Source of the DNA: Corallococcus sp. AS-1-6
GTDB lineage: Bacteria; Myxococcota; Myxococcia; Myxococcales; Myxococcaceae
Assembly: GCF_020037015.1 (NCBI RefSeq)
Contig: NZ_JAIQDE010000020.1
Location: 1-64,000 of the forward strand
Direction: 5' to 3'
DNA length: 64,000 nt
Below are positions 1 through 64,000 of this stretch, in pieces. The notes beneath the pieces are model-generated. The model saw only the letters and a list, made by a program, of their open reading frames with translations, was not told the origin of the DNA and did no database searches. The position numbers and the translations under genes are program-made. The stretch's first letter is position 1. Every line of letters begins with the position of its first letter.

Positions 1-71
1 GCCTGCCTGCTCGGCTGCACCTATGTCTTTGATTCTGCTTTGCTTTTCGCCGCCGCGTTAAACGGACGCGG

Positions 72-671
72 ATGGGGGTGCCCCTGGTGGTTCAGGGAGT
101 CCAAAGGGGGGTGATTGTCGCAGCCATCCCGCGAGCCTTCTTGGACGCGCCTGGCTCCTTTCTGCTCACGGTTTCCTTCGGTCCCGATGCGGTGGATCAA
201 GATGCGTTCGACCTGTCGATTGGTTCAGAAGGTCCGCAGGGGCCCAAGGGCGACACGGGTCTGACGGGAGCGCAGGGAGCGCAGGGACCCAAGGGCGACA
301 CGGGCCTGACGGGAGCGCAGGGACCCAAGGGCGACACGGGCCTGACGGGAGCGCAGGGACCCAAGGGCGACACGGGCCTGACGGGAGCGCAGGGACCCGC
401 TGGACTTACCAGTCTGGGAAGTTCCTTCGTGGGTCTGTGTCAAACGATATTATTCGCACCCTGCGTTTGCAAAGATAAATTCCCGAACGCTGGGGCGCGG
501 TACATGGTTCTCCTATCAATGTCTGTTCCAGCGGCAACTCCGAATGGTGGGCCCGGCGGGAGCTGCGGTGTTATCGCCGATACGATCGGGACCTTGGATG
601 TCGCAGCCCGTTGTTCTTCAAGCGGCTCAGGCCTCAGCCAAGCCAGCGCCGTTTTCGCATGTCTTAGATAG
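72..671 (+). CDS. Collagen-like repeat protein, probably N-terminally truncated
   Basis: A 199-residue product. Residues 1-52 look like the last strands of an IPT/TIG beta-sandwich. Residues 53-112 are Gly-X-Y collagen repeats built on the unit [12 protein letters not shown]. The rest is a Cys-containing C-terminal domain ([12 protein letters not shown]). Related myxobacterial proteins normally carry a signal peptide and a complete IPT domain before the repeats; neither is present. An in-frame stop lies at 30-32 and no clear ribosome binding site precedes the ATG, so the 5' part may have been lost or frameshifted, fitting its position beside nested insertion elements. The family is usually secreted or surface exposed. 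Whether this copy is expressed is uncertain. Confidence 0.6.
240..392 (+). repeat. 36-bp tandem repeats encoding collagen triplets
   Basis: Four near-identical 36-bp units, each encoding [12 protein letters not shown], begin at 240, 285, 321 and 357. A nine-base partial unit (276-284) separates the first from the second. The last three differ by almost no bases, which suggests recent expansion by slippage or unequal recombination. Confidence 0.9.
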
Positions 672-765
672 ATTGAACCGATGTCACATCATTGCTCGCT
701 CGACGCCGCGGGGCGCACCGCCCTGCTGTCCAGGGCGGCGACCATGAATGACAAGTGCCGGAGTC

Positions 766-1443
766 CTAATCCTTTGGCCGGGTGAAGTCTGTGGGCTGGT
801 AATGGAACTTCGCTCGGGCCTTCGGTACGGTGAATTGCCAGCGAATCTGGAGCCGGTGGCGGTTGGCCCACTCCTGCCATGCCTGCGTTTCACAACGGAG
901 CTTGTCGAGCGTGGGGATGCGCCGACGCCCCAAACACTGACGGGAGAGCAGAGAAATCTCCACCTCCGCCTGATTGAGCCAACTGCCGTGGACAGGCGTG
1001 TAGTGTGGAGTGAATCGACGCCAGAGCCGACGCCCTGCACGTACCCCGTACCGCACCTCCAACGCATGGCGGCTGTGGGTACTGAGATTGTCCAGCACCA
1101 GGTGAATGGTGTTCGCCTCCGGGTGTCTCTCGGCGATGTCCTGGAGGGCTTCGGCAAACGCCGGACTCTTTCTATTGGGCGTGGCCTTCACGAAATGCCA
1201 CCCCACCTTGGGCTCCACCGCACAGAAGAGATTGGCCGTGCCACAGCGGAAGTAGGCGTAGTCCCGACGTGCCTCACGCCCAGGGCAGGCGGGTGATGCT
1301 GGGCGCACCCACTCCAGCAACTGCACGGGCCGCTCATCGAAGCAAACAACGGGTTCAGTGGGGCACAAGGGCCTCTGGTACAACTCCAGTACGTCTTCCA
1401 TTCGCTCGGCGTACTGGGCGTCCAGCTTTGGCACGCACCACAT
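766..1443 (-). pseudogene. IS630-family transposase, C-terminal DDE half
   Basis: A 225-residue fragment carrying the whole DDE catalytic core: the first Asp in VVCFDERPVQ, the second in LVLDNLSTH and the Glu in HGSWLNQAEVEIS. It starts at an ATG created by the A-tract into which the inner IS inserted. The N-terminal helix-turn-helix half lies at 3122-3625. Joining the halves through a single A7 tract gives ...RLKKMWCVPKLD in frame, roughly 390-395 residues, the usual size. The split copy should be inactive, since the catalytic half lacks the DNA-binding domain. Confidence 0.88.
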
Positions 1444-1449
1444 TTTTTT
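1443..1449. repeat. Target site duplication, left copy (T7)
   Basis: Seven T residues directly abut the left inverted repeat of the inner IS and match seven T residues after its right end. In a homopolymer the exact duplication length is ambiguous by a base, but seven restores the IS630 frame exactly. Confidence 0.8.
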
Positions 1450-1474
1450 CTACGCCGGCAAATATGGCCTGAGC
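1450..1474 (+). repeat. Left terminal inverted repeat of the inner IS
   Basis: Begins CTACGCCGGCAAATATGGCC and pairs with the reverse complement of 3090-3114 over 25 bases with two mismatches. Confidence 0.92.
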
Positions 1475-1507
1475 CCCAGGTGTTGCCCCTCTGAGAGGAG
1501 GAGCACC

Positions 1508-2509
1508 ATGGCGCGGACGACAGCTCGCCCGGTGGCCACCCGTGAGGTGAGAGTCGACAGCGCGCGGCGGCGCTGTGAGGCGTGTGGCACGCGGACGCGA
1601 GCGGATTGGCGCTCGCGCCGCTGTGTGACGACGCTGGCGGGTTGCGTGGGGCTCTCGGTGCAGGTGCGAGTGTGCCACCGGGAGGAGTGCCTGCTGAAGG
1701 GCGTGCCACTCAGGGCCGAGGGTGAGGGCCGCTGGGTGCTGCCCGAGCATGAGTTCGGCTTGGACGTCTTGGCCTTCATCGGAGCCCAGCGCTACCGGGA
1801 GCACCGCAGCGTGCCGGAGATTCACGCGCTGCTGCGCCAGAAGGGCGTCGCCGTCTCCGAGCGCACCTGCACCAACCTGCTCGACCGGTACGATGAACTC
1901 GTCAGCCTCCAGTTGCTGGATGCGGGGCGGCTGCATGCGACGCTCAAGCGCCAGGGCCGGGTGGTGCTTGCCATTGACGGCCTCGCTCCGGACATAGGGC
2001 ATGAGGTGCTTTGGGTGGTGCGCGAATGCCTCTCGGGGCAGGTGTTGCTGGCGCGTCCCCTGCTGGCTGGCGGCGAGCAGGAACTCGTACCGCTGCTGGC
2101 GGAAGTGAAGCGTGCGCTGGGCCGGGTGCCCCTCGTCGGTGTGGTGTCGGATGGGCAGCGAAGCATTCGCAATGCCGTGGCGCATGCATTGCCTGGGGTG
2201 CCGCACCAACTCTGCCATTTCCATTACCTGCGGGAGGCGGCCCGGCCTCTGTACGAGGTGGACCGGCATGCGAAGAAGGAGCTGAAGAAGCGCGTGCGCG
2301 AGGTGCGCAAAGTCGAGCGGGCCGTGGAGGGCCGTGACGACGCGAGCGCTCGCGCCACGCGCGCCTACGCGGCCGCCGTCAGGAGCGCGCTCACCGACGA
2401 CCACCGCCCTCCCCTCAAACCCTCCGGACTGCTGCTGCGCCGACGCCTGGGCGCCATTGAGAAGAGCCTGGAGCGGGTGGAAAAAGGGGGGCCTGCGTCC
2501 CGGAGTTGA
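1508..2509 (+). CDS. Inner IS transposase, first frame (N-terminal part)
   Basis: The ATG at 1508 follows a strong GAGAGGAGG binding site. The 333-residue product has a Cys-rich N-terminus (residues 20-60, CEACGTRT and VCHREEC) resembling a zinc finger. A helix-turn-helix-like region follows, then the first catalytic Asp in AIDGLAPD, the second in VVSDGQRS, and the CHFHY motif typical of MULE/IS256-like transposases. The Glu-bearing end of the catalytic domain is missing here and is encoded in the -1 frame from about 2488 onward. The last dozen residues after the slippery site are therefore probably not part of the active enzyme. Confidence 0.85.
   Translation: MARTTARPVATREVRVDSARRRCEACGTRTRADWRSRRCVTTLAGCVGLSVQVRVCHREECLLKGVPLRAEGEGRWVLPEHEFGLDVLAFIGAQRYREHRSVPEIHALLRQKGVAVSERTCTNLLDRYDELVSLQLLDAGRLHATLKRQGRVVLAIDGLAPDIGHEVLWVVRECLSGQVLLARPLLAGGEQELVPLLAEVKRALGRVPLVGVVSDGQRSIRNAVAHALPGVPHQLCHFHYLREAARPLYEVDRHAKKELKKRVREVRKVERAVEGRDDASARATRAYAAAVRSALTDDHRPPLKPSGLLLRRRLGAIEKSLERVEKGGPASRS
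2481..2491 (+). other. Probable -1 ribosomal frameshift site (A5G6)
   Basis: The run AAAAAGGGGGG contains a slippery heptamer A AAA GGG in phase with the first frame. Slipping back one base here gives ...VEKGGACVPELSRLRAVL and runs into the second frame without a stop, joining both halves into one transposase of about 535 residues. A plain one-base deletion in the G run would look the same, so function is inferred. Confidence 0.6.
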
Positions 2510-3114
2510 GCCGCCTGCGGGCGGTGCTGCGCAAAGCACGCCGCGCCACCGCCTCCATGTGGCCCGCCCTCGCACGTGCCTACCGGTGGGTGGAGCGCAC
2601 CGCGACCCTTCTCCAGAATGAGCCCGGATTGGATGCCGCGGGCGTGCGCCGCCGCCTGTCGGCCCTGCTGGCCGCCCTGGTGCGCTGGACGCGCCGCCGC
2701 CACCGGGGCCTGCTGCGCCAGGCCCTGGCCCATTTCCTCCTGGAAACGCGTCGCTACTGGAAGGGCCTTTTTCACTGCTACGACGTGTCATACCGGCCCC
2801 GCACCGATAATGCCTTGGAGCACCTCTTCGGCACCGGCCGCTACCATGAGCGGCGGACCTCGGGCCGCGTGCGTGGCAGCGCGAGCCTCGTCGTGCGCGG
2901 TGCAGTCCGGCTGCCGGCCATCGCCGCGGCCCAACTGCTGCCTGAGCTCGACGCCGCCCTCCTGGCGCCTGGGGACCTCGACGACTGGCGGCAGCTCCGC
3001 GCTCAACTCGAAGCCCGACGCGTCCCCCGCATCATGGGCCGACGCTTTCGCGACGACCCGGACGGCTACCTCCGAGGCGTCGAAGAGACGCTCGGGCCAT
3101 ATTTGCCGACGTAG
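2506..3114 (+). CDS. Inner IS transposase, second frame (C-terminal part)
   Basis: A 202-residue continuation in the -1 frame. The first possible start is a TTG at 2506 overlapping the first frame's stop, but homology-like continuity begins earlier, at about 2488, so translation by frameshifting is more likely than independent initiation. It is Arg-rich and helical, then carries RTDNALEHLFGTGRYHERR, which supplies the catalytic Glu and the following basic motif of MULE/IS256-like enzymes. The stop codon is formed by the last three bases of the right inverted repeat. Confidence 0.78.
   Translation: MSRLRAVLRKARRATASMWPALARAYRWVERTATLLQNEPGLDAAGVRRRLSALLAALVRWTRRRHRGLLRQALAHFLLETRRYWKGLFHCYDVSYRPRTDNALEHLFGTGRYHERRTSGRVRGSASLVVRGAVRLPAIAAAQLLPELDAALLAPGDLDDWRQLRAQLEARRVPRIMGRRFRDDPDGYLRGVEETLGPYLPT
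3090..3114 (-). repeat. Right terminal inverted repeat of the inner IS
   Basis: The reverse complement begins CTACGTCGGCAAATATGGCC, matching the left end with two mismatches over 25 bases. It encodes the last residues and the stop of the transposase. Confidence 0.92.
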
Positions 3115-3121
3115 TTTTTTT
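3115..3121. repeat. Target site duplication, right copy (T7)
   Basis: Seven T residues directly after the right inverted repeat, matching 1443-1449. On the minus strand they are the AAA AAA A that encodes Lys-Lys in the IS630 transposase. Confidence 0.8.
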
Positions 3122-3625
3122 GAGCCTGAAGAGCGCTTGGCGCGCCGCCGAGACCGAGCGCGCGTCCTGCTTGTGCTCCAGCGTCAGCTGGGTGCGTCGC
3201 CAACCCGCGCCCATGCCGCTCAGGTAGCGGCGCACCTGCCTGGGGCCCAGGTGTACGCCATGCGCCTCAAGCGCTCGGGCCAATTGCGTGGCCGTCCATG
3301 CGCGCGGTAGCGCGAGGAGCGATTGGAGCGCGGCCTCGACAGACTGGCGATGCGGAACGTCCGGCTTTCTGCCCGGCAAGGCCGGAAAAAGCGCTTCGGG
3401 TCCCCTCTGCACGTAGGCGCGTAGCACCCGGCGCACCGTCGCAGCACTCCAGCCCAGGTGCACCCCAATGCGAGGGGCACTCCAACCTTCGGCGGCGAGC
3501 AGCACCATTTCCACCCGCTCGCGCTCCACCCAGCCCGCGTCAGCGGACCGCGCTATCTCGCGCAGCCGCCGACGCTCATCCTCGGACACCTGCAGCAACG
3601 GTCCCATGCCGCAGGCGTACAACAT
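3122..3625 (-). pseudogene. IS630-family transposase, N-terminal helix-turn-helix half
   Basis: About 168 residues. A helix-turn-helix repressor-like region (residues 15-80, with SAPRIGVHLGWSAATVRRVLR) precedes a second winged-helix segment ending in LTLEHKQDARSV, the usual linker before the DDE core. The open frame then runs through LKK into the right end of the inner IS. Two starts are possible, ATG at 3625 or ATG at 3607 (MGPLLQVSEDE); the second fits the family better. The catalytic half is at 766-1443. Confidence 0.85.
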
Positions 3626-3721
3626 TCATGTCCGGGGGCTTAGCGCCCCATGCACCTGAGCCCGGTGGCCAGGCCGATGGCCATCCAACCGCTGGAGGGG
3701 CCGAAGCAAGAGGTGCTGAAA

Positions 3722-3756
3722 TGAAAACGGGCTGGAAGCCTTTCGGCCTCCAGCCC
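3722..3756 (-). terminator. Rho-independent terminator of the tRNA-Pro gene
   Basis: A 12-bp stem (3729-3740 with 3745-3756, one mismatch) and a four-base loop, followed on the minus strand by GTTTTCAT. It starts 12 bases past the tRNA 3' end. Confidence 0.85.
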
Positions 3757-3767
3757 GCTTCGTCGTT

Positions 3768-3844
3768 TGGTCGGGGAGACAGGATTTGAACCTGCGACCC
3801 CTTGGTCCCGAACCAAGTGCTCTACCAGGCTGAGCCACTCCCCG
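3768..3844 (-). tRNA. tRNA-Pro (anticodon CGG)
   Basis: A 77-nt cloverleaf read on the minus strand. The acceptor stem CGGGGAG pairs with CTCCCCG, followed by discriminator A and an encoded CCA. The anticodon stem CTTGG/CCAAG encloses the loop TTCGGGA, giving anticodon CGG, which decodes CCG. The T arm contains GGTTCAAATCC. The sequence is close to E. coli proline tRNA(CGG). The gene is intact and lies just beyond the nested IS elements. Confidence 0.95.
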
Positions 3845-3895
3845 ATATCCGGTGCTGCGCCAGGAACTGCCCTCGGGCCCGGCGAAGCGTGGGCG

Positions 3896-3924
3896 GATCT
3901 ATCCGAGCCGCTTCCTTCAGTCAA
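3896..3924 (-). promoter_or_regulatory. Sigma-70-type promoter for tRNA-Pro
   Basis: On the minus strand TTGACT (3919-3924) is separated by 17 bases from TAGATC (3896-3901). Transcription would start about 45 bases upstream of the mature tRNA. Confidence 0.6.
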
Positions 3925-4097
3925 CGGACTCTTTTGCCTCCCCCTTCCCCCACCCCTCCCAACCCCCTCGCTCCCCCGATTGTTGTCCTACCTACCCTTC
4001 AGGACGGGACAATGTTCACCCTCTTCACAAGATCCGGGCCTTCCTGTACTTCCAAGATGTTGCACGGTGTTCCCCCCCTGTCCCCCCACAGAGGACC

Positions 4098-4496
4098 ATG
4101 ACTGCTCCCACTGTCCTCATCTCGGATGATGAGCCCCTGGTCGTGTCCGCGCTCGCCCGGGAGGCCAAGCGCTCCGGCCTCGTCTGCGTGTCCGATACCA
4201 CCTCCGAACATGTGCTGGAGCTGGCCCGCAAACACCGGCCCGCGGTCATCATCCTGGACATCAACCAGAACCAGGACGGACGGGACCTGCTCGCGCAACT
4301 GAAGAAGGACCCCGTCACCCGCGACAGCAAGGTCATCATGCTCAGCGGCGTGGAGGATCAGTTCACCCGCCACGTGTGCTTCGAGCTGGGCGCCGACGAC
4401 TACGAAGTGAAGCCGTGCGACCCCACCTTCATGACCCGCATCGCCCGCATGGCCGCCGCCGCCGTGCGCCCCCCCGCTTCCCCCGAAGCCGCCTGA
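4098..4496 (+). CDS. Single-domain response regulator (receiver only)
   Basis: A 132-residue CheY-like receiver: acidic pair Asp10-Asp11 (ISDDEP), phosphoacceptor Asp54 (IILDINQ), Ser83 and Lys105 (EVKPCD). There is no output domain, so it probably acts by protein-protein contact or phosphotransfer. The ATG at 4098 follows GAGGA. A frame open further upstream has no good start, and the region before the ATG is pyrimidine-rich and noncoding in character. The gene ends one base before the end of the convergent rpe gene. No partner kinase is adjacent. Confidence 0.88.
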   Translation: MTAPTVLISDDEPLVVSALAREAKRSGLVCVSDTTSEHVLELARKHRPAVIILDINQNQDGRDLLAQLKKDPVTRDSKVIMLSGVEDQFTRHVCFELGADDYEVKPCDPTFMTRIARMAAAAVRPPASPEAA

Positions 4497-4497
4497 C

Positions 4498-5157
4498 TCA
4501 CGACGGCCGCAGCGACCGGATGGCCTGCGCGTAGTCCTTCGCGCCAAACACGTAGCTGCCCGCCACCAGCACCGTCGCCCCCGCGGCCACCACGCGCTTC
4601 GCCGTCTCGGCGTTGATGCCGCCGTCCACCTCGATGTCCACGTCCTTCAGCCCCCGCGCGTCCAACATCGCGCGCAGCCGGCGGACCTTCTCCACCGAGG
4701 GCTCGATGAACGTCTGCCCCCCGAACCCCGGGTTCACGCTCATCAGGAGCACCATGTCCACGTCCCCCAGCACATCCTCGATCGCCGACAGCGGCGTGCC
4801 CGGGTTCAACACCACCGCCGGCTTCGCCCCCGCGTGACGGATGTGCTGCAACGTGCGGTGCAGGTGGGGGCTCGCCTCCTGGTGCACCGTCAGCACGTCC
4901 GCCCCCGCCTTCACGAACGCGTCCACGTACTTCTCCGGCTCCACGATCATCAGGTGCACGTCCAGCGGCTTCGTCGCCACCCGCTTGATGGCCTCCACGA
5001 TGACCGGCCCCAACGTGATGTTGGGCACGAACCTGCCATCCATGACATCCACGTGAATCCAGTCCGCGCCGGCGGCCTCGATGGCGCGGACCTCCTCACC
5101 CAGGCGGCTGAAATCAGAGGAGAGCAGCGACGGAGCGATGCGGACAGGGCGGGTCAT
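4498..5157 (-). CDS. rpe: Ribulose-phosphate 3-epimerase
   Basis: A 219-residue TIM-barrel enzyme that interconverts ribulose 5-phosphate and xylulose 5-phosphate in the pentose phosphate pathway. Family landmarks are present: [10 protein letters not shown] at the N-terminus, [12 protein letters not shown] with a metal/catalytic Asp, [16 protein letters not shown], and IEVDGGIN with the second catalytic Asp. Length is typical. It starts with ATG at 5157 and diverges from the GAF-HD-GYP gene across 174 bp. Confidence 0.96.
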
Positions 5158-5331
5158 GGCGGCGCTTCATAACCGCTTCCGTCAGCCCCTGGAACCTTCG
5201 CCCGGCAGGACAGGGGGCTTGCGGACAGAGGTGGACCTGGCAGGTGGGGGGGCCCGGGCGGCCGGGACAGCCTGCGTGCTACAACCCGGTGCGCCCGCGG
5301 CCATCCGCCGCATCCCACGGAGCCCGCCCCG

Positions 5332-6840
5332 GTGCTTCCACAGTCCGTGCCCGCCTCCCCCAACCTGTCCCGCCGGCTCGCGAAGCTGACGTCCATCCTG
5401 GATGTCGCCAAGGCGATGAGCGCCGAGCGGGACCTGGACCTGCTGCTGCCCCTCATCCTCTATGAGGCCACCAAGGTCGTGGAGTCGGACCGCTGCTCGC
5501 TCTTCATCCTCGACCGCGAGCGCGAGGAGCTCTGGAGCAAGGTGGCCCAGGGGTCCAAGAATGAAATCCGGCTCCCCATGGGCAGCGGCATCGCCGGCCA
5601 GGTCGCCCACACCGGCGCCGTCATCAACATCCCCGACGCCTACGCCGACCCCCGCTTCAATAGCAGCTTCGACGTCTCCAGCGGCTACCGCACCCACACC
5701 ATCCTCTGCGTCCCCATGCGCGACGCCAACGGAGAGGTGACGGGCGTCATCCAGGCCCTCAACAAGCGCGGCGGCCAGGTGTTCGACGAGGAGGACGAGG
5801 AGCTGCTGCTCGCCCTGGGCGCCCAGGCCGCCGGCGCCATCGAGAACGCCCTCCTCCACGAGGAGATCAACCGCCTCTTCGAGGGCTTCGTCTCCGCGTC
5901 CGTGGTCGCCATCGAGGCGCGCGACCCCACCACCGCCGGCCACTCCGGCCGCGTCGCGGACCTCACCGTGTCCCTGGCCCAGGCGCTGGAGCACCAGGCC
6001 ACCGGCCCCTATGCCCAGACGCGCTTCACCGCCGTGGAGCTGCAGGAGCTGCGGTACGCGTCGCTCCTGCACGACTTCGGCAAGGTGGGCGTGCGCGAGA
6101 ACGTGCTCGTCAAGGCGGAGAAGCTGTACCCGCATGAGCTGGAGGCGCTGCGCGCCCGCTTCCAACTGGCTCGCAAGGACCTGCAGTTGCAGAGCTCCCG
6201 GCGCAGGCTCGCCGCCGTGGAGGCCCGCGGACTGTCCGCCCTGCCCTCCATCCATCAGGAGGAGGACGCGCGGCTGGGCCAGGAGCTGGCCCAGTTGGAC
6301 GAGGTGATGGGCTTTTTGCTCACCTGCAACAAGCCCACGGTGCTGGCGCAGGGCAACTTCGAGCGGCTGCTGGAGCTGGGCACGCTCACGTACACCGACG
6401 CGCACGACCACGGGCAGCCGCTGCTGCTGCCCCACGAAATCCAATCCCTCTCCATCACCCGCGGCACGCTCTCCCCGGAGGAGCGCCGCGAAATCGAGAG
6501 CCACGTCGAGCACACGTACCGCTTCCTGTCCCAGATTCCGTGGACCCGCGCGCTGCGCCGCGTGCCGGAGATTGCGTACGCGCACCACGAGAAGCTGGAT
6601 GGCACGGGCTACCCTCGCGCCGTCCCGGAGATTCCAGTGCAGTCCCGGATGATGTCCATCTGCGACATCTACGACGCGCTCACCGCGAGCGACCGGCCCT
6701 ACAAGAAGGCCGTGCCGCACGCGCTCGCGCTGGACATCCTCAAGAAGGAGGCGGGGTCCGGACAGCTCGACAGGGACCTCTTCACCATCTTCGTCGAGGC
6801 GGAGATTCCCCGCCGGGCCCTCAAGAAGAGCCCGGCGTAG
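5332..6840 (+). CDS. GAF and HD-GYP domain protein, probable c-di-GMP phosphodiesterase
   Basis: A 502-residue cytoplasmic protein. Residues 15-165 form a GAF sensor domain (SDRCSLFILDRE, GSGIAGQV, ILCVPM). From about 180 to 490 is an HD-GYP domain with LLHDFGKVGVRENVL, then, after a Gln/Arg-rich insertion, AYAHHEKLDGTGYPRAV, the signature of the c-di-GMP-hydrolysing subclass. The insert of about 120 residues between the HD and GYP motifs is longer than usual. The start is GTG at 5332 with a GGAG-like site ten bases upstream. The GAF ligand cannot be inferred from sequence. Confidence 0.88.
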   Translation: MLPQSVPASPNLSRRLAKLTSILDVAKAMSAERDLDLLLPLILYEATKVVESDRCSLFILDREREELWSKVAQGSKNEIRLPMGSGIAGQVAHTGAVINIPDAYADPRFNSSFDVSSGYRTHTILCVPMRDANGEVTGVIQALNKRGGQVFDEEDEELLLALGAQAAGAIENALLHEEINRLFEGFVSASVVAIEARDPTTAGHSGRVADLTVSLAQALEHQATGPYAQTRFTAVELQELRYASLLHDFGKVGVRENVLVKAEKLYPHELEALRARFQLARKDLQLQSSRRRLAAVEARGLSALPSIHQEEDARLGQELAQLDEVMGFLLTCNKPTVLAQGNFERLLELGTLTYTDAHDHGQPLLLPHEIQSLSITRGTLSPEERREIESHVEHTYRFLSQIPWTRALRRVPEIAYAHHEKLDGTGYPRAVPEIPVQSRMMSICDIYDALTASDRPYKKAVPHALALDILKKEAGSGQLDRDLFTIFVEAEIPRRALKKSPA

Positions 6841-6849
6841 GGCGCTGCA

Positions 6850-8280
<1,431 letters not shown>

Positions 8281-8379
8281 ATGAGGCCGAACATCCGGCC
8301 CCACAGCGTTTCGGTCAAGACATCCCCGAATGAGACCGAGCAGGTAAACCAGTAAATGTCCAGGCCGCTCGGCGTGCGC

Positions 8380-9219
8380 TCAACCGCGCAGCAGCGTGCC
8401 CAGGTTCTCGCGCTCCCAACGCAGCGCGGCGGCGTAGTGCGGGTACGTGCGCTCGCGCTCGCGGAAGGCGCGCGGGTGGTGCACGCGGCGCCCGGTGCGA
8501 TTGCTGCTGGGGAACAACTGGTGGAGCATCTCGTGGAAGACGATGAACTCCACGAAGAAGGCGGGCACGTCCGGCTTGTCCAGCGCGGGGTGGATCCGGA
8601 TTTCGCGCGTCTGGTGGTCGTAGACGCCCAGGCGGATGGACTTGCGGCGGCGGCGCGGGGGCATGCGGCCCCAGCCGATGCGGGCCTGGATGGCGTTCTG
8701 GAAGTAGGCCTCGTTGACGCCGTTGTAGAGCGCGCGCAGGTCGAAGCAGCGGCCCAGCGGGTTCAACTCCGCGTCGGATTCCCGGCGGAGCTGACGGATG
8801 AGCGGCTGCTGGCCCCGGATGTACTCGTCCAGGAGGGCGCCCGCGGCGCGGTGCCCGCGGCCCGCGTAGTCCGCCACCGCGCGCACGACGACCTCCGGCG
8901 CGTCCAGGAACATGTGGTGCAGCCGCAGTTGGAGCACCTGCGAGCCGCGGCGGAAGGACACCATTGTGGAGCGGTTGTCCGTCACGGCCAGGCGCACCGG
9001 CATGCCCAGGTTCGCGCTCAGCCGCCACGCGAGCGACTCCGCGCGCGACCAGAGCTCCTCACGCGACGCGGTGAGGACGCGCGGCGCCTCCTCCGCGACG
9101 CGGTTGCGCGGCGGCAGGGGCGCGGGTCCCTCCGGCGCGCGCTGCGCGGGAGTGGCGGCGCGTTCCGCGGACGAGCCACGCGGGAACAGGGACATCTGGC
9201 GGAAGGCTTCGGGCGTCAC
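8380..9219 (-). CDS. SprT-like zinc metalloprotease-domain protein
   Basis: A 279-residue protein. After a basic, Pro-rich N-terminus of about 50 residues, residues 160-275 form a SprT-like fold with the zinc-binding HExxH motif (FHEMLHQLF, His229, Glu230, His233) and a downstream HHPRAFRERE that could give the third ligand. Eukaryotic Spartan proteases of this fold degrade DNA-protein crosslinks; the bacterial role is unknown. It precedes pyk on the same strand, but a functional link is not obvious. Confidence 0.75.
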   Translation of the reverse strand: MTPEAFRQMSLFPRGSSAERAATPAQRAPEGPAPLPPRNRVAEEAPRVLTASREELWSRAESLAWRLSANLGMPVRLAVTDNRSTMVSFRRGSQVLQLRLHHMFLDAPEVVVRAVADYAGRGHRAAGALLDEYIRGQQPLIRQLRRESDAELNPLGRCFDLRALYNGVNEAYFQNAIQARIGWGRMPPRRRRKSIRLGVYDHQTREIRIHPALDKPDVPAFFVEFIVFHEMLHQLFPSSNRTGRRVHHPRAFRERERTYPHYAAALRWERENLGTLLRG

Positions 9220-9347
9220 GCGGGGGGCATCGTACCCGGCACTTCCCGAACCTCAAGGCCAGGGGCTGGATGCCCGTCCGCCGGTCGACCTGGCCCACAC
9301 GCCCCGCGTGGCACCCCGGGTTGAATCCGTCCCACGGGCATCGCCCT

Positions 9348-10808
9348 TCAGGACAGGACGCCCGGGTCTCCGTGGCGCGACTTGAGCAGCCGCTCCAGCC
9401 GCTCCGGCTCCATGCGCACCACGAAGGTCTTCTCCCGGGCATAGGTCACCTGCCCGGGGGCCGCACCCTTCTGCTTGCGCACGAACTTCACCGGCATGTA
9501 GCTGACCTCGCCGCGCGGTTCGCCCTTGGCGCCCGAGTGGTGCAGCGCGAGGTGCGCCGCGTCCAGCAGCACCTCCTGCGCCACCTCCGCGTTCTTCTCC
9601 AGCGGCACCACCACGTGGCTGCCCGGCAGGCCGCGCGCGTGCAGCCACAGGTGCCACGGGCGGGCCACCTTGAAGGTGAGCTGGTCGTTGTCCTCCGAGC
9701 CGCGCCCCACCCAGATGCGCGCGCCGCCGTGGCCCACGTACTCCTTGAAGGGGAGGCCCCCCTTCGGGCCCTCCTCCCCCTGGGTCACCTGGAGCACCTC
9801 CGCCTGCGCGAGCAGCGCGGCGTCATCCATGGCCTCAATCTGCGTGAGCGCCGTCCGCGCGTGGGCGACCTCTCGCGCCAACTCCGCCTCGCGGTGGCGG
9901 GCCTGCTCCACGCCGCGCAGGAGCCGCCGGTACTGGTGGAAGTGCCAGTCCGCCTCCTCCTTCGGGGTGCGCTTCGGGTCCAGCTTCACCTGGACCTCCT
10001 CCACGCCCGTCTCCGTATAGGCGGTGAGCGTCACCTGGGACGCGCCGCGCTTGAGCCGGTGCAGGTTCTGCGCGAGCAGCTCGCCCACCTCGCGGTGCTT
10101 CTCCGCCTCCGGGCCGCGCTGGGCCTCCGCGCGCACCTTCTCCAGCGTGCGCGAGGAGCGCTTCAGCCGCGCCCGGTATGGCTGCGCGAGCCGGCGGCGG
10201 ATGGCGTCCGCGCGGCTGGTGCGGTCCTTCTGTCCGAGCACCCGCTCGGCGGCCTGCAGCCTGGGCAGCGCGTCGCCTTCCCTCGGCTCCAGCCGCGAGG
10301 GCTGCGCGCGGCCCTTCGCCAGCGCCTCCGCGGAGACGGGCTCCGGGGGCGACCACTGCGCTCCGGGATAGAGGTTGCGCCTGGGGCCTAAGCCCTCACC
10401 GGAGAGCATCAGGACGCGGTGGTTGTCGCTGAGGAGCAGCAGGCCTCCGGGCGCGCCCACCTCCAGCACCAACCGGCGGCGCACGTCCTCGCGCTCGAAC
10501 TCCAGGACGATGGCGCGGCTCTCCTCCAGATAGCGCGCGGCCTGAAGCTTGAAGCCGGTGAGCTCCTGGCGCAGCCAGCGCTGGAAGGGGGCGGGCTCGC
10601 CCGGCGTGGGGAAGCGCTCCTCCGCGACGGACAGGCGCGACAGCTCGCCTTCGGCGCAGAGACACAGCACGACCGATCTGCCGGGGACGCGCAGCTCCAG
10701 GTAGGCCAGGCGGGGCAGCGGGCACCACGCCTTCTGGGCCACCGCGCCCACCAGCCGGGCCGCGGCCTCCGCCACGACCTCCTCGAACTCCACCGGACGC
10801 AGCGACAT
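9348..10808 (-). CDS. rqcH: NFACT family protein, RqcH-like ribosome quality control factor
   Basis: A 486-residue protein with the NFACT-N region (1-150), a long charged helical segment (about 210-340, a coiled coil) and an NFACT-R domain from about 360 (LTFKVARPWHLWLHARGLPGSHVVVP), the signature of RqcH/NEMF/FbpA. In Bacillus RqcH binds split 50S subunits with stalled peptidyl-tRNA and adds Ala tails. The N-terminal domain is shorter than in many Gram-positive RqcH proteins (usually 550-580 residues), so middle helix-hairpin elements may be reduced. The symbol reflects the family rather than demonstrated activity. Confidence 0.82.
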   Translation of the reverse strand: MSLRPVEFEEVVAEAAARLVGAVAQKAWCPLPRLAYLELRVPGRSVVLCLCAEGELSRLSVAEERFPTPGEPAPFQRWLRQELTGFKLQAARYLEESRAIVLEFEREDVRRRLVLEVGAPGGLLLLSDNHRVLMLSGEGLGPRRNLYPGAQWSPPEPVSAEALAKGRAQPSRLEPREGDALPRLQAAERVLGQKDRTSRADAIRRRLAQPYRARLKRSSRTLEKVRAEAQRGPEAEKHREVGELLAQNLHRLKRGASQVTLTAYTETGVEEVQVKLDPKRTPKEEADWHFHQYRRLLRGVEQARHREAELAREVAHARTALTQIEAMDDAALLAQAEVLQVTQGEEGPKGGLPFKEYVGHGGARIWVGRGSEDNDQLTFKVARPWHLWLHARGLPGSHVVVPLEKNAEVAQEVLLDAAHLALHHSGAKGEPRGEVSYMPVKFVRKQKGAAPGQVTYAREKTFVVRMEPERLERLLKSRHGDPGVLS

Positions 10809-10859
10809 GGCCCCTCCCGGGCGGACACGGAGGGGGACTTCAAACCCCTGGCCCGCAAA

Positions 10860-10893
10860 AGAAAAACGGCCCGGCGGGTTTCGCCGAGCCGTT
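10860..10893 (-). terminator. Rho-independent terminator after the histone-like gene
   Basis: A stem of about 12 bp (AACGGCCCGGCG with CGCCGAGCCGTT, one mismatch). On the minus strand it is followed by TTTTTCTTTT. It lies 40 bases past the stop at 10933. Confidence 0.85.
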
Positions 10894-10932
10894 CACCGGA
10901 CGTCAACCGACGTCCGAAATGACGCCGTTACT

Positions 10933-11136
10933 TCAGGCTTCCGGGGTCGCCGGGGCCGCAGCGGCCTTGCTGGCGCTCTTGCGGGTCGTCTTGCGGGCGG
11001 ACTTCTTCGCGGCGGCCTTCTTCGCCGGGGCCTTCTTGGCCGTACCGCGCTTGGCGGCAGGGGCCTTGCGGGCGGTCTTCTTCGTCGCGGTCTTCTTCGA
11101 CGCGGCCTTCTTCGCGGTCTTCTTCTTCGCGGCCAT
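10933..11136 (-). CDS. Histone H1-like Lys/Ala-rich DNA-binding protein
   Basis: A 67-residue product, almost entirely AKK/KKTA repeats resembling eukaryotic H1 tails, with a short Ala/Pro-rich end (AAAAPATPEA). Such proteins neutralise DNA and act in nucleoid packing; myxobacteria commonly encode them. The ATG at 11136 follows an ideal GGAGG eight bases away, so a longer open frame upstream is not used. It has its own promoter and terminator, consistent with strong monocistronic expression. Confidence 0.88.
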   Translation of the reverse strand: MAAKKKTAKKAASKKTATKKTARKAPAAKRGTAKKAPAKKAAAKKSARKTTRKSASKAAAAPATPEA

Positions 11137-11483
11137 CGGAATCCTCCGTTCAGTGTTGAGGCCCGCGAGGACGCGAGCCCTGCACCCACTTCGAACTGAA
11201 CGTGAGTGCTTGAAATGAATGGTACGGGCGACATGCCAGTGTGTCAACGCATGGTGATGTATTGCAGTGCGCGGCGAGGCCGATTTTTGGCCTCCGGGCG
11301 CTTCGAACCGTTGGTGGCGGTCATTTCGGGGGTCCGGCGCGTCGCGTGCGGGGCCGAATTTCCGGCTCCGGACGCATTTCGAGGGTCCGCGCTACAGGTC
11401 TGGGTGTCCGCTGCCGTGCATCTGGCGCGCGCGCATCGCGTCGCTTCCCGTCGTGGAGGCGGCGGCCTACGGTGCCCGCCCGC
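11137..11483. other. Intergenic region between divergent genes
   Basis: A 347-bp region without a gene. The half near 11137 holds the promoter and about 80-nt leader of the histone-like gene. The other half (about 11270-11483) is GC-rich and must contain the promoter of the beta-glucosidase gene, but I see no convincing -35/-10 pair there. Confidence 0.6.
11219..11247 (-). promoter_or_regulatory. Strong sigma-70 promoter of the histone-like gene
   Basis: On the minus strand a perfect TTGACA (11242-11247) is followed after 17 bases by TACCAT (11219-11224), giving a leader of about 75 nt before the ATG at 11136. Confidence 0.75.
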
Positions 11484-12800
11484 ATGAGCTCCGCCGCGCT
11501 GACCTTCCCCGCGTCCTTCACCTTTGGCGTCGCCACGTCCGCGTACCAGGTGGAGGGCGGCATCGAGAACGACTGGGCCCAGTGGGAGCGGCAGGGGAAG
11601 TTGAAGGAGCCCCACGCAAGGTGCGGCATCGCGGTGGACCACTGGCGGCGCTACGCGGAGGACTACGCCCTGGCGAAGGCGGTGGGGGCCACGGCGTTCC
11701 GGCTGTCGCTGGAGTGGGCGCGCATCGAGCCCGAGCGCGGCCGGTTCGATGGCGCGGCGCTGGAGGGCTACCGCGAGCGGCTGCTCCAGATGCGCGCGAT
11801 GGGCCTGCGGCCCGTGGTGACGCTCCATCACTTCACCCACCCCACGTGGTTCCACGCGTCCACGCCCTGGCACCTTCCGGAGAGCCTGGAGGCCTTCCGC
11901 CAGTACGTGCGCCGGTGCGCGCCCCTGTTGGAGGGGCTGGACGCGCTCGTCATCTCCTTCAACGAACCGATGGTCCTCTTGTTGGGCGGCTACCTCCAGG
12001 GGCTGATGCCGCCGGGCATCGCGGACGGGGCGAAGACGATGGCCGCGCTCGGCAACATGGTGCGCGCGCACGTCATCGCGCGGGAGGAGCTGGGCCAGCG
12101 CCTGGGCCGGGTGGAGCTGGGCATCTCCCAGAACATGCTCGCGTTCGCGCCGGACCGCTGGTGGCATCCCCTGGACCGCTCGCTGGTGCGGCTGGCGGCG
12201 CCCGCCTACAACCACGCGTTCCACGAGGCGCTGTCCTCCGGCCACCTGCGCGTGTTCATGCCGGGCGTGGCGTCCACGGACGTGCGCATCGAGGGGGCGC
12301 GCGACTCCGTGGAGTTCGTGGGCGTCAACTACTACACGCGCGCGCACCTGCGCTTCATGCCGCGCCCACCCTTCATCGACTTCAAGTACCGCGACCCGGA
12401 CGGGCGCGGGCTCACCGACATCGGGTGGGAGCAGCGGCCCGAGGGCTTCCTCCAGCTCCTCCAGGAGGTGAAGCGCTACGGCAAGCCGGTGTGGGTTACC
12501 GAGAACGGCATCGACGACCGCCAGGGCACGGTGCGGCCGGAGTACCTGCACGCGCACCTGCGTCAGGTGCTGGCCGCGCGCGAGGCGGGCGTGGACGTGC
12601 AGGGCTACCTTTATTGGAGCCTGCTGGACAACTTCGAGTGGCTGGAGGGTTGGGGCCCGCGCTTCGGCCTCTACCACGTGGACTTCGACACGCTGGAGCG
12701 CCGCCCCACCCCGGCCTGCGACTACTTCCGCGCGGTGGCCACCGGGCGCGTGCTGGTGCCGCCGGGCCCTGGCGCCGCTCAGCCCAGCGCCGCGCGGTAG
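11484..12800 (+). CDS. Beta-glucosidase, glycoside hydrolase family 1
   Basis: A 438-residue (beta/alpha)8-barrel retaining glycosidase. FTFGVATSAYQVEG is the GH1 N-terminal signature. The acid/base Glu161 lies in FNEP and the nucleophile Glu340 in VTENGI; YWSLLDNFEWLEGW is the substrate-binding C-terminal motif. The ATG at 11484 opens directly with the family N-terminus, with no signal peptide, so the enzyme is cytoplasmic. The frame is open for another 240 bases upstream but without family sequence. The 3' end overlaps the convergent dihydrouridine synthase gene by 22 bp. Confidence 0.93.
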   Translation: MSSAALTFPASFTFGVATSAYQVEGGIENDWAQWERQGKLKEPHARCGIAVDHWRRYAEDYALAKAVGATAFRLSLEWARIEPERGRFDGAALEGYRERLLQMRAMGLRPVVTLHHFTHPTWFHASTPWHLPESLEAFRQYVRRCAPLLEGLDALVISFNEPMVLLLGGYLQGLMPPGIADGAKTMAALGNMVRAHVIAREELGQRLGRVELGISQNMLAFAPDRWWHPLDRSLVRLAAPAYNHAFHEALSSGHLRVFMPGVASTDVRIEGARDSVEFVGVNYYTRAHLRFMPRPPFIDFKYRDPDGRGLTDIGWEQRPEGFLQLLQEVKRYGKPVWVTENGIDDRQGTVRPEYLHAHLRQVLAAREAGVDVQGYLYWSLLDNFEWLEGWGPRFGLYHVDFDTLERRPTPACDYFRAVATGRVLVPPGPGAAQPSAAR

Positions 12801-13792
12801 TCCACCTCCGGCTCCTCCAGGGGGGCCGTGGGGTCCGTGTCCGCGCCCGCGAAGAAGCGGCGCACGCTGTCCTCCACCGCCTCCGGCGAGTCCAGCCCGT
12901 TCACCTCCGAGCGGAAGTGCGCCGCGCCCTTGAGGCCATGGGCGTACCAGGCCAGGTGGCGGCGGAAGGAGCGCACCGCCCCCAAGGCGTCCCCGACGAA
13001 CTCCGCGTGGGCGCGGGCGTGCTCCAGCACCAGCTCGCAGCGCTCCTCCGGCGTGGCGGGCGGGCCGCCCTGGAGCTCACGGAAGAGCCACGGGTTGCCC
13101 AGGGCGCCCCGGCCAATCATCACGAAGTCGCAGCCGGTGCTGTCCAGCATGCGGTGGGCGTCCGCCACCGTCTTCACGTCCCCGTTGCCCATGATGGGCA
13201 GCTCCGGGAAGTGGCGCTTCAGGTCCGCGATGTGGGCCCAGTTCGCCTGCCCCGAGTAGCCCTGCTCGCGCGTGCGCGGGTGCAGCGCGAGCCCCGCGCA
13301 CCCGGCCTCCTGCAGCGACTCCGCCACCTTCAGGTAGTTGAGCGTGCGCGCGTCCCAGCCCGAGCGGATTTTGCAGGTGACGGGCAGGCCGGTGGCCTCG
13401 CGGATGGCGCGGACGATGGCGGCGGCGCGGGGCACGTCGCACAAGAGGCCGCTGCCGGCGCCGTTGCGCACCACCTTCTTCACCGGGCAGCCCATGTTGA
13501 TGTCGATGACCTGCGCGCCCGCGGCCTTGCCCACCTGCGCGGCCTGGGCCATGGCCTCCGGCTCGCCGCCGAAAATCTGGAGCGAGTAGGGTTTCTCCAC
13601 GGCCGGGTCGTACCGCAGGTACTTGAGGGTGCGCTGGTTCTGGCGCATCAGCCCCTGGGCGCTGACCAGCTCCGTGGGGCAGAGGGCCGCGCCCAGGCGG
13701 AAGGCGATGACGCGGAAGGGACGCTCGCTCACGCCGGCCATGGGCGCGAGGATGTAGGGGTTGGGGAGCGTGTAGGGACCCAGCTTCAGCAT
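12779..13792 (-). CDS. dusB: tRNA-dihydrouridine synthase
   Basis: A 337-residue flavoenzyme that reduces uridines in the tRNA D-loop. It has LAPMAGVSERPFR, the FMN-binding GCPVKKVVRNGAGSGLL with the catalytic Cys, LHPRTREQGYSG, PIMGNGDVKT and MIGRGALGNPW. The pattern is DusB-like. Start is ATG at 13792, since the upstream open frame is not family sequence. The last residues overlap the convergent beta-glucosidase gene. Confidence 0.93.
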   Translation of the reverse strand: MLKLGPYTLPNPYILAPMAGVSERPFRVIAFRLGAALCPTELVSAQGLMRQNQRTLKYLRYDPAVEKPYSLQIFGGEPEAMAQAAQVGKAAGAQVIDINMGCPVKKVVRNGAGSGLLCDVPRAAAIVRAIREATGLPVTCKIRSGWDARTLNYLKVAESLQEAGCAGLALHPRTREQGYSGQANWAHIADLKRHFPELPIMGNGDVKTVADAHRMLDSTGCDFVMIGRGALGNPWLFRELQGGPPATPEERCELVLEHARAHAEFVGDALGAVRSFRRHLAWYAHGLKGAAHFRSEVNGLDSPEAVEDSVRRFFAGADTDPTAPLEEPEVDYRAALG

Positions 13793-13889
13793 GGCGTGAG
13801 GACACCCTATACCTGGAAGGCGAGCAGAAGCGCGCGGGCCATGAGAACGACCCTGCGCGAGTGGGGGCCAACGATTAAGGTCCCCCTCC

Positions 13890-15317
13890 ATGTTCCGTTT
13901 TCGGCTCGGGAGCGTCCCCGTCCACGTCCACACGAGTCACCTGCTCTTCTCCGCGGTGTTCGCCTACCAGTCCCTGCCCCTGCCGGGGCGGCACTCGGGT
14001 GCCGGGTGGCTGGGGGACCAGTTGGCCGACGCCGCGGCGCCCGGACACATGGGCGCGGTGGCGACCTACGTGCTGGCCTGGATGTTCATCGTCTTCGTGT
14101 CCGTGCTCGTCCATGAGCTGGGGCACGCGGTGGCCTTCCGCTTCTTTGGATACCGGCCGAGCGTGGAGCTGGTGTTCATGGGCGGCGTGACGCGGCCCAA
14201 CGCGGACGCGCCCCTGCCCTGGCACAAGGAGGTGGTGAGCAGCTTCGCGGGGCCGCTGGCGGGCCTGGCGCTGGGCGTCCTGTGCTGGGCGGTGCTGATG
14301 CAGGTGCGGGGCCGCTCGGAGATGGCGGACTTCTTCCTGAGCAACTTCTTCTTCGCCAACATGGTGTGGGCGGTGCTGAACCTGCTGCCGGTGCCGCCCC
14401 TGGACGGCGGGCACATCAGCACGGCGCTGGCGACGCGGATGTTCGGGCGGCGGGGCTTCATCGTGTCGCACGTGCTGGCGCTGGGCCTGTGCGTGGGGCT
14501 GGTGCTGCTCAGCATCAAGAGCGGGGCCCTCATCATGGGCGTCCTCTTCGCCATGTTCGGCTTCCAGTCGTTCCGCGTGCTGTCGGACATGATGCGCGCG
14601 CGCAACGAGGCGAAGGAGGAGGAGGGCCCCAGCGCCCAGGCCCTGCGCGAGGCGCAGCAGGCGCTGCGCGAGGACCGGCTGGACGACGCGTGGCGGCAGG
14701 GCAACCGGGTGCTGGAGACGGAGGGGCTGTCCCCGAACCTCACCAGCCGGACCCATTACCTGCTGGGCTGGGTGGCGCTGAAGCAGGGCCACGGGCGGCC
14801 CGCGCTGGACCACTTCTCCCAGGTGCAGGGCCAGCCGGTGGAGATGCACGCGGTGGCGGCGGCGTTCTCCCTGGTGGGGGATGACGCCCGGGCGGTGGGC
14901 TACTGGAAGCAGGCGTGGGGCGAGTCGCAGGACCGCACCGTGATGCACGAGTACGCGGGCGCGCTCATCCGGCTGGGCCAGGTGAACGAGGCGCTGCGGC
15001 TGCCCGGCGTGGACGCGGCGTCCGCGTTCCGGTGCGCGGAGCGGGCGCTGTTCATCCGGGGCGCCTACTCGGAGGCCGCGGCGGTGAGCGAGGCGGCGCT
15101 CCGCCACGTGCCGGACCCGGGCATCGCGTACGACGCGGCCTGCGCCTTCGCGCGCGCGGGCAACGTGGCGGACGCGGTGCGGCTGCTCCAGCGGGCCGAA
15201 GGGCTGGGCTTCCGGGACGCGGCCTACGCCGCCTCCGACGAGGACCTGGCGCACCTGCATGGGCACCCCGCCTTCGAGGAGTGGCTGGCGAGGATGCGGC
15301 CGGCCGCCTCATCCTGA
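13890..15317 (+). CDS. Site-2 protease (M50) with C-terminal TPR-like repeats
   Basis: A 475-residue membrane protein. Residues 1-220 form an M50 intramembrane zinc protease: HELGH (His75, Glu76, His79) in the first core helix, and LPVPPLDGGH with Asp172 as third ligand. Residues about 240-470 are a helical TPR-like region (repeated Ala-rich helix pairs such as EALRLPGVDAASAFRCAERAL), probably cytoplasmic. The ECF sigma gene starts 116 bp downstream, and site-2 proteases often cleave membrane anti-sigma factors, so the protease may act on the product at 16015-16797. That link is inferred from position only. Confidence 0.87.
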   Translation: MFRFRLGSVPVHVHTSHLLFSAVFAYQSLPLPGRHSGAGWLGDQLADAAAPGHMGAVATYVLAWMFIVFVSVLVHELGHAVAFRFFGYRPSVELVFMGGVTRPNADAPLPWHKEVVSSFAGPLAGLALGVLCWAVLMQVRGRSEMADFFLSNFFFANMVWAVLNLLPVPPLDGGHISTALATRMFGRRGFIVSHVLALGLCVGLVLLSIKSGALIMGVLFAMFGFQSFRVLSDMMRARNEAKEEEGPSAQALREAQQALREDRLDDAWRQGNRVLETEGLSPNLTSRTHYLLGWVALKQGHGRPALDHFSQVQGQPVEMHAVAAAFSLVGDDARAVGYWKQAWGESQDRTVMHEYAGALIRLGQVNEALRLPGVDAASAFRCAERALFIRGAYSEAAAVSEAALRHVPDPGIAYDAACAFARAGNVADAVRLLQRAEGLGFRDAAYAASDEDLAHLHGHPAFEEWLARMRPAASS

Positions 15318-15433
15318 CGGGAGGCGACTTTCTCCCGCCCGGCGCCCTCGGGGGCCGTAGAGTCCGCGTCCGTCCCGTGAGCCCTTCGTCCCCTCCCTTG
15401 AAACCTGGCGCCGCGCCCGTGCGTACCGGAGAC

Positions 15434-16018
15434 ATGCCGACGTCTCCGGGCGCTTCCGGGGGGGCCTCCGGCGACTCGGACGAGGTGTTGATGGAGCGGT
15501 TCTGCCAGGGCGACGCGCAGGCGTTCGACGCGCTCTTCCAGCGCTACGCGCGCCCCGTGCAGGGCTACCTGGCGCGCCTCACCGGCAGCCCCGCCACCGC
15601 CGAGGACCTGGCCCAGCTCACCTTCCTGTCCCTGGTGCGCGCGCGGGGCCGCTATCAGGCCGGCTCGCGCGTCCGGCCCTGGCTGTACGCCATCGCCACC
15701 AACGCCGCGCGGGACCACGCTCGCCGCCACCGCCGCCCGGAGGACCTCACGCCGGAGGGGGAGCTGCCCCTCACCGCCGTGGCGGACACGCCGGAGCCGC
15801 GCGACGCGGGCCTGGAGCGCGCGGTGCAACGCGCCCTGGCGCAGCTCCCCGAAGGCCAGCGGCTGCCCATCCTCATGCACCGCTTCGAGGGCATGGGCTT
15901 CGCTGAAATCGCCGAGGCCCTGGGCCTCACCGAGAGCGCGGTGAAGGTCCGCGCCCACCGGGGCTACGCGCGCCTGCGCGAGCTGCTCGCGCCCCTTCAG
16001 CAGGAGACCTCCCGATGA
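15434..16018 (+). CDS. ECF-type RNA polymerase sigma factor
   Basis: A 194-residue sigma-70 of the extracytoplasmic-function group. Region 2 (about 20-90) has FDALFQRYARPVQGYLARL and TAEDLAQLTFLSL; region 4 (about 135-185) has LPEGQRLPILMHRFEGMGFAEIAEALGLTESAVKVRAHRGYARLRE with a helix-turn-helix. The ATG at 15434 follows a weak GGAGA. Its stop overlaps the start of the anti-sigma gene (ATGA), indicating translational coupling. Confidence 0.93.
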   Translation: MPTSPGASGGASGDSDEVLMERFCQGDAQAFDALFQRYARPVQGYLARLTGSPATAEDLAQLTFLSLVRARGRYQAGSRVRPWLYAIATNAARDHARRHRRPEDLTPEGELPLTAVADTPEPRDAGLERAVQRALAQLPEGQRLPILMHRFEGMGFAEIAEALGLTESAVKVRAHRGYARLRELLAPLQQETSR

Positions 16019-16797
16019 CGCCCGAGTGCGAACGCGTCCTGGACCGGATGGACGGCCCGCTGCCGCCGGACCTGGCGTCACACGCGGCCGGGTGCGCGGA
16101 CTGCCGGGCCCTGCTGGAGGGCTTCCAGGTGCTGGCGCCTCCCGCCTCCCCTCCCCCCGCCGTGCCCATCGACGAGGCCCGGCTCGAACAGACGCGGCGC
16201 CAGTCGCTGACGGAGCTGGCGGCGCACCCGCGGCCCACGCCGTGGTGGAGGGAGGTGGCGGTGCTGCTCGCCACCTATCTGGGCATGGGCGTGGTGGGGC
16301 TGCTGTGGGTGGGCCGGAACGGGATGCTGCTCAACAGCGCGTCGCCGCTGGCGGTGGCGCTCGTGGCGCTGCTCATCGTCGTGAGCGTGGGCGGCGGAGC
16401 GATGGTGGCCCTGGCGCCGGGGCAGCGCGCGTGGCCCTTCACGCTCGTGGCCGTGGGCGCGCTCGCCGTGGCGCTGGCGCAGTTGAGCGGGCGCTCGGGC
16501 GTCCAGGTGCGGCCGTTCCTCGCGGGCACCCTGGGGTGCCTGGGCGCGGAGGTGATGCTGTCGGTGGTGCCGCTGGCCCTGGCGCTCGTCCTCCTGTGCC
16601 GCTCCGCCTTCCAGCCGGTGCGGGCGCTGGCGGCGGGGCTGTCCTCCGCGGGGGTGAGCCTGCTGGTCCTTCACGTGCACTGCCCGGACGGCAGCGCGGG
16701 CCACCTGATGCTGGGGCACGTGCTGCCGTGGTTCGCGCTGGCGGGCGTGGCGGTGTTCATCCGCTCGCGCCTGCCGTCCCGCTCGTTCGCGCCCTGA
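16015..16797 (+). CDS. Membrane anti-sigma factor (zinc-finger, NrsF/DUF1109-like)
   Basis: A 260-residue protein. Residues 20-35 hold a HxxxCxxC motif (SHAAGCADCRALL) typical of zinc-binding anti-sigma domains. From about 82 on there are six hydrophobic segments, and the last loop carries HVHCPDGSAGHLMLGH, a Cys/His cluster reminiscent of DUF1109/NrsF anti-sigma proteins. It presumably holds the coupled ECF sigma factor at the membrane. Cys/His residues suggest release by metals or oxidants, but the signal is unknown. Confidence 0.8.
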   Translation: MTPECERVLDRMDGPLPPDLASHAAGCADCRALLEGFQVLAPPASPPPAVPIDEARLEQTRRQSLTELAAHPRPTPWWREVAVLLATYLGMGVVGLLWVGRNGMLLNSASPLAVALVALLIVVSVGGGAMVALAPGQRAWPFTLVAVGALAVALAQLSGRSGVQVRPFLAGTLGCLGAEVMLSVVPLALALVLLCRSAFQPVRALAAGLSSAGVSLLVLHVHCPDGSAGHLMLGHVLPWFALAGVAVFIRSRLPSRSFAP

Positions 16798-16808
16798 GCG
16801 CGGGCGCC

Positions 16809-17249
16809 CTACTGGAGCCGCGACAGCGCTTCCTGGGGGAAGGCCCGCGCGTCCACCTTGGCGTGCCACTCCTTGATGCGGCCGTCCGGCCCGATGACGA
16901 CGCCCACCCGGCGCGCGTTGGGGGCCGAGGCGTCATCCGCGGCCCCATAGGCCAGCCCCACCTTGCGATCCACGTCGCAGAGCAGCGGGAAGTTGAAGCC
17001 GAACTTCTGGGAGAAGGCCTGGTTCTCCTCCGGCGTGTCGAAGCTGATGCCCAGGATGGCGGTGCCCTTCGCCTCGTACTGGGTCTTGTGATCGCGGAAG
17101 GAGCAGCCCTCCGCGGTGCATCCCGGGGTGTCCGCCTTCGGGTAGAACCAGAGCACCACGTTCTTGCCCCGGTAGTCCGACAGCCGGTGCGTCTTCCCCG
17201 TCGAGTCCTGCACGGTGAACTCCGGGGCCACGTCTCCCTGCTTGAGCAT
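16809..17249 (-). CDS. bcp: Thioredoxin-dependent peroxiredoxin, Bcp/PrxQ type
   Basis: A 146-residue cytosolic peroxiredoxin. Peroxidatic Cys44 and resolving Cys49 sit in TPGCTAEGCSFRD, the PrxQ arrangement. It reduces hydroperoxides using thioredoxin. The ATG at 17249 follows an AAGGAGG site; a second ATG six codons upstream overlaps that site and is unlikely. Gene is divergent from the chloride channel gene. Confidence 0.94.
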   Translation of the reverse strand: MLKQGDVAPEFTVQDSTGKTHRLSDYRGKNVVLWFYPKADTPGCTAEGCSFRDHKTQYEAKGTAILGISFDTPEENQAFSQKFGFNFPLLCDVDRKVGLAYGAADDASAPNARRVGVVIGPDGRIKEWHAKVDARAFPQEALSRLQ

Positions 17250-17426
17250 GTGCGATGCCTCCTTCATGGGGTGGAAACCGGGGGCGTCGTAGCACGCTCC
17301 GGGGGCAGGGGGCCGGGCACCGCTCGGGTGATGTGTGGAGTGGAGTGCAGGCGGACGGCGCCGGGGCGAGGGCGTCATCAAGATGCTTGAAACACACCGG
17401 GCTCCTCCGTTTAGTAGGTGCACCAA

Positions 17427-19538
17427 ATGAACACCTCCGACGAACCTCCGCCTGCCGAAACGCAGCGGATGGCCGCGCTCACGCTCTGGGCGCGACAGAG
17501 CCTCTCCCGTCTCATCTACTTCCTGCTGGGCGCGTCCAACCGCATCCGCCTGCCGACCCCCTCGGTGCTGCCCATCGCGGGCGCGGTGGTCGGGCTCTAC
17601 AGCGGGCTGGCCGCGGGCATCTTCTCCAACCTCATTGGCGTAATGAGCGGCATCACGTTCAGCGCCGCGGAGCTGGCGGCGACGTTCAAGCCGCAGCGGC
17701 TGCGCACGTTGATGGAGTCGCTCTCCTCCGCGCGCTGGCACCTGGAGTACGCGCTGGTGGGCGTGCCGCTGGCGCTGGGCGCGCTCCTTTTGGCGCGGGT
17801 GATCGAGCCCGGCGGCCCTCGCGACGAGGTGAAGCGCCGCCTGCGCCTGCTGGCGCTGCTGACGCTGGGCGCGCTGTCGCTCTACTACCCGCTGGTGGGC
17901 CTGGCGGCCGTGAACGCCGTGTTCGGCCACGCGCACAACCTGCCCGCGGTGCTGCCGCACCTGCCCTGGTGGCTGATGCTGCTCGCGCCCACGGTGGGCG
18001 GCCTGGCGGTGGGGCGGCTGTTGCGGGACCGGCCGGAGACGCACGGCCACGGCCTTCCGGAGGTGGTGCGCGCGGTGAAGAGCGGCGCGAACGTGGTGCC
18101 GGCGGACCGCGGGTTGCTCAAGCTCATCGCGTCCGCCATCACCATTGGCAGCGGCGGCTCCGCGGGCCGCGAGGGCCCCATCGTCTATGGCGGCGCGGCG
18201 TTCGCGTCCAGCGTGGGGCGCGTGCTGGGCTTCAGCCGCAGGGAGCTGTCCATCCTGTTGGCGTGCGGCGCGGGCGCGGGCATCTCCGCGTCCTTCAACG
18301 CCCCCATCGCGGGCGCGGTGTTCGCGATGGAGATCATCTTGCGCGAGTTCGAGCTGCGGGTGTTCTCCCCCATCATCCTGGCGAGCGTGGCGGGCACGCT
18401 GGTGAGCCGCGGCGTGCTGGACGAAGCGCCCATGCTCAACCGGGTGAACTACGAGCTGGTCAGCGGCTCGGAGGTCTTCGCCTACGCGGCGCTGGGCATC
18501 GGGTGCGGGCTGCTCGCGTTCGCGTTCGTGAAGCTGCTGCACGGGGTGGAGCACTTCTTCCACGGCGGCATGGGCGGGAAGCTGTCCCCGTGGCTGGGGA
18601 AGAAGCCGCTGCCGGTGCGCGCCGCGCTGGGCGGCCTGTGCACGGGCGTGCTCGCGTTCCTGAGCCCCACGGTGTGGGGCAGCGGGCACGACTACATCAA
18701 CCTGGCGGCGGCGGGCCAACTGCCCTTCCTCTTCCTGGTGACGGCGTGCGTGCTGAAGCTCGTGGCCACGTCGCTCACGATTGGTTCAGGCGGGTCCGGC
18801 GGCACGTTCTTCCCGGCGGCGCTGATTGGCGCCATGGCGGGCGGCGCGTTCGGCACGCTGGTGCACTACTTCTTCCCGCACGCCACGGGCCCCAGCGGCG
18901 CGTACGCCATCGTGGGCATGGGCGGCGCGGTGGCGGCGCTCACGCGCGGTCCGCTCACCGGCATGATGATGCTGTACGAGCTGAGCGGCAGCCACGAGAT
19001 CATCCTGCCGCTGATGGTGACGTGCACCATCGCGTCCGCGGTGTGCCACTTCCTCACGGAGCGCACGGCGCCCAAGGTGCAGAGCGACGAGGACCTGCTG
19101 GCGGCCACGCACGTGCGGGCCCTGATGACGGAGGTCCCCGCGGTGTCCGCGGGCACGCCGCTGCGCGCGCTGACGGACCAGTTGCTCACGTCCGAGGCCG
19201 GCACGCTGCCGGTGCTGGACACGGAGGGCAACCTCTACGGCACGGTGCAGGTGGAGCAGCTTCGCGAGGTGTGGCGCGACGAGTCCATGTACCCGCTGCT
19301 CGTGGCCAGCGACCTGGCGCGCAAGCTGCCCGCGCTGGCGCCGGACTCGGACCTGGCGCATGCGCTCCAGGTGATGGACCACGAGGACGTGGACGCGCTG
19401 CCGGTGGCGCCCGTGCTGGGGCTCTCCCCGTGCGGACTCATCACCCGCGCCGCCGTCCGGCGCTTCCTCTTCGCGCAGCACACGCGCGCGCACTCGACGG
19501 GCAACTACCCCGTCACTCCCTCGGAGGCGGCGCACTGA
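17427..19538 (+). CDS. CLC-family chloride channel/transporter with CBS pair
   Basis: A 703-residue membrane protein. The CLC core spans about 35-550 with GSGGSAGREGP (gating Glu249 of the GREGP motif), AGAVFAMEIIL and GSGGSGGTFFPAAL. Residues about 570-690 form two CBS domains that may bind nucleotides. At the position of the internal proton Glu of the E. coli antiporter my hand alignment puts an Ile (AMEIIL versus IIEEMR), which would favour channel over exchanger behaviour. ATG at 17427 with an AGTAGG-like site is preferred over a GTG three codons earlier. Confidence 0.92.
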   Translation: MNTSDEPPPAETQRMAALTLWARQSLSRLIYFLLGASNRIRLPTPSVLPIAGAVVGLYSGLAAGIFSNLIGVMSGITFSAAELAATFKPQRLRTLMESLSSARWHLEYALVGVPLALGALLLARVIEPGGPRDEVKRRLRLLALLTLGALSLYYPLVGLAAVNAVFGHAHNLPAVLPHLPWWLMLLAPTVGGLAVGRLLRDRPETHGHGLPEVVRAVKSGANVVPADRGLLKLIASAITIGSGGSAGREGPIVYGGAAFASSVGRVLGFSRRELSILLACGAGAGISASFNAPIAGAVFAMEIILREFELRVFSPIILASVAGTLVSRGVLDEAPMLNRVNYELVSGSEVFAYAALGIGCGLLAFAFVKLLHGVEHFFHGGMGGKLSPWLGKKPLPVRAALGGLCTGVLAFLSPTVWGSGHDYINLAAAGQLPFLFLVTACVLKLVATSLTIGSGGSGGTFFPAALIGAMAGGAFGTLVHYFFPHATGPSGAYAIVGMGGAVAALTRGPLTGMMMLYELSGSHEIILPLMVTCTIASAVCHFLTERTAPKVQSDEDLLAATHVRALMTEVPAVSAGTPLRALTDQLLTSEAGTLPVLDTEGNLYGTVQVEQLREVWRDESMYPLLVASDLARKLPALAPDSDLAHALQVMDHEDVDALPVAPVLGLSPCGLITRAAVRRFLFAQHTRAHSTGNYPVTPSEAAH

Positions 19539-19617
19539 GCATCGGCCGCGCCTGGGGGGAGGCCCCGGGCGGGGTGGGTCTGTCAGGAAAGCCGGGGAGC
19601 GGGCATCCTTGGGCGCC

Positions 19618-22600
19618 ATGTCCGACCCCGCCCTGTCCGCCCTGCGCGCCGAGCTGAACTCCACCTTCCACGATGCCCGGGTGCGGCGGCTGGTGGAGCT
19701 GGGGCGCAAGGCCCGGACGGACCCGGCGGCGCAGGCGGTGCTGGACGCGCTGTCCCGGGGTGACGCCTTCGAGCGGCGGCTGGCCCTGGCGGCCCAGTTC
19801 ACGCGCCGGGATGGCGCGGCGGTGCTCCAGGCCACGGCGGACGCGTCCTTCCGCGTTCGCGCGCTGGCCTTCGAGCTGGTGTCGCTGGCCTGTGACGACG
19901 CCCAGGCGCTGGAGGCGCTGCGCATGGCGCACGGGATGCGCCGCGAGCAGGCCCTCATCCACCAGTTGCGCAAGCGCAAGCGGCACGCCGTCATCGACGC
20001 GTTCCTGGACGGGCTGGCGGAGAAGGGCGAGCACGTCACCTTCGCGGACACGGTGCCCCTCGCGTCCGAGCCGGCCCTGCGCCGGCATGTGGCGCGGGCC
20101 CTGGAGCGGCCCAGCCAGCGGTTCTGGGCGCGGCTGGCCCGGCATGCGCCGGCCGTGCTGGGCGAGGTCCTGCGGGAGCAACTGAGCGCTGTCACGGGCG
20201 AGCCGGACCCCGTCACGCGGCAGCACCTGGCGTGGGGCCTGGGGTGGCTGGCGGAGCGGGCGCCCGACATGGCGGAGACGCTGCTGGCGCTGCTGCTGGA
20301 GCGGGGCATCCCGCCGGATGAGCACGCCGTGCGGACGCTGGTGAAGCAGCGCCCCCTGCGCATGGTGGCGCTGCTGCGCCAACGCTCCCCGGCGATCCTC
20401 CCGCACCTGCTGTTCGCCAGGTCCCTGGCGTCACTGGACGCCGGGTCCCTGACGTGGATCGTCCAGCGCGACCCGACGCTGCTGGGCCGCGCGGAGGACG
20501 TGCTGAAGGAGCTGCCGGAGCCGCTGCACGCGACGCTCACCGAGGCCTGGGCCGCGTCCGTGGAGCGGGCCCCCGCGTGGGGCACGCCGCTCATCGCCCG
20601 CATCGCGGACCCGGCGCTGCGTGAGGCGGTCCACGCGCGCTGGACCGTGGGCGCTCGCACCCGGGACGGCGTCATCGCGCCGGAGTATGTGCGGCACCTG
20701 CCGGTGGAGCTGCGCGAGCGGGAGGCGCGCCGTCACCTGGACGAGGTGGTGGCGCTGGGCACGCGCGCCGAGGCGCGGTTCGCCTATGCGCGCTTCCTGC
20801 CCTGGGACGAAGCGCTGGGCGCGCTGCGGGGCGCGCTGGGGCACCCGGACGCGGCGATGCGCGGAGTGGCGCTGGGCGCGCTGCTGGCACTGCCCGGCCT
20901 GCGCCCGGACGAGCCCGCGGCGGTGGCCCCCGCGCTGGCGCTGGTGCTGGCCCGGAAGAACGAACAGGACCCCGTGCGCGGGGTGATGCTCCAGGCGCTG
21001 GCCGAGTGGCCCCGCCGGATGTGGCGCGCCGAGCACACCGAGGCCCTGGGGCGGATGCTGCGCGACGCGCTGGACGCGGCGGACCTGTCCATGGGCACGG
21101 CGCAATCCGCGGAGCGGCTGCTGGTGCGGGCCTTCGGCGCGGACCCGGCGTGGGGCGCGCGGTGGCTGGGCACCTTCCTCAAGGAGCGCGGGCGCATCCA
21201 GGACGGCGGGCTGGGCCACCGGTTGACGGACGACGAGGTGCGCCGGGCCGCGCCGTACCTGCTGGCGCTGGCGAAGAGCTGGGCGGAGCGCGAGCGCGGC
21301 GGTCCCCTGCTCCAGCTCGCGGCGAGCCTGGGCAAGCGCGCGGCGCTGGTGCCCGGCCTGTCGGACTGGCTCGTCTCCGTGCGCGACACGGCGCCGGACA
21401 ACCGGCTGTCGCTGGCGCTGACCGCGTGGCTGTCTCGGGAGGACCGGCCGCGCTTCGAGTCGACGCTCGCGGCCACCCTGCGGCGCTGGCGGGACCGGGG
21501 CTGGGACGAGGAGGTGGTGGCGCTGGCGGCGGCCGAGAAGCGTTCGCTTCCGCTGCACCGGGAGCTGGTGGAGGAGCTGGAGCGGGTGGCGCTGCGGCTG
21601 GGCAAGCCGTCCGGGAACGCGCTCTGGGTGCTGCGCCACCGCGCGGTGAAGGACTTCGACCGGATGCTGCCCGCGCTGCTCAAGCGGGACGAGAGCGCCA
21701 TCGCCATCCCGGTGGTGCGCGAGTTCCTGCACCGGCGGCGGCAGGACCTGCTGGGTCCGTACCTGGACGCGCCGGTCATCACCGGCCAGTTCGCCACGGG
21801 GGTGACGCACTGGATCTTGCCGTTCGACTCGGGGTTCTTCCGGTGGACGGTGGCGCAGAACCGGGCGTATTCGCGCGCGCTCGCCAGGCTGTGCGAGGAC
21901 ATGGAGCGGGACACGCCGTCGGTGCTGGCGGCGGTGACGCGGATGGCGGCGCTGGACTGGGCGCCCATGGACGCGCTGCTCGCGCTGGCGGACGACAAGC
22001 GGCCCGCGGTGCAGGAGCGGGCCCTGCGGGTGATGGCCCGGTGTGACCAGGGCCAGGGCGTGCCCACGCTGTTGGCGGCCCTGGAAGACTCGCGCGCGCG
22101 CATCGCCATCTACGGCCTGCGCCGCGCGTTCAACGGCATGCCCGTCACGCGGGTGCTGTCGCTCTTGGCGGAGGTGCCGCTGACCCGGGTCACGGTGGCC
22201 AAGGAGGTGGTGCGCCTCCTGGGCGAGCTGCGCTCGGACGAGGGCTATGCGCGGCTGCTGGAGCTGGACGCGAAGCCGCTGCACCGCGACGTGCGCATCG
22301 CGCTGTTGCGCGCGCTGTGGGACCACCTGGACCGCGAGCCCACGTGGGCGGTGTTCGAGCGCGCCGTCACCGGCGAGGACGCCATCATGGCGTCGCGCGT
22401 GGGGGACATCCCGGCGGACCGGCTGACGGAGGCGCTGGACGCCCGGCTGTCCGCGCTGCTCGCGAAGGTGCTGGCGCGGCCGGAGCCGGATGCGCGCATT
22501 GACCTGCTGCGGCGCGCGGCCTGGCTGTCCGTGAAGGACCGCGAGCGGGTGTTCCTGTCCGCCTGTGGCGCGCGGCTGGCGTCGCCCTTTGACGACGAGG

Positions 22601-23178
22601 TGCGCGCGGCGATGGGCGCGCTGGTGTACCGGGCCGACGAGCGCGACGTGGAGCTGTTCGAGCGGATGCTGGAGGCGGTGGCCCAGGATCGGCGCGCGCT
22701 GAGCGTGGCGATGGACGCGCTGCTCCAGCCCCGGGACCGGATGCGGCCCGTGCCCCTGAGCGCGGTGCAGGGGCTGGTGACGGGGCTCCTCACGAGGGAC
22801 CCGTGTCTGGCGACGCTGCGCGTGCGCTGCGCGGCGGTGGCCCTGGCGCCGCCGGCCTTCGCGAGCCACCTGGACACGATGGGACAGGAGGGGTGGCTCC
22901 ACGCGGACGCGCTGATGGCGGCCCAGGTGGCGGTGTCGAACCTCCCGGTGGAGACGATGGAGGACGTGGGCGGGCGCCTGGCGCGGAGCCCCAGTCCGGA
23001 GGCGCGGCGCGTGGGCCTGCACTGCCTGGTGCGCGACGCGGGGGACGGACGCGGCTGGACGGAGGAGCGGCTGACGGCGCTCGCCATGTTCCAGCGCGAT
23101 GAGTCCCCGCTCGTGGCCGGGGCCGCGCAGTTCGTGTTCCCGCCCCGGGAGATGGTGAAGGCCCCAGAAGAGGCGTAG
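19618..23178 (+). CDS. Large HEAT-repeat protein of unknown function
   Basis: A 1186-residue soluble protein with no signal peptide or membrane segment. Almost the whole length is short amphipathic helix pairs rich in Ala, Leu and Arg (for example RALRVMARCDQGQGVPTLLAALED), the look of a HEAT/ARM solenoid. No catalytic motif was recognised. It starts with ATG at 19618 and follows the CLC gene by 79 bp. Such proteins are usually scaffolds. A long antisense open frame here is a codon-bias artefact. Confidence 0.8.
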   Translation: MSDPALSALRAELNSTFHDARVRRLVELGRKARTDPAAQAVLDALSRGDAFERRLALAAQFTRRDGAAVLQATADASFRVRALAFELVSLACDDAQALEALRMAHGMRREQALIHQLRKRKRHAVIDAFLDGLAEKGEHVTFADTVPLASEPALRRHVARALERPSQRFWARLARHAPAVLGEVLREQLSAVTGEPDPVTRQHLAWGLGWLAERAPDMAETLLALLLERGIPPDEHAVRTLVKQRPLRMVALLRQRSPAILPHLLFARSLASLDAGSLTWIVQRDPTLLGRAEDVLKELPEPLHATLTEAWAASVERAPAWGTPLIARIADPALREAVHARWTVGARTRDGVIAPEYVRHLPVELREREARRHLDEVVALGTRAEARFAYARFLPWDEALGALRGALGHPDAAMRGVALGALLALPGLRPDEPAAVAPALALVLARKNEQDPVRGVMLQALAEWPRRMWRAEHTEALGRMLRDALDAADLSMGTAQSAERLLVRAFGADPAWGARWLGTFLKERGRIQDGGLGHRLTDDEVRRAAPYLLALAKSWAERERGGPLLQLAASLGKRAALVPGLSDWLVSVRDTAPDNRLSLALTAWLSREDRPRFESTLAATLRRWRDRGWDEEVVALAAAEKRSLPLHRELVEELERVALRLGKPSGNALWVLRHRAVKDFDRMLPALLKRDESAIAIPVVREFLHRRRQDLLGPYLDAPVITGQFATGVTHWILPFDSGFFRWTVAQNRAYSRALARLCEDMERDTPSVLAAVTRMAALDWAPMDALLALADDKRPAVQERALRVMARCDQGQGVPTLLAALEDSRARIAIYGLRRAFNGMPVTRVLSLLAEVPLTRVTVAKEVVRLLGELRSDEGYARLLELDAKPLHRDVRIALLRALWDHLDREPTWAVFERAVTGEDAIMASRVGDIPADRLTEALDARLSALLAKVLARPEPDARIDLLRRAAWLSVKDRERVFLSACGARLASPFDDEVRAAMGALVYRADERDVELFERMLEAVAQDRRALSVAMDALLQPRDRMRPVPLSAVQGLVTGLLTRDPCLATLRVRCAAVALAPPAFASHLDTMGQEGWLHADALMAAQVAVSNLPVETMEDVGGRLARSPSPEARRVGLHCLVRDAGDGRGWTEERLTALAMFQRDESPLVAGAAQFVFPPREMVKAPEEA

Positions 23179-23228
23179 GCCCCCCCGGACGCGAAGGTGG
23201 GCCACGTCCCGCCCGACACAGGCGTCAA

Positions 23229-23255
23229 AAACCTGTCCGACTGTCGGACAGGTTT
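23229..23255. terminator. Perfect 12-bp inverted repeat between convergent genes
   Basis: AAACCTGTCCGA and its exact complement flank a CTG loop, with AAAA on one side and TTT on the other. Position between the ends of the HEAT-protein gene and the convergent glycosyltransferase gene suggests a bidirectional terminator, though the T tract is short. Confidence 0.6.
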
Positions 23256-23309
23256 GTGCGGTGCGCCGCCGGCGGGGCGGCACCGTCCGTCATCCCGGGT
23301 TCCGGACGC

Positions 23310-24362
23310 TCAGTTCAGCGAGCGCACCGGTGCCAGCCATGGGGCTCCGCGCTCCGCTTCGCTCGCGTATTGCTCCAGTTGCAGCGCCCGGTGGGCCACG
23401 GTGTGTTCGGCCAGGACCCTGGCCCGGGCTCGCATTCCCAGTTGGCGCCGGTCCGCTTCCGGCATCGCTAGCAGGTAGCGCAGCACGTCCTGCTCCGTGC
23501 GGGCGACCATCACCTCCTCACCCAGCGCGAAGACGTCCTCCAGCCCTGGCCAGGGATCACTGATGAGCGCCGCTCCACGGGCCGCTGCTTCGAACAGGCT
23601 CGCCCCTGGCGTGTGCTCGGCCTGGGAGAGGACCAGCGTGAAGCGCTGCGCGCCCAGGAAGGACTCGTGCTCCTGGTGGAGCGGAGCCGCGTGCCTCGCC
23701 ACGTTGGCGGGCCAGGCGGCATCCACCGCTGACAGCGTTCCCGCGAGGACGAAGCGCCCCTGGGGCCAGCCGCGCGCGGCGCCCAACAACCATTGCGTCA
23801 GGAGCCCCCGCCGCTCCGGCGACGCCGGCCCCGCGTACCCCAGGTCCCAGCGCGTCCGCCCGCTGCCGGGCGCGAAGTGCTCCGCATCCACGCCCGGCAG
23901 GAACACGCGCGCGCGGGCCACGCCCCACTCTCGCTCCAACTGACGGGGCACCGGCCCCCCACTCGAGCAGAGATAGAGCCGGTAGCCCGTGAACAGGTCC
24001 GGCGTCATGCAGGCCGGGTCCTCCCGAAGGGCGTGCCGCGCCAACGTCCGGGGCGTGTCCCGGTCCCAGAAGACCGTGAGCCCCCTCGCCGTGTTCGTGA
24101 GCCAGCGGCTTACGTCCGCGACCTGTGCCACGTCCGCGTCCACCAGCACCAGGTCCGCGCGGCGCACCCTCGAATGGAAGCGCGCGTGGAGGTCCGCCAG
24201 GTCCAGATACGACGCCTCTCCGCGCTCACCGGGCGCCGTGCGCTCCAGGAAGAGGACCGTGTGTCCTCGCCTCCGGAGCGCCTGCGCGAGCTGCCTCGGG
24301 GCCGTGGCCGCCTGTGCGTCGGCGGGGGCCCGGCACGCGGGGCCCAGGAAGACGATGTCCAT
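23310..24362 (-). CDS. Glycosyltransferase-like protein (CgeB/GT-B fold)
   Basis: A 350-residue protein with a GT-B layout. The N-terminal half begins DIVFLGPACRAP and has GHTVLFLER and an Asp-rich DLVLVDADVAQV strand. The C-terminal half has the acceptor/donor region FLPGVDAEHFAPG, LGYAGPASPERR, and the nucleotide-sugar motif TPGASLFEAAARGAALISDPWPGLEDVF, as in spore-maturation CgeB-type glycosyltransferases. The substrate is unknown. ATG at 24362 is preceded by GGAGG. No glycan genes lie next to it. Confidence 0.78.
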   Translation of the reverse strand: MDIVFLGPACRAPADAQAATAPRQLAQALRRRGHTVLFLERTAPGERGEASYLDLADLHARFHSRVRRADLVLVDADVAQVADVSRWLTNTARGLTVFWDRDTPRTLARHALREDPACMTPDLFTGYRLYLCSSGGPVPRQLEREWGVARARVFLPGVDAEHFAPGSGRTRWDLGYAGPASPERRGLLTQWLLGAARGWPQGRFVLAGTLSAVDAAWPANVARHAAPLHQEHESFLGAQRFTLVLSQAEHTPGASLFEAAARGAALISDPWPGLEDVFALGEEVMVARTEQDVLRYLLAMPEADRRQLGMRARARVLAEHTVAHRALQLEQYASEAERGAPWLAPVRSLN

Positions 24363-24573
24363 CCACTCGGGCCTCCTCACGCCCCCAGCCCGGCGGACGG
24401 AGGACGCCCCGCGCACGGCATGCCCCAGGGCTATCGCTCCGCGCCCGGGGCGGACAAGCAAGCAGGCCTCGTGCCGCGTGAACTCCTCAACGGCACGGCC
24501 TGCGTCCAGCCCACACGTGCCATGGGGACGTCCGCGAGTGGACCGTGCCCCTGCCCTGGAAGCCAGAGCGCGG

Positions 24574-25134
24574 CTACTTCGTCGCGGGCGCGGCCTGCGT
24601 CGGAGGCGTGTTGCCCGCCGGGGCGGAGGCGGGCTTCGCGGCGCCGCCCTTGCGCAGGGGACACGCCGCGATGGCGCCCGAGACGTCGATGGCGTCCTTG
24701 CCCTCGCTCACCTTGAGCACCTTGCGGTCATCCCCCACGACGAACGTGTAGCGCTTGGACACCGTCACCACCGGCATCTTCACGTCGTACGCGCCCACCA
24801 CCTTGCCGTCCGGATCCGGGATGAACACGAAGGGCGCCTTGAGCTCCGTCTTGAAGCGCGCCAGCGTCTCCGCGTCGTCCGTGGAGAAGGCCAGCACCTG
24901 GCCCTGCGCCTGCTCGATGTCCTTGTAGCGGTCGCGGTACGCGGTCAGCTCCTTCGTGCAGCCGCTGGTGAACGCCTTGGGGAAGAAGGCCACGATGACC
25001 GGCCCCTTCTTCACCATCTCCGACAGCGTGTAGGTCGTCCCCGCGGTGTCCTTCACCGTGAAGTCCGGGGCGGTGTCACCCACCTGGGGAATCGCTGCGC
25101 TGAGCCATCCGACGACGAGCAGGGAGTTGAGCAT
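24574..25134 (-). CDS. AhpC/TSA-family peroxiredoxin, probably exported
   Basis: A 186-residue protein. The N-terminal hydrophobic stretch ([14 protein letters not shown]) is a likely signal peptide. The peroxiredoxin fold follows, with [17 protein letters not shown] holding the peroxidatic Cys. The usual PrxQ resolving Cys five residues later is replaced (CTKEL), but a second Cys near residue 159 (AACPLRKGG) may serve. The tail is Pro/Ala-rich. It differs enough from the bcp product at 16809 to suggest a periplasmic role. Confidence 0.83.
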
Positions 25135-25190
25135 GCCCGGGACTTAACGGGCCCCGGGCACCGCGACAAGCTCCCCCCAGGCTCCAGGCT

Positions 25191-26486
25191 CTACGACGAC
25201 GCCATGCGGGCCCACACGGCGGCGGCGGCCTCGCGCGACTGCTCGGCCACCACCGTGGGGTTCACCGACAGCGGCCTTCGCGCCCAGACGCGCCACACGC
25301 CGTCCACCATCACCGCCTCCACATGGCGGCTGCCCAGCCCGTGCACCACGTGCCACGCCAGCGTCTCCGCGGTGAGCGGCGTGGGCGACAGGTAGTCCAT
25401 CACCAGCAGGTCTGCGAGCGCGCCCTCGCGCATGGGGCCGATGGCCGCCTCGAACACCTGCGACGCCAGCCGGTGTCCGTTGGCCAGGTAGCGCAGCACG
25501 TCGATGGGCTGCCCCGCCTCGCGCGAGCGCAGGTACGCCGCCTGCGCCTCCGCGAACAGGTCCGGCGACGTGCCGTCCGTCCCCAGCGACGCGCGCGCCC
25601 CGAACTTCAGCGCGGGCGCGTAGCCCACCTCCTGGCCCTGGTTCGAGCGCGGCGTGTGCAGGAACCACGTCCCCGTGGCCAGCACCTGCGCCAGGTCCGC
25701 CCACGCCAGGTGGCCCGCGTGCGCCGCCATGGCGCGGGGCGACAGCAGGTTGCTGGTCAGCAGCCGCGTCACCGGCGGGTTGCCGTGGCGCTCGGTGGAC
25801 AGCCGCTCGTCCAGCGGATCCTCCGCGAGCGGGAAGTGCAGCCCGGTGCCGGTGGTGTTGAGCGCCTCGCCCAGGCCCTGGAGCGCGTCGTCGCCCAGCG
25901 TGAAGCAGGGGCCCGCGCCCACCTGCCCGCGGAAGCGGCCCCGGGCCTTGCGCGCGAAGCTGACCGTCTCCTCCAGCCCCTCCTCGCGGCCCACCGCGCC
26001 CATGCGGTCCGTCACCGCGTAGGACAGCACGCCACGCACGCCCACCTCATGGAGGCCGCGCGCCGAGCGCAAGAGCGACCCCGTCACGGCCTTGGGCGAG
26101 GCGTGCAGGTCGAACAGGGTGGTGGTGCCGCACTGGATGGACTCCAGGCCGCCCGCCGTGGCGGCCACCTGCACCGCGTCCAGGTCCAGCGCGTTCTCGA
26201 AGGGCCAGCGCACCTGCTCCAGCAGGGCCTGGTAGGACGTGGGCGCCGGACTGACCAGGCCGCGCGACAGCACCGTCGCCAGCCGGTGGTGGGTGTTGAC
26301 GAGCCCCGGGAAGACGAGCTTGCCGGACAGCGCGACCACCTCGTCGTCGGGGCCGGGCGAAAGGTCCTCGGCCCGCGCCACGATGCGCTCACCTTCAATG
26401 CGCAGGTCCACCCGCTCCACGGACGCGGGTTCCAGCTCGACGACGAAACCACCCTTGAGGACGGTGCCCAACATCCCTCCCTGCAT
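25191..26486 (-). CDS. Amidohydrolase of the SsnA/Atz-Trz type
   Basis: A 431-residue TIM-barrel metal-dependent hydrolase. The N-terminal beta-sandwich strands end in LVFPGLVNTHHRLA, the place of the usual HxH pair. Further on are GTGLHFPLAED, AAHAGHL and ASLGTDGTSPDLF with the conserved Asp. The HxH motif reads HHR and the central HxH-x-E motif reads HFPLAED, so one ligand in each looks replaced. Substrate is unknown; relatives hydrolyse aminated heterocycles or purines. Start may be ATG at 26486 or at 26474. Confidence 0.78.
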   Translation of the reverse strand: MQGGMLGTVLKGGFVVELEPASVERVDLRIEGERIVARAEDLSPGPDDEVVALSGKLVFPGLVNTHHRLATVLSRGLVSPAPTSYQALLEQVRWPFENALDLDAVQVAATAGGLESIQCGTTTLFDLHASPKAVTGSLLRSARGLHEVGVRGVLSYAVTDRMGAVGREEGLEETVSFARKARGRFRGQVGAGPCFTLGDDALQGLGEALNTTGTGLHFPLAEDPLDERLSTERHGNPPVTRLLTSNLLSPRAMAAHAGHLAWADLAQVLATGTWFLHTPRSNQGQEVGYAPALKFGARASLGTDGTSPDLFAEAQAAYLRSREAGQPIDVLRYLANGHRLASQVFEAAIGPMREGALADLLVMDYLSPTPLTAETLAWHVVHGLGSRHVEAVMVDGVWRVWARRPLSVNPTVVAEQSREAAAAVWARMASS

Positions 26487-26730
26487 CCGCGACGAGTCGC
26501 GAGGTTCGTGAAGGCGGCCCCCTCCCCTTAGGGGTCACGCGTGAGGCGGCGGAGGTTAGCACTCCCGGCCCGTCCTCCGTCACCGGCTCCACACATCCCT
26601 GCACCCACACCCATCGTCCCGGCCGGTCCAATACGGGGGGCGTGCGCGGGGGGACCGGGGCCAGGCAGGCAGGCGGCGCGTCATGACGTTGGGCGCCGGG
26701 GGCGCGGGCCCGTAGACTGCCGCCACCTTG

Positions 26731-28956
26731 GTGTCGGAACCCGGCGTTTCCTGGGCAGGCCGCTACCGCCTGAGCGCGCGCATCGCGACGGGCGGCATGG
26801 CGGAGGTGTATCTGGCGCGCGCCATCAGCCTGGACGGGCAGCGCGGCCCGGCCGTGGCGGTGAAGCGGCTGATGCCGCACCTGGCCGGGGACCGGCGCAT
26901 CGTGCAGATGTTCCTCAACGAGGCGCGCATCACCGCGCAGGTGCGCCACCCGAACGTGGTGTCCATCCTGGAGCTGGGCATGGAGGGCGGGGAGCCCTTC
27001 ATCGCCATGGAGCTGTTGGAGGGGCGCTCGTTCGCGGAGGTGCGGCAGGAGGCCGCCGAGCGCGGCCAGCGCGTGCCGCTGGGCATCACCCTGCGCGTGC
27101 TGGTGGACGCGTGCCGGGGCCTGGACGCCGCGCACCGCGCCGTGGACGAGGCGGGCCGGCCGCTGAAAATCGTCCACCGCGACTTCACGCCGGACAACAT
27201 CCACGTCGGGGCGAACGGCGCGGTGAAGGTCATCGACTTCGGCATCGCGAAGGCGGACGCGCTGGGGTCGGGGACGGAGCCCGGGACGCTGAAGGGGAAG
27301 TTCTTCTACATGTCGCCGGAGATGATCGCCGGCCGCAGCGTGGACCACCGCGCGGACCTGTTCGCCGCGGGGGTGATGCTCTACGAGCAACTGTGCGGCC
27401 GGCGGCCCTTCACCGGCATGTCCACCGAGGAGGTGCTCACGCGCATCTCCGAGGGAAGGCCGAAGCCCCCCACCGCGTTCGACCCGTCCGTGCCGCAGGC
27501 GCTGGAGGCGGTGTGTCTCAAGGCGCTCGCGAAGGACCCGGAGGCGCGCTTCGACAGCCTGCAGACGTTCATCGCCGCCATCGAGCGGCTGGGCGGGCCC
27601 GCGGAGGTCGCCGCGCCCGCGCAGGTGGCCGCGTACCTGGACACGCTGTTTCCGCCGGACCGCGACCCCAAGCGGCTGGCGCTGCGCAACGCGAGGCTCG
27701 CGGACCCCTCCAGCTCGGGCGCGGAGGGGGCCCCCACCATGGACGTGCTCCCGCCGTTCGGCGTGCAGGGCATCCCGTCCTGGCCCGTGCCGCCGCCGGT
27801 CGCCGCTCCGCCGGCCTCACGTCCCCTTCCGCCCCTGGGCACCCACACCGTGTCGATTCGCGGCGCGACCCGGCCCGTGACGGCGGAGATTCCGGTCTCG
27901 ACCCCGGGCTCCCCGGCGGAGGGCGCCGCCGGACTCCAGGCTCCGGCGCCGGGTGGGAGCCAGGCGCGCGGTGACGCTCCGGCAGGGGCTCGCGAGCCGG
28001 CGTCGCGTGGCGCGCCCCGGTCGCGGCGGGCCCTGGCCATCGTCGCGGGCGTGCTCGCGCTGGGCGGACTGGGCGCGGGGGCCATGTGGCACCTGCGGCG
28101 CCCGGACCTGCCGCCCCCCGCGAGGCTCGCCGCCGCCGAAGCCGCCACCACGGCGGAGGCGAAGGTGTCCGCGCTGGAGGGGCTGGGCAAGGACGTGCGC
28201 GCCACGGCCAGGGAGCTGGCTCGCGCGGGCACGCTGCTGCTCGACGCGGGCGCCCACTCGCAGGCGCTGGCGCTGGCGGAGGCCTACACCTCGCGCTTCC
28301 CGAAGGAGGCGGAGGCGCACCTGCTCGCCGCGCGCGCCGCCACCGAGCTGCGCATGGGCAAGCGCGCGGAGCGCGCCATCGACGAGGCCACCGCCCTGGC
28401 CCCCAAGGACGTCCGCGCGCCGCTGGCCCTGGCCGACCTGCGGGCCCGCCAGGGTGACGTGCCGGGGGCGCTGACCGCGCTCGCGAAGGCGTACGCGCAG
28501 GCGCCGGGCTCCGCCCAGGTCGCGCCCCGCTACGGCCAGCTCCTGTCCCAGGGAGGCCGGCTGGACGAGGCCGCCACCGTGCTGTCCGCCTGGACGCGCC
28601 AGCACGACGACGCCGAGTCCCTGGCGGAGCTGGGCTTCGTGCGCTTCCGCCAGGAGAAGCTGGACGACGCCACCGCCCTGCTCAAGCGCGCGCAGCGCAA
28701 GGCCCCCACGCTCGCGGTGGCCCACTCCTACCTGGGGGCCGTCCTCTTCCGGCAGGGCGACCTGCGCGGCGCCGAGCGCGAATACCGGGAGGCCGAGCGG
28801 CTGGCCCCGGACGACCCCCGCGCCCTCACCGCGCGTTGCCAACTCCACGTCCACGAAGGCGATGCCGCCGGGGTGGCCGAGGTGAAACGTACGCTGGCGG
28901 AAAGGTTCCCGGACCGGGCGGTGGCGCTCGCGGCGGAGTGCGGAGCGGGGAACTAA
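26731..28956 (+). CDS. Ser/Thr protein kinase with transmembrane helix and TPR domain
   Basis: A protein of about 741 residues. The Hanks-type kinase domain (about 10-290) has IATGGMAEVYLA, VAVKRL, IVHRDFTPDNIHV, VIDFGIAK and MSPEMIAG. A Pro/Ala-rich linker follows, then one membrane helix near 435-455 (RALAIVAGVLALGGLGAGAMW), then TPR-like repeats to the end, which would be outside the cytoplasm. The start is GTG at 26731 or the TTG just before it. The amidohydrolase gene diverges 244 bp away. Confidence 0.9.
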   Translation: MSEPGVSWAGRYRLSARIATGGMAEVYLARAISLDGQRGPAVAVKRLMPHLAGDRRIVQMFLNEARITAQVRHPNVVSILELGMEGGEPFIAMELLEGRSFAEVRQEAAERGQRVPLGITLRVLVDACRGLDAAHRAVDEAGRPLKIVHRDFTPDNIHVGANGAVKVIDFGIAKADALGSGTEPGTLKGKFFYMSPEMIAGRSVDHRADLFAAGVMLYEQLCGRRPFTGMSTEEVLTRISEGRPKPPTAFDPSVPQALEAVCLKALAKDPEARFDSLQTFIAAIERLGGPAEVAAPAQVAAYLDTLFPPDRDPKRLALRNARLADPSSSGAEGAPTMDVLPPFGVQGIPSWPVPPPVAAPPASRPLPPLGTHTVSIRGATRPVTAEIPVSTPGSPAEGAAGLQAPAPGGSQARGDAPAGAREPASRGAPRSRRALAIVAGVLALGGLGAGAMWHLRRPDLPPPARLAAAEAATTAEAKVSALEGLGKDVRATARELARAGTLLLDAGAHSQALALAEAYTSRFPKEAEAHLLAARAATELRMGKRAERAIDEATALAPKDVRAPLALADLRARQGDVPGALTALAKAYAQAPGSAQVAPRYGQLLSQGGRLDEAATVLSAWTRQHDDAESLAELGFVRFRQEKLDDATALLKRAQRKAPTLAVAHSYLGAVLFRQGDLRGAEREYREAERLAPDDPRALTARCQLHVHEGDAAGVAEVKRTLAERFPDRAVALAAECGAGN

Positions 28957-28967
28957 CTTCCACCACC

Positions 28968-29984
28968 ATGCGCCTTCGCTTGCTCGCCCTCGCCGCGTCC
29001 AGCCTGCTGCTGACCGCCACCGCGTGCGGTGCCACGGACGACTCCGGCACGCCGCCCGACGACGAAACGGAGCTTCCGGACACGTCGGCCGGGGACGTGG
29101 CTCCCCCGGACCGCACGGCCTGTTCGGGCCTGACCGTGACGCCCGGCACCTACGACTGGACCGTCGAGCACGGCGGCCGCACCCGCGCCTTCCGCGTCCA
29201 CGTCCCCACCGGCTACGACGCCACGAAGCCCACGCCCGTCGTCCTCAGCTTCCACGGCTTCGGCTCCACCGAGCAGGAGCAGGAGCTGCTGACCGGCTTC
29301 TCCTCGCTGGCCGACGCGGAGGGCTTCATCGCGGTGTACCCGCGCGGCCTGAGCTTCCAGGAGGTCTACGGCCGGGGAGACGCGGACACCCGGGGCTGGA
29401 ACGGCGAGGCCTGCTGTGGCCCGGCGCAGCTCGCCAACGTGGACGACGTGGGCTTCGTGGACGCGCTGCTCGCGGACCTGGACACCCGCGTGTGCACGGA
29501 CCCGCGCCGCGTCTTCGCCAACGGCTTCTCCAATGGGGGGTTCTTCTCCTACCGGCTGGCCTGTGAGCGCGCCCAGCGCATCGCCGCCATCGCGCCCGTG
29601 TCGGGCATGGAGGGCGTGACGGACTGCCGCCCGTCGCGTCCGGTCCCCGTGCTCCACTTCCACGGCAGCGCCGACGAGACCATCTTCTACGACGGCGGCA
29701 GCAACGTCCCCGGCGGCAAGCCCTACCCGTCCGCCCCGGAGTCCGTGCGCCGCTTCGCGGAGCTCAACGGCTGCGCCGGTCCTCAGCAGCAGACGTATCA
29801 GCAGGGCAACAGCACCTGCGTGGCGTATACGGGCTGCCAGCCGGAGAGCGCCACCGCGAGCCTGTGCACCGTCACCGGCGGCAAGCATGCGTGGCCCGGC
29901 CAGCCCCTCTACAATGGCGGCACGACGGACCTGGACGCGTCCCTCCAGATGTGGCGCTTCTTCCAGGCGCGTCCCCGCCCCTGA
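28968..29984 (+). CDS. LpqC/PHB-depolymerase-type esterase lipoprotein
   Basis: A 338-residue exported alpha/beta hydrolase. The signal peptide ends in a lipobox (LLTATACG, Cys20), followed by an acidic linker of about 35 residues. The hydrolase domain has LSFHGFGS for the oxyanion hole, nucleophile Ser in FANGFSNGGFF, an acid in HFHGSADETI and His in GGKHAWPG. Such enzymes cleave short esters, feruloyl groups or polyhydroxyalkanoate; the substrate is unknown. It begins 11 bases after the kinase gene and probably shares its transcript. Confidence 0.85.
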   Translation: MRLRLLALAASSLLLTATACGATDDSGTPPDDETELPDTSAGDVAPPDRTACSGLTVTPGTYDWTVEHGGRTRAFRVHVPTGYDATKPTPVVLSFHGFGSTEQEQELLTGFSSLADAEGFIAVYPRGLSFQEVYGRGDADTRGWNGEACCGPAQLANVDDVGFVDALLADLDTRVCTDPRRVFANGFSNGGFFSYRLACERAQRIAAIAPVSGMEGVTDCRPSRPVPVLHFHGSADETIFYDGGSNVPGGKPYPSAPESVRRFAELNGCAGPQQQTYQQGNSTCVAYTGCQPESATASLCTVTGGKHAWPGQPLYNGGTTDLDASLQMWRFFQARPRP

Positions 29985-29994
29985 AGGAGGCCGC

Positions 29995-30759
29995 GTCACG
30001 CCGCCCCGCGCGCTCATCATCAACGCCGATGACCTGGGCTACGACCCGGGCATCACCCGGGGCATCCTCCAGGCGATGCGCGAGGGCGTCGTCTCCTCCG
30101 CCACCCTGCTGGTGAACGCACCGGACTCCGAGTCCGCCGCGAGGCAGGCCCGGGGACTCGCCATCGGGTTGCACCTGAACCTGGACCGGGGCGCCCCCGT
30201 GGCCCCCGGCTTCCCGAGCGGGTGGCGCACCGTGGACGGAGGCCTCGACGGCGGCCGCGTGGGCGGGCTCCCCGCGGACGTGGTGGAGGCGGAGGCGCTC
30301 GCGCAGTTGGAGCGGCTGGAGCGGCTGCTGGGCCAGGCCGCCACGCACCTGGACGTGCACAAGCACCTGCACCGGCACCCCCAGGTCCTGGAGGGACTGT
30401 CGCGCGTCGCGAGGCGCGCGGGCCTCCCGGTGCGCTCCATCGACGCGGACATGCGCGGCGCGCTGAGGGCCCGAGGGGTGGCCACGAACGACCACTTCAT
30501 GGGCGAGTCCGGCGCGACGGCATACTGGACGCCAGAGCGCTTCGCCCAGGCCGTGGCGGCGCTGCCTGGCGAAGGCGTCACGGAGTGGATGTGCCACCCC
30601 GGCCAACTGCCCGAGCTCGTCACCACGCGCTACGCCGCGCAGCGCGAGGTGGAGCGGGCCACCTTCGTGGACGCCCGCTCGCGCGAGGCTCTGGAACAGG
30701 CGGGAGTCCGTCCCTCGGACTACCGCGTCCTGAGCGAGGACCGACTCACGCGGGCGTGA
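29995..30759 (+). CDS. ChbG/YdjC-family carbohydrate deacetylase
   Basis: About 255 residues. Family motifs: IINADDLGYDPGITRGI with the metal-binding Asp pair, GLHLNLDRGAP, HLDVHKHLHRHPQV with His ligands, and EWMCHPGQLP. These enzymes deacetylate chito-oligosaccharides. A good AAGGAGG site sits at 29984-29990, but the codon at the right distance is GTC, not GTG. The next upstream in-frame ATG (29914) lies deep inside the esterase gene. I take 29995 as the likeliest start, which would need a non-standard codon. The 3' end overlaps the convergent kinase gene by 14 bp. Confidence 0.78.
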   Translation, partial: VTPPRALIINADDLGYDPGITRGILQAMREGVVSSATLLVNAPDSESAARQARGLAIGLHLNLDRGAPVAPGFPSGWRTVDGGLDGGRVGGLPADVVEAEALAQLERLERLLGQAATHLDVHKHLHRHPQVLEGLSRVARRAGLPVRSIDADMRGALRARGVATNDHFMGESGATAYWTPERFAQAVAALPGEGVTEWMCHPGQLPELVTTRYAAQREVERATFVDARSREALEQAGVRPSDYRVLSEDRLTRA

Positions 30760-32701
30760 CGAGCGGGAGCTCCGACTCCACCGGCGTCAGCGTCCGGCGC
30801 GCCTCGCGCGTCAGCACGGTGCGCACGCCCGCGAGCAGTTCCTCCGGGCGGTACGGCCGGGGACACAGCGCGGCGTTCTCCTGCGCCCACCACGGCCGCG
30901 CATCCCCCGCCAGCAGGATGGGCACCGGCCGCGCGCGGGGCAGCGTGGCGAAGGTCTCCAGGAAGCTGCCCACCGCGGACTGCGTGGCGCTCGTGGACAG
31001 GACGATGAGGTCCACCGGCAGGTGCGTCGCCTTGCGCAGGGCCTCCGCGCCGCTCTGCACGGTGAAGACCTCGAAGCCCTCCGCCCGCAGGGTGCGCTCC
31101 GCCGTGGCCTCCTGGTTCGAGTCCTCGTCCAACACCAGCACGCGCCGGGGCAGCCTCCGCACCTCGTGCGCGGGCATGCGCGGCAGGTCCAGGAGGAACG
31201 TGGAGCCCTCGCCCTCGCGGCTGCGCAGCGCCAGCGCGCCGCCGTGCATCTTCACGATGGAGTGGCTGATGAACAGGCCCAGCCCCAACCCGCCGAAGTT
31301 GCGGTGCGACACGTTGCGCGCCCGGTAGAAGCGCTGGAACACCAGCGCCTGGTCCGCGCCCGGAATCCCGATGCCGTGGTCCTGCACCTGGATGCGCGCC
31401 GACTCCGCCGTGCGCCCCACCCGCACCGCGATGGGCGCCCCGGCCGGGCTGTACTTGTGCGCGTTCTCCAGCAGGTTCACAAGCACCTGCTCCAGCCTGT
31501 CCCTATCGCCCAGCACCCAGACGCCGTCGTGCGGCACGTCCACCGTGAAGGGGCGCTCGAAGGCGTGGCGGAAGTGGTCCACCACCTCCGCCACCAACTG
31601 CCCCACCTCCAGCGGCGACGACTCCAGCGCCAGCCGGCCCAGCTCCAGGCGGCTCGCGTCCAGCAGGTCCTCCACCAGCCCCGCCAGCCGGTCCACCTGC
31701 CGCTTCGACTTGAGCACGCTCGCGAGCGCCACCGGCTGCCCCGCGGCGATGCGGCGCTCCATGGAGTACAGGCCCAGCTTCAGCGGCGTGAGCGGCGTCT
31801 TCAGCTCGTGCGACGCGATGGACATGAACTCCTCGCGCACGCGCAGGGCGGACTGGGCTTCGCGCAAGAGCCGCGCGTTCTCCACCGCCACCGCCAGTTG
31901 GCTGGCCGCCGCGCTCCACATCTCCAGCTCGCGCACGGAGAAGGACGCGCCCTGCTCCTTGTAGATGAGCAGCAGGCCCACCGTGCGGCGCGGCGCGCAC
32001 AACGGCACCGCCGCGAACACGGAGCCCACCGCGTCGCCGTAGCCGCGCTGGATGCCCAACTGCGGCTGGCGCAGGGCCAGGGCCTGACGGTAGGGGTCCT
32101 CGGACGGGTCGAACGCGTCCTGGGGCGCGTCCAGGCCCTCCAGGTCCGACACCGCCATGCGCTTGAGCGTCGCGTCGTCCTCCTCGTAGAGGAACACCTC
32201 CGCGCGCCGCACCTGCGCGCACCGCACCAGCGACACCACGGCGGCCGAGCAGACGCGGTCCACCTCCAGCGACTCCCCCACCGCGCGGGCAATCTCCCGC
32301 ACGGCCTGTGAAAACGCCCCCTCGTCGTCCACGCCGGACGGCTCCACCACCAGCCACGCCCCGGCCGAGCCGTCCGTGTGGGTGGGCTTCACCTGCACAC
32401 GCACCTGCCGGAGCGTGCGGGTGATGACATGGCCGGAGTGGGCCCGGTGCTCGCGGATGGCACGCTCCAGGGCGTCCAGGCTGCGGCCGGGCTCCAGGGC
32501 CTCCAGCAGGGTGCTGCCCGGGGAGAGCGTCACGCCCGTCTTGGCCGCGAAGCCCGCCTCGCACCATTGGACGCGCAGGTCGGGCCCCACGCGCAGCAGC
32601 GCTTGGGGCAGGCACGAGAGGACATCCTCGACGTCGTTGGGTGGCAGCATGGAAGGGGGCGAAGCAGGGGTCGCCGGAGGGAGATAGGAATCCCCGAGCA
32701 T
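30746..32701 (-). CDS. PAS-GAF hybrid histidine kinase with a degenerate receiver
   Basis: A protein of about 651 residues. An N-terminal PAS-like domain (about 20-125) is followed by a GAF domain (about 135-300), HisKA with phospho-His in [15 protein letters not shown], and HATPase with [21 protein letters not shown] and [10 protein letters not shown]. The C-terminal receiver-like domain ([12 protein letters not shown]...) has Ser-Thr-Ser where the phosphoacceptor Asp should be ([11 protein letters not shown]) and no clear conserved Lys. It is therefore probably a pseudo-receiver. Start could also be ATG at 32650. No membrane helix was seen. Confidence 0.87.
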
Positions 32702-32808
32702 GATCGCCAACCACCCCCGGACGTTCTCCTGTCCCCGGGGGTCGCGGCACGTTGGGACCCGAACAGAGCCCGGGCCGGGCAGCCGGGGAGGCGACGTCGT
32801 GGAGGGCG

Positions 32809-32836
32809 GTGACACGCGCCGAACGTGTGCTAGACG
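32809..32836 (+). promoter_or_regulatory. Possible promoter giving a near-leaderless queF mRNA
   Basis: GTGACA (32809-32814), a 16-base spacer and TAGACG (32831-32836), with the -10 ending seven bases before the queF ATG. No ribosome binding site precedes that ATG, which fits leaderless translation. Confidence 0.35.
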
Positions 32837-32843
32837 ACAGCGC

Positions 32844-33209
32844 ATGCCCTCTCAGCCGTCCAAGGAAATCCAGACCTTCCCCAACCCCGCCGCCGATCGC
32901 GACTACGAGATCGCCTTCGACGTGCCGGAGTTCACCTGCCTGTGCCCGCTCACGGGCCAGCCGGACTTCGCGCGCTTCACCATCAAGTACGTGCCGGATC
33001 AGCTCTGCGTGGAGCTCAAGAGCCTGAAGCTGTACATGTGGTCCTACCGCAACGAGGGCGCCTTCCACGAGAAGGTGACCAACACCATCGCGGACGACAT
33101 CATCAAGGCCATCCAGCCGCGCAAGCTCACCGTGGTGGGCGACTTCTTCGTGCGCGGCGGCATCGGGACCATCGTCACCGTCACGCACGACAAGAAGAAG
33201 CAGGCCTGA
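32844..33209 (+). CDS. queF: NADPH-dependent 7-cyano-7-deazaguanine reductase
   Basis: A 121-residue short-form QueF that reduces preQ0 to preQ1 in queuosine synthesis. The catalytic Cys is in [14 protein letters not shown], and the signature [20 protein letters not shown] is complete. The length equals the unimodular (YkvM) type rather than the longer E. coli type. Other queuosine genes are not in the window. ATG at 32844 is chosen because the family N-terminus starts there. Confidence 0.95.
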
Positions 33210-33222
33210 AGCCCCGCGCCGC

Positions 33223-34326
33223 TCAGCGGGTGAGCTGCTCCAGCAGCGGCGCCCACTGGGACTGGGACAGGTAGAGGCCGGTGCCCGCCGCGGCGATGCC
33301 GGCGGTGAGCGCGGCCAGCACCCACTTGAGCCTGCCGGGCGCACGCGCGGGCTTCTTCGTGGCGAAGACGTCCAGCACGCCCAGCTCCTGCTGGGTGAGG
33401 TGGGCCAGGGCCTCCGTCTCCGTGAGCTTCTCGCGGTAGCGCAGGAAGGCCACGAGCAGCGCGGGGTGGGACACGCGCACCTCGTGGGCGAGGAACAGGT
33501 CCAGCTCGCGGCGCATGGCCGCGGCGTCCGGGAAGCGGGCCTCCGGCTTCACCGACAGCGCGCGCTTCACGATGCGCGCGAGCGGTGGCGGCACGTGCGG
33601 GGCCACCTTCTGGAGGGGGATGAACTTGCCGTCGCGGATGCGGGCGAACACCTCGCCGGCCGTCTTGCCCACGAAGGGGCGGGTGCCGGAGAGGGCCTCG
33701 TAGAGGAGCACGCCCAGGGAGAAGATGTCGGTCCGCGCGTCGATGGGCGCGCCCGTCACCTGCTCCGGGGACATGTACGACGGCGTGCCCACGGCCATGC
33801 CCTGCTGGGTGAGGGCCTCCAGGCTCACGTCCTTGGCGATGCCGAAGTCCATGAGCTTCACCTCACCGGACTTGGTGAGCATGACGTTCGCGGGCTTCAG
33901 GTCGCGGTGGATGATGCGGCGGAAGTGCGCGTGGTCGAGCGCGCTGGCGATGCGCGCGCCGATGACGGCGGCGACGTCCGGGGGCAGCGGGCCGTCCTTG
34001 ATGAGGCCGTGGAGGGTGGGGCCGTCCACGTACTCCATGACCATGAAGAGGCTGTCGTTCTTCTCCACCAGGTCATAGAGCGTGACGATGTTCTGGTGGC
34101 GGAAGGCGGCGAGCGCCAGCGCCTCGCGGCGGAAGCGGGACAGGGCCTCCTGGTCGCGCTGGCCTTCGGGGAGCAGCTCCTTGATGGCGACCTCGCGCTG
34201 GAGCAGCTCATGCAGGCCGCGATACACGAGCGCCATGCCGCCCCGGCCCAGCTCGCCGAGCACGCGGCAGGCGCCAATCTTGCGGTGACGGATCCTCTCA
34301 CTCTTCTCTGCGGCGGCGACGGTCAC
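33223..34326 (-). CDS. Ser/Thr protein kinase with C-terminal transmembrane helix
   Basis: A 367-residue Hanks-type kinase: LGRGGMALVYRG, VAIKELLP, IIHRDLKPANVML, LMDFGIAKD, GTPSYMSPEQV, all intact. The domain ends near residue 280. A helical stretch and one membrane segment (about 335-355, VLAALTAGIAAAGTGLYL) follow, leaving only about ten residues outside, so it lacks a sensor ectodomain and probably senses through partners or the intracellular part. Confidence 0.92.
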   Translation of the reverse strand: MTVAAAEKSERIRHRKIGACRVLGELGRGGMALVYRGLHELLQREVAIKELLPEGQRDQEALSRFRREALALAAFRHQNIVTLYDLVEKNDSLFMVMEYVDGPTLHGLIKDGPLPPDVAAVIGARIASALDHAHFRRIIHRDLKPANVMLTKSGEVKLMDFGIAKDVSLEALTQQGMAVGTPSYMSPEQVTGAPIDARTDIFSLGVLLYEALSGTRPFVGKTAGEVFARIRDGKFIPLQKVAPHVPPPLARIVKRALSVKPEARFPDAAAMRRELDLFLAHEVRVSHPALLVAFLRYREKLTETEALAHLTQQELGVLDVFATKKPARAPGRLKWVLAALTAGIAAAGTGLYLSQSQWAPLLEQLTR

Positions 34327-34599
34327 GGGTCGCAGGGTATCGATTCACGTCTCATGCGTCGATGGGCCCTCCCTGGCGGGGCGCAGTCGCACAGGTGTGA
34401 TGGAAAGGCGCGGTGTCGCTGTCTCGCGCCAGGGGGCCTACCCGGGGCACGGGGACTGACGGGAGGCGGACAGGGGACTGCGACGCGGGACGCATGGAGG
34501 GCCTGCCTCACGGAGCGCTCCGCCTCCCGTTCCCCTCCGCCCTGCACCGCCCCGCGGGCGTTCCCATGCTTCTTCCATTCAACGTGCCTGGAGGACGCC

Positions 34600-35187
34600 A
34601 TGACGGAACGGGACGCATACATCCAGAAGCTGGAGGCCGAGCAGCGCGAGGCGACCGCTCGCTTCCGTGAAATCGAAGCCCAGGCGGACCTGGCCGACAG
34701 CGAGGACTCCCTCGATGTCCTCACCGGCGCCCAGGCCTTCGGCGACGACGTCAACCGTGAGCTCCAGGCGCTCCGCCGCGCGGACGAGCGCGACTGGGAG
34801 CGCGTCAAGGCCGGCGCGGAGAAGGCCCGCGGGCGCTTCCGTGAGCACCTGGACCGGGCCAGCAGCCGGTGGGAAGCGCTCCGCGAAGGCTACCGCCGCC
34901 AGCGCGAGGCCGAGCTGAAGGCGCTGGGCGCGCAGATGGACGGGTGGATCGCCGCCCACCAGCGCACCCGGGCCGAGGACTCGCTGCTCACGCGCGAGGA
35001 GCTCGACTTCATCACGCGCGGCCTGAAGACCTCCGGCGAGCTGCTCAAGAACCTGCGCCACGCGCACGGACATGCCTGGAAGACGGCCCGCGATCAGTAC
35101 GAGGCCAACTGGCGCGAGCTGCAGGAGCGCTCCCGCCACATCCGCGCCGAGGGCGCCACCGCCCCCGAAGGCGCCTCCCCGCCCTGA
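34600..35187 (+). CDS. Charged coiled-coil protein, unknown function
   Basis: A 195-residue hydrophilic protein rich in Glu, Arg, Ala and Gln, predicted almost wholly helical with heptad-like stretches (YIQKLEAEQREATARFREIE, LREGYRRQREAELKALGAQM). No signal peptide, membrane segment or enzyme motif. ATG at 34600 follows GGAGG. I do not recognise the family; the make-up suggests a structural or adaptor role. The 273 bp upstream, back to the divergent kinase gene, contains nothing else I can identify. Confidence 0.72.
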   Translation: MTERDAYIQKLEAEQREATARFREIEAQADLADSEDSLDVLTGAQAFGDDVNRELQALRRADERDWERVKAGAEKARGRFREHLDRASSRWEALREGYRRQREAELKALGAQMDGWIAAHQRTRAEDSLLTREELDFITRGLKTSGELLKNLRHAHGHAWKTARDQYEANWRELQERSRHIRAEGATAPEGASPP

Positions 35188-35304
35188 TAGGTCATCTTCA
35201 CCAACGCCACACGGCTGTCACACGGCTACGCTAGGAACCGCCCCCACCCGGAGGGACACGGCCCGGAAGGACCGTGCCCCTCCAGGCGTTTCGTCCGCGA
35301 GCCC

Positions 35305-36825
35305 ATGGCCCCTCCCGCACGCCCCTCCCCGACCCCCGTCCTCGCCGCCATCGATGTGGGCACCAACGCCGTGCGCCTGGAGCTGGCCCGCCCGGACGCC
35401 GAGGGCTCGCTCGAGACCCTCCACCAGGAGCGCGACCCCATCCGCCCCGGCGAGGGCGTCTTCACCACCGGCGAGATGCCCCCGGAGACGGCCGACCGGC
35501 TCCTGTCCACCCTGCGCCGCTACGCCGCGCTCTGCCGCCGCCACAAGGCCCAGGTGCGCGCCGTCGCCACCAGCGCGCTGCGCGAGGCCCGCAACCAGCA
35601 GGACATCGTGCGCCGCGTGCACGAGGAGGCCGGCCTGGAGCTGGAGGTCGTCAGCGGCAAGGAGGAGGCCCGCCTCATCTGCCTGGGCGTGCTGCACAGG
35701 AAGCCCTCCAACACCCGCTCGCTCCTCGTGGACATCGGCGGTGGCAGCACGGAGGTCGCCATCGCCACCGGAGAGAAGCCCGACGAGCTCTGGAGCCTCT
35801 CCCTGGGCTCCGTGCGCCTCACGGAGGTGTTCGACACCGCGCGCGCCGTGACGCCCAAGCAACTGCGGCTGATGCGCGGCTTCGTGGAGGAGGTCCTCCA
35901 CAAGACGCTCCCGGAGAAGCTCCCCGCCCTGCCCCGCGTGGCGCTGGGCTCGTCCGGGACCATTGGCGCCGTGGTGGGCTTCGCCGCCGCGGACAACGGA
36001 GGCAACGCCACCGTGCGACAGCTCACCCAGACCGTGGAGACCCTGGCGAAGATGCCGCCGGAGCGCCGCCGCAAGCGCTTCGACCCGCGCCGCGCGGACA
36101 TCATCGTCTCCGGCGCCGTCATCCTGGAGGGCGTCGCGCGACACCTGGGCGTGGAGTCCGTCAGCGTCGTCAACCGCGGCCTGCGCGACGGCCTGCTGGT
36201 GGACCTGCTCTACCGCCAGGACGAGACGCGCGAAGACAGCAGCCTCGCGGACGCGGCGCTCGCCATGGGCCAGCGCTTCCGCTTCGACGAGAAGCACGCC
36301 CGCCAGGTGGCGCGCATGTCGCTGGCCCTCTTCGACGGCCTGGCCTCGCTGCACCAGTTGCCCCTGTCCGTGCGCACGCACCTGGAGGTCGCCGCGCTCC
36401 TGCACGACATCGGCACGGCGGTCAGCTACGAGCGCCACCACCGCCACACGTACTACCTCATCCACAACGCGGACCTGCCGGGCCTGGCGGACCGCGAGCG
36501 GGAGATCATCGCGCGCGTCGCCCGCTACCACCGGCGCTCCCAGCCGGAGCTGTCCCACTCCGGCATGGCCGGGCTCACCCCGTCCGAAGCGCGGCGCGTG
36601 CGCAAGCTGGCCACGCTGTTGCGCCTGGCGAACGCGCTGGACCACAGCCACCACCAGCCCATCCGCGACTTCAAGGTGACGGACGGCCGCGAGGTGGTGA
36701 CGCTGCACCTGCACGCCCGCCACCCGCTCGACCTGGAGCTGTGGAACGCCGAGCGCGAGGTCGCGGCCTTCCGCAAGGTGTTCGGCAAGCGGCTCGCATT
36801 CCAGGTCCACTCGGCCGGGCGCTAG
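35305..36825 (+). CDS. Ppx/GppA exopolyphosphatase/guanosine pentaphosphatase
   Basis: A 506-residue member of the actin-like phosphatase family. Phosphate motifs AAIDVGTNAVRLELA and LLVDIGGGSTEVAIA are present, with VALGSSGTIGAVVG further on. The C-terminal part (about 310-480) has an HD-type helical domain (LLHDIGTAVSYERHHRHTYYL), as in E. coli Ppx. Substrate could be polyphosphate or pppGpp; sequence alone does not decide. Asn replaces Ser in the usual GTNSxR motif (GTNAVR), a minor change. Confidence 0.9.
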   Translation: MAPPARPSPTPVLAAIDVGTNAVRLELARPDAEGSLETLHQERDPIRPGEGVFTTGEMPPETADRLLSTLRRYAALCRRHKAQVRAVATSALREARNQQDIVRRVHEEAGLELEVVSGKEEARLICLGVLHRKPSNTRSLLVDIGGGSTEVAIATGEKPDELWSLSLGSVRLTEVFDTARAVTPKQLRLMRGFVEEVLHKTLPEKLPALPRVALGSSGTIGAVVGFAAADNGGNATVRQLTQTVETLAKMPPERRRKRFDPRRADIIVSGAVILEGVARHLGVESVSVVNRGLRDGLLVDLLYRQDETREDSSLADAALAMGQRFRFDEKHARQVARMSLALFDGLASLHQLPLSVRTHLEVAALLHDIGTAVSYERHHRHTYYLIHNADLPGLADREREIIARVARYHRRSQPELSHSGMAGLTPSEARRVRKLATLLRLANALDHSHHQPIRDFKVTDGREVVTLHLHARHPLDLELWNAEREVAAFRKVFGKRLAFQVHSAGR

Positions 36826-36987
36826 GGGCGGCCTCCCCGCCCGCCCTCCTGCGGAGGGAGCGCTGCGCCTGTCCTGCCCCGCTCCACCGCCGTGGCCAGA
36901 GTCCAGACGAACGGGTCCCGTGCGCCTTCGTGACAGCGCCGTGGGCCTTCACGTCTTTCGAGGCCCTGGCGGGGCAAGGAGCGGAAC

Positions 36988-38211
36988 ATGAAGGCAGTCG
37001 TTTTCCATGGCATCGGGGACATCCGGCTGGACGACGTCGCGGAGCCGAAGCTGAAGGAGCCCACGGACGCCATCATCCGGCTGACCGCCAGCGCCATCTG
37101 CGGCACGGACCTGCACATGATCCGCGGCACCATGCCCGGCATGAAGCCCGGCACCATCCTCGGCCACGAAGGCGTGGGCGTCATCGAGGAGCTGGGCAAG
37201 GACGTGCGCAACTTCAATGTGGGTGACCGCGTGGTCATCTGCTCCACCATCGGGTGCGGCAACTGCTCGTACTGCCGCGCGGGCTACTATGCCCAGTGCA
37301 ACGACGCGAACCCCCATGGCCCCGACGCGGGCACGGCCTTCTTCGGCGGCCCGGAGATGACAGGCCCCTTCGACGGCATGCAGGCGGAGAAGGCGCGCAT
37401 CCCGCACGCGGCGGTCACCATGGTGAAGGTGCCCGAGGGCGTCACCGACGACCAGGCCATCCTGGTCTCCGACATCTTCCCCACGGGCTACTTCGGCGCG
37501 GAGATGGCGGAGATCAAACCGGGTGACACCGTGGCGGTGTTCGGCTGCGGCCCGGTGGGCCTGTTCGCCATCGTGAGCGCGAAGCTGTTGGGCGCGGGGC
37601 GCATCTTCGCCATCGACTGCCACGAGGACCGGCTGGCGCTCGCGAAGGCCCAGGGCGCGGAGGTCATCCACTTCGAGGAGGAGGACCCGGTGGAGACGCT
37701 CAAGCGCTTCACCGGCGGCATCGGCGTGGACCGCGCCATCGACGCGGTGGGCGTGGACGCGCAGCACGCGCACCTCGGCCCGGCCGCCAGGAAGGCCAGG
37801 GCGGAGAAGCCCGAGTTCAAGCGCGAGGTGGAGCAGGTCGCGCCCAAGCAGAACCCGGACGGAGACAACTGGGTGCCCGGCGACGCGCCGTCGCAGGCCG
37901 CGCAGTGGGCGGTGCAGGCGCTGGCCAAGGCGGGCACGCTGTCCATCATTGGCGTGTACCCGCAGACGATGAACGCGTTCCCCATTGGCGAGGCGATGAA
38001 CAAGAACCTCACCCTGCGTATGGGCAACTGCAACCACCGCAAGTACATCCCCAAGCTGCTGGAGCTGGTGCGCTCCGGCGCGGTGGACCCCACGGCCATC
38101 CTGAGCCACGTGAAGTCCATGGCCTCCGCCATCGACGCGTACCGCAACTTCGACCTGCGCAAGCCGGGCTGGGTGAAGGTGGAGCTGGAGCCGGGCGCCA
38201 CGCTCCAGTGA
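36988..38211 (+). CDS. Zinc-dependent alcohol dehydrogenase (MDR superfamily)
   Basis: A 407-residue enzyme. The catalytic-zinc Cys is in AICGTDLHM, GHEGVGVIEELG supplies His and Glu, and the structural zinc site is CGNCSYCRAGYYAQC. The Rossmann motif VAVFGCGPVGLFAI follows. A 30-residue insert after the coenzyme domain (about 268-300) is typical of formaldehyde-dismutase-like members. ATG at 36988 is preceded by AAGGAGC. Substrate is unknown. The XRE-cupin regulator downstream (55 bp) may control it. Confidence 0.9.
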   Translation: MKAVVFHGIGDIRLDDVAEPKLKEPTDAIIRLTASAICGTDLHMIRGTMPGMKPGTILGHEGVGVIEELGKDVRNFNVGDRVVICSTIGCGNCSYCRAGYYAQCNDANPHGPDAGTAFFGGPEMTGPFDGMQAEKARIPHAAVTMVKVPEGVTDDQAILVSDIFPTGYFGAEMAEIKPGDTVAVFGCGPVGLFAIVSAKLLGAGRIFAIDCHEDRLALAKAQGAEVIHFEEEDPVETLKRFTGGIGVDRAIDAVGVDAQHAHLGPAARKARAEKPEFKREVEQVAPKQNPDGDNWVPGDAPSQAAQWAVQALAKAGTLSIIGVYPQTMNAFPIGEAMNKNLTLRMGNCNHRKYIPKLLELVRSGAVDPTAILSHVKSMASAIDAYRNFDLRKPGWVKVELEPGATLQ

Positions 38212-38266
38212 CGCGTCACGCGTCCGAAACAGCGGGGCGATAGCGGAGGAGATCCGACGAGATGGC

Positions 38267-38857
38267 ATGAGCGCCAATGCGTTGGCAGAATGCCAGCGCA
38301 TGAGCGATGAGGACCTTCCCGGCAGGCTGGCACGCAACCTGCGGACGCTGCGGGAGACGCGAGGGGCCACGCAGGTGCAGTTGGCGAAGTTGGCGGGCGT
38401 GCCCCGGGCCACCTGGGCGCATCTGGAGTCCGGCGCGGCGAACCCCACGCTGTCGGTGCTGCACCGGGTGGCGGGGGCGCTCCAGGTGTCCCTGGAGGAG
38501 CTGCTGGCCCGGCCCAAGGCGAGCGCCCGGCACTACCGGAAAGACAGCCTGCCCATGAAGCAGCGAGGCGCGGCCTTCCTGCGCAAGCTGCTGCCGGATC
38601 CGCTGCCGGGCATGGAGTTCGACCGGATGGAGCTGCCACCCAAGGCGCGCATCACCGGCGTGCCCCACACGCCGGGCACGCGCGAGTACCTGGCCTGTGA
38701 GTCCGGCACGATCGCGCTGGTGGCCAGCGGCGAGCGGTTCATCCTCGAAGCCGGCGACGTCGTCGTCTTCCGGGGAGACCAGAAGCACTCCTACGAGAAC
38801 CCCGGCGCGCGTACGGCGGTGGGATACTCCGTCGTGCTGCTCGCGCCGTCGCTGTGA
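38267..38857 (+). CDS. XRE-family regulator with cupin sensor domain
   Basis: A 196-residue protein. Residues 18-75 form a helix-turn-helix of the XRE type (LRTLRETRGATQVQLAKLAGVPRATWAHLESG). Residues 105-195 form a cupin barrel (YLACESGTIALVASGERFILEAGDVVVFRGDQKHSYEN), where small ligands usually bind. It is probably a repressor or activator of neighbouring metabolism, the alcohol dehydrogenase being the obvious candidate. A second ATG at 38300 is possible, but only the first has a GGAGGAG upstream. Confidence 0.88.
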   Translation: MSANALAECQRMSDEDLPGRLARNLRTLRETRGATQVQLAKLAGVPRATWAHLESGAANPTLSVLHRVAGALQVSLEELLARPKASARHYRKDSLPMKQRGAAFLRKLLPDPLPGMEFDRMELPPKARITGVPHTPGTREYLACESGTIALVASGERFILEAGDVVVFRGDQKHSYENPGARTAVGYSVVLLAPSL

Positions 38858-38924
38858 GCGTGTCGGACCGGGGTGGAAGCATTCGGGGCGTTCCCCATCC
38901 AGATGGGCTCCCCGGAGAGAGCTG

Positions 38925-40418
38925 ATGCGCGTGAGTGTCGTGGCGCTGTTCGTGGCCCTGCTGCTGGTGGGCTGCGCGGGCGTGGAGACCTCCTCCACCC
39001 GAGGGAGTTCACGAACCTTCCGCCAGAGCGCTCCACGGGCATCGGACGCGTCCGACGAGGAGCAGGGCGGTCAACGACTCCACCGGCGTCAACCCCTCCG
39101 CGTACCGGCAGGGACGGTCATCCTCGCACCCGCCGGGAAGGTTTCGCGGGAGGCCCTGGAGATGGGCCTGCTGGACGTGGACGCCTTCGAGCAGTTGCTG
39201 GTCCGTGCCGGACTGGAGGACGTGGACGCGCTGCCCCTGCGCCGCAATCCCTTCACGCCGGACGACGCGGTGGAGGTGCTGGGCCGGCTGATGGAGGAGC
39301 CGGTGACGCTCGGCACCTTCCCGCCGCGCATGGTGGCGGGGTTCCTGCTGCGGGAAGTGTTGGAGCGCGGCGAGGTCTCCCGCGAGGAGCTGGCGCGGCG
39401 GGTGAATCGCTTCGCCCGCGAGCAGGTGGCGGTGCTTCGGCCGGATGGATACCTCGCGTGGGCGCTCACCGGGCGCACACAGCAGAAGGTCGCGCCCATC
39501 GTGTGGAGGAACGGCGCCTTCCGCGCGGGCAGCTTCGAACTGGGACGTTTCTACAGCGGCAGGGGCGGAGTCTTTCGTCCAGTCGATGCGCAACTGCACG
39601 CGTCGGACCCAAGGCCGCTGGCCGAGGTGTACGACGACGCGGACGTCGTCAGCCGCTCGCTGGACGGCGCGGAGGACGCCTTCGTGGAGCTGTACCACGC
39701 ACTGGGACAGGTCCTCTCTCGCCCCGCCGACAGCCTCGCGGGACTGCGCAACCTCCCCGCGGGCGTCGTGGCACTCATCGCGTCGTCGCCCGGGTACTGG
39801 GAGCGCTTCCAGTACATGACGGCCGGCGAGCAGATCCGCGAGACGGCCCGGCTGACGACGAGCGTCGTTGCCATCTGGGGCGCGGCGGCGACCACGACGC
39901 GGACACTGAAGGGGCTGGCGTCAGGGATTGATGCCACGGTGCCCGTGCTGTCGCTGTCGGCGGAGGGGGCGCTGGTGCTGGAGCGCATCTCGGTCCCGGT
40001 GGGACGCACGGCGGCGGTGTTGAGCAGCGCTCCCGGTGCGGCCATCATCCTCCAGCGTGTCGAGGACTCAAGCCCAGGTGACTCACCCTCAAGCGGGCCC
40101 AAGGGCTACGCGTCCTTCAAGTCGTTCAAGCGGGCCATGGGGCCAGCGGGGAATGGAAAGGAGTGGCACCACATCGTGGAGCAGACGGATGGAAACGTGG
40201 CGCGCTTCGGGCCCCAGGCGCTCCACAACACGGAGAACGTCATCCCGCTCGACAAGGCACTTCATGGCTCGGTGAGTGCGTTCTATTCGTCGCACCAGTA
40301 TCGGATCACAGGCTCGACGTCGCTGACCGTCCGGCAGTGGCTGAGCACCCAATCATTCGAAGCCCAAAGTGCATTCGGGCTGCGCGCCATCGAGAACATT
40401 CGGAGCGGACTATGGTAG
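38925..40418 (+). CDS. SitA-like lipoprotein toxin with HNH-type nuclease end
   Basis: A 497-residue lipoprotein. The signal peptide ends in LLLVGCAG (lipid-modified Cys17). Residues 50-300 are a domain I do not recognise, with a hydrophobic stretch around 310-360. The last 84 residues begin EWHHIVEQ and continue with HNTENVIPLDKALHG, a His-His-Asn-His arrangement like HNH/GHH toxin nucleases. It overlaps the DUF2019 gene by seven bases. This matches the plan of myxobacterial SitA toxins, which are passed between kin by outer membrane exchange and neutralised by an adjacent SitI protein. Membership is inferred from layout. Confidence 0.72.
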   Translation: MRVSVVALFVALLLVGCAGVETSSTRGSSRTFRQSAPRASDASDEEQGGQRLHRRQPLRVPAGTVILAPAGKVSREALEMGLLDVDAFEQLLVRAGLEDVDALPLRRNPFTPDDAVEVLGRLMEEPVTLGTFPPRMVAGFLLREVLERGEVSREELARRVNRFAREQVAVLRPDGYLAWALTGRTQQKVAPIVWRNGAFRAGSFELGRFYSGRGGVFRPVDAQLHASDPRPLAEVYDDADVVSRSLDGAEDAFVELYHALGQVLSRPADSLAGLRNLPAGVVALIASSPGYWERFQYMTAGEQIRETARLTTSVVAIWGAAATTTRTLKGLASGIDATVPVLSLSAEGALVLERISVPVGRTAAVLSSAPGAAIILQRVEDSSPGDSPSSGPKGYASFKSFKRAMGPAGNGKEWHHIVEQTDGNVARFGPQALHNTENVIPLDKALHGSVSAFYSSHQYRITGSTSLTVRQWLSTQSFEAQSAFGLRAIENIRSGLW

Positions 40419-40771
40419 CGAAAGACCTTGAGAAGCTCGTCGCGAAGTTCGAGCAGCATGCGGCGGCGCAAACAGAAGCCATCATGCGAGGCGACGCGAA
40501 AGCCGCGAACAAGCATGCGAAGGAGTCCATTGCAGCATTCAATCGGCTGAGAACCCACGGAGACGTGGGACGGGACGCACTCGCAACCCTCTTCACCCAT
40601 CCACGCATGGATGTTCGAACGGCAGCCGCGGCACTGCTCCTGCGGCATCGCACCGCTGAAGCCAAGGCCGTGCTGGAGGAGGCAGCGAAGGGAAAAGGGC
40701 TGATCCCCTTCGAAGCGCAGGAGGCCCTGAAGCGCTGGGAAGAAGGGACCTGGGCTCTGGACCCCGCTTGA
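40412..40771 (+). CDS. DUF2019 protein, probable immunity partner of the toxin
   Basis: A 119-residue all-helical protein of the DUF2019 type: an N-terminal helix pair (LEKLVAKFEQHAAAQTEAI), KHAKESIAAFNRL, and HEAT-like repeats (LFTHPRMDVRTAAAALLLRHRTAEAKAVLEE). It has no signal peptide, so it stays in the cytoplasm where the toxin end would act. Its ATG lies inside the last codons of the toxin gene (ATGGTAG overlap), which couples synthesis of the two. Adjacent small helical proteins of this kind commonly act as immunity proteins; direct evidence is absent. Confidence 0.75.
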   Translation: MVAKDLEKLVAKFEQHAAAQTEAIMRGDAKAANKHAKESIAAFNRLRTHGDVGRDALATLFTHPRMDVRTAAAALLLRHRTAEAKAVLEEAAKGKGLIPFEAQEALKRWEEGTWALDPA

Positions 40772-40786
40772 GCCAGCCCCCCCCCG

Positions 40787-41533
40787 CTACGCCCCACCGC
40801 CCTGCCACGTCAGCATCCCCATCACGCCCACGTCGCGGGCTCCTCCCGCGTGGAGCCTCCAGGGCACCGCCACTCCGAACTCCAGGGACTTCAGCGGGCG
40901 CGCCAACAGCCCCGGTGACAGGAGCAAGGTGGACGTTCCGTCCTCGTCCCTCCACCCGGCCTCCACCATGGGCCGCAGCGGCCCCAGGGCCAGCACCGCT
41001 CCGGCCGCGAAGTCCGGATGCAGCTCGCTTCCCAGGCCGCGCACCCCGGGCAGCTCCTCCGCCTTCAACTGGAGGTTGAAGCCCACCGGCCCCACGTCCT
41101 GATACGCCAGCAGGTAGGGCTCGAAGCCCGGGCGGAAGCGGTCGTCCGTGAGGTCTCGCGTGGCCTCCAGGTCCATGCCCAGGCTCAACGTGAAGCCCCG
41201 CCGTCTGTCATTGACCAGCGCCAGGGCGATGCCCGCCTCCGCCGTGTCCAACCCTCGCGGATCCTCCGGCGTCGTCAGCGCCACCTTCGCTTCCAACTGC
41301 ACGCGGTCGCTCAGGCCGTACTCGCCGCGCACCGGCAGCTCGAAGCGCGTCTCCCCGTCCTGACGCGTCCACTCCAGCCCCGTGCCCAGCTCCACCTGCC
41401 CCCGCTGCTGAGGCGGCGCTCCATCTCCCAGAAAGAACTCCTGCACCCGCCCCTGCACCCCCTCCTCCGCCAACGCGGGCACCGAGAAGAGGCCCAGCAG
41501 TCCCACCGTGACGAGCCGCCGTCCGTTCGCCAT
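40787..41533 (-). CDS. Predicted outer-membrane beta-barrel protein
   Basis: A 248-residue exported protein. The signal peptide ends at FSVPALAEEG. The rest alternates short amphipathic strands ending in aromatic or polar residues (VELGTGLEWTRQDGETRFELPV, GFTLSLGMDLEATRDL), the pattern of an outer-membrane barrel or a periplasmic beta protein. Length would fit 10-12 strands. I do not recognise the family. It converges with the immunity gene. Confidence 0.65.
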   Translation of the reverse strand: MANGRRLVTVGLLGLFSVPALAEEGVQGRVQEFFLGDGAPPQQRGQVELGTGLEWTRQDGETRFELPVRGEYGLSDRVQLEAKVALTTPEDPRGLDTAEAGIALALVNDRRRGFTLSLGMDLEATRDLTDDRFRPGFEPYLLAYQDVGPVGFNLQLKAEELPGVRGLGSELHPDFAAGAVLALGPLRPMVEAGWRDEDGTSTLLLSPGLLARPLKSLEFGVAVPWRLHAGGARDVGVMGMLTWQGGGA

Positions 41534-41707
41534 GCCCCCATGCTGGACACGGCCCTCAGCCTCCGGGGCCCCTCCGCCGTGCGCCCCACCGCCCGGCTGC
41601 CCGCCCGCTTCGGGAACAATCCGTGACGCTGGGCCTCCGCGTGGAGGCTTGCATCACCGTGCGTGAGGGTGGCAAGCCTGCGCTCCCTCTTCTTCGAGAC
41701 CGACCCC

Positions 41708-43198
41708 ATGCCCCTCCCCTCCGCTCGACACACCGTGGCCCTGCTGGCGCTGGGCCTCACCGCCTGTGGCGGCAAGGACGTGCGCCCCGTCACCGACCCC
41801 TGCGTGGAGAGCACCGCCGCCGACCCGGCCAGCGGGACGTGCGCGCCCCTGCGGTTGCAGTGCGAGAAGGACCTGAGCGGCTTCAAGACGGACCGCTACG
41901 TCTGGCGCGACCGCGACTGTCACGTGCGCTCCGTGTCGCTCGTGCGCAACGACGCGGCGGACCCCGCGGGCTGGAACGGCGGCTACATCCGCCGCTACAC
42001 CTACGAGGTCGCCGGCGCCGAGCGCGTCTGCGACGGCCAGAGCCCGCAGGTGCCCGGCTGGGGCATGGTGACCAGCCACCTGAAGGAAGGCCAGACGTGG
42101 GGCGCCTGGACGCAGGACGTGCGCGGCACCGGCCGCTTCGTCTTCAAGGGCGCGCACCACGCGCTGCACGAACTGAAGTGGCCCCTGTCGCTGGACGGCC
42201 GCGTGGTGCAGGTGACCGTGCAGTACCTCTTCGCCACCGGCCGCGACCACCCGCTGTACGCCATCACCCACGACGCGTCCGGCTTCCCCGCGAACCAGAT
42301 TGAAGCCGACGTGCGCTCGCCCTACGGCGACCTGGCCTTCGACGGCAACGCCAACACGGACATCGCCGGACTGGGCTGGGGTGACCGCTACCGCTTCGTC
42401 ACGCTGGCCTCCCCCGTGACGATGAACACCGGCTGGGACTACCGCGAACCCAACGTCGTCCCCTACACGCGCATGTGGACCGCCGCCCCGGACGCGGAGA
42501 TGGGCGCCGTGCAGACCCAGACGTGGGAGCAGAAGCCCGCGGGCGGCTACTGGCTGTATCCGGAGTGGGGCACGCGCCACGCCGAGGGCCCCATGCCCGT
42601 GGACTACAACTGGCCCTACCAGCTCAACCAGTACGAGCTGCCCGCCGTCACGAACTCCCACCGGCTCGCGTGGGGCAGCAACTTCGGCGCGGTGGGCCTC
42701 TCGCGGTACCCGCGCCTGGGTGACGACGGCGTGATGCTCTCCGGCCACCCCTACCAGAGCTACTCCGTCTTCATGGTGCTGGGCACGCACACGGCCAACC
42801 CCGTGCTGTCGCTCGCGTCGGAGGTGGAGGCCTGGCAGGGCGTGAAGCTCACCGCCTCCGAGGGCACCGTGCGCACGCGCGGGCCGGGCGGCGTGGGCCG
42901 GACCGACTCCGTCACCTACGACGTCCCCGGCTACAACCCCGTCTACGCCACGTGGGAGGTGGACGCCGCCTCCAACCGCGTGACGCTGGCGTTCGACACC
43001 TCGGGGCGCACGCTCGCGCGCCCCATGCTGGTGGTGCACGGCTACACCGCCACCACCGCGCCGAAGACGGTCACCCTGGAGGGCCAGCCGCTCGCCGCGG
43101 ACACGGACTACTTCGCGTCCGTGGACGTGGAGGGCCAGGCGCTCTGGCTCACGCTCCAGCGCGACCTGAAGGGCACCGCCACCCTGAAGGTGCAGTAG
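41708..43198 (+). CDS. Large lipoprotein of unknown function
   Basis: A 496-residue lipoprotein; the lipobox LGLTACGG gives Cys at about residue 19. The mature part is rich in Trp, Tyr and Gly and beta-like throughout (YIRRYTYEVAGAERVC, PYQSYSVFMVLGTHTA), with a C-terminal immunoglobulin-like sandwich (about 370-495). Repeated aromatic residues resemble carbohydrate-binding surfaces, but no catalytic motif was identified. The ATG at 41708 starts the signal peptide; an upstream in-frame ATG does not improve it. Confidence 0.7.
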   Translation: MPLPSARHTVALLALGLTACGGKDVRPVTDPCVESTAADPASGTCAPLRLQCEKDLSGFKTDRYVWRDRDCHVRSVSLVRNDAADPAGWNGGYIRRYTYEVAGAERVCDGQSPQVPGWGMVTSHLKEGQTWGAWTQDVRGTGRFVFKGAHHALHELKWPLSLDGRVVQVTVQYLFATGRDHPLYAITHDASGFPANQIEADVRSPYGDLAFDGNANTDIAGLGWGDRYRFVTLASPVTMNTGWDYREPNVVPYTRMWTAAPDAEMGAVQTQTWEQKPAGGYWLYPEWGTRHAEGPMPVDYNWPYQLNQYELPAVTNSHRLAWGSNFGAVGLSRYPRLGDDGVMLSGHPYQSYSVFMVLGTHTANPVLSLASEVEAWQGVKLTASEGTVRTRGPGGVGRTDSVTYDVPGYNPVYATWEVDAASNRVTLAFDTSGRTLARPMLVVHGYTATTAPKTVTLEGQPLAADTDYFASVDVEGQALWLTLQRDLKGTATLKVQ

Positions 43199-43215
43199 CC
43201 CCTCGCGCGGGACGG

Positions 43216-43245
43216 GCCCCTGGCACCCTCGCGAGTGCCCGGGGC
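43216..43245. terminator. Hairpin between convergent lipoprotein genes
   Basis: An 11-bp stem (GCCCCTGGCAC with GTGCCCGGGGC, one mismatch) and eight-base loop, 18 bases past the stop at 43198 and before the end of the opposing gene at 43274. No T run, so terminator activity is inferred from position. Confidence 0.5.
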
Positions 43246-43273
43246 CTCCCCTTCAGCGCTTCACGCCGGAGCG

Positions 43274-43978
43274 TCAGTCCGCGTCGCCGCTGCCGCCGTA
43301 GCCCTGCGGGGCCTGCGAGCGCAGCCGCTGCCACTCGGCGCGGGCGTCCTGCTCCACGCGCTTCTGCTCGCCCAGGCGGCGCCGGGCGTCCTCCACCTCG
43401 CGCTTGGCCTCCGCGACGGCGGCCAGGTAGTTCGCCTCGGACATGTCCCTGGCGCGCACGTCACCGCTGCGCTCCAGCGCCTTGTACTGGGCCAGGTTGA
43501 GCTCCGCGTCCGCCACCTTCAGCTCGGCGTCGCGCAGGTCCTTCTCCACCTTGGCGGTGTCCGTCTTGCGCTCGTGCCAGGCCACCTCGGCGTCCGCGGC
43601 GGCGCGTCCCGCCTCCGCGCCCTGGAGCTTGGACTGCGCCTGCGCGATGGGGGCCTGCTGACCGGTGGCCTGGGCGGCCTTCACCGCGGCCCGCTCCGCC
43701 TCCATGCGGCTTTCGGCGGCGTCGCCGTTGCGGCGGGCCACCTCCGTGGCGCGCTCGGCGTCGCGCACCGCCACCTCGGCGCGCGTCACGTTGTCGGCGG
43801 CCTTGGTGCGGGCCAACTGCGCGTCACGCACCTCGCCCAGTTGGTCCTCGGGGACACGCGCCATCATCGCGTCGTCCACGCGAGCCGCCTTGGAGCTGCC
43901 GCACCCGGCGGTGAACGCCATGGTCGCCCCCACCGCCAGTCCCATCACCCAATGACGCTTCGTCCTGTTCTGGAACAT
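43274..43978 (-). CDS. Ala-rich coiled-coil lipoprotein
   Basis: A 234-residue lipoprotein, lipobox MAFTAGCGSS. The mature protein is nearly all Ala, Glu, Arg and Lys in long helices (VTRAEVAVRDAERATEVARR, LRDAELKVADAELNLAQYKA), a periplasmic coiled coil like DUF4398-type or TolC-hairpin-like helices. Possible roles are spacer or envelope scaffold; none is shown. The short Gly-rich tail (YGGSGDAD) is unstructured. Confidence 0.72.
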   Translation of the reverse strand: MFQNRTKRHWVMGLAVGATMAFTAGCGSSKAARVDDAMMARVPEDQLGEVRDAQLARTKAADNVTRAEVAVRDAERATEVARRNGDAAESRMEAERAAVKAAQATGQQAPIAQAQSKLQGAEAGRAAADAEVAWHERKTDTAKVEKDLRDAELKVADAELNLAQYKALERSGDVRARDMSEANYLAAVAEAKREVEDARRRLGEQKRVEQDARAEWQRLRSQAPQGYGGSGDAD

Positions 43979-44229
43979 GCTCTCAATCCCCCGTACGAGA
44001 TGACTGGGGAAGAACCTAGACACGCCCCCGTCACGCGACAGGTGCCACGGACGCCGCCGTTCCCCCTGGAATCCGCCCGCGTCCGGGCCGGCCGGGGAGC
44101 AGGCAGGCTCCGGCCCCTCACCGCTCCGCGCCGTTGCGGTCCGGCACTTTCGTCACGGGGCATGTCCCAACCCGGACGGGGTGCGTGTCTCAAGGTCGCG
44201 CGAACGACGCGCTACCAGGGAGGGACCAC

Positions 44230-44760
44230 ATGAAGCGAACCGGCTGGGGATTCGTGCTGGGGACGGGCTGCGCGATGTTGATCGCGGCCTGCGGCGCCGG
44301 CACCGAGGACGTCGAGGACCTCGAGGGCACGGAGTCCGTGAAGATGAGCATCTCGCTGGCGGGGGACGCGTGCGGCGTCACCTCGGCCGCGGCGACCGTG
44401 AGCGCGCCGGACCTTCCGCCCGCGTATCCCCAATCCCTCTCCGTGGGGAACGGCTACATCGAGGGCTACCTGAGCAACATCCCCGTCGGGCCCCGGCGCG
44501 TCGTGGAGGTGCGGGCCTACAACCGCGCGGGGCTGGAGGTGTACGCCGGCAGCACGGCCGTGGACGTGTACTCGGGCTCCGTGGCGTACGCGCAGCTCCA
44601 ACTGAAGCGCAACCCGCAGAACTGCCCGGGCACCGGGACGGGCGACATCTACATCATCGGTACGCTGGAGGGCACCGGTCCGTCCTACGACGGAGGCCCG
44701 GGCCCGACCTACGATGCGGGGCCCATCTACGACGCGGGCAGCGCGTTCGACGCGGGTTAG
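44230..44760 (+). CDS. Small lipoprotein with Asp/Gly-rich tail
   Basis: A 176-residue lipoprotein; signal peptide with lipobox MLIAACGAG. The middle (about 40-135) looks like one beta-sandwich domain (VKMSISLAGDACGV, RRVVEVRAYNRAGLEVYAGS). The last 30 residues repeat YDGG/YDAG units (GPSYDGGPGPTYDAGPIYDAG). I do not recognise the family; the tail resembles low-complexity or calcium-binding ends of surface proteins. An AGGGAGG site lies nine bases before the ATG. Confidence 0.68.
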   Translation: MKRTGWGFVLGTGCAMLIAACGAGTEDVEDLEGTESVKMSISLAGDACGVTSAAATVSAPDLPPAYPQSLSVGNGYIEGYLSNIPVGPRRVVEVRAYNRAGLEVYAGSTAVDVYSGSVAYAQLQLKRNPQNCPGTGTGDIYIIGTLEGTGPSYDGGPGPTYDAGPIYDAGSAFDAG

Positions 44761-44783
44761 AACGCCCGGAGGCGCCGTGGCGC

Positions 44784-45386
44784 TCAGATGCCCCGGCCGT
44801 AGAACCACGCGGTGAGGGCCAGGCGGGTGGCGTGGGCGGGCAGCACCTCGTGCTCCAGCCGCTCGCTCAGGAACACCACCAGGCGGTCCAGCACCGGCGC
44901 CACCTCCACGGGAGCGCCGGTGTCATCCGGGAACAGGCGCAGCACGCCGCCGTGCTCCGGCCTCCAATCCGCGTTCGCGTACCAGATGGCGGTGAGCCGG
45001 CGGTTGGACTGTCCGGGGAACGCATCGCGGTGGCGGGCGTAGTGGGCACCGCCGCCGGGATAGCAGGCGAGCTGCAAATCGAAGCGCCCCAGCCCCAGGT
45101 ACGCGCCCACGGACACGGCCTCTCCCAGTGACTGGAAGCGGTGCCACAGGGCTTCGAGTTCGGGGGCGGCGCCGGGCAAGACCCATTCAATGTGGTCGCC
45201 GCGCACGGATGTATCGAGCGCGTGGGCCGCGCCGCGCCGGATGCCCGCGGGCTTCAGCATCCCGGCCTCTACTCGCGCGAGCGCCGCGGCCCGTGCCGCC
45301 AGCGCTCGCGCTTCGCCAAGGAAGGCATCCCGCACGAAGAATCCCTGGGAACCCAGGGCCTCCGCCTCCACGTCCGTCAGCTCCAT
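44784..45386 (-). CDS. 2-oxoglutarate/Fe(II)-dependent oxygenase
   Basis: A 200-residue dioxygenase of the prolyl-4-hydroxylase-like group. The iron ligands are His and Asp in ARHRDAFPGQS and a distal His in LEHEVLPAHATRLALTAWFYGR, where the Arg binds 2-oxoglutarate. RRLTAIWYANADWRPEHGGVLRLF is the core strand pair. It probably hydroxylates a protein or amino acid; the target is not known. Confidence 0.88.
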   Translation of the reverse strand: MELTDVEAEALGSQGFFVRDAFLGEARALAARAAALARVEAGMLKPAGIRRGAAHALDTSVRGDHIEWVLPGAAPELEALWHRFQSLGEAVSVGAYLGLGRFDLQLACYPGGGAHYARHRDAFPGQSNRRLTAIWYANADWRPEHGGVLRLFPDDTGAPVEVAPVLDRLVVFLSERLEHEVLPAHATRLALTAWFYGRGI

Positions 45387-45481
45387 CCTGCGTGACTCCT
45401 TCGCGAGTCCCTGTCCGGAAGCCCGCGTCCGACACGCTGCACCAGGACGCCCCCGGTGCGGAAGCGGGTAGACTTTCCCCC

Positions 45482-46099
45482 ATGGCGAAGAACGTCACGC
45501 GAGCCCTCTCCCTCCTCGCCGCGGTCGCGCTCGGCGCGCTGGGGGCCTGGGTGCTGCTGCGCCCCACGTCTCCCCGGCTGCCGGACACGGCGGCGGTCGT
45601 GGAGCAGATGCGGGAGGTGGCCCGGCTGGAGACGCTGGACGTGTCCCTCTACAAGAAGGTCACGTTCACGCCGGAGCCGCAGGCCACGGACGCGCTGTGG
45701 AAGGACGTGCTGCTCTGGGCCAGCTACACGCTCCAGAACCCGCACGGGCGCGCCATCGTGTTCGCGGACGCGCACCTGGGGTTCGACTTCCAGCGCTTCG
45801 ACGCCAGCCACCTGCGCGCCGTGGGCACGCGCGTGGACGTGCTCCTGCCGCCGCTCCAGGTCACGGTGGCCCTGCGGCCCGGGGAGACGGAAGTCATCGA
45901 CTCCAACCTGGACAGCGCGCAGACGGCGCAACTGCTGGAGAAGGCGCGGCTGGCGTTCGAGCGGGAGGTGCGGCAGGACCGGCGCCTCCAGGAGAAGGCG
46001 CGTCAGTCCGCGGAGCGCTCGCTGCGGGGCCTGCTGCTCACGCTGGGCTTCCGTGAGGTGCGCTTCGTGGAGACCCTCCCGGTGGGGAGCGCGGGATGA
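45482..46099 (+). CDS. DUF4230-family membrane-anchored protein
   Basis: A 205-residue protein with one N-terminal hydrophobic helix (ALSLLAAVALGALGAWVLL), uncleaved in appearance, and an outside domain of the DUF4230 type: VEQMREVARLETLDVSLYKKVTF, then FDFQRFDASHL and LPPLQVTVAL, ending in a charged helix. Function of the family is not established. ATG at 45482 follows no strong binding site. Confidence 0.75.
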   Translation: MAKNVTRALSLLAAVALGALGAWVLLRPTSPRLPDTAAVVEQMREVARLETLDVSLYKKVTFTPEPQATDALWKDVLLWASYTLQNPHGRAIVFADAHLGFDFQRFDASHLRAVGTRVDVLLPPLQVTVALRPGETEVIDSNLDSAQTAQLLEKARLAFEREVRQDRRLQEKARQSAERSLRGLLLTLGFREVRFVETLPVGSAG

Positions 46100-46129
46100 C
46101 GGAACGCCTGGAGCTGATTCAAGGAGACA

Positions 46130-47386
46130 TCACGCGCTCCGCAGCACATCCCCATCCAGCACGAACACACCTGGAACCCCGTCCGGCGCATGCCCCAGCG
46201 CCGCGAGCCTCCGCACCGACTCACCGTCCGACTCACGGCACAGGAGCGCCACCTCGCGCCGGCCCAGGCTCACGCGCAGGGGGCCTCCGCCCGTGGCGGC
46301 CTCCAGCCTGCGGCGCTGGGCCTTCGTGAGCAGCCGCGCGCCGTCGTGCCCGTCGCCGCCCGCCACCGCCCAGATGCCTGAGAACGCCTCCGCCAGCCGC
46401 ACCTCGCCCTGGTCGATGACGACGGGCCGCACGTCCGCGGGCCTGAGCTCCAGGTGGTGCCACGCCGCCGCGTCCACCGCTTCGAGCGTGAGCCCCGCAT
46501 CCTTCAGCGCGGAGGCCGGCAGGTAGCGCACGAACTCCGCGTCCTCCAGCACGTAGAAGACCTCCAGCCCCGCAGGCCCCGGACGGAACAGCGCGCCCTG
46601 GGTCCCCGCCACGAACCCTGAAGGCCGCAGCACCGGGCGCAGCGCCTCCAATGACACCCCCGTGGGCCCCACCCCCGAGGACAACCCACCCAGCCTCGAC
46701 GCCAGCGCCTCCACGTGCGCGGTGAGCCCCTGCGCGCCCGGTGCCTCCTGATACGCGGCATACAGCGAGCCCACGTCCACGCGGCCCACGCCCCCCGAGG
46801 CCAGCTTCACCAGCAGGTCTCGCCCCTGACGCCGGAAGCCCACGCCCGCGCGGCCCAGCGCGGCGGTGAGCGCGGCGGTGAACTCCGGACGCAGCACCTG
46901 CTCCTCCGGCGCGGGCGGCGGAGGCAGGTCCGCGGCCTCCAGCTCCGCGCGCAAGAGCTTCGCCTCCGCGTCGAAGGGGTCCCGCTCCACGGCCTCCGCC
47001 ACGTAGGCGCGGGCGCGCGCACCCTCGCCCTGCCGCAGCGCGAGCACGGCCAGCACCTTGAGGGCCTCCGGGTCGCCGGGGCTCAGGACCAGGGCCTCCC
47101 GCAGCTCGGCCTCCGCCTCCCGGTGCCGCTCCAATCCCAGCAACGCGCGCGCGAGCCCCAGGCGCACCTGGAGGTCCTTGGGGAAGTCCCGCCGCAGGGC
47201 CTGCATCAACGGCAGGGCTTCGCGCTCCGCGTCCGCGTTGACCAGCGCATGCGCCACGGTGAGGCGCAGCGTGGGGCCGGGCGCGCGCGCGGCCTCGTCA
47301 CGCAGCGCCTCCAGCTCCGCGCCGCTGAGCACTTCACCCGCCTCCACCTTGCGGCGCAGGCGCTCCAGTTCCGCCGGGGAAATCAC
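46130..47386 (-). CDS. TPR protein with a DUF1444-like C-terminal domain
   Basis: A 418-residue cytoplasmic protein. Residues 5-155 are three to four TPR units (LQVRLGLARALLGLERHREAEAELREALVLSPGDPEALKVLAVLALRQGEG..., written here in part). From about 170 on is a DUF1444/YtpP-like region (EFTAALTAALGRAGVGFRRQGRDL, GAGLEV-like strands, VVIDQGEVRLAEAFSG). Function unknown. Confidence 0.7.
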   Translation of the reverse strand: MISPAELERLRRKVEAGEVLSGAELEALRDEAARAPGPTLRLTVAHALVNADAEREALPLMQALRRDFPKDLQVRLGLARALLGLERHREAEAELREALVLSPGDPEALKVLAVLALRQGEGARARAYVAEAVERDPFDAEAKLLRAELEAADLPPPPAPEEQVLRPEFTAALTAALGRAGVGFRRQGRDLLVKLASGGVGRVDVGSLYAAYQEAPGAQGLTAHVEALASRLGGLSSGVGPTGVSLEALRPVLRPSGFVAGTQGALFRPGPAGLEVFYVLEDAEFVRYLPASALKDAGLTLEAVDAAAWHHLELRPADVRPVVIDQGEVRLAEAFSGIWAVAGGDGHDGARLLTKAQRRRLEAATGGGPLRVSLGRREVALLCRESDGESVRRLAALGHAPDGVPGVFVLDGDVLRSA

Positions 47387-47421
47387 GCGCGGACTCTACT
47401 CCCTCCGGAGCTCCAGCCCCG

Positions 47422-49473
47422 TCAATGCGTCACGTCGTGCGGCCCCTCCTGCTCGGCCGTCTCCTCCTCGCCCCGGCTCTGGGAGAGGAAGTCATCCAGC
47501 GCGCCCACGTCGATGGGCTTGCGGAACACGGCATCCACCTGCGCCAGGCTCGCGCGGTTCTGCCCCCGCACGTCCATGCCGGTGACGATGGCCAGCAAGG
47601 CGTGGGGCGTGCGCCGCCGCAGCTCTCGCGCCAGCTCCCAGCCCGTCATCTCCGGCATCACCGCGTCCAGCAGCGCGGCGTCGTAGGGGCGCTTCTCCCA
47701 GATGCGCAGGGCCACGTCCGGGCTGTGCGCCACCTGCACCTCGTAGCCCTCCTCGCCCAGGACCTCGGCCATCATCCGCGCGTTGTCCAGGTCGTCGTCC
47801 ACCACCAGCACGCGGCGCGCGCGCCCGGGCATGCGCGGCAGGCGTCCCGGCGCCTGCGCTCGCGGCGGCTCGGCGGACACGGGCGCCCCCGCCGCGACGT
47901 CGCGGAAGCGCGGCAGCCGCACGATGAAGTTCGCGCCCGAGCCGTCCCGCCGGTTCTCCACCGTCAGCTCTCCGCCCCAGCGCTGCACCTGCGTGCGCGC
48001 CACCGCCAGGAACAGCGAGAACTGCGGCGCCCCCGGGTCCCGGCGCAGCGGGTCGAACAGGCCCGCCAGTTCGTCCTGCGCGTAGGGCCGCCCCCCGTCC
48101 TCGATGCGCAGGTCCAGCCAGTCCTCCCCGGCGGGACGGGAGCGGACCACCAGCGTGCCGCCCTCCTCCATCCGGTCGCGCGCGGACAGCATCAGGTTGA
48201 CGATGAGCTCGCGGAAGAAGCCCGCGTCCGCCTTCACGCCCCACGGGAAGCCCAGGTCCAGCTCCGTGTGCACCGGGTGCTGGCGCTGCTCCAGCTCTCC
48301 TCGCGCCAGCTCCAGCGCCTCGCGCACCGTCTGGTCCACCGGCACGTTGCCCAGGCGCTCCTCGGTGCGCTGCACGCTGAACTCCTGCAGCCGCGCCACC
48401 AGCTCGCCGATGTTGCGCACCGTCTTGTCCAGCGCCTCGACGTGCTCGGGTTTGTATTCGCGTTGCAGCAGCGTGATGCGCAGCCGCAGCACGTTGAGGA
48501 AGTTGTTGAGCGCGTGCGCGGCGCCGCTTGCCAGTTGTCCCAGCGCCTGCTGCCGGGTGCGCCGCAGGAGCTGTCCCTGGAGCCTGCGCACCTCGTCGTG
48601 CGCGTTCTCCAGGGCCTTGGTCTTCACCGCGGCCTCGGTGCGGTCGCTGAAGGTCTGGATGACGCCCGCCAGGACCTGGTCCTCCTCCCACACCGGCGTG
48701 GCGCTCATCTCCAGCGTGGCGTCCCCGCCGCCGGGGCGCTCCACCTGCATCATCACGCCGCGCACCGGCGCCTTCTCGCGCAGCGCGCGCAGGAAGGGCA
48801 TGTCCTGCACCTTGAAGGGCTCCCCCGTGGGGTGCCTCGCGTTGACCTGGGTGAGCACGGGCCCCAGCGAGCTGGCGGCCCTCGCGCCCACCACCGCGCG
48901 CATGGGCACGCCCATCAGGCGGCTCACCGGCGGCGAGGCGAAGGACACCATGCCGTCCGTCTCCGCCAGCAGGATGCCCACCTCCACGTGGTTGAGCACC
49001 GACTCCATCACCGCCGCCTCGCGGAAGCGCACCTCCTCCGTCTTGAGCACGCGCGCGTAGGAGGCCTGCGCGGACGCGTCCGCCTCCCACACCAGCTCCG
49101 ACACCAGCTCCGCCACGTCCGCGTGGATGACGCCCCCGTTGCGGCGCGCATAGACGTAGAGCAGCACCTCCTGGAGCGACTTGAACTCGCGGGTCAGGTC
49201 CTCCGGGTCGAAGTTCTGGTCGTACCGGAAGGCCCCGTGCGAACGCACCACCTCCGGCCACAGCCGCACCGCGTCCTCGCCCCGGTCCTCGAGCAGCCGG
49301 GCAAGCTCATCCAACAGATGGCGCAGCGGCGCGCGCAGGTCCCGGCCGGGGACCTCCACCTCGTACGTCTCCGCGCGCAGGCGCTTGGACCAAAGGCGCG
49401 TGATGCGCTCGCCCTCGTCCGAGAGCAGCCCTGACAGCGCGGTGATGGCGGTATCGGAAGAAGGCACGCTCAA
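47422..49473 (-). CDS. Sensor kinase-like protein with degenerate catalytic boxes and a receiver
   Basis: A protein of about 683 residues. Residues 1-165 form an RsbR/sensor-like helical domain, 165-300 a PAS domain. The dimerisation helix has phospho-His in AAHALNNFLNV but Ala where the H-box Glu is expected. The ATPase region reads NLMLSARDRM (Asn to Ser in the N box) and EDGGRPYAQDE, and the G2 box is lost. The C-terminal receiver is intact: VVDDDLDN, LLDAVMPEMTG, KPIDVG. It may still bind partners and be phosphorylated in trans. Start is TTG at 49473 or GTG at 49467. Confidence 0.82.
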   Translation of the reverse strand: MSVPSSDTAITALSGLLSDEGERITRLWSKRLRAETYEVEVPGRDLRAPLRHLLDELARLLEDRGEDAVRLWPEVVRSHGAFRYDQNFDPEDLTREFKSLQEVLLYVYARRNGGVIHADVAELVSELVWEADASAQASYARVLKTEEVRFREAAVMESVLNHVEVGILLAETDGMVSFASPPVSRLMGVPMRAVVGARAASSLGPVLTQVNARHPTGEPFKVQDMPFLRALREKAPVRGVMMQVERPGGGDATLEMSATPVWEEDQVLAGVIQTFSDRTEAAVKTKALENAHDEVRRLQGQLLRRTRQQALGQLASGAAHALNNFLNVLRLRITLLQREYKPEHVEALDKTVRNIGELVARLQEFSVQRTEERLGNVPVDQTVREALELARGELEQRQHPVHTELDLGFPWGVKADAGFFRELIVNLMLSARDRMEEGGTLVVRSRPAGEDWLDLRIEDGGRPYAQDELAGLFDPLRRDPGAPQFSLFLAVARTQVQRWGGELTVENRRDGSGANFIVRLPRFRDVAAGAPVSAEPPRAQAPGRLPRMPGRARRVLVVDDDLDNARMMAEVLGEEGYEVQVAHSPDVALRIWEKRPYDAALLDAVMPEMTGWELARELRRRTPHALLAIVTGMDVRGQNRASLAQVDAVFRKPIDVGALDDFLSQSRGEEETAEQEGPHDVTH

Positions 49474-49642
49474 GGGCGCACGATGCGCACGCCCCGGGCG
49501 CCCGGCCACCCGCCCCCCGTCACCTCCCGGTGCGGCAATGTCAGACGTCCCACAGCGGGCGCCCGCGTCACGGGCCCCGAGCGCCCGCCTGCCCGGCCGC
49601 CCTGGCGGCGGCGAGCGGTCGTCCCCACCTTTCCAGGCACGG

Positions 49643-50428
49643 ATGAGCACGAAGGAGCACAGGAAGAACGACCTGGAGCAGCCGGAGGTCTCCCAGCAGG
49701 CCATGGCGCAGCTCTTCCGTGGCGAGCTCAGCCGCTCGGACACGTGGCGCACGCGGCTGGACACGACGACGAACTGGGCGCTCACCACGACGGCGGCGGT
49801 CATCTCCTTCGGCTTCGCGTCGCCGGAGAGCTCGCACGTCACGTTCCTGGTGGGCATCTGGATGGTGGTGTCCTTCCTGCTCATCGAGGCGCGGCGCTAC
49901 CGCTACTACGACTTGTGGAACCGCCGCGTGCGCCTGCTGGAGGACGGCTGGTGGGCGCCGATGCTGCGGCGCGAGCCGGTGGACCCGGACGCGCTGCGGG
50001 AGCTGGCGGTGGAGATGTCCCGGCCGCAGATCCAACTGTCGCTGGTGTCCGCCATCGCGACGCGGCTCAACCGCGCGTACGGGCCCATCCTCATCGTCCT
50101 GATGGTGACCTGGTTCTTCAAGGTCTACAGCCACCCGCGACCGCCGCGCGACTTCCTGGACTTCGTGGACCGCGCGCACGTGGCCTGGATTCCAGGCCCG
50201 GTGGTGATGGCCGCGCTGCTGTTCCTCACCCTGGCGGCGGCGTACCTCTTCACCGCGTCCTTCTTCATCCGCTCGCCGCTGGGGGAGCTGCGCACCCGGC
50301 CGCGTGGACGCAGGGCCGCGCTCTGGGAGTCCTTCTACCGGCCCTACGCCATCCAGCGCCGCAGGCGCCCGCGTTCCCCGGGCGGCCGCGCCAGCACGCC
50401 GCGCCCGCCCGCCCCGTTCGAGCACTGA
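49643..50428 (+). CDS. DUF2270 integral membrane protein
   Basis: A 261-residue protein with four hydrophobic segments (about 44-62, 68-82, 148-168, 190-212) and a strongly basic Pro/Arg-rich C-terminus. The N-terminal SRSDTWRTRLDTTTNWALTT and RRYRYYDLWNRRVRLLE are typical of DUF2270. Function unknown. The start at ATG 49643 lies 169 bp from the divergent sensor gene; the stop almost touches the convergent HEAT-type gene. Confidence 0.82.
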   Translation: MSTKEHRKNDLEQPEVSQQAMAQLFRGELSRSDTWRTRLDTTTNWALTTTAAVISFGFASPESSHVTFLVGIWMVVSFLLIEARRYRYYDLWNRRVRLLEDGWWAPMLRREPVDPDALRELAVEMSRPQIQLSLVSAIATRLNRAYGPILIVLMVTWFFKVYSHPRPPRDFLDFVDRAHVAWIPGPVVMAALLFLTLAAAYLFTASFFIRSPLGELRTRPRGRRAALWESFYRPYAIQRRRRPRSPGGRASTPRPPAPFEH

Positions 50429-50429
50429 C

Positions 50430-52346
50430 TCAGCCGCCGAGCTGCGCGCCCACCTGCGCCATCAGCGCCATCACCCGGGCGCGCGTGGGGGCCTGCAGGT
50501 CCGGCCGCACCGCGATGGCCTGGAGCATCTGGAACACGGGCGTGCCCCCCTCCAGGTGCTGGGCCGCGACCGCCAGCAGCGCGGGCTCCTCGCCGGGCGC
50601 CAGCCCTCCGGCGACCACCCAGGCCCGCAGGTGCTCCAGGGCGTTCGCGTCCAGGGTGCGCGTGTTCAGCGCGTCCAGCAGCGCCCGCTGCACGCCCCGG
50701 TCCTTCTCCGTCTCCAGCGCGTCCAACAGCAGCCGCGTGGCCAGCTCCTGCGGGGCGCCGCGCAGCGCATCCGCCGCCGCGGCCCGCACGTCCGGGGACT
50801 CCGCGCGCAGGTGCGGCGACGCCACGTCCACCACCCGCTCCGCCCGCGTGCCGCCCAGCGCGCGCAGCGCGTGCGCCCGCGCCTCGTCCCCCGGCGCCTG
50901 GGACACGGCGGTCTCCAGCGTCCGCACCGCGGCGCGCGCCTCCGCCGACTCCGGGGCCAGGTGAGACGACCAGACGCCCAGCGCGTACGACGTCGCCCGC
51001 TCCACCGGGACGTCGTGCTCCTCGCGGGCGCGCTCCAGCAGGCGGTGGATCATCACGCCCGTCTCCGGCTCCGGCTTCGTCAGGAACCCCGCGCGCTGCA
51101 CCATCATCACGTACGCGCCCGCGTGCTCCCGGGCCTCCGGCGACTGGAGGAGCGTGCGCAGCGTGGCCTGCGCCTGCGCGTGGCCCGCGCCCACCAGCAG
51201 GTCCAGCATCAGCTCGCGCATGGCGGGCTTCGTGCCCGGCTTCAGGAACAGGCGCGCCAGCTCCTGGCAGCGCTTCGGCTCCAGCGTCAGCGCCGCGATG
51301 GCCCGCCGCGCGAACACGTCCAGCCCCGCGATGGCGTCCGGGCCGCTGGCGTTCTCCAGCGTCTCCAGCAGCTCCTCCACCGTCATCCCGTCCGCCTGGC
51401 CGCGCAGCGCCGCCGTCTCCGGATCCATCTCGAAGGCGATCTGCGACGGCGTGCGCACCACCATCTTCTGTTCGTCCGGCGCCGGCAGGGGCTGCATCTC
51501 CCGCGACTGGTAGGTCAGCCGCAGGCGCAGCCGCTTGGACAGGAGCACGCGCCCGTCCGTGCCCAGCGCGTCCAGCACCTCGTCCTGGGTGATGGCGACG
51601 AGGCGCCCTTCCGCGTCGCGGTCGAAGGTCGTGAGCGAGCCCAGCTCCTGCTTCGCCACCGTCGCCGCGCCCGCCGCGCGCAGGCTCTGGTAGCGCGTCC
51701 TGCGGCGCGTCAGCCGCGAGGTGTCCCCGGGCTCGAAGGCGAACGCCGACGCCACGTCGCCCGTCTGCGTGGACTCGGTGGCGGTCCAGGACGCTTCGTC
51801 GCGCAGCTCGGAGGGGAACAGCTCCGCCGCCAGCGTCTGCGCGAACTGGCGGAACAGCGGGGGCTCCGCCTCGGAGAAGCGCACCGCCTGGAGCGCGCCG
51901 CGCGCATCCAGTTCCAACCACGCGCTGGCGGTGTCCGGCAGGTGGGCCTGGAGCGCCGCCGCGTCCGGCAGCAGCGCCTGTCCGGCGAGGACCGCTTCGT
52001 GCCGCGCCAGCCGGCGCAGCGTCAGGCGCAGCCGGGTGCCCGTCGCGCGCGTCTCCAACGCCTGGAGCGTCAGCTCGCCGTCCAGGTGCAGCACGCCCTC
52101 CAGCTCCTGGGCCTTCGCGTCCGGCGCCGGCATGGGCAGCGCCACGCGCGTCAGGTCATCCCAGACGAGGTGGAAGGTGTGCGCCTCGCCCACGCGCCAG
52201 CGGAACAGCGGCAGCCGGTGGGAGGACTCGGAGGCCTGCACCGTCGCGGCGGACGGAGAAGACCCGGACAGCCAGAAGGGCAACGCTCCCAGGCACACCA
52301 GGGCACCCAGGCCGGCCACGCCACGAACGAGGGTCGAGCGACGCAT
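50430..52346 (-). CDS. Exported HEAT-repeat protein, vitellogenin-like layout
   Basis: A 638-residue protein with an N-terminal signal or anchor helix (LVRGVAGLGALVCLGALPFWL). Residues 45-310 are beta-rich (RLPLFRWRVGEAHTFHLVWDD, LHLDGELTLQALETRATGTR) and resemble a half-barrel. Residues 330-620 are HEAT-type helix pairs (PDVRAAAADALRGAPQELAT). A beta barrel followed by a helical superhelix is the plan of the vitellogenin/MTP lipid transfer module. I infer but cannot prove relation. It lies 88 bp downstream of the 731-residue exported protein and probably forms an operon. Confidence 0.7.
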   Translation of the reverse strand: MRRSTLVRGVAGLGALVCLGALPFWLSGSSPSAATVQASESSHRLPLFRWRVGEAHTFHLVWDDLTRVALPMPAPDAKAQELEGVLHLDGELTLQALETRATGTRLRLTLRRLARHEAVLAGQALLPDAAALQAHLPDTASAWLELDARGALQAVRFSEAEPPLFRQFAQTLAAELFPSELRDEASWTATESTQTGDVASAFAFEPGDTSRLTRRRTRYQSLRAAGAATVAKQELGSLTTFDRDAEGRLVAITQDEVLDALGTDGRVLLSKRLRLRLTYQSREMQPLPAPDEQKMVVRTPSQIAFEMDPETAALRGQADGMTVEELLETLENASGPDAIAGLDVFARRAIAALTLEPKRCQELARLFLKPGTKPAMRELMLDLLVGAGHAQAQATLRTLLQSPEAREHAGAYVMMVQRAGFLTKPEPETGVMIHRLLERAREEHDVPVERATSYALGVWSSHLAPESAEARAAVRTLETAVSQAPGDEARAHALRALGGTRAERVVDVASPHLRAESPDVRAAAADALRGAPQELATRLLLDALETEKDRGVQRALLDALNTRTLDANALEHLRAWVVAGGLAPGEEPALLAVAAQHLEGGTPVFQMLQAIAVRPDLQAPTRARVMALMAQVGAQLGG

Positions 52347-52434
52347 GAAACACTCCGCGAAGGAAAAGTCGAAGAAGGTGGGGAACCACGCCCCGGGGCC
52401 GTGGAAGGCGGCCCCGGGGGTCATGCGAGCGCGG

Positions 52435-54630
52435 CTAGTAGAGCTGCGCGAGCGGCAGGTAATGCTGGTCGTTGAAGAGCTGCGCGCTGGTGCCGATGCC
52501 CGGCCACGACACGATGGGAAACTCCCCCTTCAGGAAGCCCAGCTCCGCGAACAGGGAGAGCCGGCCGTCCAGGGAGCGCAGCGTGAAGTTCAGGCTGGTG
52601 CCCAGTGACAGGAACAGCGTGTTGGGGTTCGTCGGGTGCGTCGGCGAGCTCAGCGCCACGCCGATGCGGCCCTGGAGCGGCAGCTCGAAGCGCACGAGGG
52701 TCAGCGTGCCGCGGACGCCAATCTGGAGGCCCGGGATGCCGATGGCCAGCGACACGAAGCCGTTGGCGGACGCATAGGGCCCGATGTTGCCCAGCAGGTC
52801 CAGCGTGATGAGGTTGAGCGTGCAGTCACGGCCCAGGGCGCCGCCCATCGACGCGACGATGCCCACCTCCACGGACAGGCCTCCGCTCACCGTCACGGGG
52901 ATGAACCACACCATGAACGTGGCGCTCCCCTTGGCCGCGTCCTTGTCCACGAAGGGCTTGCGCTCCACGAAGGTGAAGCGCGCCGGGTAGGACTGGTCGA
53001 ACGTGAAGATGGGGTTGCCCAGCACGCGCGCGCTCAGCTCCACCCGGATGGCGGAGGGCTGCGTGGACGCGCGGCCCGTCAGGTAGGCGACCTCCGTGCG
53101 CGTCGGGCTGAACACGTTCGCGTAGAGCCCCAGCTCGCTGAAGATGGCGGCGTTGGTGTCGCACCAGTTGCCGTTGAACGCGGAGCCGGGCGTGGACATC
53201 TCCCAGCCCGCGCGCAGCGAATAGCCACCGCCGAAGTTGTTGTCACCCGAGTAGCCGCCCGCGGAGAAGTCCATCCCCTGGCGCTTGGTCATGGTGACCG
53301 GGTTCGTGGGCGGCTGCTGCTTCGCCGCCTGCTCCGCCAGGTACGCCGCCAGGGCCTTGACGTAGGAGCTCACCAGCTCCGGGTTGAGCGTGTAGTCCTT
53401 CAGGTCCAGGCCCTTGATCTTCAGCCGGTCCGCGTTGCGGATGAAGCTCTCCGCGCCGAAGTCGTTGCCGGTGACGGCGAGGCACTGGCGCAGGTCCGCC
53501 TCCCGGCGGGGCACCATGACCGCGTCCACCATGGCCTTGTAGCGGCGGGGGCTCCAGTCACACACCGTCGTCTTGTCGGCGACGAGGCAGCCCTCGGCGT
53601 CCGCCTTCGCCAGCGTCTCCTCCAGGGCCTTGTCCAGGTCGTAGAGACGCTCGGCGGTCTTCTCGTCCAGCTCCACGGTGCTGAAGTCGCGGCTGCGCAG
53701 CGCCTCCGCCTCGCGCTGCCAGGCGGCATAGACGGCGTTGCGCTGGTCCAGCAGGGCGGAGAAGGCCTCCTGGCGCTGCTGCGACTCGTTGAGCACGTCG
53801 TCGGCGACATTGCTCAGCGCCTTGCTCATGGACTGGTGCCACGCGTCCGAAGGCAGCACCGCCTGGCGGGCCTCGGCGTTGTTCGCCTTCCAGGCCGCCT
53901 CGGAGGTGAACTCATAGGCCTTGGTGTTCTTGGGGTACGGCCCCGGCACGAAGCGGAAGTACGCGTTCTTCTCCACGCGCGTCTTGCCGTCCCAGACAGG
54001 CGCCAGCTTCTTCCCGTCCTTGCTGTACAGCGTGCGCTCCGCGATGCCCCCGGAGCCGTAGGCCGCGGTGAACAGCGCGCGGAAGTCATCGCCGAAGCGG
54101 CCCGCGCCCTGCTCGAAGCGGCTGTAGTCGTAGTGCTTCTCGTGCACGTACTCCTGGCACGAGCGCTCCAGCACGCCGTTGGCGTCCCACTCCTGGCGCT
54201 GCTTGTCGTACGCCTGCTCCACCTTGGTGAGGTTCTTGTAGCCCTTGCGCGCCAGCACCTGGCCGCGCTGCACCTGGCCCACGATGGACTCATCCGAACC
54301 GGAGAAGAGCGTGTTGGTGACGGCGTTGGGCTGCACGGCCACCGTCTCCACGCCGCCGCCCATGCTGTCGGGCACCAGCGCGGTGCGCTTGGGCGCGGAC
54401 GTGTAGCGGGCCTTCCACTCCGACTCCATCAGGCCCTGACAATAGGCGTCGTTCTCCTGGCCGCACGCGGACGCGCGGTAGTCCACGTTGGAGCACTCGG
54501 TCAGCGTGGGCTGGGGGCAGGTGGCCGCCAGCGCCTGGGGCGCCGCCAGCGACAGGGTGGACAGCATGGCCCAGCGCACGGGGCGCGGCAGCCGGACGGG
54601 GGTTCTGCGCAAGCTCATGGACAGCCTCAT
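52435..54630 (-). CDS. Large exported protein of unknown function
   Basis: About 731 residues with a signal peptide ending near PQALAATC. The helical N-terminal half (40-460) is charged and has scattered Cys (TECSNVDYRASACGQENDAYC, ERSCQEYV, CLVADKTTVCDW). The C-terminal 250 residues are Gly-rich beta strands (GGGYSLRAGWEMS, LTLVRFELPLQGRIGVALSS) as in outer-membrane or surface-bound proteins. I do not recognise the family. A second ATG at 54618 is possible. The HEAT-type exported gene follows on the same strand. Confidence 0.68.
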   Translation of the reverse strand: MRLSMSLRRTPVRLPRPVRWAMLSTLSLAAPQALAATCPQPTLTECSNVDYRASACGQENDAYCQGLMESEWKARYTSAPKRTALVPDSMGGGVETVAVQPNAVTNTLFSGSDESIVGQVQRGQVLARKGYKNLTKVEQAYDKQRQEWDANGVLERSCQEYVHEKHYDYSRFEQGAGRFGDDFRALFTAAYGSGGIAERTLYSKDGKKLAPVWDGKTRVEKNAYFRFVPGPYPKNTKAYEFTSEAAWKANNAEARQAVLPSDAWHQSMSKALSNVADDVLNESQQRQEAFSALLDQRNAVYAAWQREAEALRSRDFSTVELDEKTAERLYDLDKALEETLAKADAEGCLVADKTTVCDWSPRRYKAMVDAVMVPRREADLRQCLAVTGNDFGAESFIRNADRLKIKGLDLKDYTLNPELVSSYVKALAAYLAEQAAKQQPPTNPVTMTKRQGMDFSAGGYSGDNNFGGGYSLRAGWEMSTPGSAFNGNWCDTNAAIFSELGLYANVFSPTRTEVAYLTGRASTQPSAIRVELSARVLGNPIFTFDQSYPARFTFVERKPFVDKDAAKGSATFMVWFIPVTVSGGLSVEVGIVASMGGALGRDCTLNLITLDLLGNIGPYASANGFVSLAIGIPGLQIGVRGTLTLVRFELPLQGRIGVALSSPTHPTNPNTLFLSLGTSLNFTLRSLDGRLSLFAELGFLKGEFPIVSWPGIGTSAQLFNDQHYLPLAQLY

Positions 54631-55007
54631 CGGGGTGCGCACGGGCCAGCACGGCCCGGACGCCGCGGCCCATGAGCACGATGCGTGCCGGGCCTCTTCA
54701 CCCCGCGCCTCAGGGGGAAGCGCGCGAGCCGTGAGGCCCCCCAGACCACAAACGGCAAGAACCGCCGTTGCCCCGCGGGCAACGACAGACGCCGCGGCCT
54801 GGCGCCTCGATACACGTTCGGCACATGTGTCGGGCGAGCCCTTGCGCCGGGGCCCGCCCCCTGCCGTCACGCCCCGGGCGGCTCCCCCACGGTCCCCCGC
54901 CGGGCGGCCGGACGGACCACCCGGGCTGATGGGGGCCATGCCCGGGGGTGAATTCCGGCCGCTTTCGCCCTTCCGGCCCTCCCGGATTTGTGGTGTGAAC
55001 CGCCCCC
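54631..55007. other. Divergent intergenic region with inverted repeat
   Basis: A 377-bp region between the exported-protein gene and the isocitrate dehydrogenase gene. It contains a perfect 8-bp inverted repeat, CGTTGCCC and GGGCAACG around CGC (54766-54784), and a CACATGTG palindrome near 54825. These could be operators. No convincing -35/-10 pair and no gene were found. Confidence 0.5.
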
Positions 55008-56015
55008 ATGGCGAACACGCGCACTGTGACGGTCATCAACGGCGACGGCATTGGTCCCGAGGTCTCCGCGGCCACCATCCGCGTCCTGGAAGCCCTCAAG
55101 GTCCCCCTGGAGTTCGAGTTCAAGGACGCGGGCACGGAAGTGGTGGCCAGGTTCGGCACCAACCTGCCCCACGAGACGGTGGAGGCCGTGCTGCGCAGCG
55201 GCGTGGCGCTCAAGGGCCCCACCGGCACCGTCGTGGGCGGCGGCCTGCCTTCCGCGAACGTGGGCCTGCGCAAGCGGCTGGACCTGTACTCGTCCCTGCG
55301 CCCGGTGAAGAGCGTCCCCAACGTCAAGACGCGCTACGAGAACGTCGACCTGGTGGTCGTGCGTGAGAACACCGAGGACCTCTACGCGGGCCTGGAGCAC
55401 ATCGTGGTGCCGGGCGTCGTGGAGGCCATCAAGGTCATCACGGAGAAGGCGTCCACGCGCATCGCCCGCTTCGCCTTCGAGTACGCGAAGAAGAACGGCC
55501 GCAAGAAGGTGTCCGCCATCCACAAGGCGAACATCATGAAGCTGTCGGACGGCCTCTTCCTGGACTGCTGCCGCAAGGTGAGCCGCGAGTTCCCGGAGGT
55601 CGCCTACGACGAGGTCATCGTCGACAACCTCTGCATGCAGTTGGTGAAGGACCCGACCCGCTTCGACGTGATGGTGCTGGAGAACCTGTACGGCGACATC
55701 GTCAGCGACCTGTGCGCGGGCCTGGTGGGCGGCCTGGGCATGGTGCCGGGCGCCAACATCGGCGAGCGCACCGCCGTCTTCGAGGCCGTGCACGGCACCG
55801 CCCCGGACATCGCGGGCAAGGGCATCGCGAACCCCACCGCGCTGATGATGTCCGCGGTCATGATGCTGGAGTGGCTGGACCTGCGGGAAGCGTCCCAGCG
55901 CATGGCCAACGCCATCCAGAAGGTCTACGGCGGCGAGTCCAAGGTGCGCACCGGCGACCTGGGTGGCAGCGCCACCACGCGCGAGTTCACCGACGCCATC
56001 ATCGCCGCGCTGTAG
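55008..56015 (+). CDS. NAD-dependent isocitrate dehydrogenase family protein
   Basis: A 335-residue decarboxylating dehydrogenase of the isocitrate/isopropylmalate family. It has INGDGIGPEV, VALKGPTGT, SANVGLRKRLDLYSSLRP with substrate-binding Ser, Asn and Arg, VVVRENTEDLYAG, ENLYGDIVSDL, and VHGTAPDIAGKGIANPTA. The Asp-Ile after HGTAP is the NAD-type determinant (NADP enzymes have Lys-Tyr). Short length matches bacterial NAD-IDH. Isopropylmalate or homoisocitrate activity cannot be excluded, but no leucine genes lie nearby. Confidence 0.88.
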   Translation: MANTRTVTVINGDGIGPEVSAATIRVLEALKVPLEFEFKDAGTEVVARFGTNLPHETVEAVLRSGVALKGPTGTVVGGGLPSANVGLRKRLDLYSSLRPVKSVPNVKTRYENVDLVVVRENTEDLYAGLEHIVVPGVVEAIKVITEKASTRIARFAFEYAKKNGRKKVSAIHKANIMKLSDGLFLDCCRKVSREFPEVAYDEVIVDNLCMQLVKDPTRFDVMVLENLYGDIVSDLCAGLVGGLGMVPGANIGERTAVFEAVHGTAPDIAGKGIANPTALMMSAVMMLEWLDLREASQRMANAIQKVYGGESKVRTGDLGGSATTREFTDAIIAAL

Positions 56016-56053
56016 TCCTCAACGCGCGGAAGGCGGCACCGCGACACAAGCCA

Positions 56054-56085
56054 GGGGGCGGGAGGATTTCTCCTCCGCCCCCTTC
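56054..56085. terminator. Terminator between convergent genes
   Basis: A 12-bp stem (GGGGGCGGGAGGA with TCCTCCGCCCCC, one bulged G) with a TTTC loop, followed by TTC and a pyrimidine-rich stretch. It lies between the stop of the isocitrate dehydrogenase gene and the end of the SUI1-type gene. Confidence 0.72.
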
Positions 56086-56093
56086 GTGCTTCT

Positions 56094-56471
56094 TCAGCCG
56101 ACGATGACCTTGCGCACGCCCCGCGCCTCCAGGAGCGCGGGCAGCCGTTCGCGCTGGTCACCCTGCAGCACCAGCGCGTCCTCCTCCACCACGCCCCCGC
56201 AGCCCAGGCCGCCCTTGAGCGCCTTGAGCCAGGTGTCGAGCTGGGCGGCGGGCAGCCCCAACTGCTCCACCACCGTCACCTCCTTGCCGCCCCGGCCCTT
56301 GCGCTCCATGCGCACCACGGCGCGCGCGGGCCCCTTGGGCTCGGGCTTCTCGCGAGGCGCGGGCGGAGGAGGCCCCACCGGCAGCGCCTCCCGCTGCGCG
56401 GACAGGGCGGCGAAGGGGTTGTTGAAGGGCCCCGGCGGCGGGGCCTCGTCCTTCTTGTCGCGCTTGCCCAT
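56094..56471 (-). CDS. SUI1/eIF1-family translation factor (YciH-like)
   Basis: A 125-residue protein. A Pro-rich, charged N-terminus (1-50) precedes the SUI1 domain: VVRMERKGRGGKEVTVVEQL, LKALKGGLGCGGVVEEDALVLQGDQRERLPALLEARG. Bacterial YciH proteins act on start-site fidelity in vitro. The gene ends just past a strong convergent terminator and lies downstream of VKOR-DsbA with a short gap of 27 bp. Confidence 0.9.
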   Translation of the reverse strand: MGKRDKKDEAPPPGPFNNPFAALSAQREALPVGPPPPAPREKPEPKGPARAVVRMERKGRGGKEVTVVEQLGLPAAQLDTWLKALKGGLGCGGVVEEDALVLQGDQRERLPALLEARGVRKVIVG

Positions 56472-56498
56472 GGCGTCCCGTGCGCTCCTGGTGTCCCT

Positions 56499-57902
56499 CT
56501 ACGGGTGGGCGTGGCCCTCGTGGCCGGGGGCGCCGGTGCCACGCGAGCGCGGAGGCGGCAGGGCGCTGAAGCCGGGGGCGTCCGGGTTTCCGCCCGACAG
56601 CACCAGCGCGTAGATGAGCGGCGCGGACGGGGGCACCTCACGGCCGTTCACCAGCACCAGCGGCGTGCCCTGGATGTTGAAGCGCATGGCGTATTCAACG
56701 TCCTGGCGCAGCTTCCCGATGGTCTCCGGCGCCGTCATGCACCCCTCGAGCTGCGGGCGCGCCACGGAGCCGGAGCTGGCGATCTCCATCACCTTGTCCG
56801 TGTCCAGGAAGGCCTGCGCGGCGAAGAGCTTCTCGCGCAGCTCCCAGAAGTCCTTCGCGCCCTCCAGGCACACCGTGGCCCGGGCCGCGGCGCAGCGCAC
56901 GCTGAGCGCGTCCGGTCCGCGGTTGGGGATGGCCGGGTTGCACTGGCCATCCAGCGGGAACTGGCGCGCCTCCACGGACAGCGAGCCCTTGGGGGCGTGC
57001 TGCTTGATGAGGGCCAGCTCCTCCACCAGCGCCTTGCAGTGGGGGCACTTGCTGTCCGTCCACTCCAGCACCTTCACCGGCGCGTCCGCGGGGCCGTAGA
57101 GGGCGCGCGGCGGGTAGGCCGCGAGCTTCGGCGTGGCCGACCGGTACACGGCGAGCGCGTCCGACAGGAACTGGCGCTGCTGCGGATCCAGGCTGGTGAT
57201 GAACTCCGGCAGCGTGGTCGGCGGCGCGGGCGGAGGCGGGGTGCTGCTGGAGCTGTCCGGCGTCCGCGTCTGGGTGGAGGCCACCGGCGGCAGGAAGGCG
57301 CCGGCCTTGGGCGCGTGCGGCGTGGCCCGGCCGGGCATCAGCATGGCCACGAAGGCGACGGCGGAGATGCCCACGGTCCACTGGAGCGTGCCGCCCCACT
57401 CGCCCGCCTGGGGCATCAGGGGGCCGGGCAGGCCGCGCCACGCCACGCCCGCGAACGCGAGCACCAGCACGTAGGTGCCCAGGCACGTGGGGCACACCAC
57501 GCCCACGCTCGCGCTGACGCTGGCGAACACGGCGACGGAGACGACGCCCGCGGCCGCCAGCAGGCGCAGGCCGCTGGCCGCCGGACGCACCGAGCGGCCC
57601 GCCTTCGCCCACGCGAGGTACAGCGCGGCGAGGCCCACGGCGGACAATCCCCACACGAGCCCCAGGCCCGCGATGGGGATGCCCAGCGTGTCGTGCACGG
57701 CGCTGGCGAAGTCCGAGTTCCAGACGGTCTCGCAGTTGACGTGCTCATTGATGCCGCAGCTCGTGGCGCCACCGGCGCGCAGCGTGAGCAGCTCCATCCA
57801 TTGGTAGACGGCGAGCGCACTGGTGAGGAGGCCCAGCACCAGCAGCGCGAGTGCGCCACGGGTGGGGACGGGGGCGGCCGGGGTCGGGGCCTTCTTGCTC
57901 AT
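56499..57902 (-). CDS. VKOR-DsbA fusion, disulfide-bond formation protein
   Basis: A 467-residue membrane protein. Residues 15-190 form a vitamin K epoxide reductase domain with four to five helices; Cys49 and Cys57 are the loop pair and Cys137-Cys140 (CPTC) the quinone-side pair. A Pro/Ser/Thr-rich linker (about 200-235) leads to a periplasmic DsbA-like thioredoxin domain with Cys286-Cys289 (CPHC). Both redox centres are complete, so the fusion can oxidise substrates and pass electrons to quinones by itself. Its ATG overlaps the cupin stop (ATGA). Confidence 0.93.
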   Translation of the reverse strand: MSKKAPTPAAPVPTRGALALLVLGLLTSALAVYQWMELLTLRAGGATSCGINEHVNCETVWNSDFASAVHDTLGIPIAGLGLVWGLSAVGLAALYLAWAKAGRSVRPAASGLRLLAAAGVVSVAVFASVSASVGVVCPTCLGTYVLVLAFAGVAWRGLPGPLMPQAGEWGGTLQWTVGISAVAFVAMLMPGRATPHAPKAGAFLPPVASTQTRTPDSSSSTPPPPAPPTTLPEFITSLDPQQRQFLSDALAVYRSATPKLAAYPPRALYGPADAPVKVLEWTDSKCPHCKALVEELALIKQHAPKGSLSVEARQFPLDGQCNPAIPNRGPDALSVRCAAARATVCLEGAKDFWELREKLFAAQAFLDTDKVMEIASSGSVARPQLEGCMTAPETIGKLRQDVEYAMRFNIQGTPLVLVNGREVPPSAPLIYALVLSGGNPDAPGFSALPPPRSRGTGAPGHEGHAHP

Positions 57903-58225
57903 GCGTGCTCCGGAGGGGGGGTCATCAGGACGAGGAGGCGGGCGTTGTCCGGGCCGTCATTGACGACGCCGTGTTCGGTGCCCGCGGGGGCGAAAAGGGT
58001 GGAACCGGGGCCATGCGCCGCTTCCTCGTCACCGATGCGGAAGCGACAGCGCCCCTCCAGCACGAGGTACACCTTGTCGGACGTGGCGTGCCGGTGGGGT
58101 TTCTGCGCCTGGCCCGGGGCCAGGCAGTACACGTCGAGGAAGAAGCGACCCGACTGGAAGACGGTGTGCTTCTGGAGCTTCTCCGTCGAGAAGCCCTGGA
58201 AGGCCGAAAGCTGCTTCACATCCAT
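57899..58225 (-). CDS. Small cupin-domain protein
   Basis: A 108-residue single cupin barrel. Metal-type motifs are present: KPHRHATSDKVYLVLEGRCRFRIGDEE and, for the second, GSTLFAPAGTEHGVVN, giving His-His-Glu and His as likely ligands. Function unknown. It is translationally coupled to VKOR-DsbA through an ATGA overlap, so the two are co-expressed. The YgfZ gene diverges 38 bp away. Confidence 0.85.
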   Translation of the reverse strand: MDVKQLSAFQGFSTEKLQKHTVFQSGRFFLDVYCLAPGQAQKPHRHATSDKVYLVLEGRCRFRIGDEEAAHGPGSTLFAPAGTEHGVVNDGPDNARLLVLMTPPPEHA

Positions 58226-58263
58226 CGTGGCATCCGCTCCTGCGCCTCTATATAGCGACGGGC

Positions 58264-59340
58264 ATGGAACCGCTGACGCTGCATTTTGTTCACGAGCGGG
58301 TGGGTGCCCGCTTCATTCCGGTGGGTGGCCGCGAGGTCGTGGCCGGGTATGGAGACGTGGGCGCGGAGTATGGCGCGGCGCGCGACGCCGTGGCACTGCA
58401 CGATGCGTCCTACCGCGAAATCCTCCGGATAACGGGGGAGGATCGCGCCTCCTTCCTCCACGGCATGGTGACCCAGGAGGTGAAGAACCTCCCGGTCGGC
58501 TCGGCCGCCTATGCCGCCTTCCTCACGGTGAAGGGCGCCATGGTGGGAGACGCACGCATCCTCAAGCGGGAGGACGACCTCCTGCTGGACCTGGAGCCCG
58601 GCCTGGGCGCCAAGGTGCGGGAGTTCCTGGACAAATACCTCATCTCCGAGGACGCGGAGCTGCACGACGGCACCCCGGACCTGGCGTGGCTGAAGCTGCT
58701 CGGCCCCCGGACGGCCCAGGTGCTGGCCGCCGTCCCGGGCGGCCCCCTGGAGCCCCCGGCGCCCCTGGCCAGCCGCAAGGCGTCCCTCGCGGGCCAGGAG
58801 GTGTGGCTGTTGGGGACGGCGCTGCCGGGCGGGCTGTCCGGCGTGGACGTGCTGGTGCCGCGCGCGGGGCTGGAGGCGGTGTGGGCGGCGCTGGTGGAGG
58901 CCGGCGGGGCGCACGGGCTGAAGCCGCTGGGGTTCGACGCGCTGGAACTCGTCCGGGTGGAGGCGGGGGTGCCGCGTTACGGGCAGGACATGGTGGACAC
59001 CACCATCCCGCTGGAGGCGAACCTCACGAACGCCATCTCCTACAACAAGGGCTGCTACATCGGGCAGGAGGTCATCGCCCGGGCCACCTTCCGCGGGCAC
59101 ATGAACCGCAAGCTGGCGGGGCTGCTCTTGGGGGAGAAGGACGTGGCGCCCGGCACGGAGCTGCGCCGGGGTGAGAAGAAGGTGGGCTGGGTCACGAGCG
59201 TGGTGACGTCCCCGGTGAAGGGTCAGCGGGTGGCGCTGGGCTACGTGCACCGCGACTCGCTGGAGCCGGGCACGGAGCTGACGCTGGGCGAAGGCGCGGG
59301 CACGGTGACGGTGGCCGCCCTGCCCTTCACCGCCGCCTGA
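58264..59340 (+). CDS. ygfZ: YgfZ/GcvT-like folate-binding protein
   Basis: A 358-residue GcvT-fold protein. The hallmark KGCYIGQEVIAR is complete, with LHDASYREILRITGEDRASFLHGMVTQEVKNL at the N-terminus (two segments, longer than the usual motif). YgfZ uses tetrahydrofolate to help repair or assemble Fe-S clusters of proteins such as MiaB. Length fits the family. Glycine cleavage T-protein itself is unlikely, because the KGCYxGQE signature is YgfZ-specific. Confidence 0.93.
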   Translation: MEPLTLHFVHERVGARFIPVGGREVVAGYGDVGAEYGAARDAVALHDASYREILRITGEDRASFLHGMVTQEVKNLPVGSAAYAAFLTVKGAMVGDARILKREDDLLLDLEPGLGAKVREFLDKYLISEDAELHDGTPDLAWLKLLGPRTAQVLAAVPGGPLEPPAPLASRKASLAGQEVWLLGTALPGGLSGVDVLVPRAGLEAVWAALVEAGGAHGLKPLGFDALELVRVEAGVPRYGQDMVDTTIPLEANLTNAISYNKGCYIGQEVIARATFRGHMNRKLAGLLLGEKDVAPGTELRRGEKKVGWVTSVVTSPVKGQRVALGYVHRDSLEPGTELTLGEGAGTVTVAALPFTAA

Positions 59341-59400
59341 CGCGCCCCGGCGTTCAATTCCTCTCAAAGAGAACGGCGTCCCGGCCACCCTCGCGAGGAC

Positions 59401-60495
59401 CTAGCGCCGGTGCTGGAGGGACAGACCGAGCAGCCCCGTGGGTGCGGGGGACGCGGCGCCAGAGGTCGCGTCGCGGGGTGAAGGCCGCCAACTGCCCCCC
59501 AGCGTGGCCCGGACCGCGTGGTGGTCGACATACCAACTGAGGCCTCCCTCCAGCCGAAGGCCGCGAGCGGAGTCCTCCAGTCCCTCGCCAGCGGTCCTGG
59601 CCACCATCACCCACGGCTCCATCACGGTGGCCCCCGGGCCGGGCAGGTTGACGCCCGCGCGGACATGCGCGAGCAGCGCGCGTCCCTTTGCGGAGGCCAC
59701 CTGGTGAAGCTCGGCCGAGAGCACCACCGGGCGCAGGCGCAGCAACGCGTCCACTCCCAACGAATGGGCATCACCCACCGCGTCCGTGCTGCCCTGCAGC
59801 GCGAGGGTGAGGCCCTGCCGGAGGCCCAGGTCATTCATGGGCAGGCCGAGGGCGTACGTCTCCGCCTCGGGCATCCCCAGGGTGAGGGCGGCGCGGGCCA
59901 GCAGCAGCGGCGGGCGCCCTTCTCCCTCCGGCCCGGGCCGGGCCATCACCACGCCCGCGTCGTAGCGCACGCTCCAGCCCTGCCTCAGCACCAGCCCTCC
60001 CACGTCCAACCCCGGAGCCCGCCCCGCCCCCGCTCCGGTGAGGTACTGGCGCAGGGGGCCCTGGGTGAAGGCCTTGTCGAGCGAGTCCACCACGAAGCCA
60101 CTGGTGAGGCTCTCGCGGCCCAGTTGGGGACGAAACCACCCCACGCTCAGCCAGACCTGATGGGGCAGCACGGTGAAGGTGGCGCTGGCCTCATGAAGGG
60201 CGGGCGACGGCCCCCGGACCGGACCGGGCAGCAGGGTCACTCCGTCGAAGGACACCTCCACCGAGCCCCGCACCCACTCCAACCCGCGCAGGCGCACCCC
60301 CACGCGCCCCCGCCGCAGGCGCACGGTCGCTGAGTCCCCGGCCCGGAGCTGCTGGTCGAGGCGCACCTGGAGCCCCTCCTCGAGCTCCAGCCGCGGCCCC
60401 GCCTCCTTCTCGGCCTGGGCCGGCAGCGGCAGGCCGGCCATGGCCAGCAGCCCGAGGGACAGCAGGGCCCGCCTGATGGGAATCGCGCTCGCCAC
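59401..60495 (-). CDS. Predicted outer-membrane porin-like protein
   Basis: A 364-residue exported protein. The signal peptide (RRALLSLGLLAMAGLPLPAQA) follows a GTG start at 60495. Mature part: a Glu-rich first strand then many amphipathic beta strands (QVWLSVGWFRPQLGRESL, LTLALQGSTDAVGDAHSLG) as in phosphate-selective (OprP/OprO-type) porins. The length is a little short for 16 strands. It is the last gene of the thioredoxin-rhodanese-SoxB-like-DoxX operon, suggesting anion uptake, perhaps sulfur oxyanions. That role is inferred only from context. Confidence 0.7.
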   Translation of the reverse strand: MASAIPIRRALLSLGLLAMAGLPLPAQAEKEAGPRLELEEGLQVRLDQQLRAGDSATVRLRRGRVGVRLRGLEWVRGSVEVSFDGVTLLPGPVRGPSPALHEASATFTVLPHQVWLSVGWFRPQLGRESLTSGFVVDSLDKAFTQGPLRQYLTGAGAGRAPGLDVGGLVLRQGWSVRYDAGVVMARPGPEGEGRPPLLLARAALTLGMPEAETYALGLPMNDLGLRQGLTLALQGSTDAVGDAHSLGVDALLRLRPVVLSAELHQVASAKGRALLAHVRAGVNLPGPGATVMEPWVMVARTAGEGLEDSARGLRLEGGLSWYVDHHAVRATLGGSWRPSPRDATSGAASPAPTGLLGLSLQHRR

Positions 60496-60631
60496 GGGAC
60501 GGAGCGCTACGCCCCGTCCGGGCGGGCGCCGGGGGCCTGGGACGGCGCCGCGACGAGGGGGCCGAGGACGGGCGGCAGGGTGCGGTTCAATCGAACACCT
60601 CCACTTCCAGGTCGACACGGGGGACGGGCGG

Positions 60632-61507
60632 CTAGAGCTCCACCGAGCGGAAGCCCTCGGCCTGCCGCTGGAGGGCCTCCACGAGGCCGTTCTCCACCAC
60701 CTCCACGGAGGGTGACAGCGCGGCCGGGGCAATCCCCTTCTCCGCCAGGGTGAGCCCGCACGCGACCACCCGGATGCCGGCCTGCTTCGCCTCCACGAGC
60801 CGCGCCTCCATGGCGTCCCCCGCGAGGAGCGAGGTGATCGCGGGCCCGCACACCAGCACCTCCACCTCTCGCGCGGGAAAGCCGAGCCCCTTGAGCGACT
60901 GTTGGCCGGCGGCCAGCGCGGCCTTGAGCTGGGGTGGCTGCTGCACCAGGAAGAACACCCGCTCCGTGGAGCCCGCGCCGCGTCCGGCCGGGACACCGGG
61001 GGCCAGAGGCTGTCGCGCGAGCGCCGGCAGCGCCAGGGCCAGGGCCAGGACGCCCACCGCGCCCGCCACCGGGAGCCGGAGTCGGGGGCGCGAGGCCAGC
61101 CATGCGTCGACGCTGACGGGGCCCGCGCCCTCCACGGCCCAGTGCAGCAGTCCGCCCAGGAGGGCCACGTTCTTGAAGAGCGGCCCCATGCCCCCGGCGG
61201 CGCCCACCTGCACGGTGAGGGTGATGGGGACCAGCACGGCGAAGAGCGCGACGGCGGCCCAGCGCGTGAGCGTCCCGGTGAGCAGGGCCACCCCGCCGAG
61301 CAGCAGCACCGCGCCGCTCAGCACGACCAGCATCCGGGGAGAGGCCAGCCCGCTGACGAGGGCGGCCCCCGGGGCCTCCGCCAGGCGCCCCACGATGGTG
61401 TCAGGAGCGAGCAGGTGCTTCGCGCCAGCGGTGAGGAAGATGAGGCTGAAGAGGCCGCGGAACGCGACCTGCGTGGCGGCACGAAGCCTGGGAGCGTGAA
61501 GGTTCAT
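60632..61507 (-). CDS. DoxX-type membrane domain fused to a DsrE-like sulfur carrier domain
   Basis: A 291-residue fusion. Residues 1-155 form a DoxX-like membrane domain with four to five helices (GLFSLIFLTAGAKHLLAPD, WAAVALFAVLVPITLTV). From about 175 to 291 is a DsrE/DsrF-like domain (ERVFFLVQQPPQLKAAL, VEVLVCGPAI, IRVVACGLTLAEKGI) with Cys residues at the sulfur-carrier places. DsrE-type proteins carry persulfides in sulfur transfer. The ATG at 61507 follows AAGGA, 35 bp after the SoxB-like gene. Confidence 0.82.
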   Translation of the reverse strand: MNLHAPRLRAATQVAFRGLFSLIFLTAGAKHLLAPDTIVGRLAEAPGAALVSGLASPRMLVVLSGAVLLLGGVALLTGTLTRWAAVALFAVLVPITLTVQVGAAGGMGPLFKNVALLGGLLHWAVEGAGPVSVDAWLASRPRLRLPVAGAVGVLALALALPALARQPLAPGVPAGRGAGSTERVFFLVQQPPQLKAALAAGQQSLKGLGFPAREVEVLVCGPAITSLLAGDAMEARLVEAKQAGIRVVACGLTLAEKGIAPAALSPSVEVVENGLVEALQRQAEGFRSVEL

Positions 61508-61542
61508 TTGAGGGTCCTTGGAAGGGTTGGGGGAGCGGGAGC

Positions 61543-63153
61543 TCACTGGGGGAGCTGCTGGGTGCGCAGCACCGGGGGGAGGTCCTCGCCCACCGCGCGG
61601 CCCTCCAGCGCGTCGTGCAGCCGCGGATTGCCGGCGAGGAAGCGGCGCAACGCCTCATGCGCGTCCACGTCCAGGACGCGCGGCTCCTGGACGCCGGGGA
61701 TGCGGCAGACCATGTCCGGGGCATCCCCTTCCCGCTCGCAGGCCGTCACGGTGTAGAGGCGCGCGTCGTCCACCGGCTCGCCGCCGACCTCCAGGGCCAG
61801 GAGCCGCTGCCCCTTGGGCGCGCCCGCGCGGAAGCGCAGCGTCATCCCCGAGGGGCGCGGCAGCCACCCGCCGAAGCGCTTCTCCGGGTCCTTCGCGAAG
61901 ACGTTCTCCAGCTCCTGCTCCCAGAAGGCTCGCAGTTGGCGGCCACTCACCTTGCCCGTCTTCAGCTTGTTGACGATGGGGAAGACGTTCCACAGGTCCG
62001 CCTCGCGCACCGGCCCGGGCAGCAGCGGCGTGCCGAAGCGGAAGCCATTGGAGAGGCCGATTTGCGTCCCGCCAGCGGCGCGGATGGCGTCGGCCAGCAC
62101 GTTGTCCAGCGGGTTCTCCACCACCGCGTAGCGCGCGAGCGTCACGCCGGTGTGGCCCACCGCGGGGGCCAGCGCCGCCTCGTGCGGCGCGAGCGCGGCA
62201 TCCACGAGTCGCGCCACCTCCGGGTCCTCGGGGAAGCGCGAGGCGGTCAGCTCGATGAGCTCCCAACGGCGGTCCACCACCTTCCCCGCCTCCACCCACA
62301 AGTCCAGCCGGCCGAGGAAGGAGCCGAAGGCGCCGGGCTCCACCACCCAACTGCCGGCCTGCTCGATGGGCACCTCGGTGCGCTCGTGCGTGTCGCCGGA
62401 CAGGTGGACGTCCACGCCGGGCACGCGGGCGGCGAGCCCCACCGCCTTGGCGAGCCCCACGTGCGTCATCAGCAGCACCACCTGGGCACCCTCGCGCTCG
62501 CGCACCTCCCGCACCAGCGCGGGCAGCGCCTCGGGGCCGTCGTAGCGCAGGCCCTGGCTGTAACCCGGGGGCTGGCGGCGCGGGACGTCCGGATCCGTGA
62601 AGCCGACGACGGCCACCTTCACGCCGCCCACCTCCTTCACCAGGTACGGCGGGAAGAGCCGCTCGCCGCTCCTCGCGTCGCGCAGGTTCGCGGCGATGAG
62701 CGGGTGCTTCAGCTCGCGGGCGCGCTGCCGCAGCACCTCGGGGCCGTACACCACCTCCCAGTTGCCGGGCACCGCACCGTCCAAGCCCAGCGCGTTCAGC
62801 GGCTCGATGAGGGCGCGGCCCTCGGTGAGCGCCGCCGCCCCCGACCCCTGGAGCGTGTCCCCCGCGTCGAGCACCAGCACGTCACCGCCGCGCTCGGCGC
62901 GGATCCGCTGGATGGCGGCGGCCACGCGGGCGAAGCCGCCGGCCTCCTCGATGCGCTCCTTCCCATCGCGCCAGAACAGCTCCGGGTGGGCGCGCAGTTG
63001 CGCGTGCAGGTCCGCCACGAAGAGGACGGTGAGCTGCTCGCGCCGGGGCGTATGGGCGCGGGCGGCCAGGGAGCCCGGCCGCGTCAGGGCACAGCCGGAG
63101 CCCAGGCCGCCCAGCGCGAACAGCGCGCCGAGCAGGGAGAACAGACGCATCAT
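61543..63153 (-). CDS. SoxB-like dinuclear-metal hydrolase lipoprotein
   Basis: A 536-residue lipoprotein (lipobox GLGSGCAL) of the 5'-nucleotidase superfamily. Metallophosphatase motifs: VADLHAQLR, DAGDTLQGSGAAAL, GNWEVVYG, LMTHVGL and SGDTHERT. The C-terminal domain begins at about 340 (NPLDNVLADAIRAA, GFRFGTPLLPGPVREADLWN). GNWE lacks the His-Asp dyad of nucleotidases (GNHExD), as SoxB does, and the RFGTPLLPG region resembles SoxB. SoxB cleaves sulfate from protein-bound thiosulfate. The usual GHTH is GDTH here. Neighbouring rhodanese and DsrE genes support a sulfur role. Confidence 0.8.
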   Translation of the reverse strand: MMRLFSLLGALFALGGLGSGCALTRPGSLAARAHTPRREQLTVLFVADLHAQLRAHPELFWRDGKERIEEAGGFARVAAAIQRIRAERGGDVLVLDAGDTLQGSGAAALTEGRALIEPLNALGLDGAVPGNWEVVYGPEVLRQRARELKHPLIAANLRDARSGERLFPPYLVKEVGGVKVAVVGFTDPDVPRRQPPGYSQGLRYDGPEALPALVREVREREGAQVVLLMTHVGLAKAVGLAARVPGVDVHLSGDTHERTEVPIEQAGSWVVEPGAFGSFLGRLDLWVEAGKVVDRRWELIELTASRFPEDPEVARLVDAALAPHEAALAPAVGHTGVTLARYAVVENPLDNVLADAIRAAGGTQIGLSNGFRFGTPLLPGPVREADLWNVFPIVNKLKTGKVSGRQLRAFWEQELENVFAKDPEKRFGGWLPRPSGMTLRFRAGAPKGQRLLALEVGGEPVDDARLYTVTACEREGDAPDMVCRIPGVQEPRVLDVDAHEALRRFLAGNPRLHDALEGRAVGEDLPPVLRTQQLPQ

Positions 63154-63249
63154 CGTGAAGCACCTTGGGTGAGGGGATCAGCGGATGGGACACGAGGCGC
63201 GCCGCGAGAAGTTCCCGCGGCGGGCCGGCGCCCCGGCCACCTCCACCCG

Positions 63250-63597
63250 TCACTCCCAGGCCGACATGGGGCCCAGGTTGAAGACGTCCTGGAAGCCGCG
63301 CTCCTTCAGGAAGAGCTCGGCGCGGCGGCTGCGCGCTCCACTGCGGCAGTAGACGACGAGGGGCTTCCGCGGCGAGCCGAGCTCGGCGAACCGCTGGGAC
63401 AGCTCCTCCACGGGGATGTTCACCGCCCCGGGAAGGTGCCCAGCGGCGAACTCCTCCGGCGTGCGGACATCCACCAGCGTCGCACCGGCCTCCACCCGCT
63501 GGTGGGCCTCGGCTCCGGCGGAGCGAGAGTGCGCACAGGAGACGAGGAACGGAGCGGCGGCCAGGACGGCGACGACGACGACGAGGACGGACTTCAC
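63250..63597 (-). CDS. Rhodanese-domain lipoprotein
   Basis: A 115-residue single-domain sulfurtransferase. The signal peptide carries a lipobox (FLVSCAH, Cys21). The rhodanese fold has LVDVRTPEEFAAGHLPGAVNIP and active-site Cys84 in VVYCRSGARSRRA. It would transfer sulfane sulfur to a thiol acceptor on the periplasmic side of the membrane. It lies between the thioredoxin-like and SoxB-like genes, same strand, 96 bp before the latter. Confidence 0.9.
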   Translation of the reverse strand: MKSVLVVVVAVLAAAPFLVSCAHSRSAGAEAHQRVEAGATLVDVRTPEEFAAGHLPGAVNIPVEELSQRFAELGSPRKPLVVYCRSGARSRRAELFLKERGFQDVFNLGPMSAWE

Positions 63598-63623
63598 GGA
63601 GCGGCTCCCATCAGGCCCGGAGG

Positions 63624-63659
63624 CCCGCGAGTGCCCCTGGGAAGTGGGGCACGCGCGGG
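63624..63659. other. Hairpin between thioredoxin-like and rhodanese genes
   Basis: A 13-bp stem (CCCGCG, GTGCCCC with GGGGCAC, CGCGGG; one mismatch) and an eight-base loop. No T run, so it may be an attenuator or mRNA-stability element within the operon. Confidence 0.5.
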
Positions 63660-63702
63660 GTGAGAGCCACCCCGGCGCGGAAAGGATTCTCCCCGCCTGG
63701 CG

Positions 63703-64000
63703 TCAGGAGCCCGAGCCGCCGCCGCTCGCGGGCAGGGCGTGGGGCGCGCCCGGAAGGAGGAGCCCGGCACAGCGGATCCCCGCGATGGACTCCAGGCCCT
63801 CCCGCAGTGACGTCAGGGACTGCTCGCCCATACGGCGCGCCACCTCCTGGCCCGCGCCATCCAGGAAGATGAACGTCGGCACGCCGCGGATGCCGTAACG
63901 AGCGGCGGCCTGCCGTCCCTCGGCGGTCCCGACATCGAGGCGAAGAACGCCGACGCCCTGTCCCGCGCAATGGTGCCCGGCCAGGGCCACCACGGGCTCC
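63703..64000 (-). CDS. Thioredoxin-like protein, N-terminus beyond the window
   Basis: The C-terminal 99 residues of a thioredoxin fold. VRLDVGTAEGRQAAARYGIRGVPTFIFLDGAG contains the cis-Pro loop (RGVPTFIF). The CxxC active site would lie just outside the window; the frame is open to the edge with EPVVALAGHH, which fits the helix after that site. The tail is Gly/Ser-rich. It heads the minus-strand sulfur operon and could supply electrons to the sulfur enzymes. Confidence 0.78.
   Translation of the reverse strand, partial: EPVVALAGHHCAGQGVGVLRLDVGTAEGRQAAARYGIRGVPTFIFLDGAGQEVARRMGEQSLTSLREGLESIAGIRCAGLLLPGAPHALPASGGGSGS

Follow-up and report, generated by a model that had tools for sequence, protein, structure and literature searches.

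The soil predatory bacterium Corallococcus sp. AS-1-6 carries an operon that, judged from its sequence, is best read as a set of genes that process reduced sulfur outside the cell membrane. The window, i.e., the whole stretch of DNA analysed, comprises 64,000 nucleotides (positions 1–64,000 of contig NZ_JAIQDE010000020.1, assembly GCF_020037015.1); the operon part lies at 59401–64000, where reading frames for a rhodanese and a SoxB-like protein, both predicted lipoproteins, and for a protein with a DoxX domain share one strand (Table 1). The operon is real and continues past the window end at 64000. We tentatively propose, giving the proposal close to an even chance, that it is the periplasmic arm of a Sox-like, SoxYZ-free sulfane-sulfur/thiosulfate module, with DsrE as the most likely carrier.

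Table 1. Features of the operon and of the genes past the window end
Feature	Position	Strand	Basis
Protein of unknown fold, 364 aa from GTG, signal-like N-terminus	59401..60495	-	Without Pfam match
DoxX-DsrE fusion, 291 aa from MNLHAP	60632..61507	-	DoxX PF07681; DsrE part by alignment
SoxB-like exported lipoprotein, 536 aa	61543..63153	-	Metallophos + 5_nucleotid_C
Single-domain rhodanese (CRSGARS), 115 aa, lipobox-like LVSC	63250..63597	-	PF00581, 73.8 bits
Thioredoxin-like remnant, CPVC just past 64000	63703..64000	-	3' part of broken CcdA-thioredoxin fusion
Anti-sigma	64252-65013 (contig numbering, past window)	-	
ECF sigma	65000 to about 65536-65596 (contig numbering, past window)	-	
PDO-like (persulfide dioxygenase), divergent	65717-66409 (contig numbering)	+	Homology
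BLH-phosphatase/TIGR01244-like, divergent	66438-66893 (contig numbering)	+	
PDO-like, second, divergent	66929-67702 (contig numbering)	+	Homology

The best NCBIfam match of the hydrolase is SoxB (TIGR04486) at 279.3 bits (274.5 bits in the genome search), with the runner-up at 102 bits; 279 bits is below the curated cut-off of 550, so by score it is not a canonical SoxB. It contains the motifs GNWEVVYG, SGDTHERT, SNGFRFG and RFGGWLPR. The His-Asp pair in GNHExD is catalytic in UshA. GNHEFD of UshA corresponds in the alignment to GNWEVV, with Trp and Val in place of the catalytic His and Asp, and the second metal motif is SGDTHE in the hydrolase, GHTHD in SoxB and GHSQD in UshA. The preliminary description had thus correctly recognised a SoxB-like protein without the His-Asp dyad and with an atypical GDTH metal motif. 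The Trp of GNWE/GHWE and the arginines of FR(W/F/Y)G and GG...R are common to the hydrolase and SoxB and are not found in the aligned nucleotidases; W132, R372 and R433 are invariant across all 32 alignment rows. In PDB 4uwq, where SoxB is disulfide-linked to its carrier SoxYZ, a Cys occupies the position of this Trp.

A phylogeny with SoxB and nucleotidases, set as a test beforehand, places the hydrolase with SoxB and outside the nucleotidases: the window clade, the group 2 SoxB-like proteins and SoxB are split from nine nucleotidases (100/99). The window clade (28 rows, 98/92) is separate from the five SoxB sequences (100/100) and is therefore not inside the SoxB clade; when the two are constrained to form a single clade, however, the AU test gives no clear rejection (p = 0.0535). 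By sequence, the hydrolase is a separate sister clade of SoxB, neither a nucleotidase nor a canonical SoxB. With canonical SoxB it shares the fold, the Trp and Arg signature and a neighbouring tree position, but it has GNWE and xDTHER instead of GHWE and GHTH, and its genome has no SoxYZ. With UshA and other 5'-nucleotidases it shares the two-domain architecture and apparently the overall fold, but it lacks their catalytic pair and lies off their side of the tree. xDTHER occurs in 78 of the 80 best loci among at least 550 (His instead in L134 and L135); this motif lay outside the pattern of the contig scan, whereas PGNWEV was part of it, so the frequency of GNWE among the matches is biased. 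Because the Asp in xDTHER replaces the presumed metal-site His, the chemistry could differ. The predicted structure gave tied Z scores, 41.5 to SoxB 2wdc and 41.0 to nucleotidase 3ive, so that structure by itself does not discriminate between the two. The dN/dS of the hydrolase against two orthologs is 0.16–0.18.

At least 550 relatives of the hydrolase were found by tblastn (E <= 1e-3), not all of them necessarily members of the window clade; the best 80 loci, mostly from Bacteroidota, were scored, and L184 (G021) was left out of the claims. Homologs on annotated plasmids carry a nucleotidase label. At the best 80 loci, the neighbour models, built from few seeds, some of them from the window's own cluster, gave higher gene densities per 100 kb within 3 kb than at 6–9 kb for DsrE (11.0 vs 0.88), DoxX (6.9 vs 1.2) and TsdA-like genes (4.6 vs 0.29). 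None of 12 scored sulfur/thiol gene types lies within 5 kb in 7 of the 80 best loci (of at least 550), two of these being on contigs shorter than 3.3 kb. Sulfite and sulfate exporter-type genes are present at several loci. Non-conservation of gene order, named beforehand as refuting, was not seen; gene content is conserved among relatives as well as across other phyla.

A search of the whole Corallococcus genome (G000) for the two carriers SoxY and SoxZ found neither, although it gave matches in the positive controls G014 and G081. Models built in this analysis likewise found neither near any of the best 80 loci (of at least 550). The window's cluster (L007) contains no SoxAX/TsdA gene, and the genome encodes one SoxA/TsdA-domain cytochrome, unclustered and away from the operon. 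The earlier claim of an operon without SoxAXYZ is upheld, genome-wide in the case of SoxY and SoxZ. Upstream of 64000, where SoxYZ or a cytochrome was to be sought, there are the anti-sigma and ECF sigma genes and no SoxYZ. In 20 of the best 80 loci (of at least 550), a SoxA/TsdA-type cytochrome lies within 3 kb. A periplasmic sulfane-sulfur function without SoxYZ, as suggested earlier, is supported; the sulfate-ester pathway offered with it is not, as none of the cluster genes seen indicates sulfate esters.

Pfam detects DoxX alone in the fusion protein. Its C-terminal part aligns at 36–52% with the DsrE proteins of relatives, three of which were tested and are Pfam DsrE (L049, L053 and L063), and the DoxX-DsrE fusion described earlier is therefore real. 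An extra hydrophobic segment (144–162) precedes the DsrE part, whose Cys sits in VVACG; a single Cys is invariant in 58 of 58 aligned DsrE sequences, most of which have a signal-like start. Among the best 80 loci (of at least 550), DsrE lies within 3 kb in 45–51, and DoxX is fused to DsrE in 7 and adjacent to it in 22 (29 together), as counted with a split model because the first DoxX model held the DsrE part. DoxX-DsrE fusions beside SoxB-like genes are found in Bacteroidota as well, and in G144 DsrE directly follows the SoxB-like gene. DoxX and DsrE tend to occur near each other: of the 30 loci with DoxX within 3 kb, 23 also have DsrE in that range (Fisher p = 0.005, uncorrected for kinship). 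Same-strand DsrE was not found within 3 kb in 29 of the best 80 loci (of at least 550), some on short contigs, and the myxobacterial loci L056, L059, L060 and L064 are without DsrE; hence, unless its gene lies elsewhere in those genomes, DsrE cannot be the only carrier in all cases. In the 3-kb range, DsrE accompanies TsdA-like genes less often than would be expected (in 6 of the 20 loci with a TsdA-like gene; Fisher p = 0.009), but this deficit is not seen over the whole locus (12 of 21, p = 0.42). The short-range result speaks against a general mechanism in which TsdA loads DsrE. TsdA-like genes and DoxX are both within 3 kb in one of the best 80 loci (Fisher p = 4e-4; 4e-7 in the 56 Bacteroidota alone) and occur together over the whole locus in 6 of these 80 (of at least 550). 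This alternation is not significant after phylogenetic control with only 5 independent pairs, and we do not claim the two as alternative electron outlets.

Of the five same-strand genes originally listed, the rhodanese, SoxB-like and DoxX-DsrE genes are upheld, but the thioredoxin gene and the porin call are not. The former is the 3' remnant of a disrupted CcdA-thioredoxin fusion. Through a net loss of roughly 706 bp, a length that is not divisible by 3, a CcdA start has been joined to the thioredoxin part out of frame; the fusion is intact in six relatives examined (the L049 copy is DsbD_TM + Thioredoxin). The protein at 59401..60495 is kept at the same place in some relatives; it gave no Pfam match and a profile probability of 0.1 against OprD porins of other clusters (shallow alignments, three sequences each), and AF2 modelling from three sequences was uninformative (pLDDT 33). 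The rhodanese gene, with dN/dS 0.39–0.53, stands upstream of the hydrolase gene in 15 of the 19 neighbourhoods examined in myxobacteria. The lipid anchors described for hydrolase and rhodanese agree with lipobox-like LGSGC and LVSC, respectively, judged by eye. The outer part of the ECF/anti-sigma pair has four conserved cysteines.

From these data we infer the substrate, the carrier and the direction of the pathway as follows. The lipid-anchored SoxB-family enzyme would hydrolyse the terminal sulfonate of an S-S-SO3 conjugate to sulfate, the conjugate being held on the one invariant Cys of its most likely carrier, an exported DsrE fused to the membrane protein DoxX. Leftover sulfane sulfur may pass via the rhodanese lipoprotein to the cytoplasm, where persulfide dioxygenases would convert it to sulfite. 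Depending on the lineage, thiosulfate loading could fall to a SoxA/TsdA-type cytochrome or to quinone chemistry linked to DoxX. The ECF/anti-sigma pair with its outer cysteines may sense stress or substrate. DoxDA is a thiosulfate:quinone oxidoreductase. Like it, the fusion protein belongs to the Dox family of membrane proteins and has a putative link to thiosulfate, but its Dox part is DoxX, not DoxD, and is joined to DsrE or, at other loci, encoded next to it. CcdA and thioredoxin, known from a Paracoccus sox cluster, are present in some relatives of the window's cluster. The divergent neighbours match the dioxygenase and transferase halves of Blh (NF040641), but here the halves are separate genes near the window, all under the family cut-off.

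A SoxYZ-free TsdA-SoxB-SdoA/SdoB thiosulfate pathway has genetic evidence in Erythrobacter flavus 21-3, where the genes form one thiosulfate-induced cluster (PMC7608252). 'Undescribed', the word first applied to the operon, is therefore too strong, and the operon is a variant rather than a new kind. Both systems have nucleotidase-labelled SoxB-family hydrolases, sulfur or persulfide dioxygenase genes nearby (by homology) and no Sox complex genes, including SoxYZ; they differ in that the window has DoxX-DsrE, a lipid-anchored rhodanese and the ECF pair but no TsdA.

The E. flavus system also suggests that the hydrolase acts directly on tetrathionate or trithionate, as proposed for its SoxB, with no carrier, and that DsrE and rhodanese only accept the released sulfane sulfur. 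We regard this as rather unlikely. E. flavus, which has no genes for the Sox complex, nearly stops forming sulfur and accumulates tetrathionate when soxB is deleted (PMC7608252). Two of the three SoxB-domain proteins of this organism share a database name with the hydrolase homologs, and SoxB acts on trithionate (PMC5336275). TsdA-like genes within 3 kb in 20 of the best 80 loci (of at least 550), where DsrE is often not within 3 kb, also fit this explanation. However, the window's cluster is without a TsdA-like gene, and DsrE linkage exceeds TsdA-like linkage (45 vs 20 of the same 80 loci).

A role in defence or repair is improbable. In such a role, the ECF factor would respond to oxidative stress, or to stress from sulfite or polysulfide, by inducing the hydrolase, which would desulfonate S-sulfonated protein or low-molecular thiols, and rhodanese and DsrE would clear persulfide, with no energy gain. 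Control by an ECF/anti-sigma pair with conserved outer cysteines, a presumed heterotrophic host and the exporter-type genes at several loci are consistent with this role, but the TsdA-like cytochromes and DoxX of relatives suggest electron transfer, and the gene set is similar to the E. flavus thiosulfate cluster. We rejected the reading as a periplasmic nucleotidase or other phosphoesterase, near sulfur genes by chance or for phosphate/nucleotide salvage, as highly improbable. The C-terminal domain is of the nucleotidase type, the Asn preceding the Trp is nucleotidase-like, and the model fits nucleotidase 3ive about equally well; nevertheless, the tree (100/99), the loss of catalytic His and Asp, and sulfur neighbours conserved in several phyla oppose it.

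Clusters of this kind, in which SoxYZ was not found, are present in many other bacteria, with the enzyme labelled nucleotidase. It is possible, although doubtful, that a widespread unnamed SoxB sister family (GNWE and xDTHER) runs a cycle resembling that of Sox, with the Cys of a periplasmic and frequently DoxX-linked DsrE as the swinging carrier in place of SoxYZ. The nucleotidase label would then conceal sulfur oxidation in Bacteroidota, Planctomycetota and Myxococcota. Surveys count thiosulfate oxidisers via soxB and partner genes; one such example, a 2025 sediment survey with a FunGene SoxB reference set, placed 607 of its 608 soxB-bearing genomes in Proteobacteria (PMC12345210). The present findings raise the sharp, testable question of whether DsrE can substitute for SoxYZ, and if its members prove to be sulfohydrolases, a large share of sulfur oxidation by heterotrophs would have been overlooked because of the way the SoxB sister family is labelled.

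The window spans bases 1-64000 of contig 12, which is 174 kb long, in a 9.5-Mb genome, and the operon containing the SoxB-like lipoprotein gene (hereafter the hydrolase) extends beyond it. Inspection past position 64000 added the rest of the broken CcdA-thioredoxin gene, an anti-sigma factor, an ECF sigma factor and a divergent dioxygenase-like set; SoxY and SoxZ were absent from the whole genome. The DoxX-DsrE fusion of the preliminary description is present, whereas its thioredoxin-like gene is really part of a broken CcdA-thioredoxin fusion, which, compared with the intact fusion in locus L049, has a net loss of 706 bases (the two blastn pieces lie 712 bases apart in L049 but 6 apart in the window) and does not keep the reading frame. 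The dN/dS of the thioredoxin part alone was 0.26 (against locus L050), and the values were 0.16–0.18 for the hydrolase and 0.39–0.53 for the rhodanese. Functions of the divergent genes were assigned by homology because the Blh and TIGR01244 matches score below the NCBIfam cut-offs. Four cysteines past the membrane segment of the anti-sigma factor are common to all five aligned myxobacterial copies and missing from the Bradyrhizobium anti-sigma factor; such an arrangement would fit a role in sensing redox state or sulfur.

Coordinates of the operon, the divergent genes and the second SoxB-like group
Feature	Position	Strand	Remark
ECF sigma factor	about 65596/65536 to 65000	-	first gene of minus-strand series, beyond window
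Anti-sigma factor	65013-64252	-	zinc finger; membrane segment by eye
Broken CcdA-thioredoxin gene	about 64202-63703	-	downstream of anti-sigma gene
Rhodanese lipoprotein	63597-63250	-	
SoxB-like lipoprotein	63153-61543	-	
DoxX-DsrE	61507-60632	-	
Protein of unknown fold, signal-like start	60495-59401	-	last minus-strand gene of series
Persulfide-dioxygenase-like gene	from 65717	divergent	first of three
Blh-phosphatase/TIGR01244-like sulfur transferase gene		divergent	second in set starting at 65717
Second dioxygenase-like gene		divergent	third in set starting at 65717
Second SoxB-like group, L073	5255-6700		
Second SoxB-like group, L075	8995-10437		
Second SoxB-like group, L076	8992-10443		
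Second SoxB-like group, L083	8989-10434		
Second SoxB-like group, L079	7004-8437		
Second SoxB-like group, L078	6998-8425		

Two further genes were noted nearby. Downstream of the operon, beyond cupin and YgfZ/GcvT-like genes, a VKOR-DsbA fusion lookalike (56499-57902, minus strand; membrane part, then CPHC) was recognized by eye. A 76-aa cysteine-rich protein with no Pfam match is encoded at contig positions 67978-68208 (minus strand; 10979-11209 of the window's locus, L007); two genomes of the same genus have relatives of 82–91% identity in their loci.

Sequence comparisons place the hydrolase outside the nucleotidases. Its top NCBIfam family was SoxB, at 279 bits against a cut-off of 550, with the runner-up family at 102, and Thermus SoxB led the PDB search (171 bits; best nucleotidase, 115). 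The hydrolase was aligned with five canonical SoxB proteins, E. coli UshA and other nucleotidases; from the UshA and SoxB structures, the columns compared are metal ligands and the catalytic pair. As initially described, the His-Asp nucleotidase pair is lacking: the UshA His is replaced by Trp and the Asp by Val, while the SoxB arginines of FRxG and GG...R are retained. The atypical GDTH motif was likewise borne out, SGDTHE having Asp where SoxB and UshA both have His. The residue before the Trp is Asn, against His in canonical SoxB, and the Trp position is occupied by Cys in the disulfide-linked SoxB-SoxYZ complex (PDB 4uwq), which fits a location beside the carrier's cysteine. In a tree of 50 proteins, SoxB, the window clade (the hydrolase and its nearest relatives, with GNWE and xDTHER; support 98/92) and a second SoxB-like group were split from the nucleotidases at 100/99, the latter being a small sample of nine with several long branches. 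A haloarchaeal row stands beside the window clade on a long branch, its position being unsure. Foldseek found the AF2 model (pLDDT 90.5, 26 sequences) nearest to SoxB; its VIA Z was tied between SoxB (41.5) and nucleotidase (41.0), with identities of 29 and 22%.

Within the Myxococcales, a hydrolase match of at least 80% identity was found in 22 of 145 genomes searched, the window's own included and one match (G099) being partial; these include 4 of 16 same-genus genomes, and G144, of another family, has a 62% match. The gene content proved to be conserved: among 19 of the 22 neighbourhoods (G110, G116 and G117 being left out), 15 have rhodanese upstream of the hydrolase, 15 have DsrE or the window's fusion downstream of it, 15 contain a YeiH-type exporter gene and 6 an intact CcdA-thioredoxin; that of G099 (L064) had no recognized neighbour. 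True clusters with SoxY, SoxZ, SoxA and SoxX also occur in the order (L065-L067) and served as controls. Neither SoxY nor SoxZ is present in the window's genome, G061, G063, G101 or G144, the same search being positive in G014 and G081. The claimed absence of SoxAXYZ thus stands for SoxY and SoxZ but is qualified by one unclustered SoxA/TsdA-domain cytochrome elsewhere in the genome (contig C65, 196656-196877, minus strand; 45 bits, one CxxCH). This cytochrome, which has a metallophosphoesterase gene and a cytochrome-peroxidase-like gene in its vicinity, may be the partner that the cluster lacks or may have no connection with it. The genome also has a second sulfur locus (L182; contig C54, ~95.4-101.6 kb) with sulfide:quinone reductase-like, ECF, YeeE-like, PDO-like (persulfide dioxygenase), rhodanese and TauE-like genes, types that flank the SoxB-like cluster in relatives.

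In other phyla, plasmid tblastn detected homologs of 36–43% in Pontibacter and two Runella. In both Runella, DsrE, a c-type cytochrome and an OprD porin directly flank the gene and a YeeE/DUF6691 pair is present; in Pontibacter, a cytochrome adjoins it and DsrE lies about 6 kb off. The cytochromes tested have a SoxA/TsdA domain. A species-genome scan gave at least 550 relatives at E <= 1e-3, not all necessarily of the window clade, and the best 80 were kept for locus counts; by label, these are Bacteroidota (56), Planctomycetota (9), Myxococcota (7), Pseudomonadota, Bdellovibrionota and Nitrospirota (2 each), and Verrucomicrobiota and Bacillota (1 each). Both Pseudomonadota labels are doubtful: the MAG L154 (Algicola) is laid out like Flavobacteria, and L092 (Comamonas) matches a myxobacterial genome. 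The latter record, Comamonas sp. KCTC 72670, has a contig that agrees in length and match position with one of G107, a genome of the window's own family, and is probably mislabelled.

DsrE lies within 3 kb in 45 of these 80 loci on any strand, or 51 on the same strand with fusions counted, followed by DoxX (30), dioxygenase-like (28), TsdA-like (20), DUF6691 and TlpA (16 each), rhodanese (14), YeeE (13) and YeiH (11). The density of DsrE per 100 kb falls from 11.0 at 0–3 kb to 0.88 at 6–9 kb, dioxygenase and TauE densities dropping less. None of the 80 loci yielded SoxY, SoxZ or SoxX, the sole SoxA match being a TsdA-like gene, and seven loci had none of 12 scored gene types within 5 kb. The xDTHER motif is present in 78; the two loci with His instead, from Nitrospira and Prosthecobacter, are the earliest branches of the clade, whose remaining members group with support of 92/75. 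All 26 rows of alignment A5 have GNW, a frequency biased by a scan pattern favouring GNW. By simple rules, 70 of the 80 have a lipobox, hydrophobic or Tat-like N-terminus, and some of the other 10 failed through misjudged reading-frame starts.

One cysteine is invariant across 58 aligned DsrE sequences (51 from the loci, one from the window and 6 others), most with a signal-like start by eye. DoxX adjoins DsrE in 22 of the 80 loci, and a further 7 carry a fusion of the two within 3 kb, of which the one in L164 may be two genes. In the window and Pontibacter, the fusion linker is an extra hydrophobic stretch resembling a former signal peptide, which would place the DsrE part outside the membrane, as with the free exported DsrE of relatives. 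Besides the window's own, the only full-length fusion match in the order (142 genomes searched) was in G021, at 50% identity; the best hydrolase match there is weak (E 1e-11), so this genome has the fusion without the hydrolase.

In the Sox cycle, as outlined in PMC5336275, SoxAX, a TsdA relative, loads thiosulfate on SoxYZ and SoxB takes off the sulfonate. Unlike this system, window-type loci yielded no SoxY or SoxZ and commonly have DsrE. A SoxB relative stands there with a single-cysteine exported DsrE, joined in some lineages by a SoxA/TsdA relative, and the simplest reading of these gene contents is that DsrE may carry the sulfur in place of SoxYZ. The main rival is that tetrathionate would be the direct substrate, as proposed for Erythrobacter flavus, where a SoxB-family protein functions in the absence of Sox complex genes (PMC7608252). 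TsdA-like and DsrE genes occur together within 3 kb in 6 of 20 TsdA-like loci (p = 0.009, depleted), which argues against a simple TsdA-to-DsrE relay; over whole loci, there was no depletion (12 of 21, p = 0.42).

The second SoxB-like group, without obvious signal peptide, is found on plasmids of Alphaproteobacteria, Bacteroidota and Bacilli (Novosphingobium, Sphingobium, Bosea, Bradyrhizobium, Hymenobacter, Sporosarcina and Cohnella), mostly beside sulfur or thiol-redox genes; of the pair from Hymenobacter, L082 lacks any evident sulfur neighbour, and the Bradyrhizobium SK17 copy has a shorter annotated start. Its motif is (A/V)HWEFA, with GNWD in both Bacilli, and it is possibly a cytosolic sulfohydrolase.

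Among the matches listed in the open literature, a coverage mostly excluding subscription journals, no title or abstract opening concerned the window clade, DsrE as the carrier of a SoxB protein, or a DoxX-DsrE unit. The pathway had been called undescribed, but the E. flavus precedent is already published. The operon is real and conserved, and it represents a new version of sulfur handling by the SoxB family, not a new kind of pathway.
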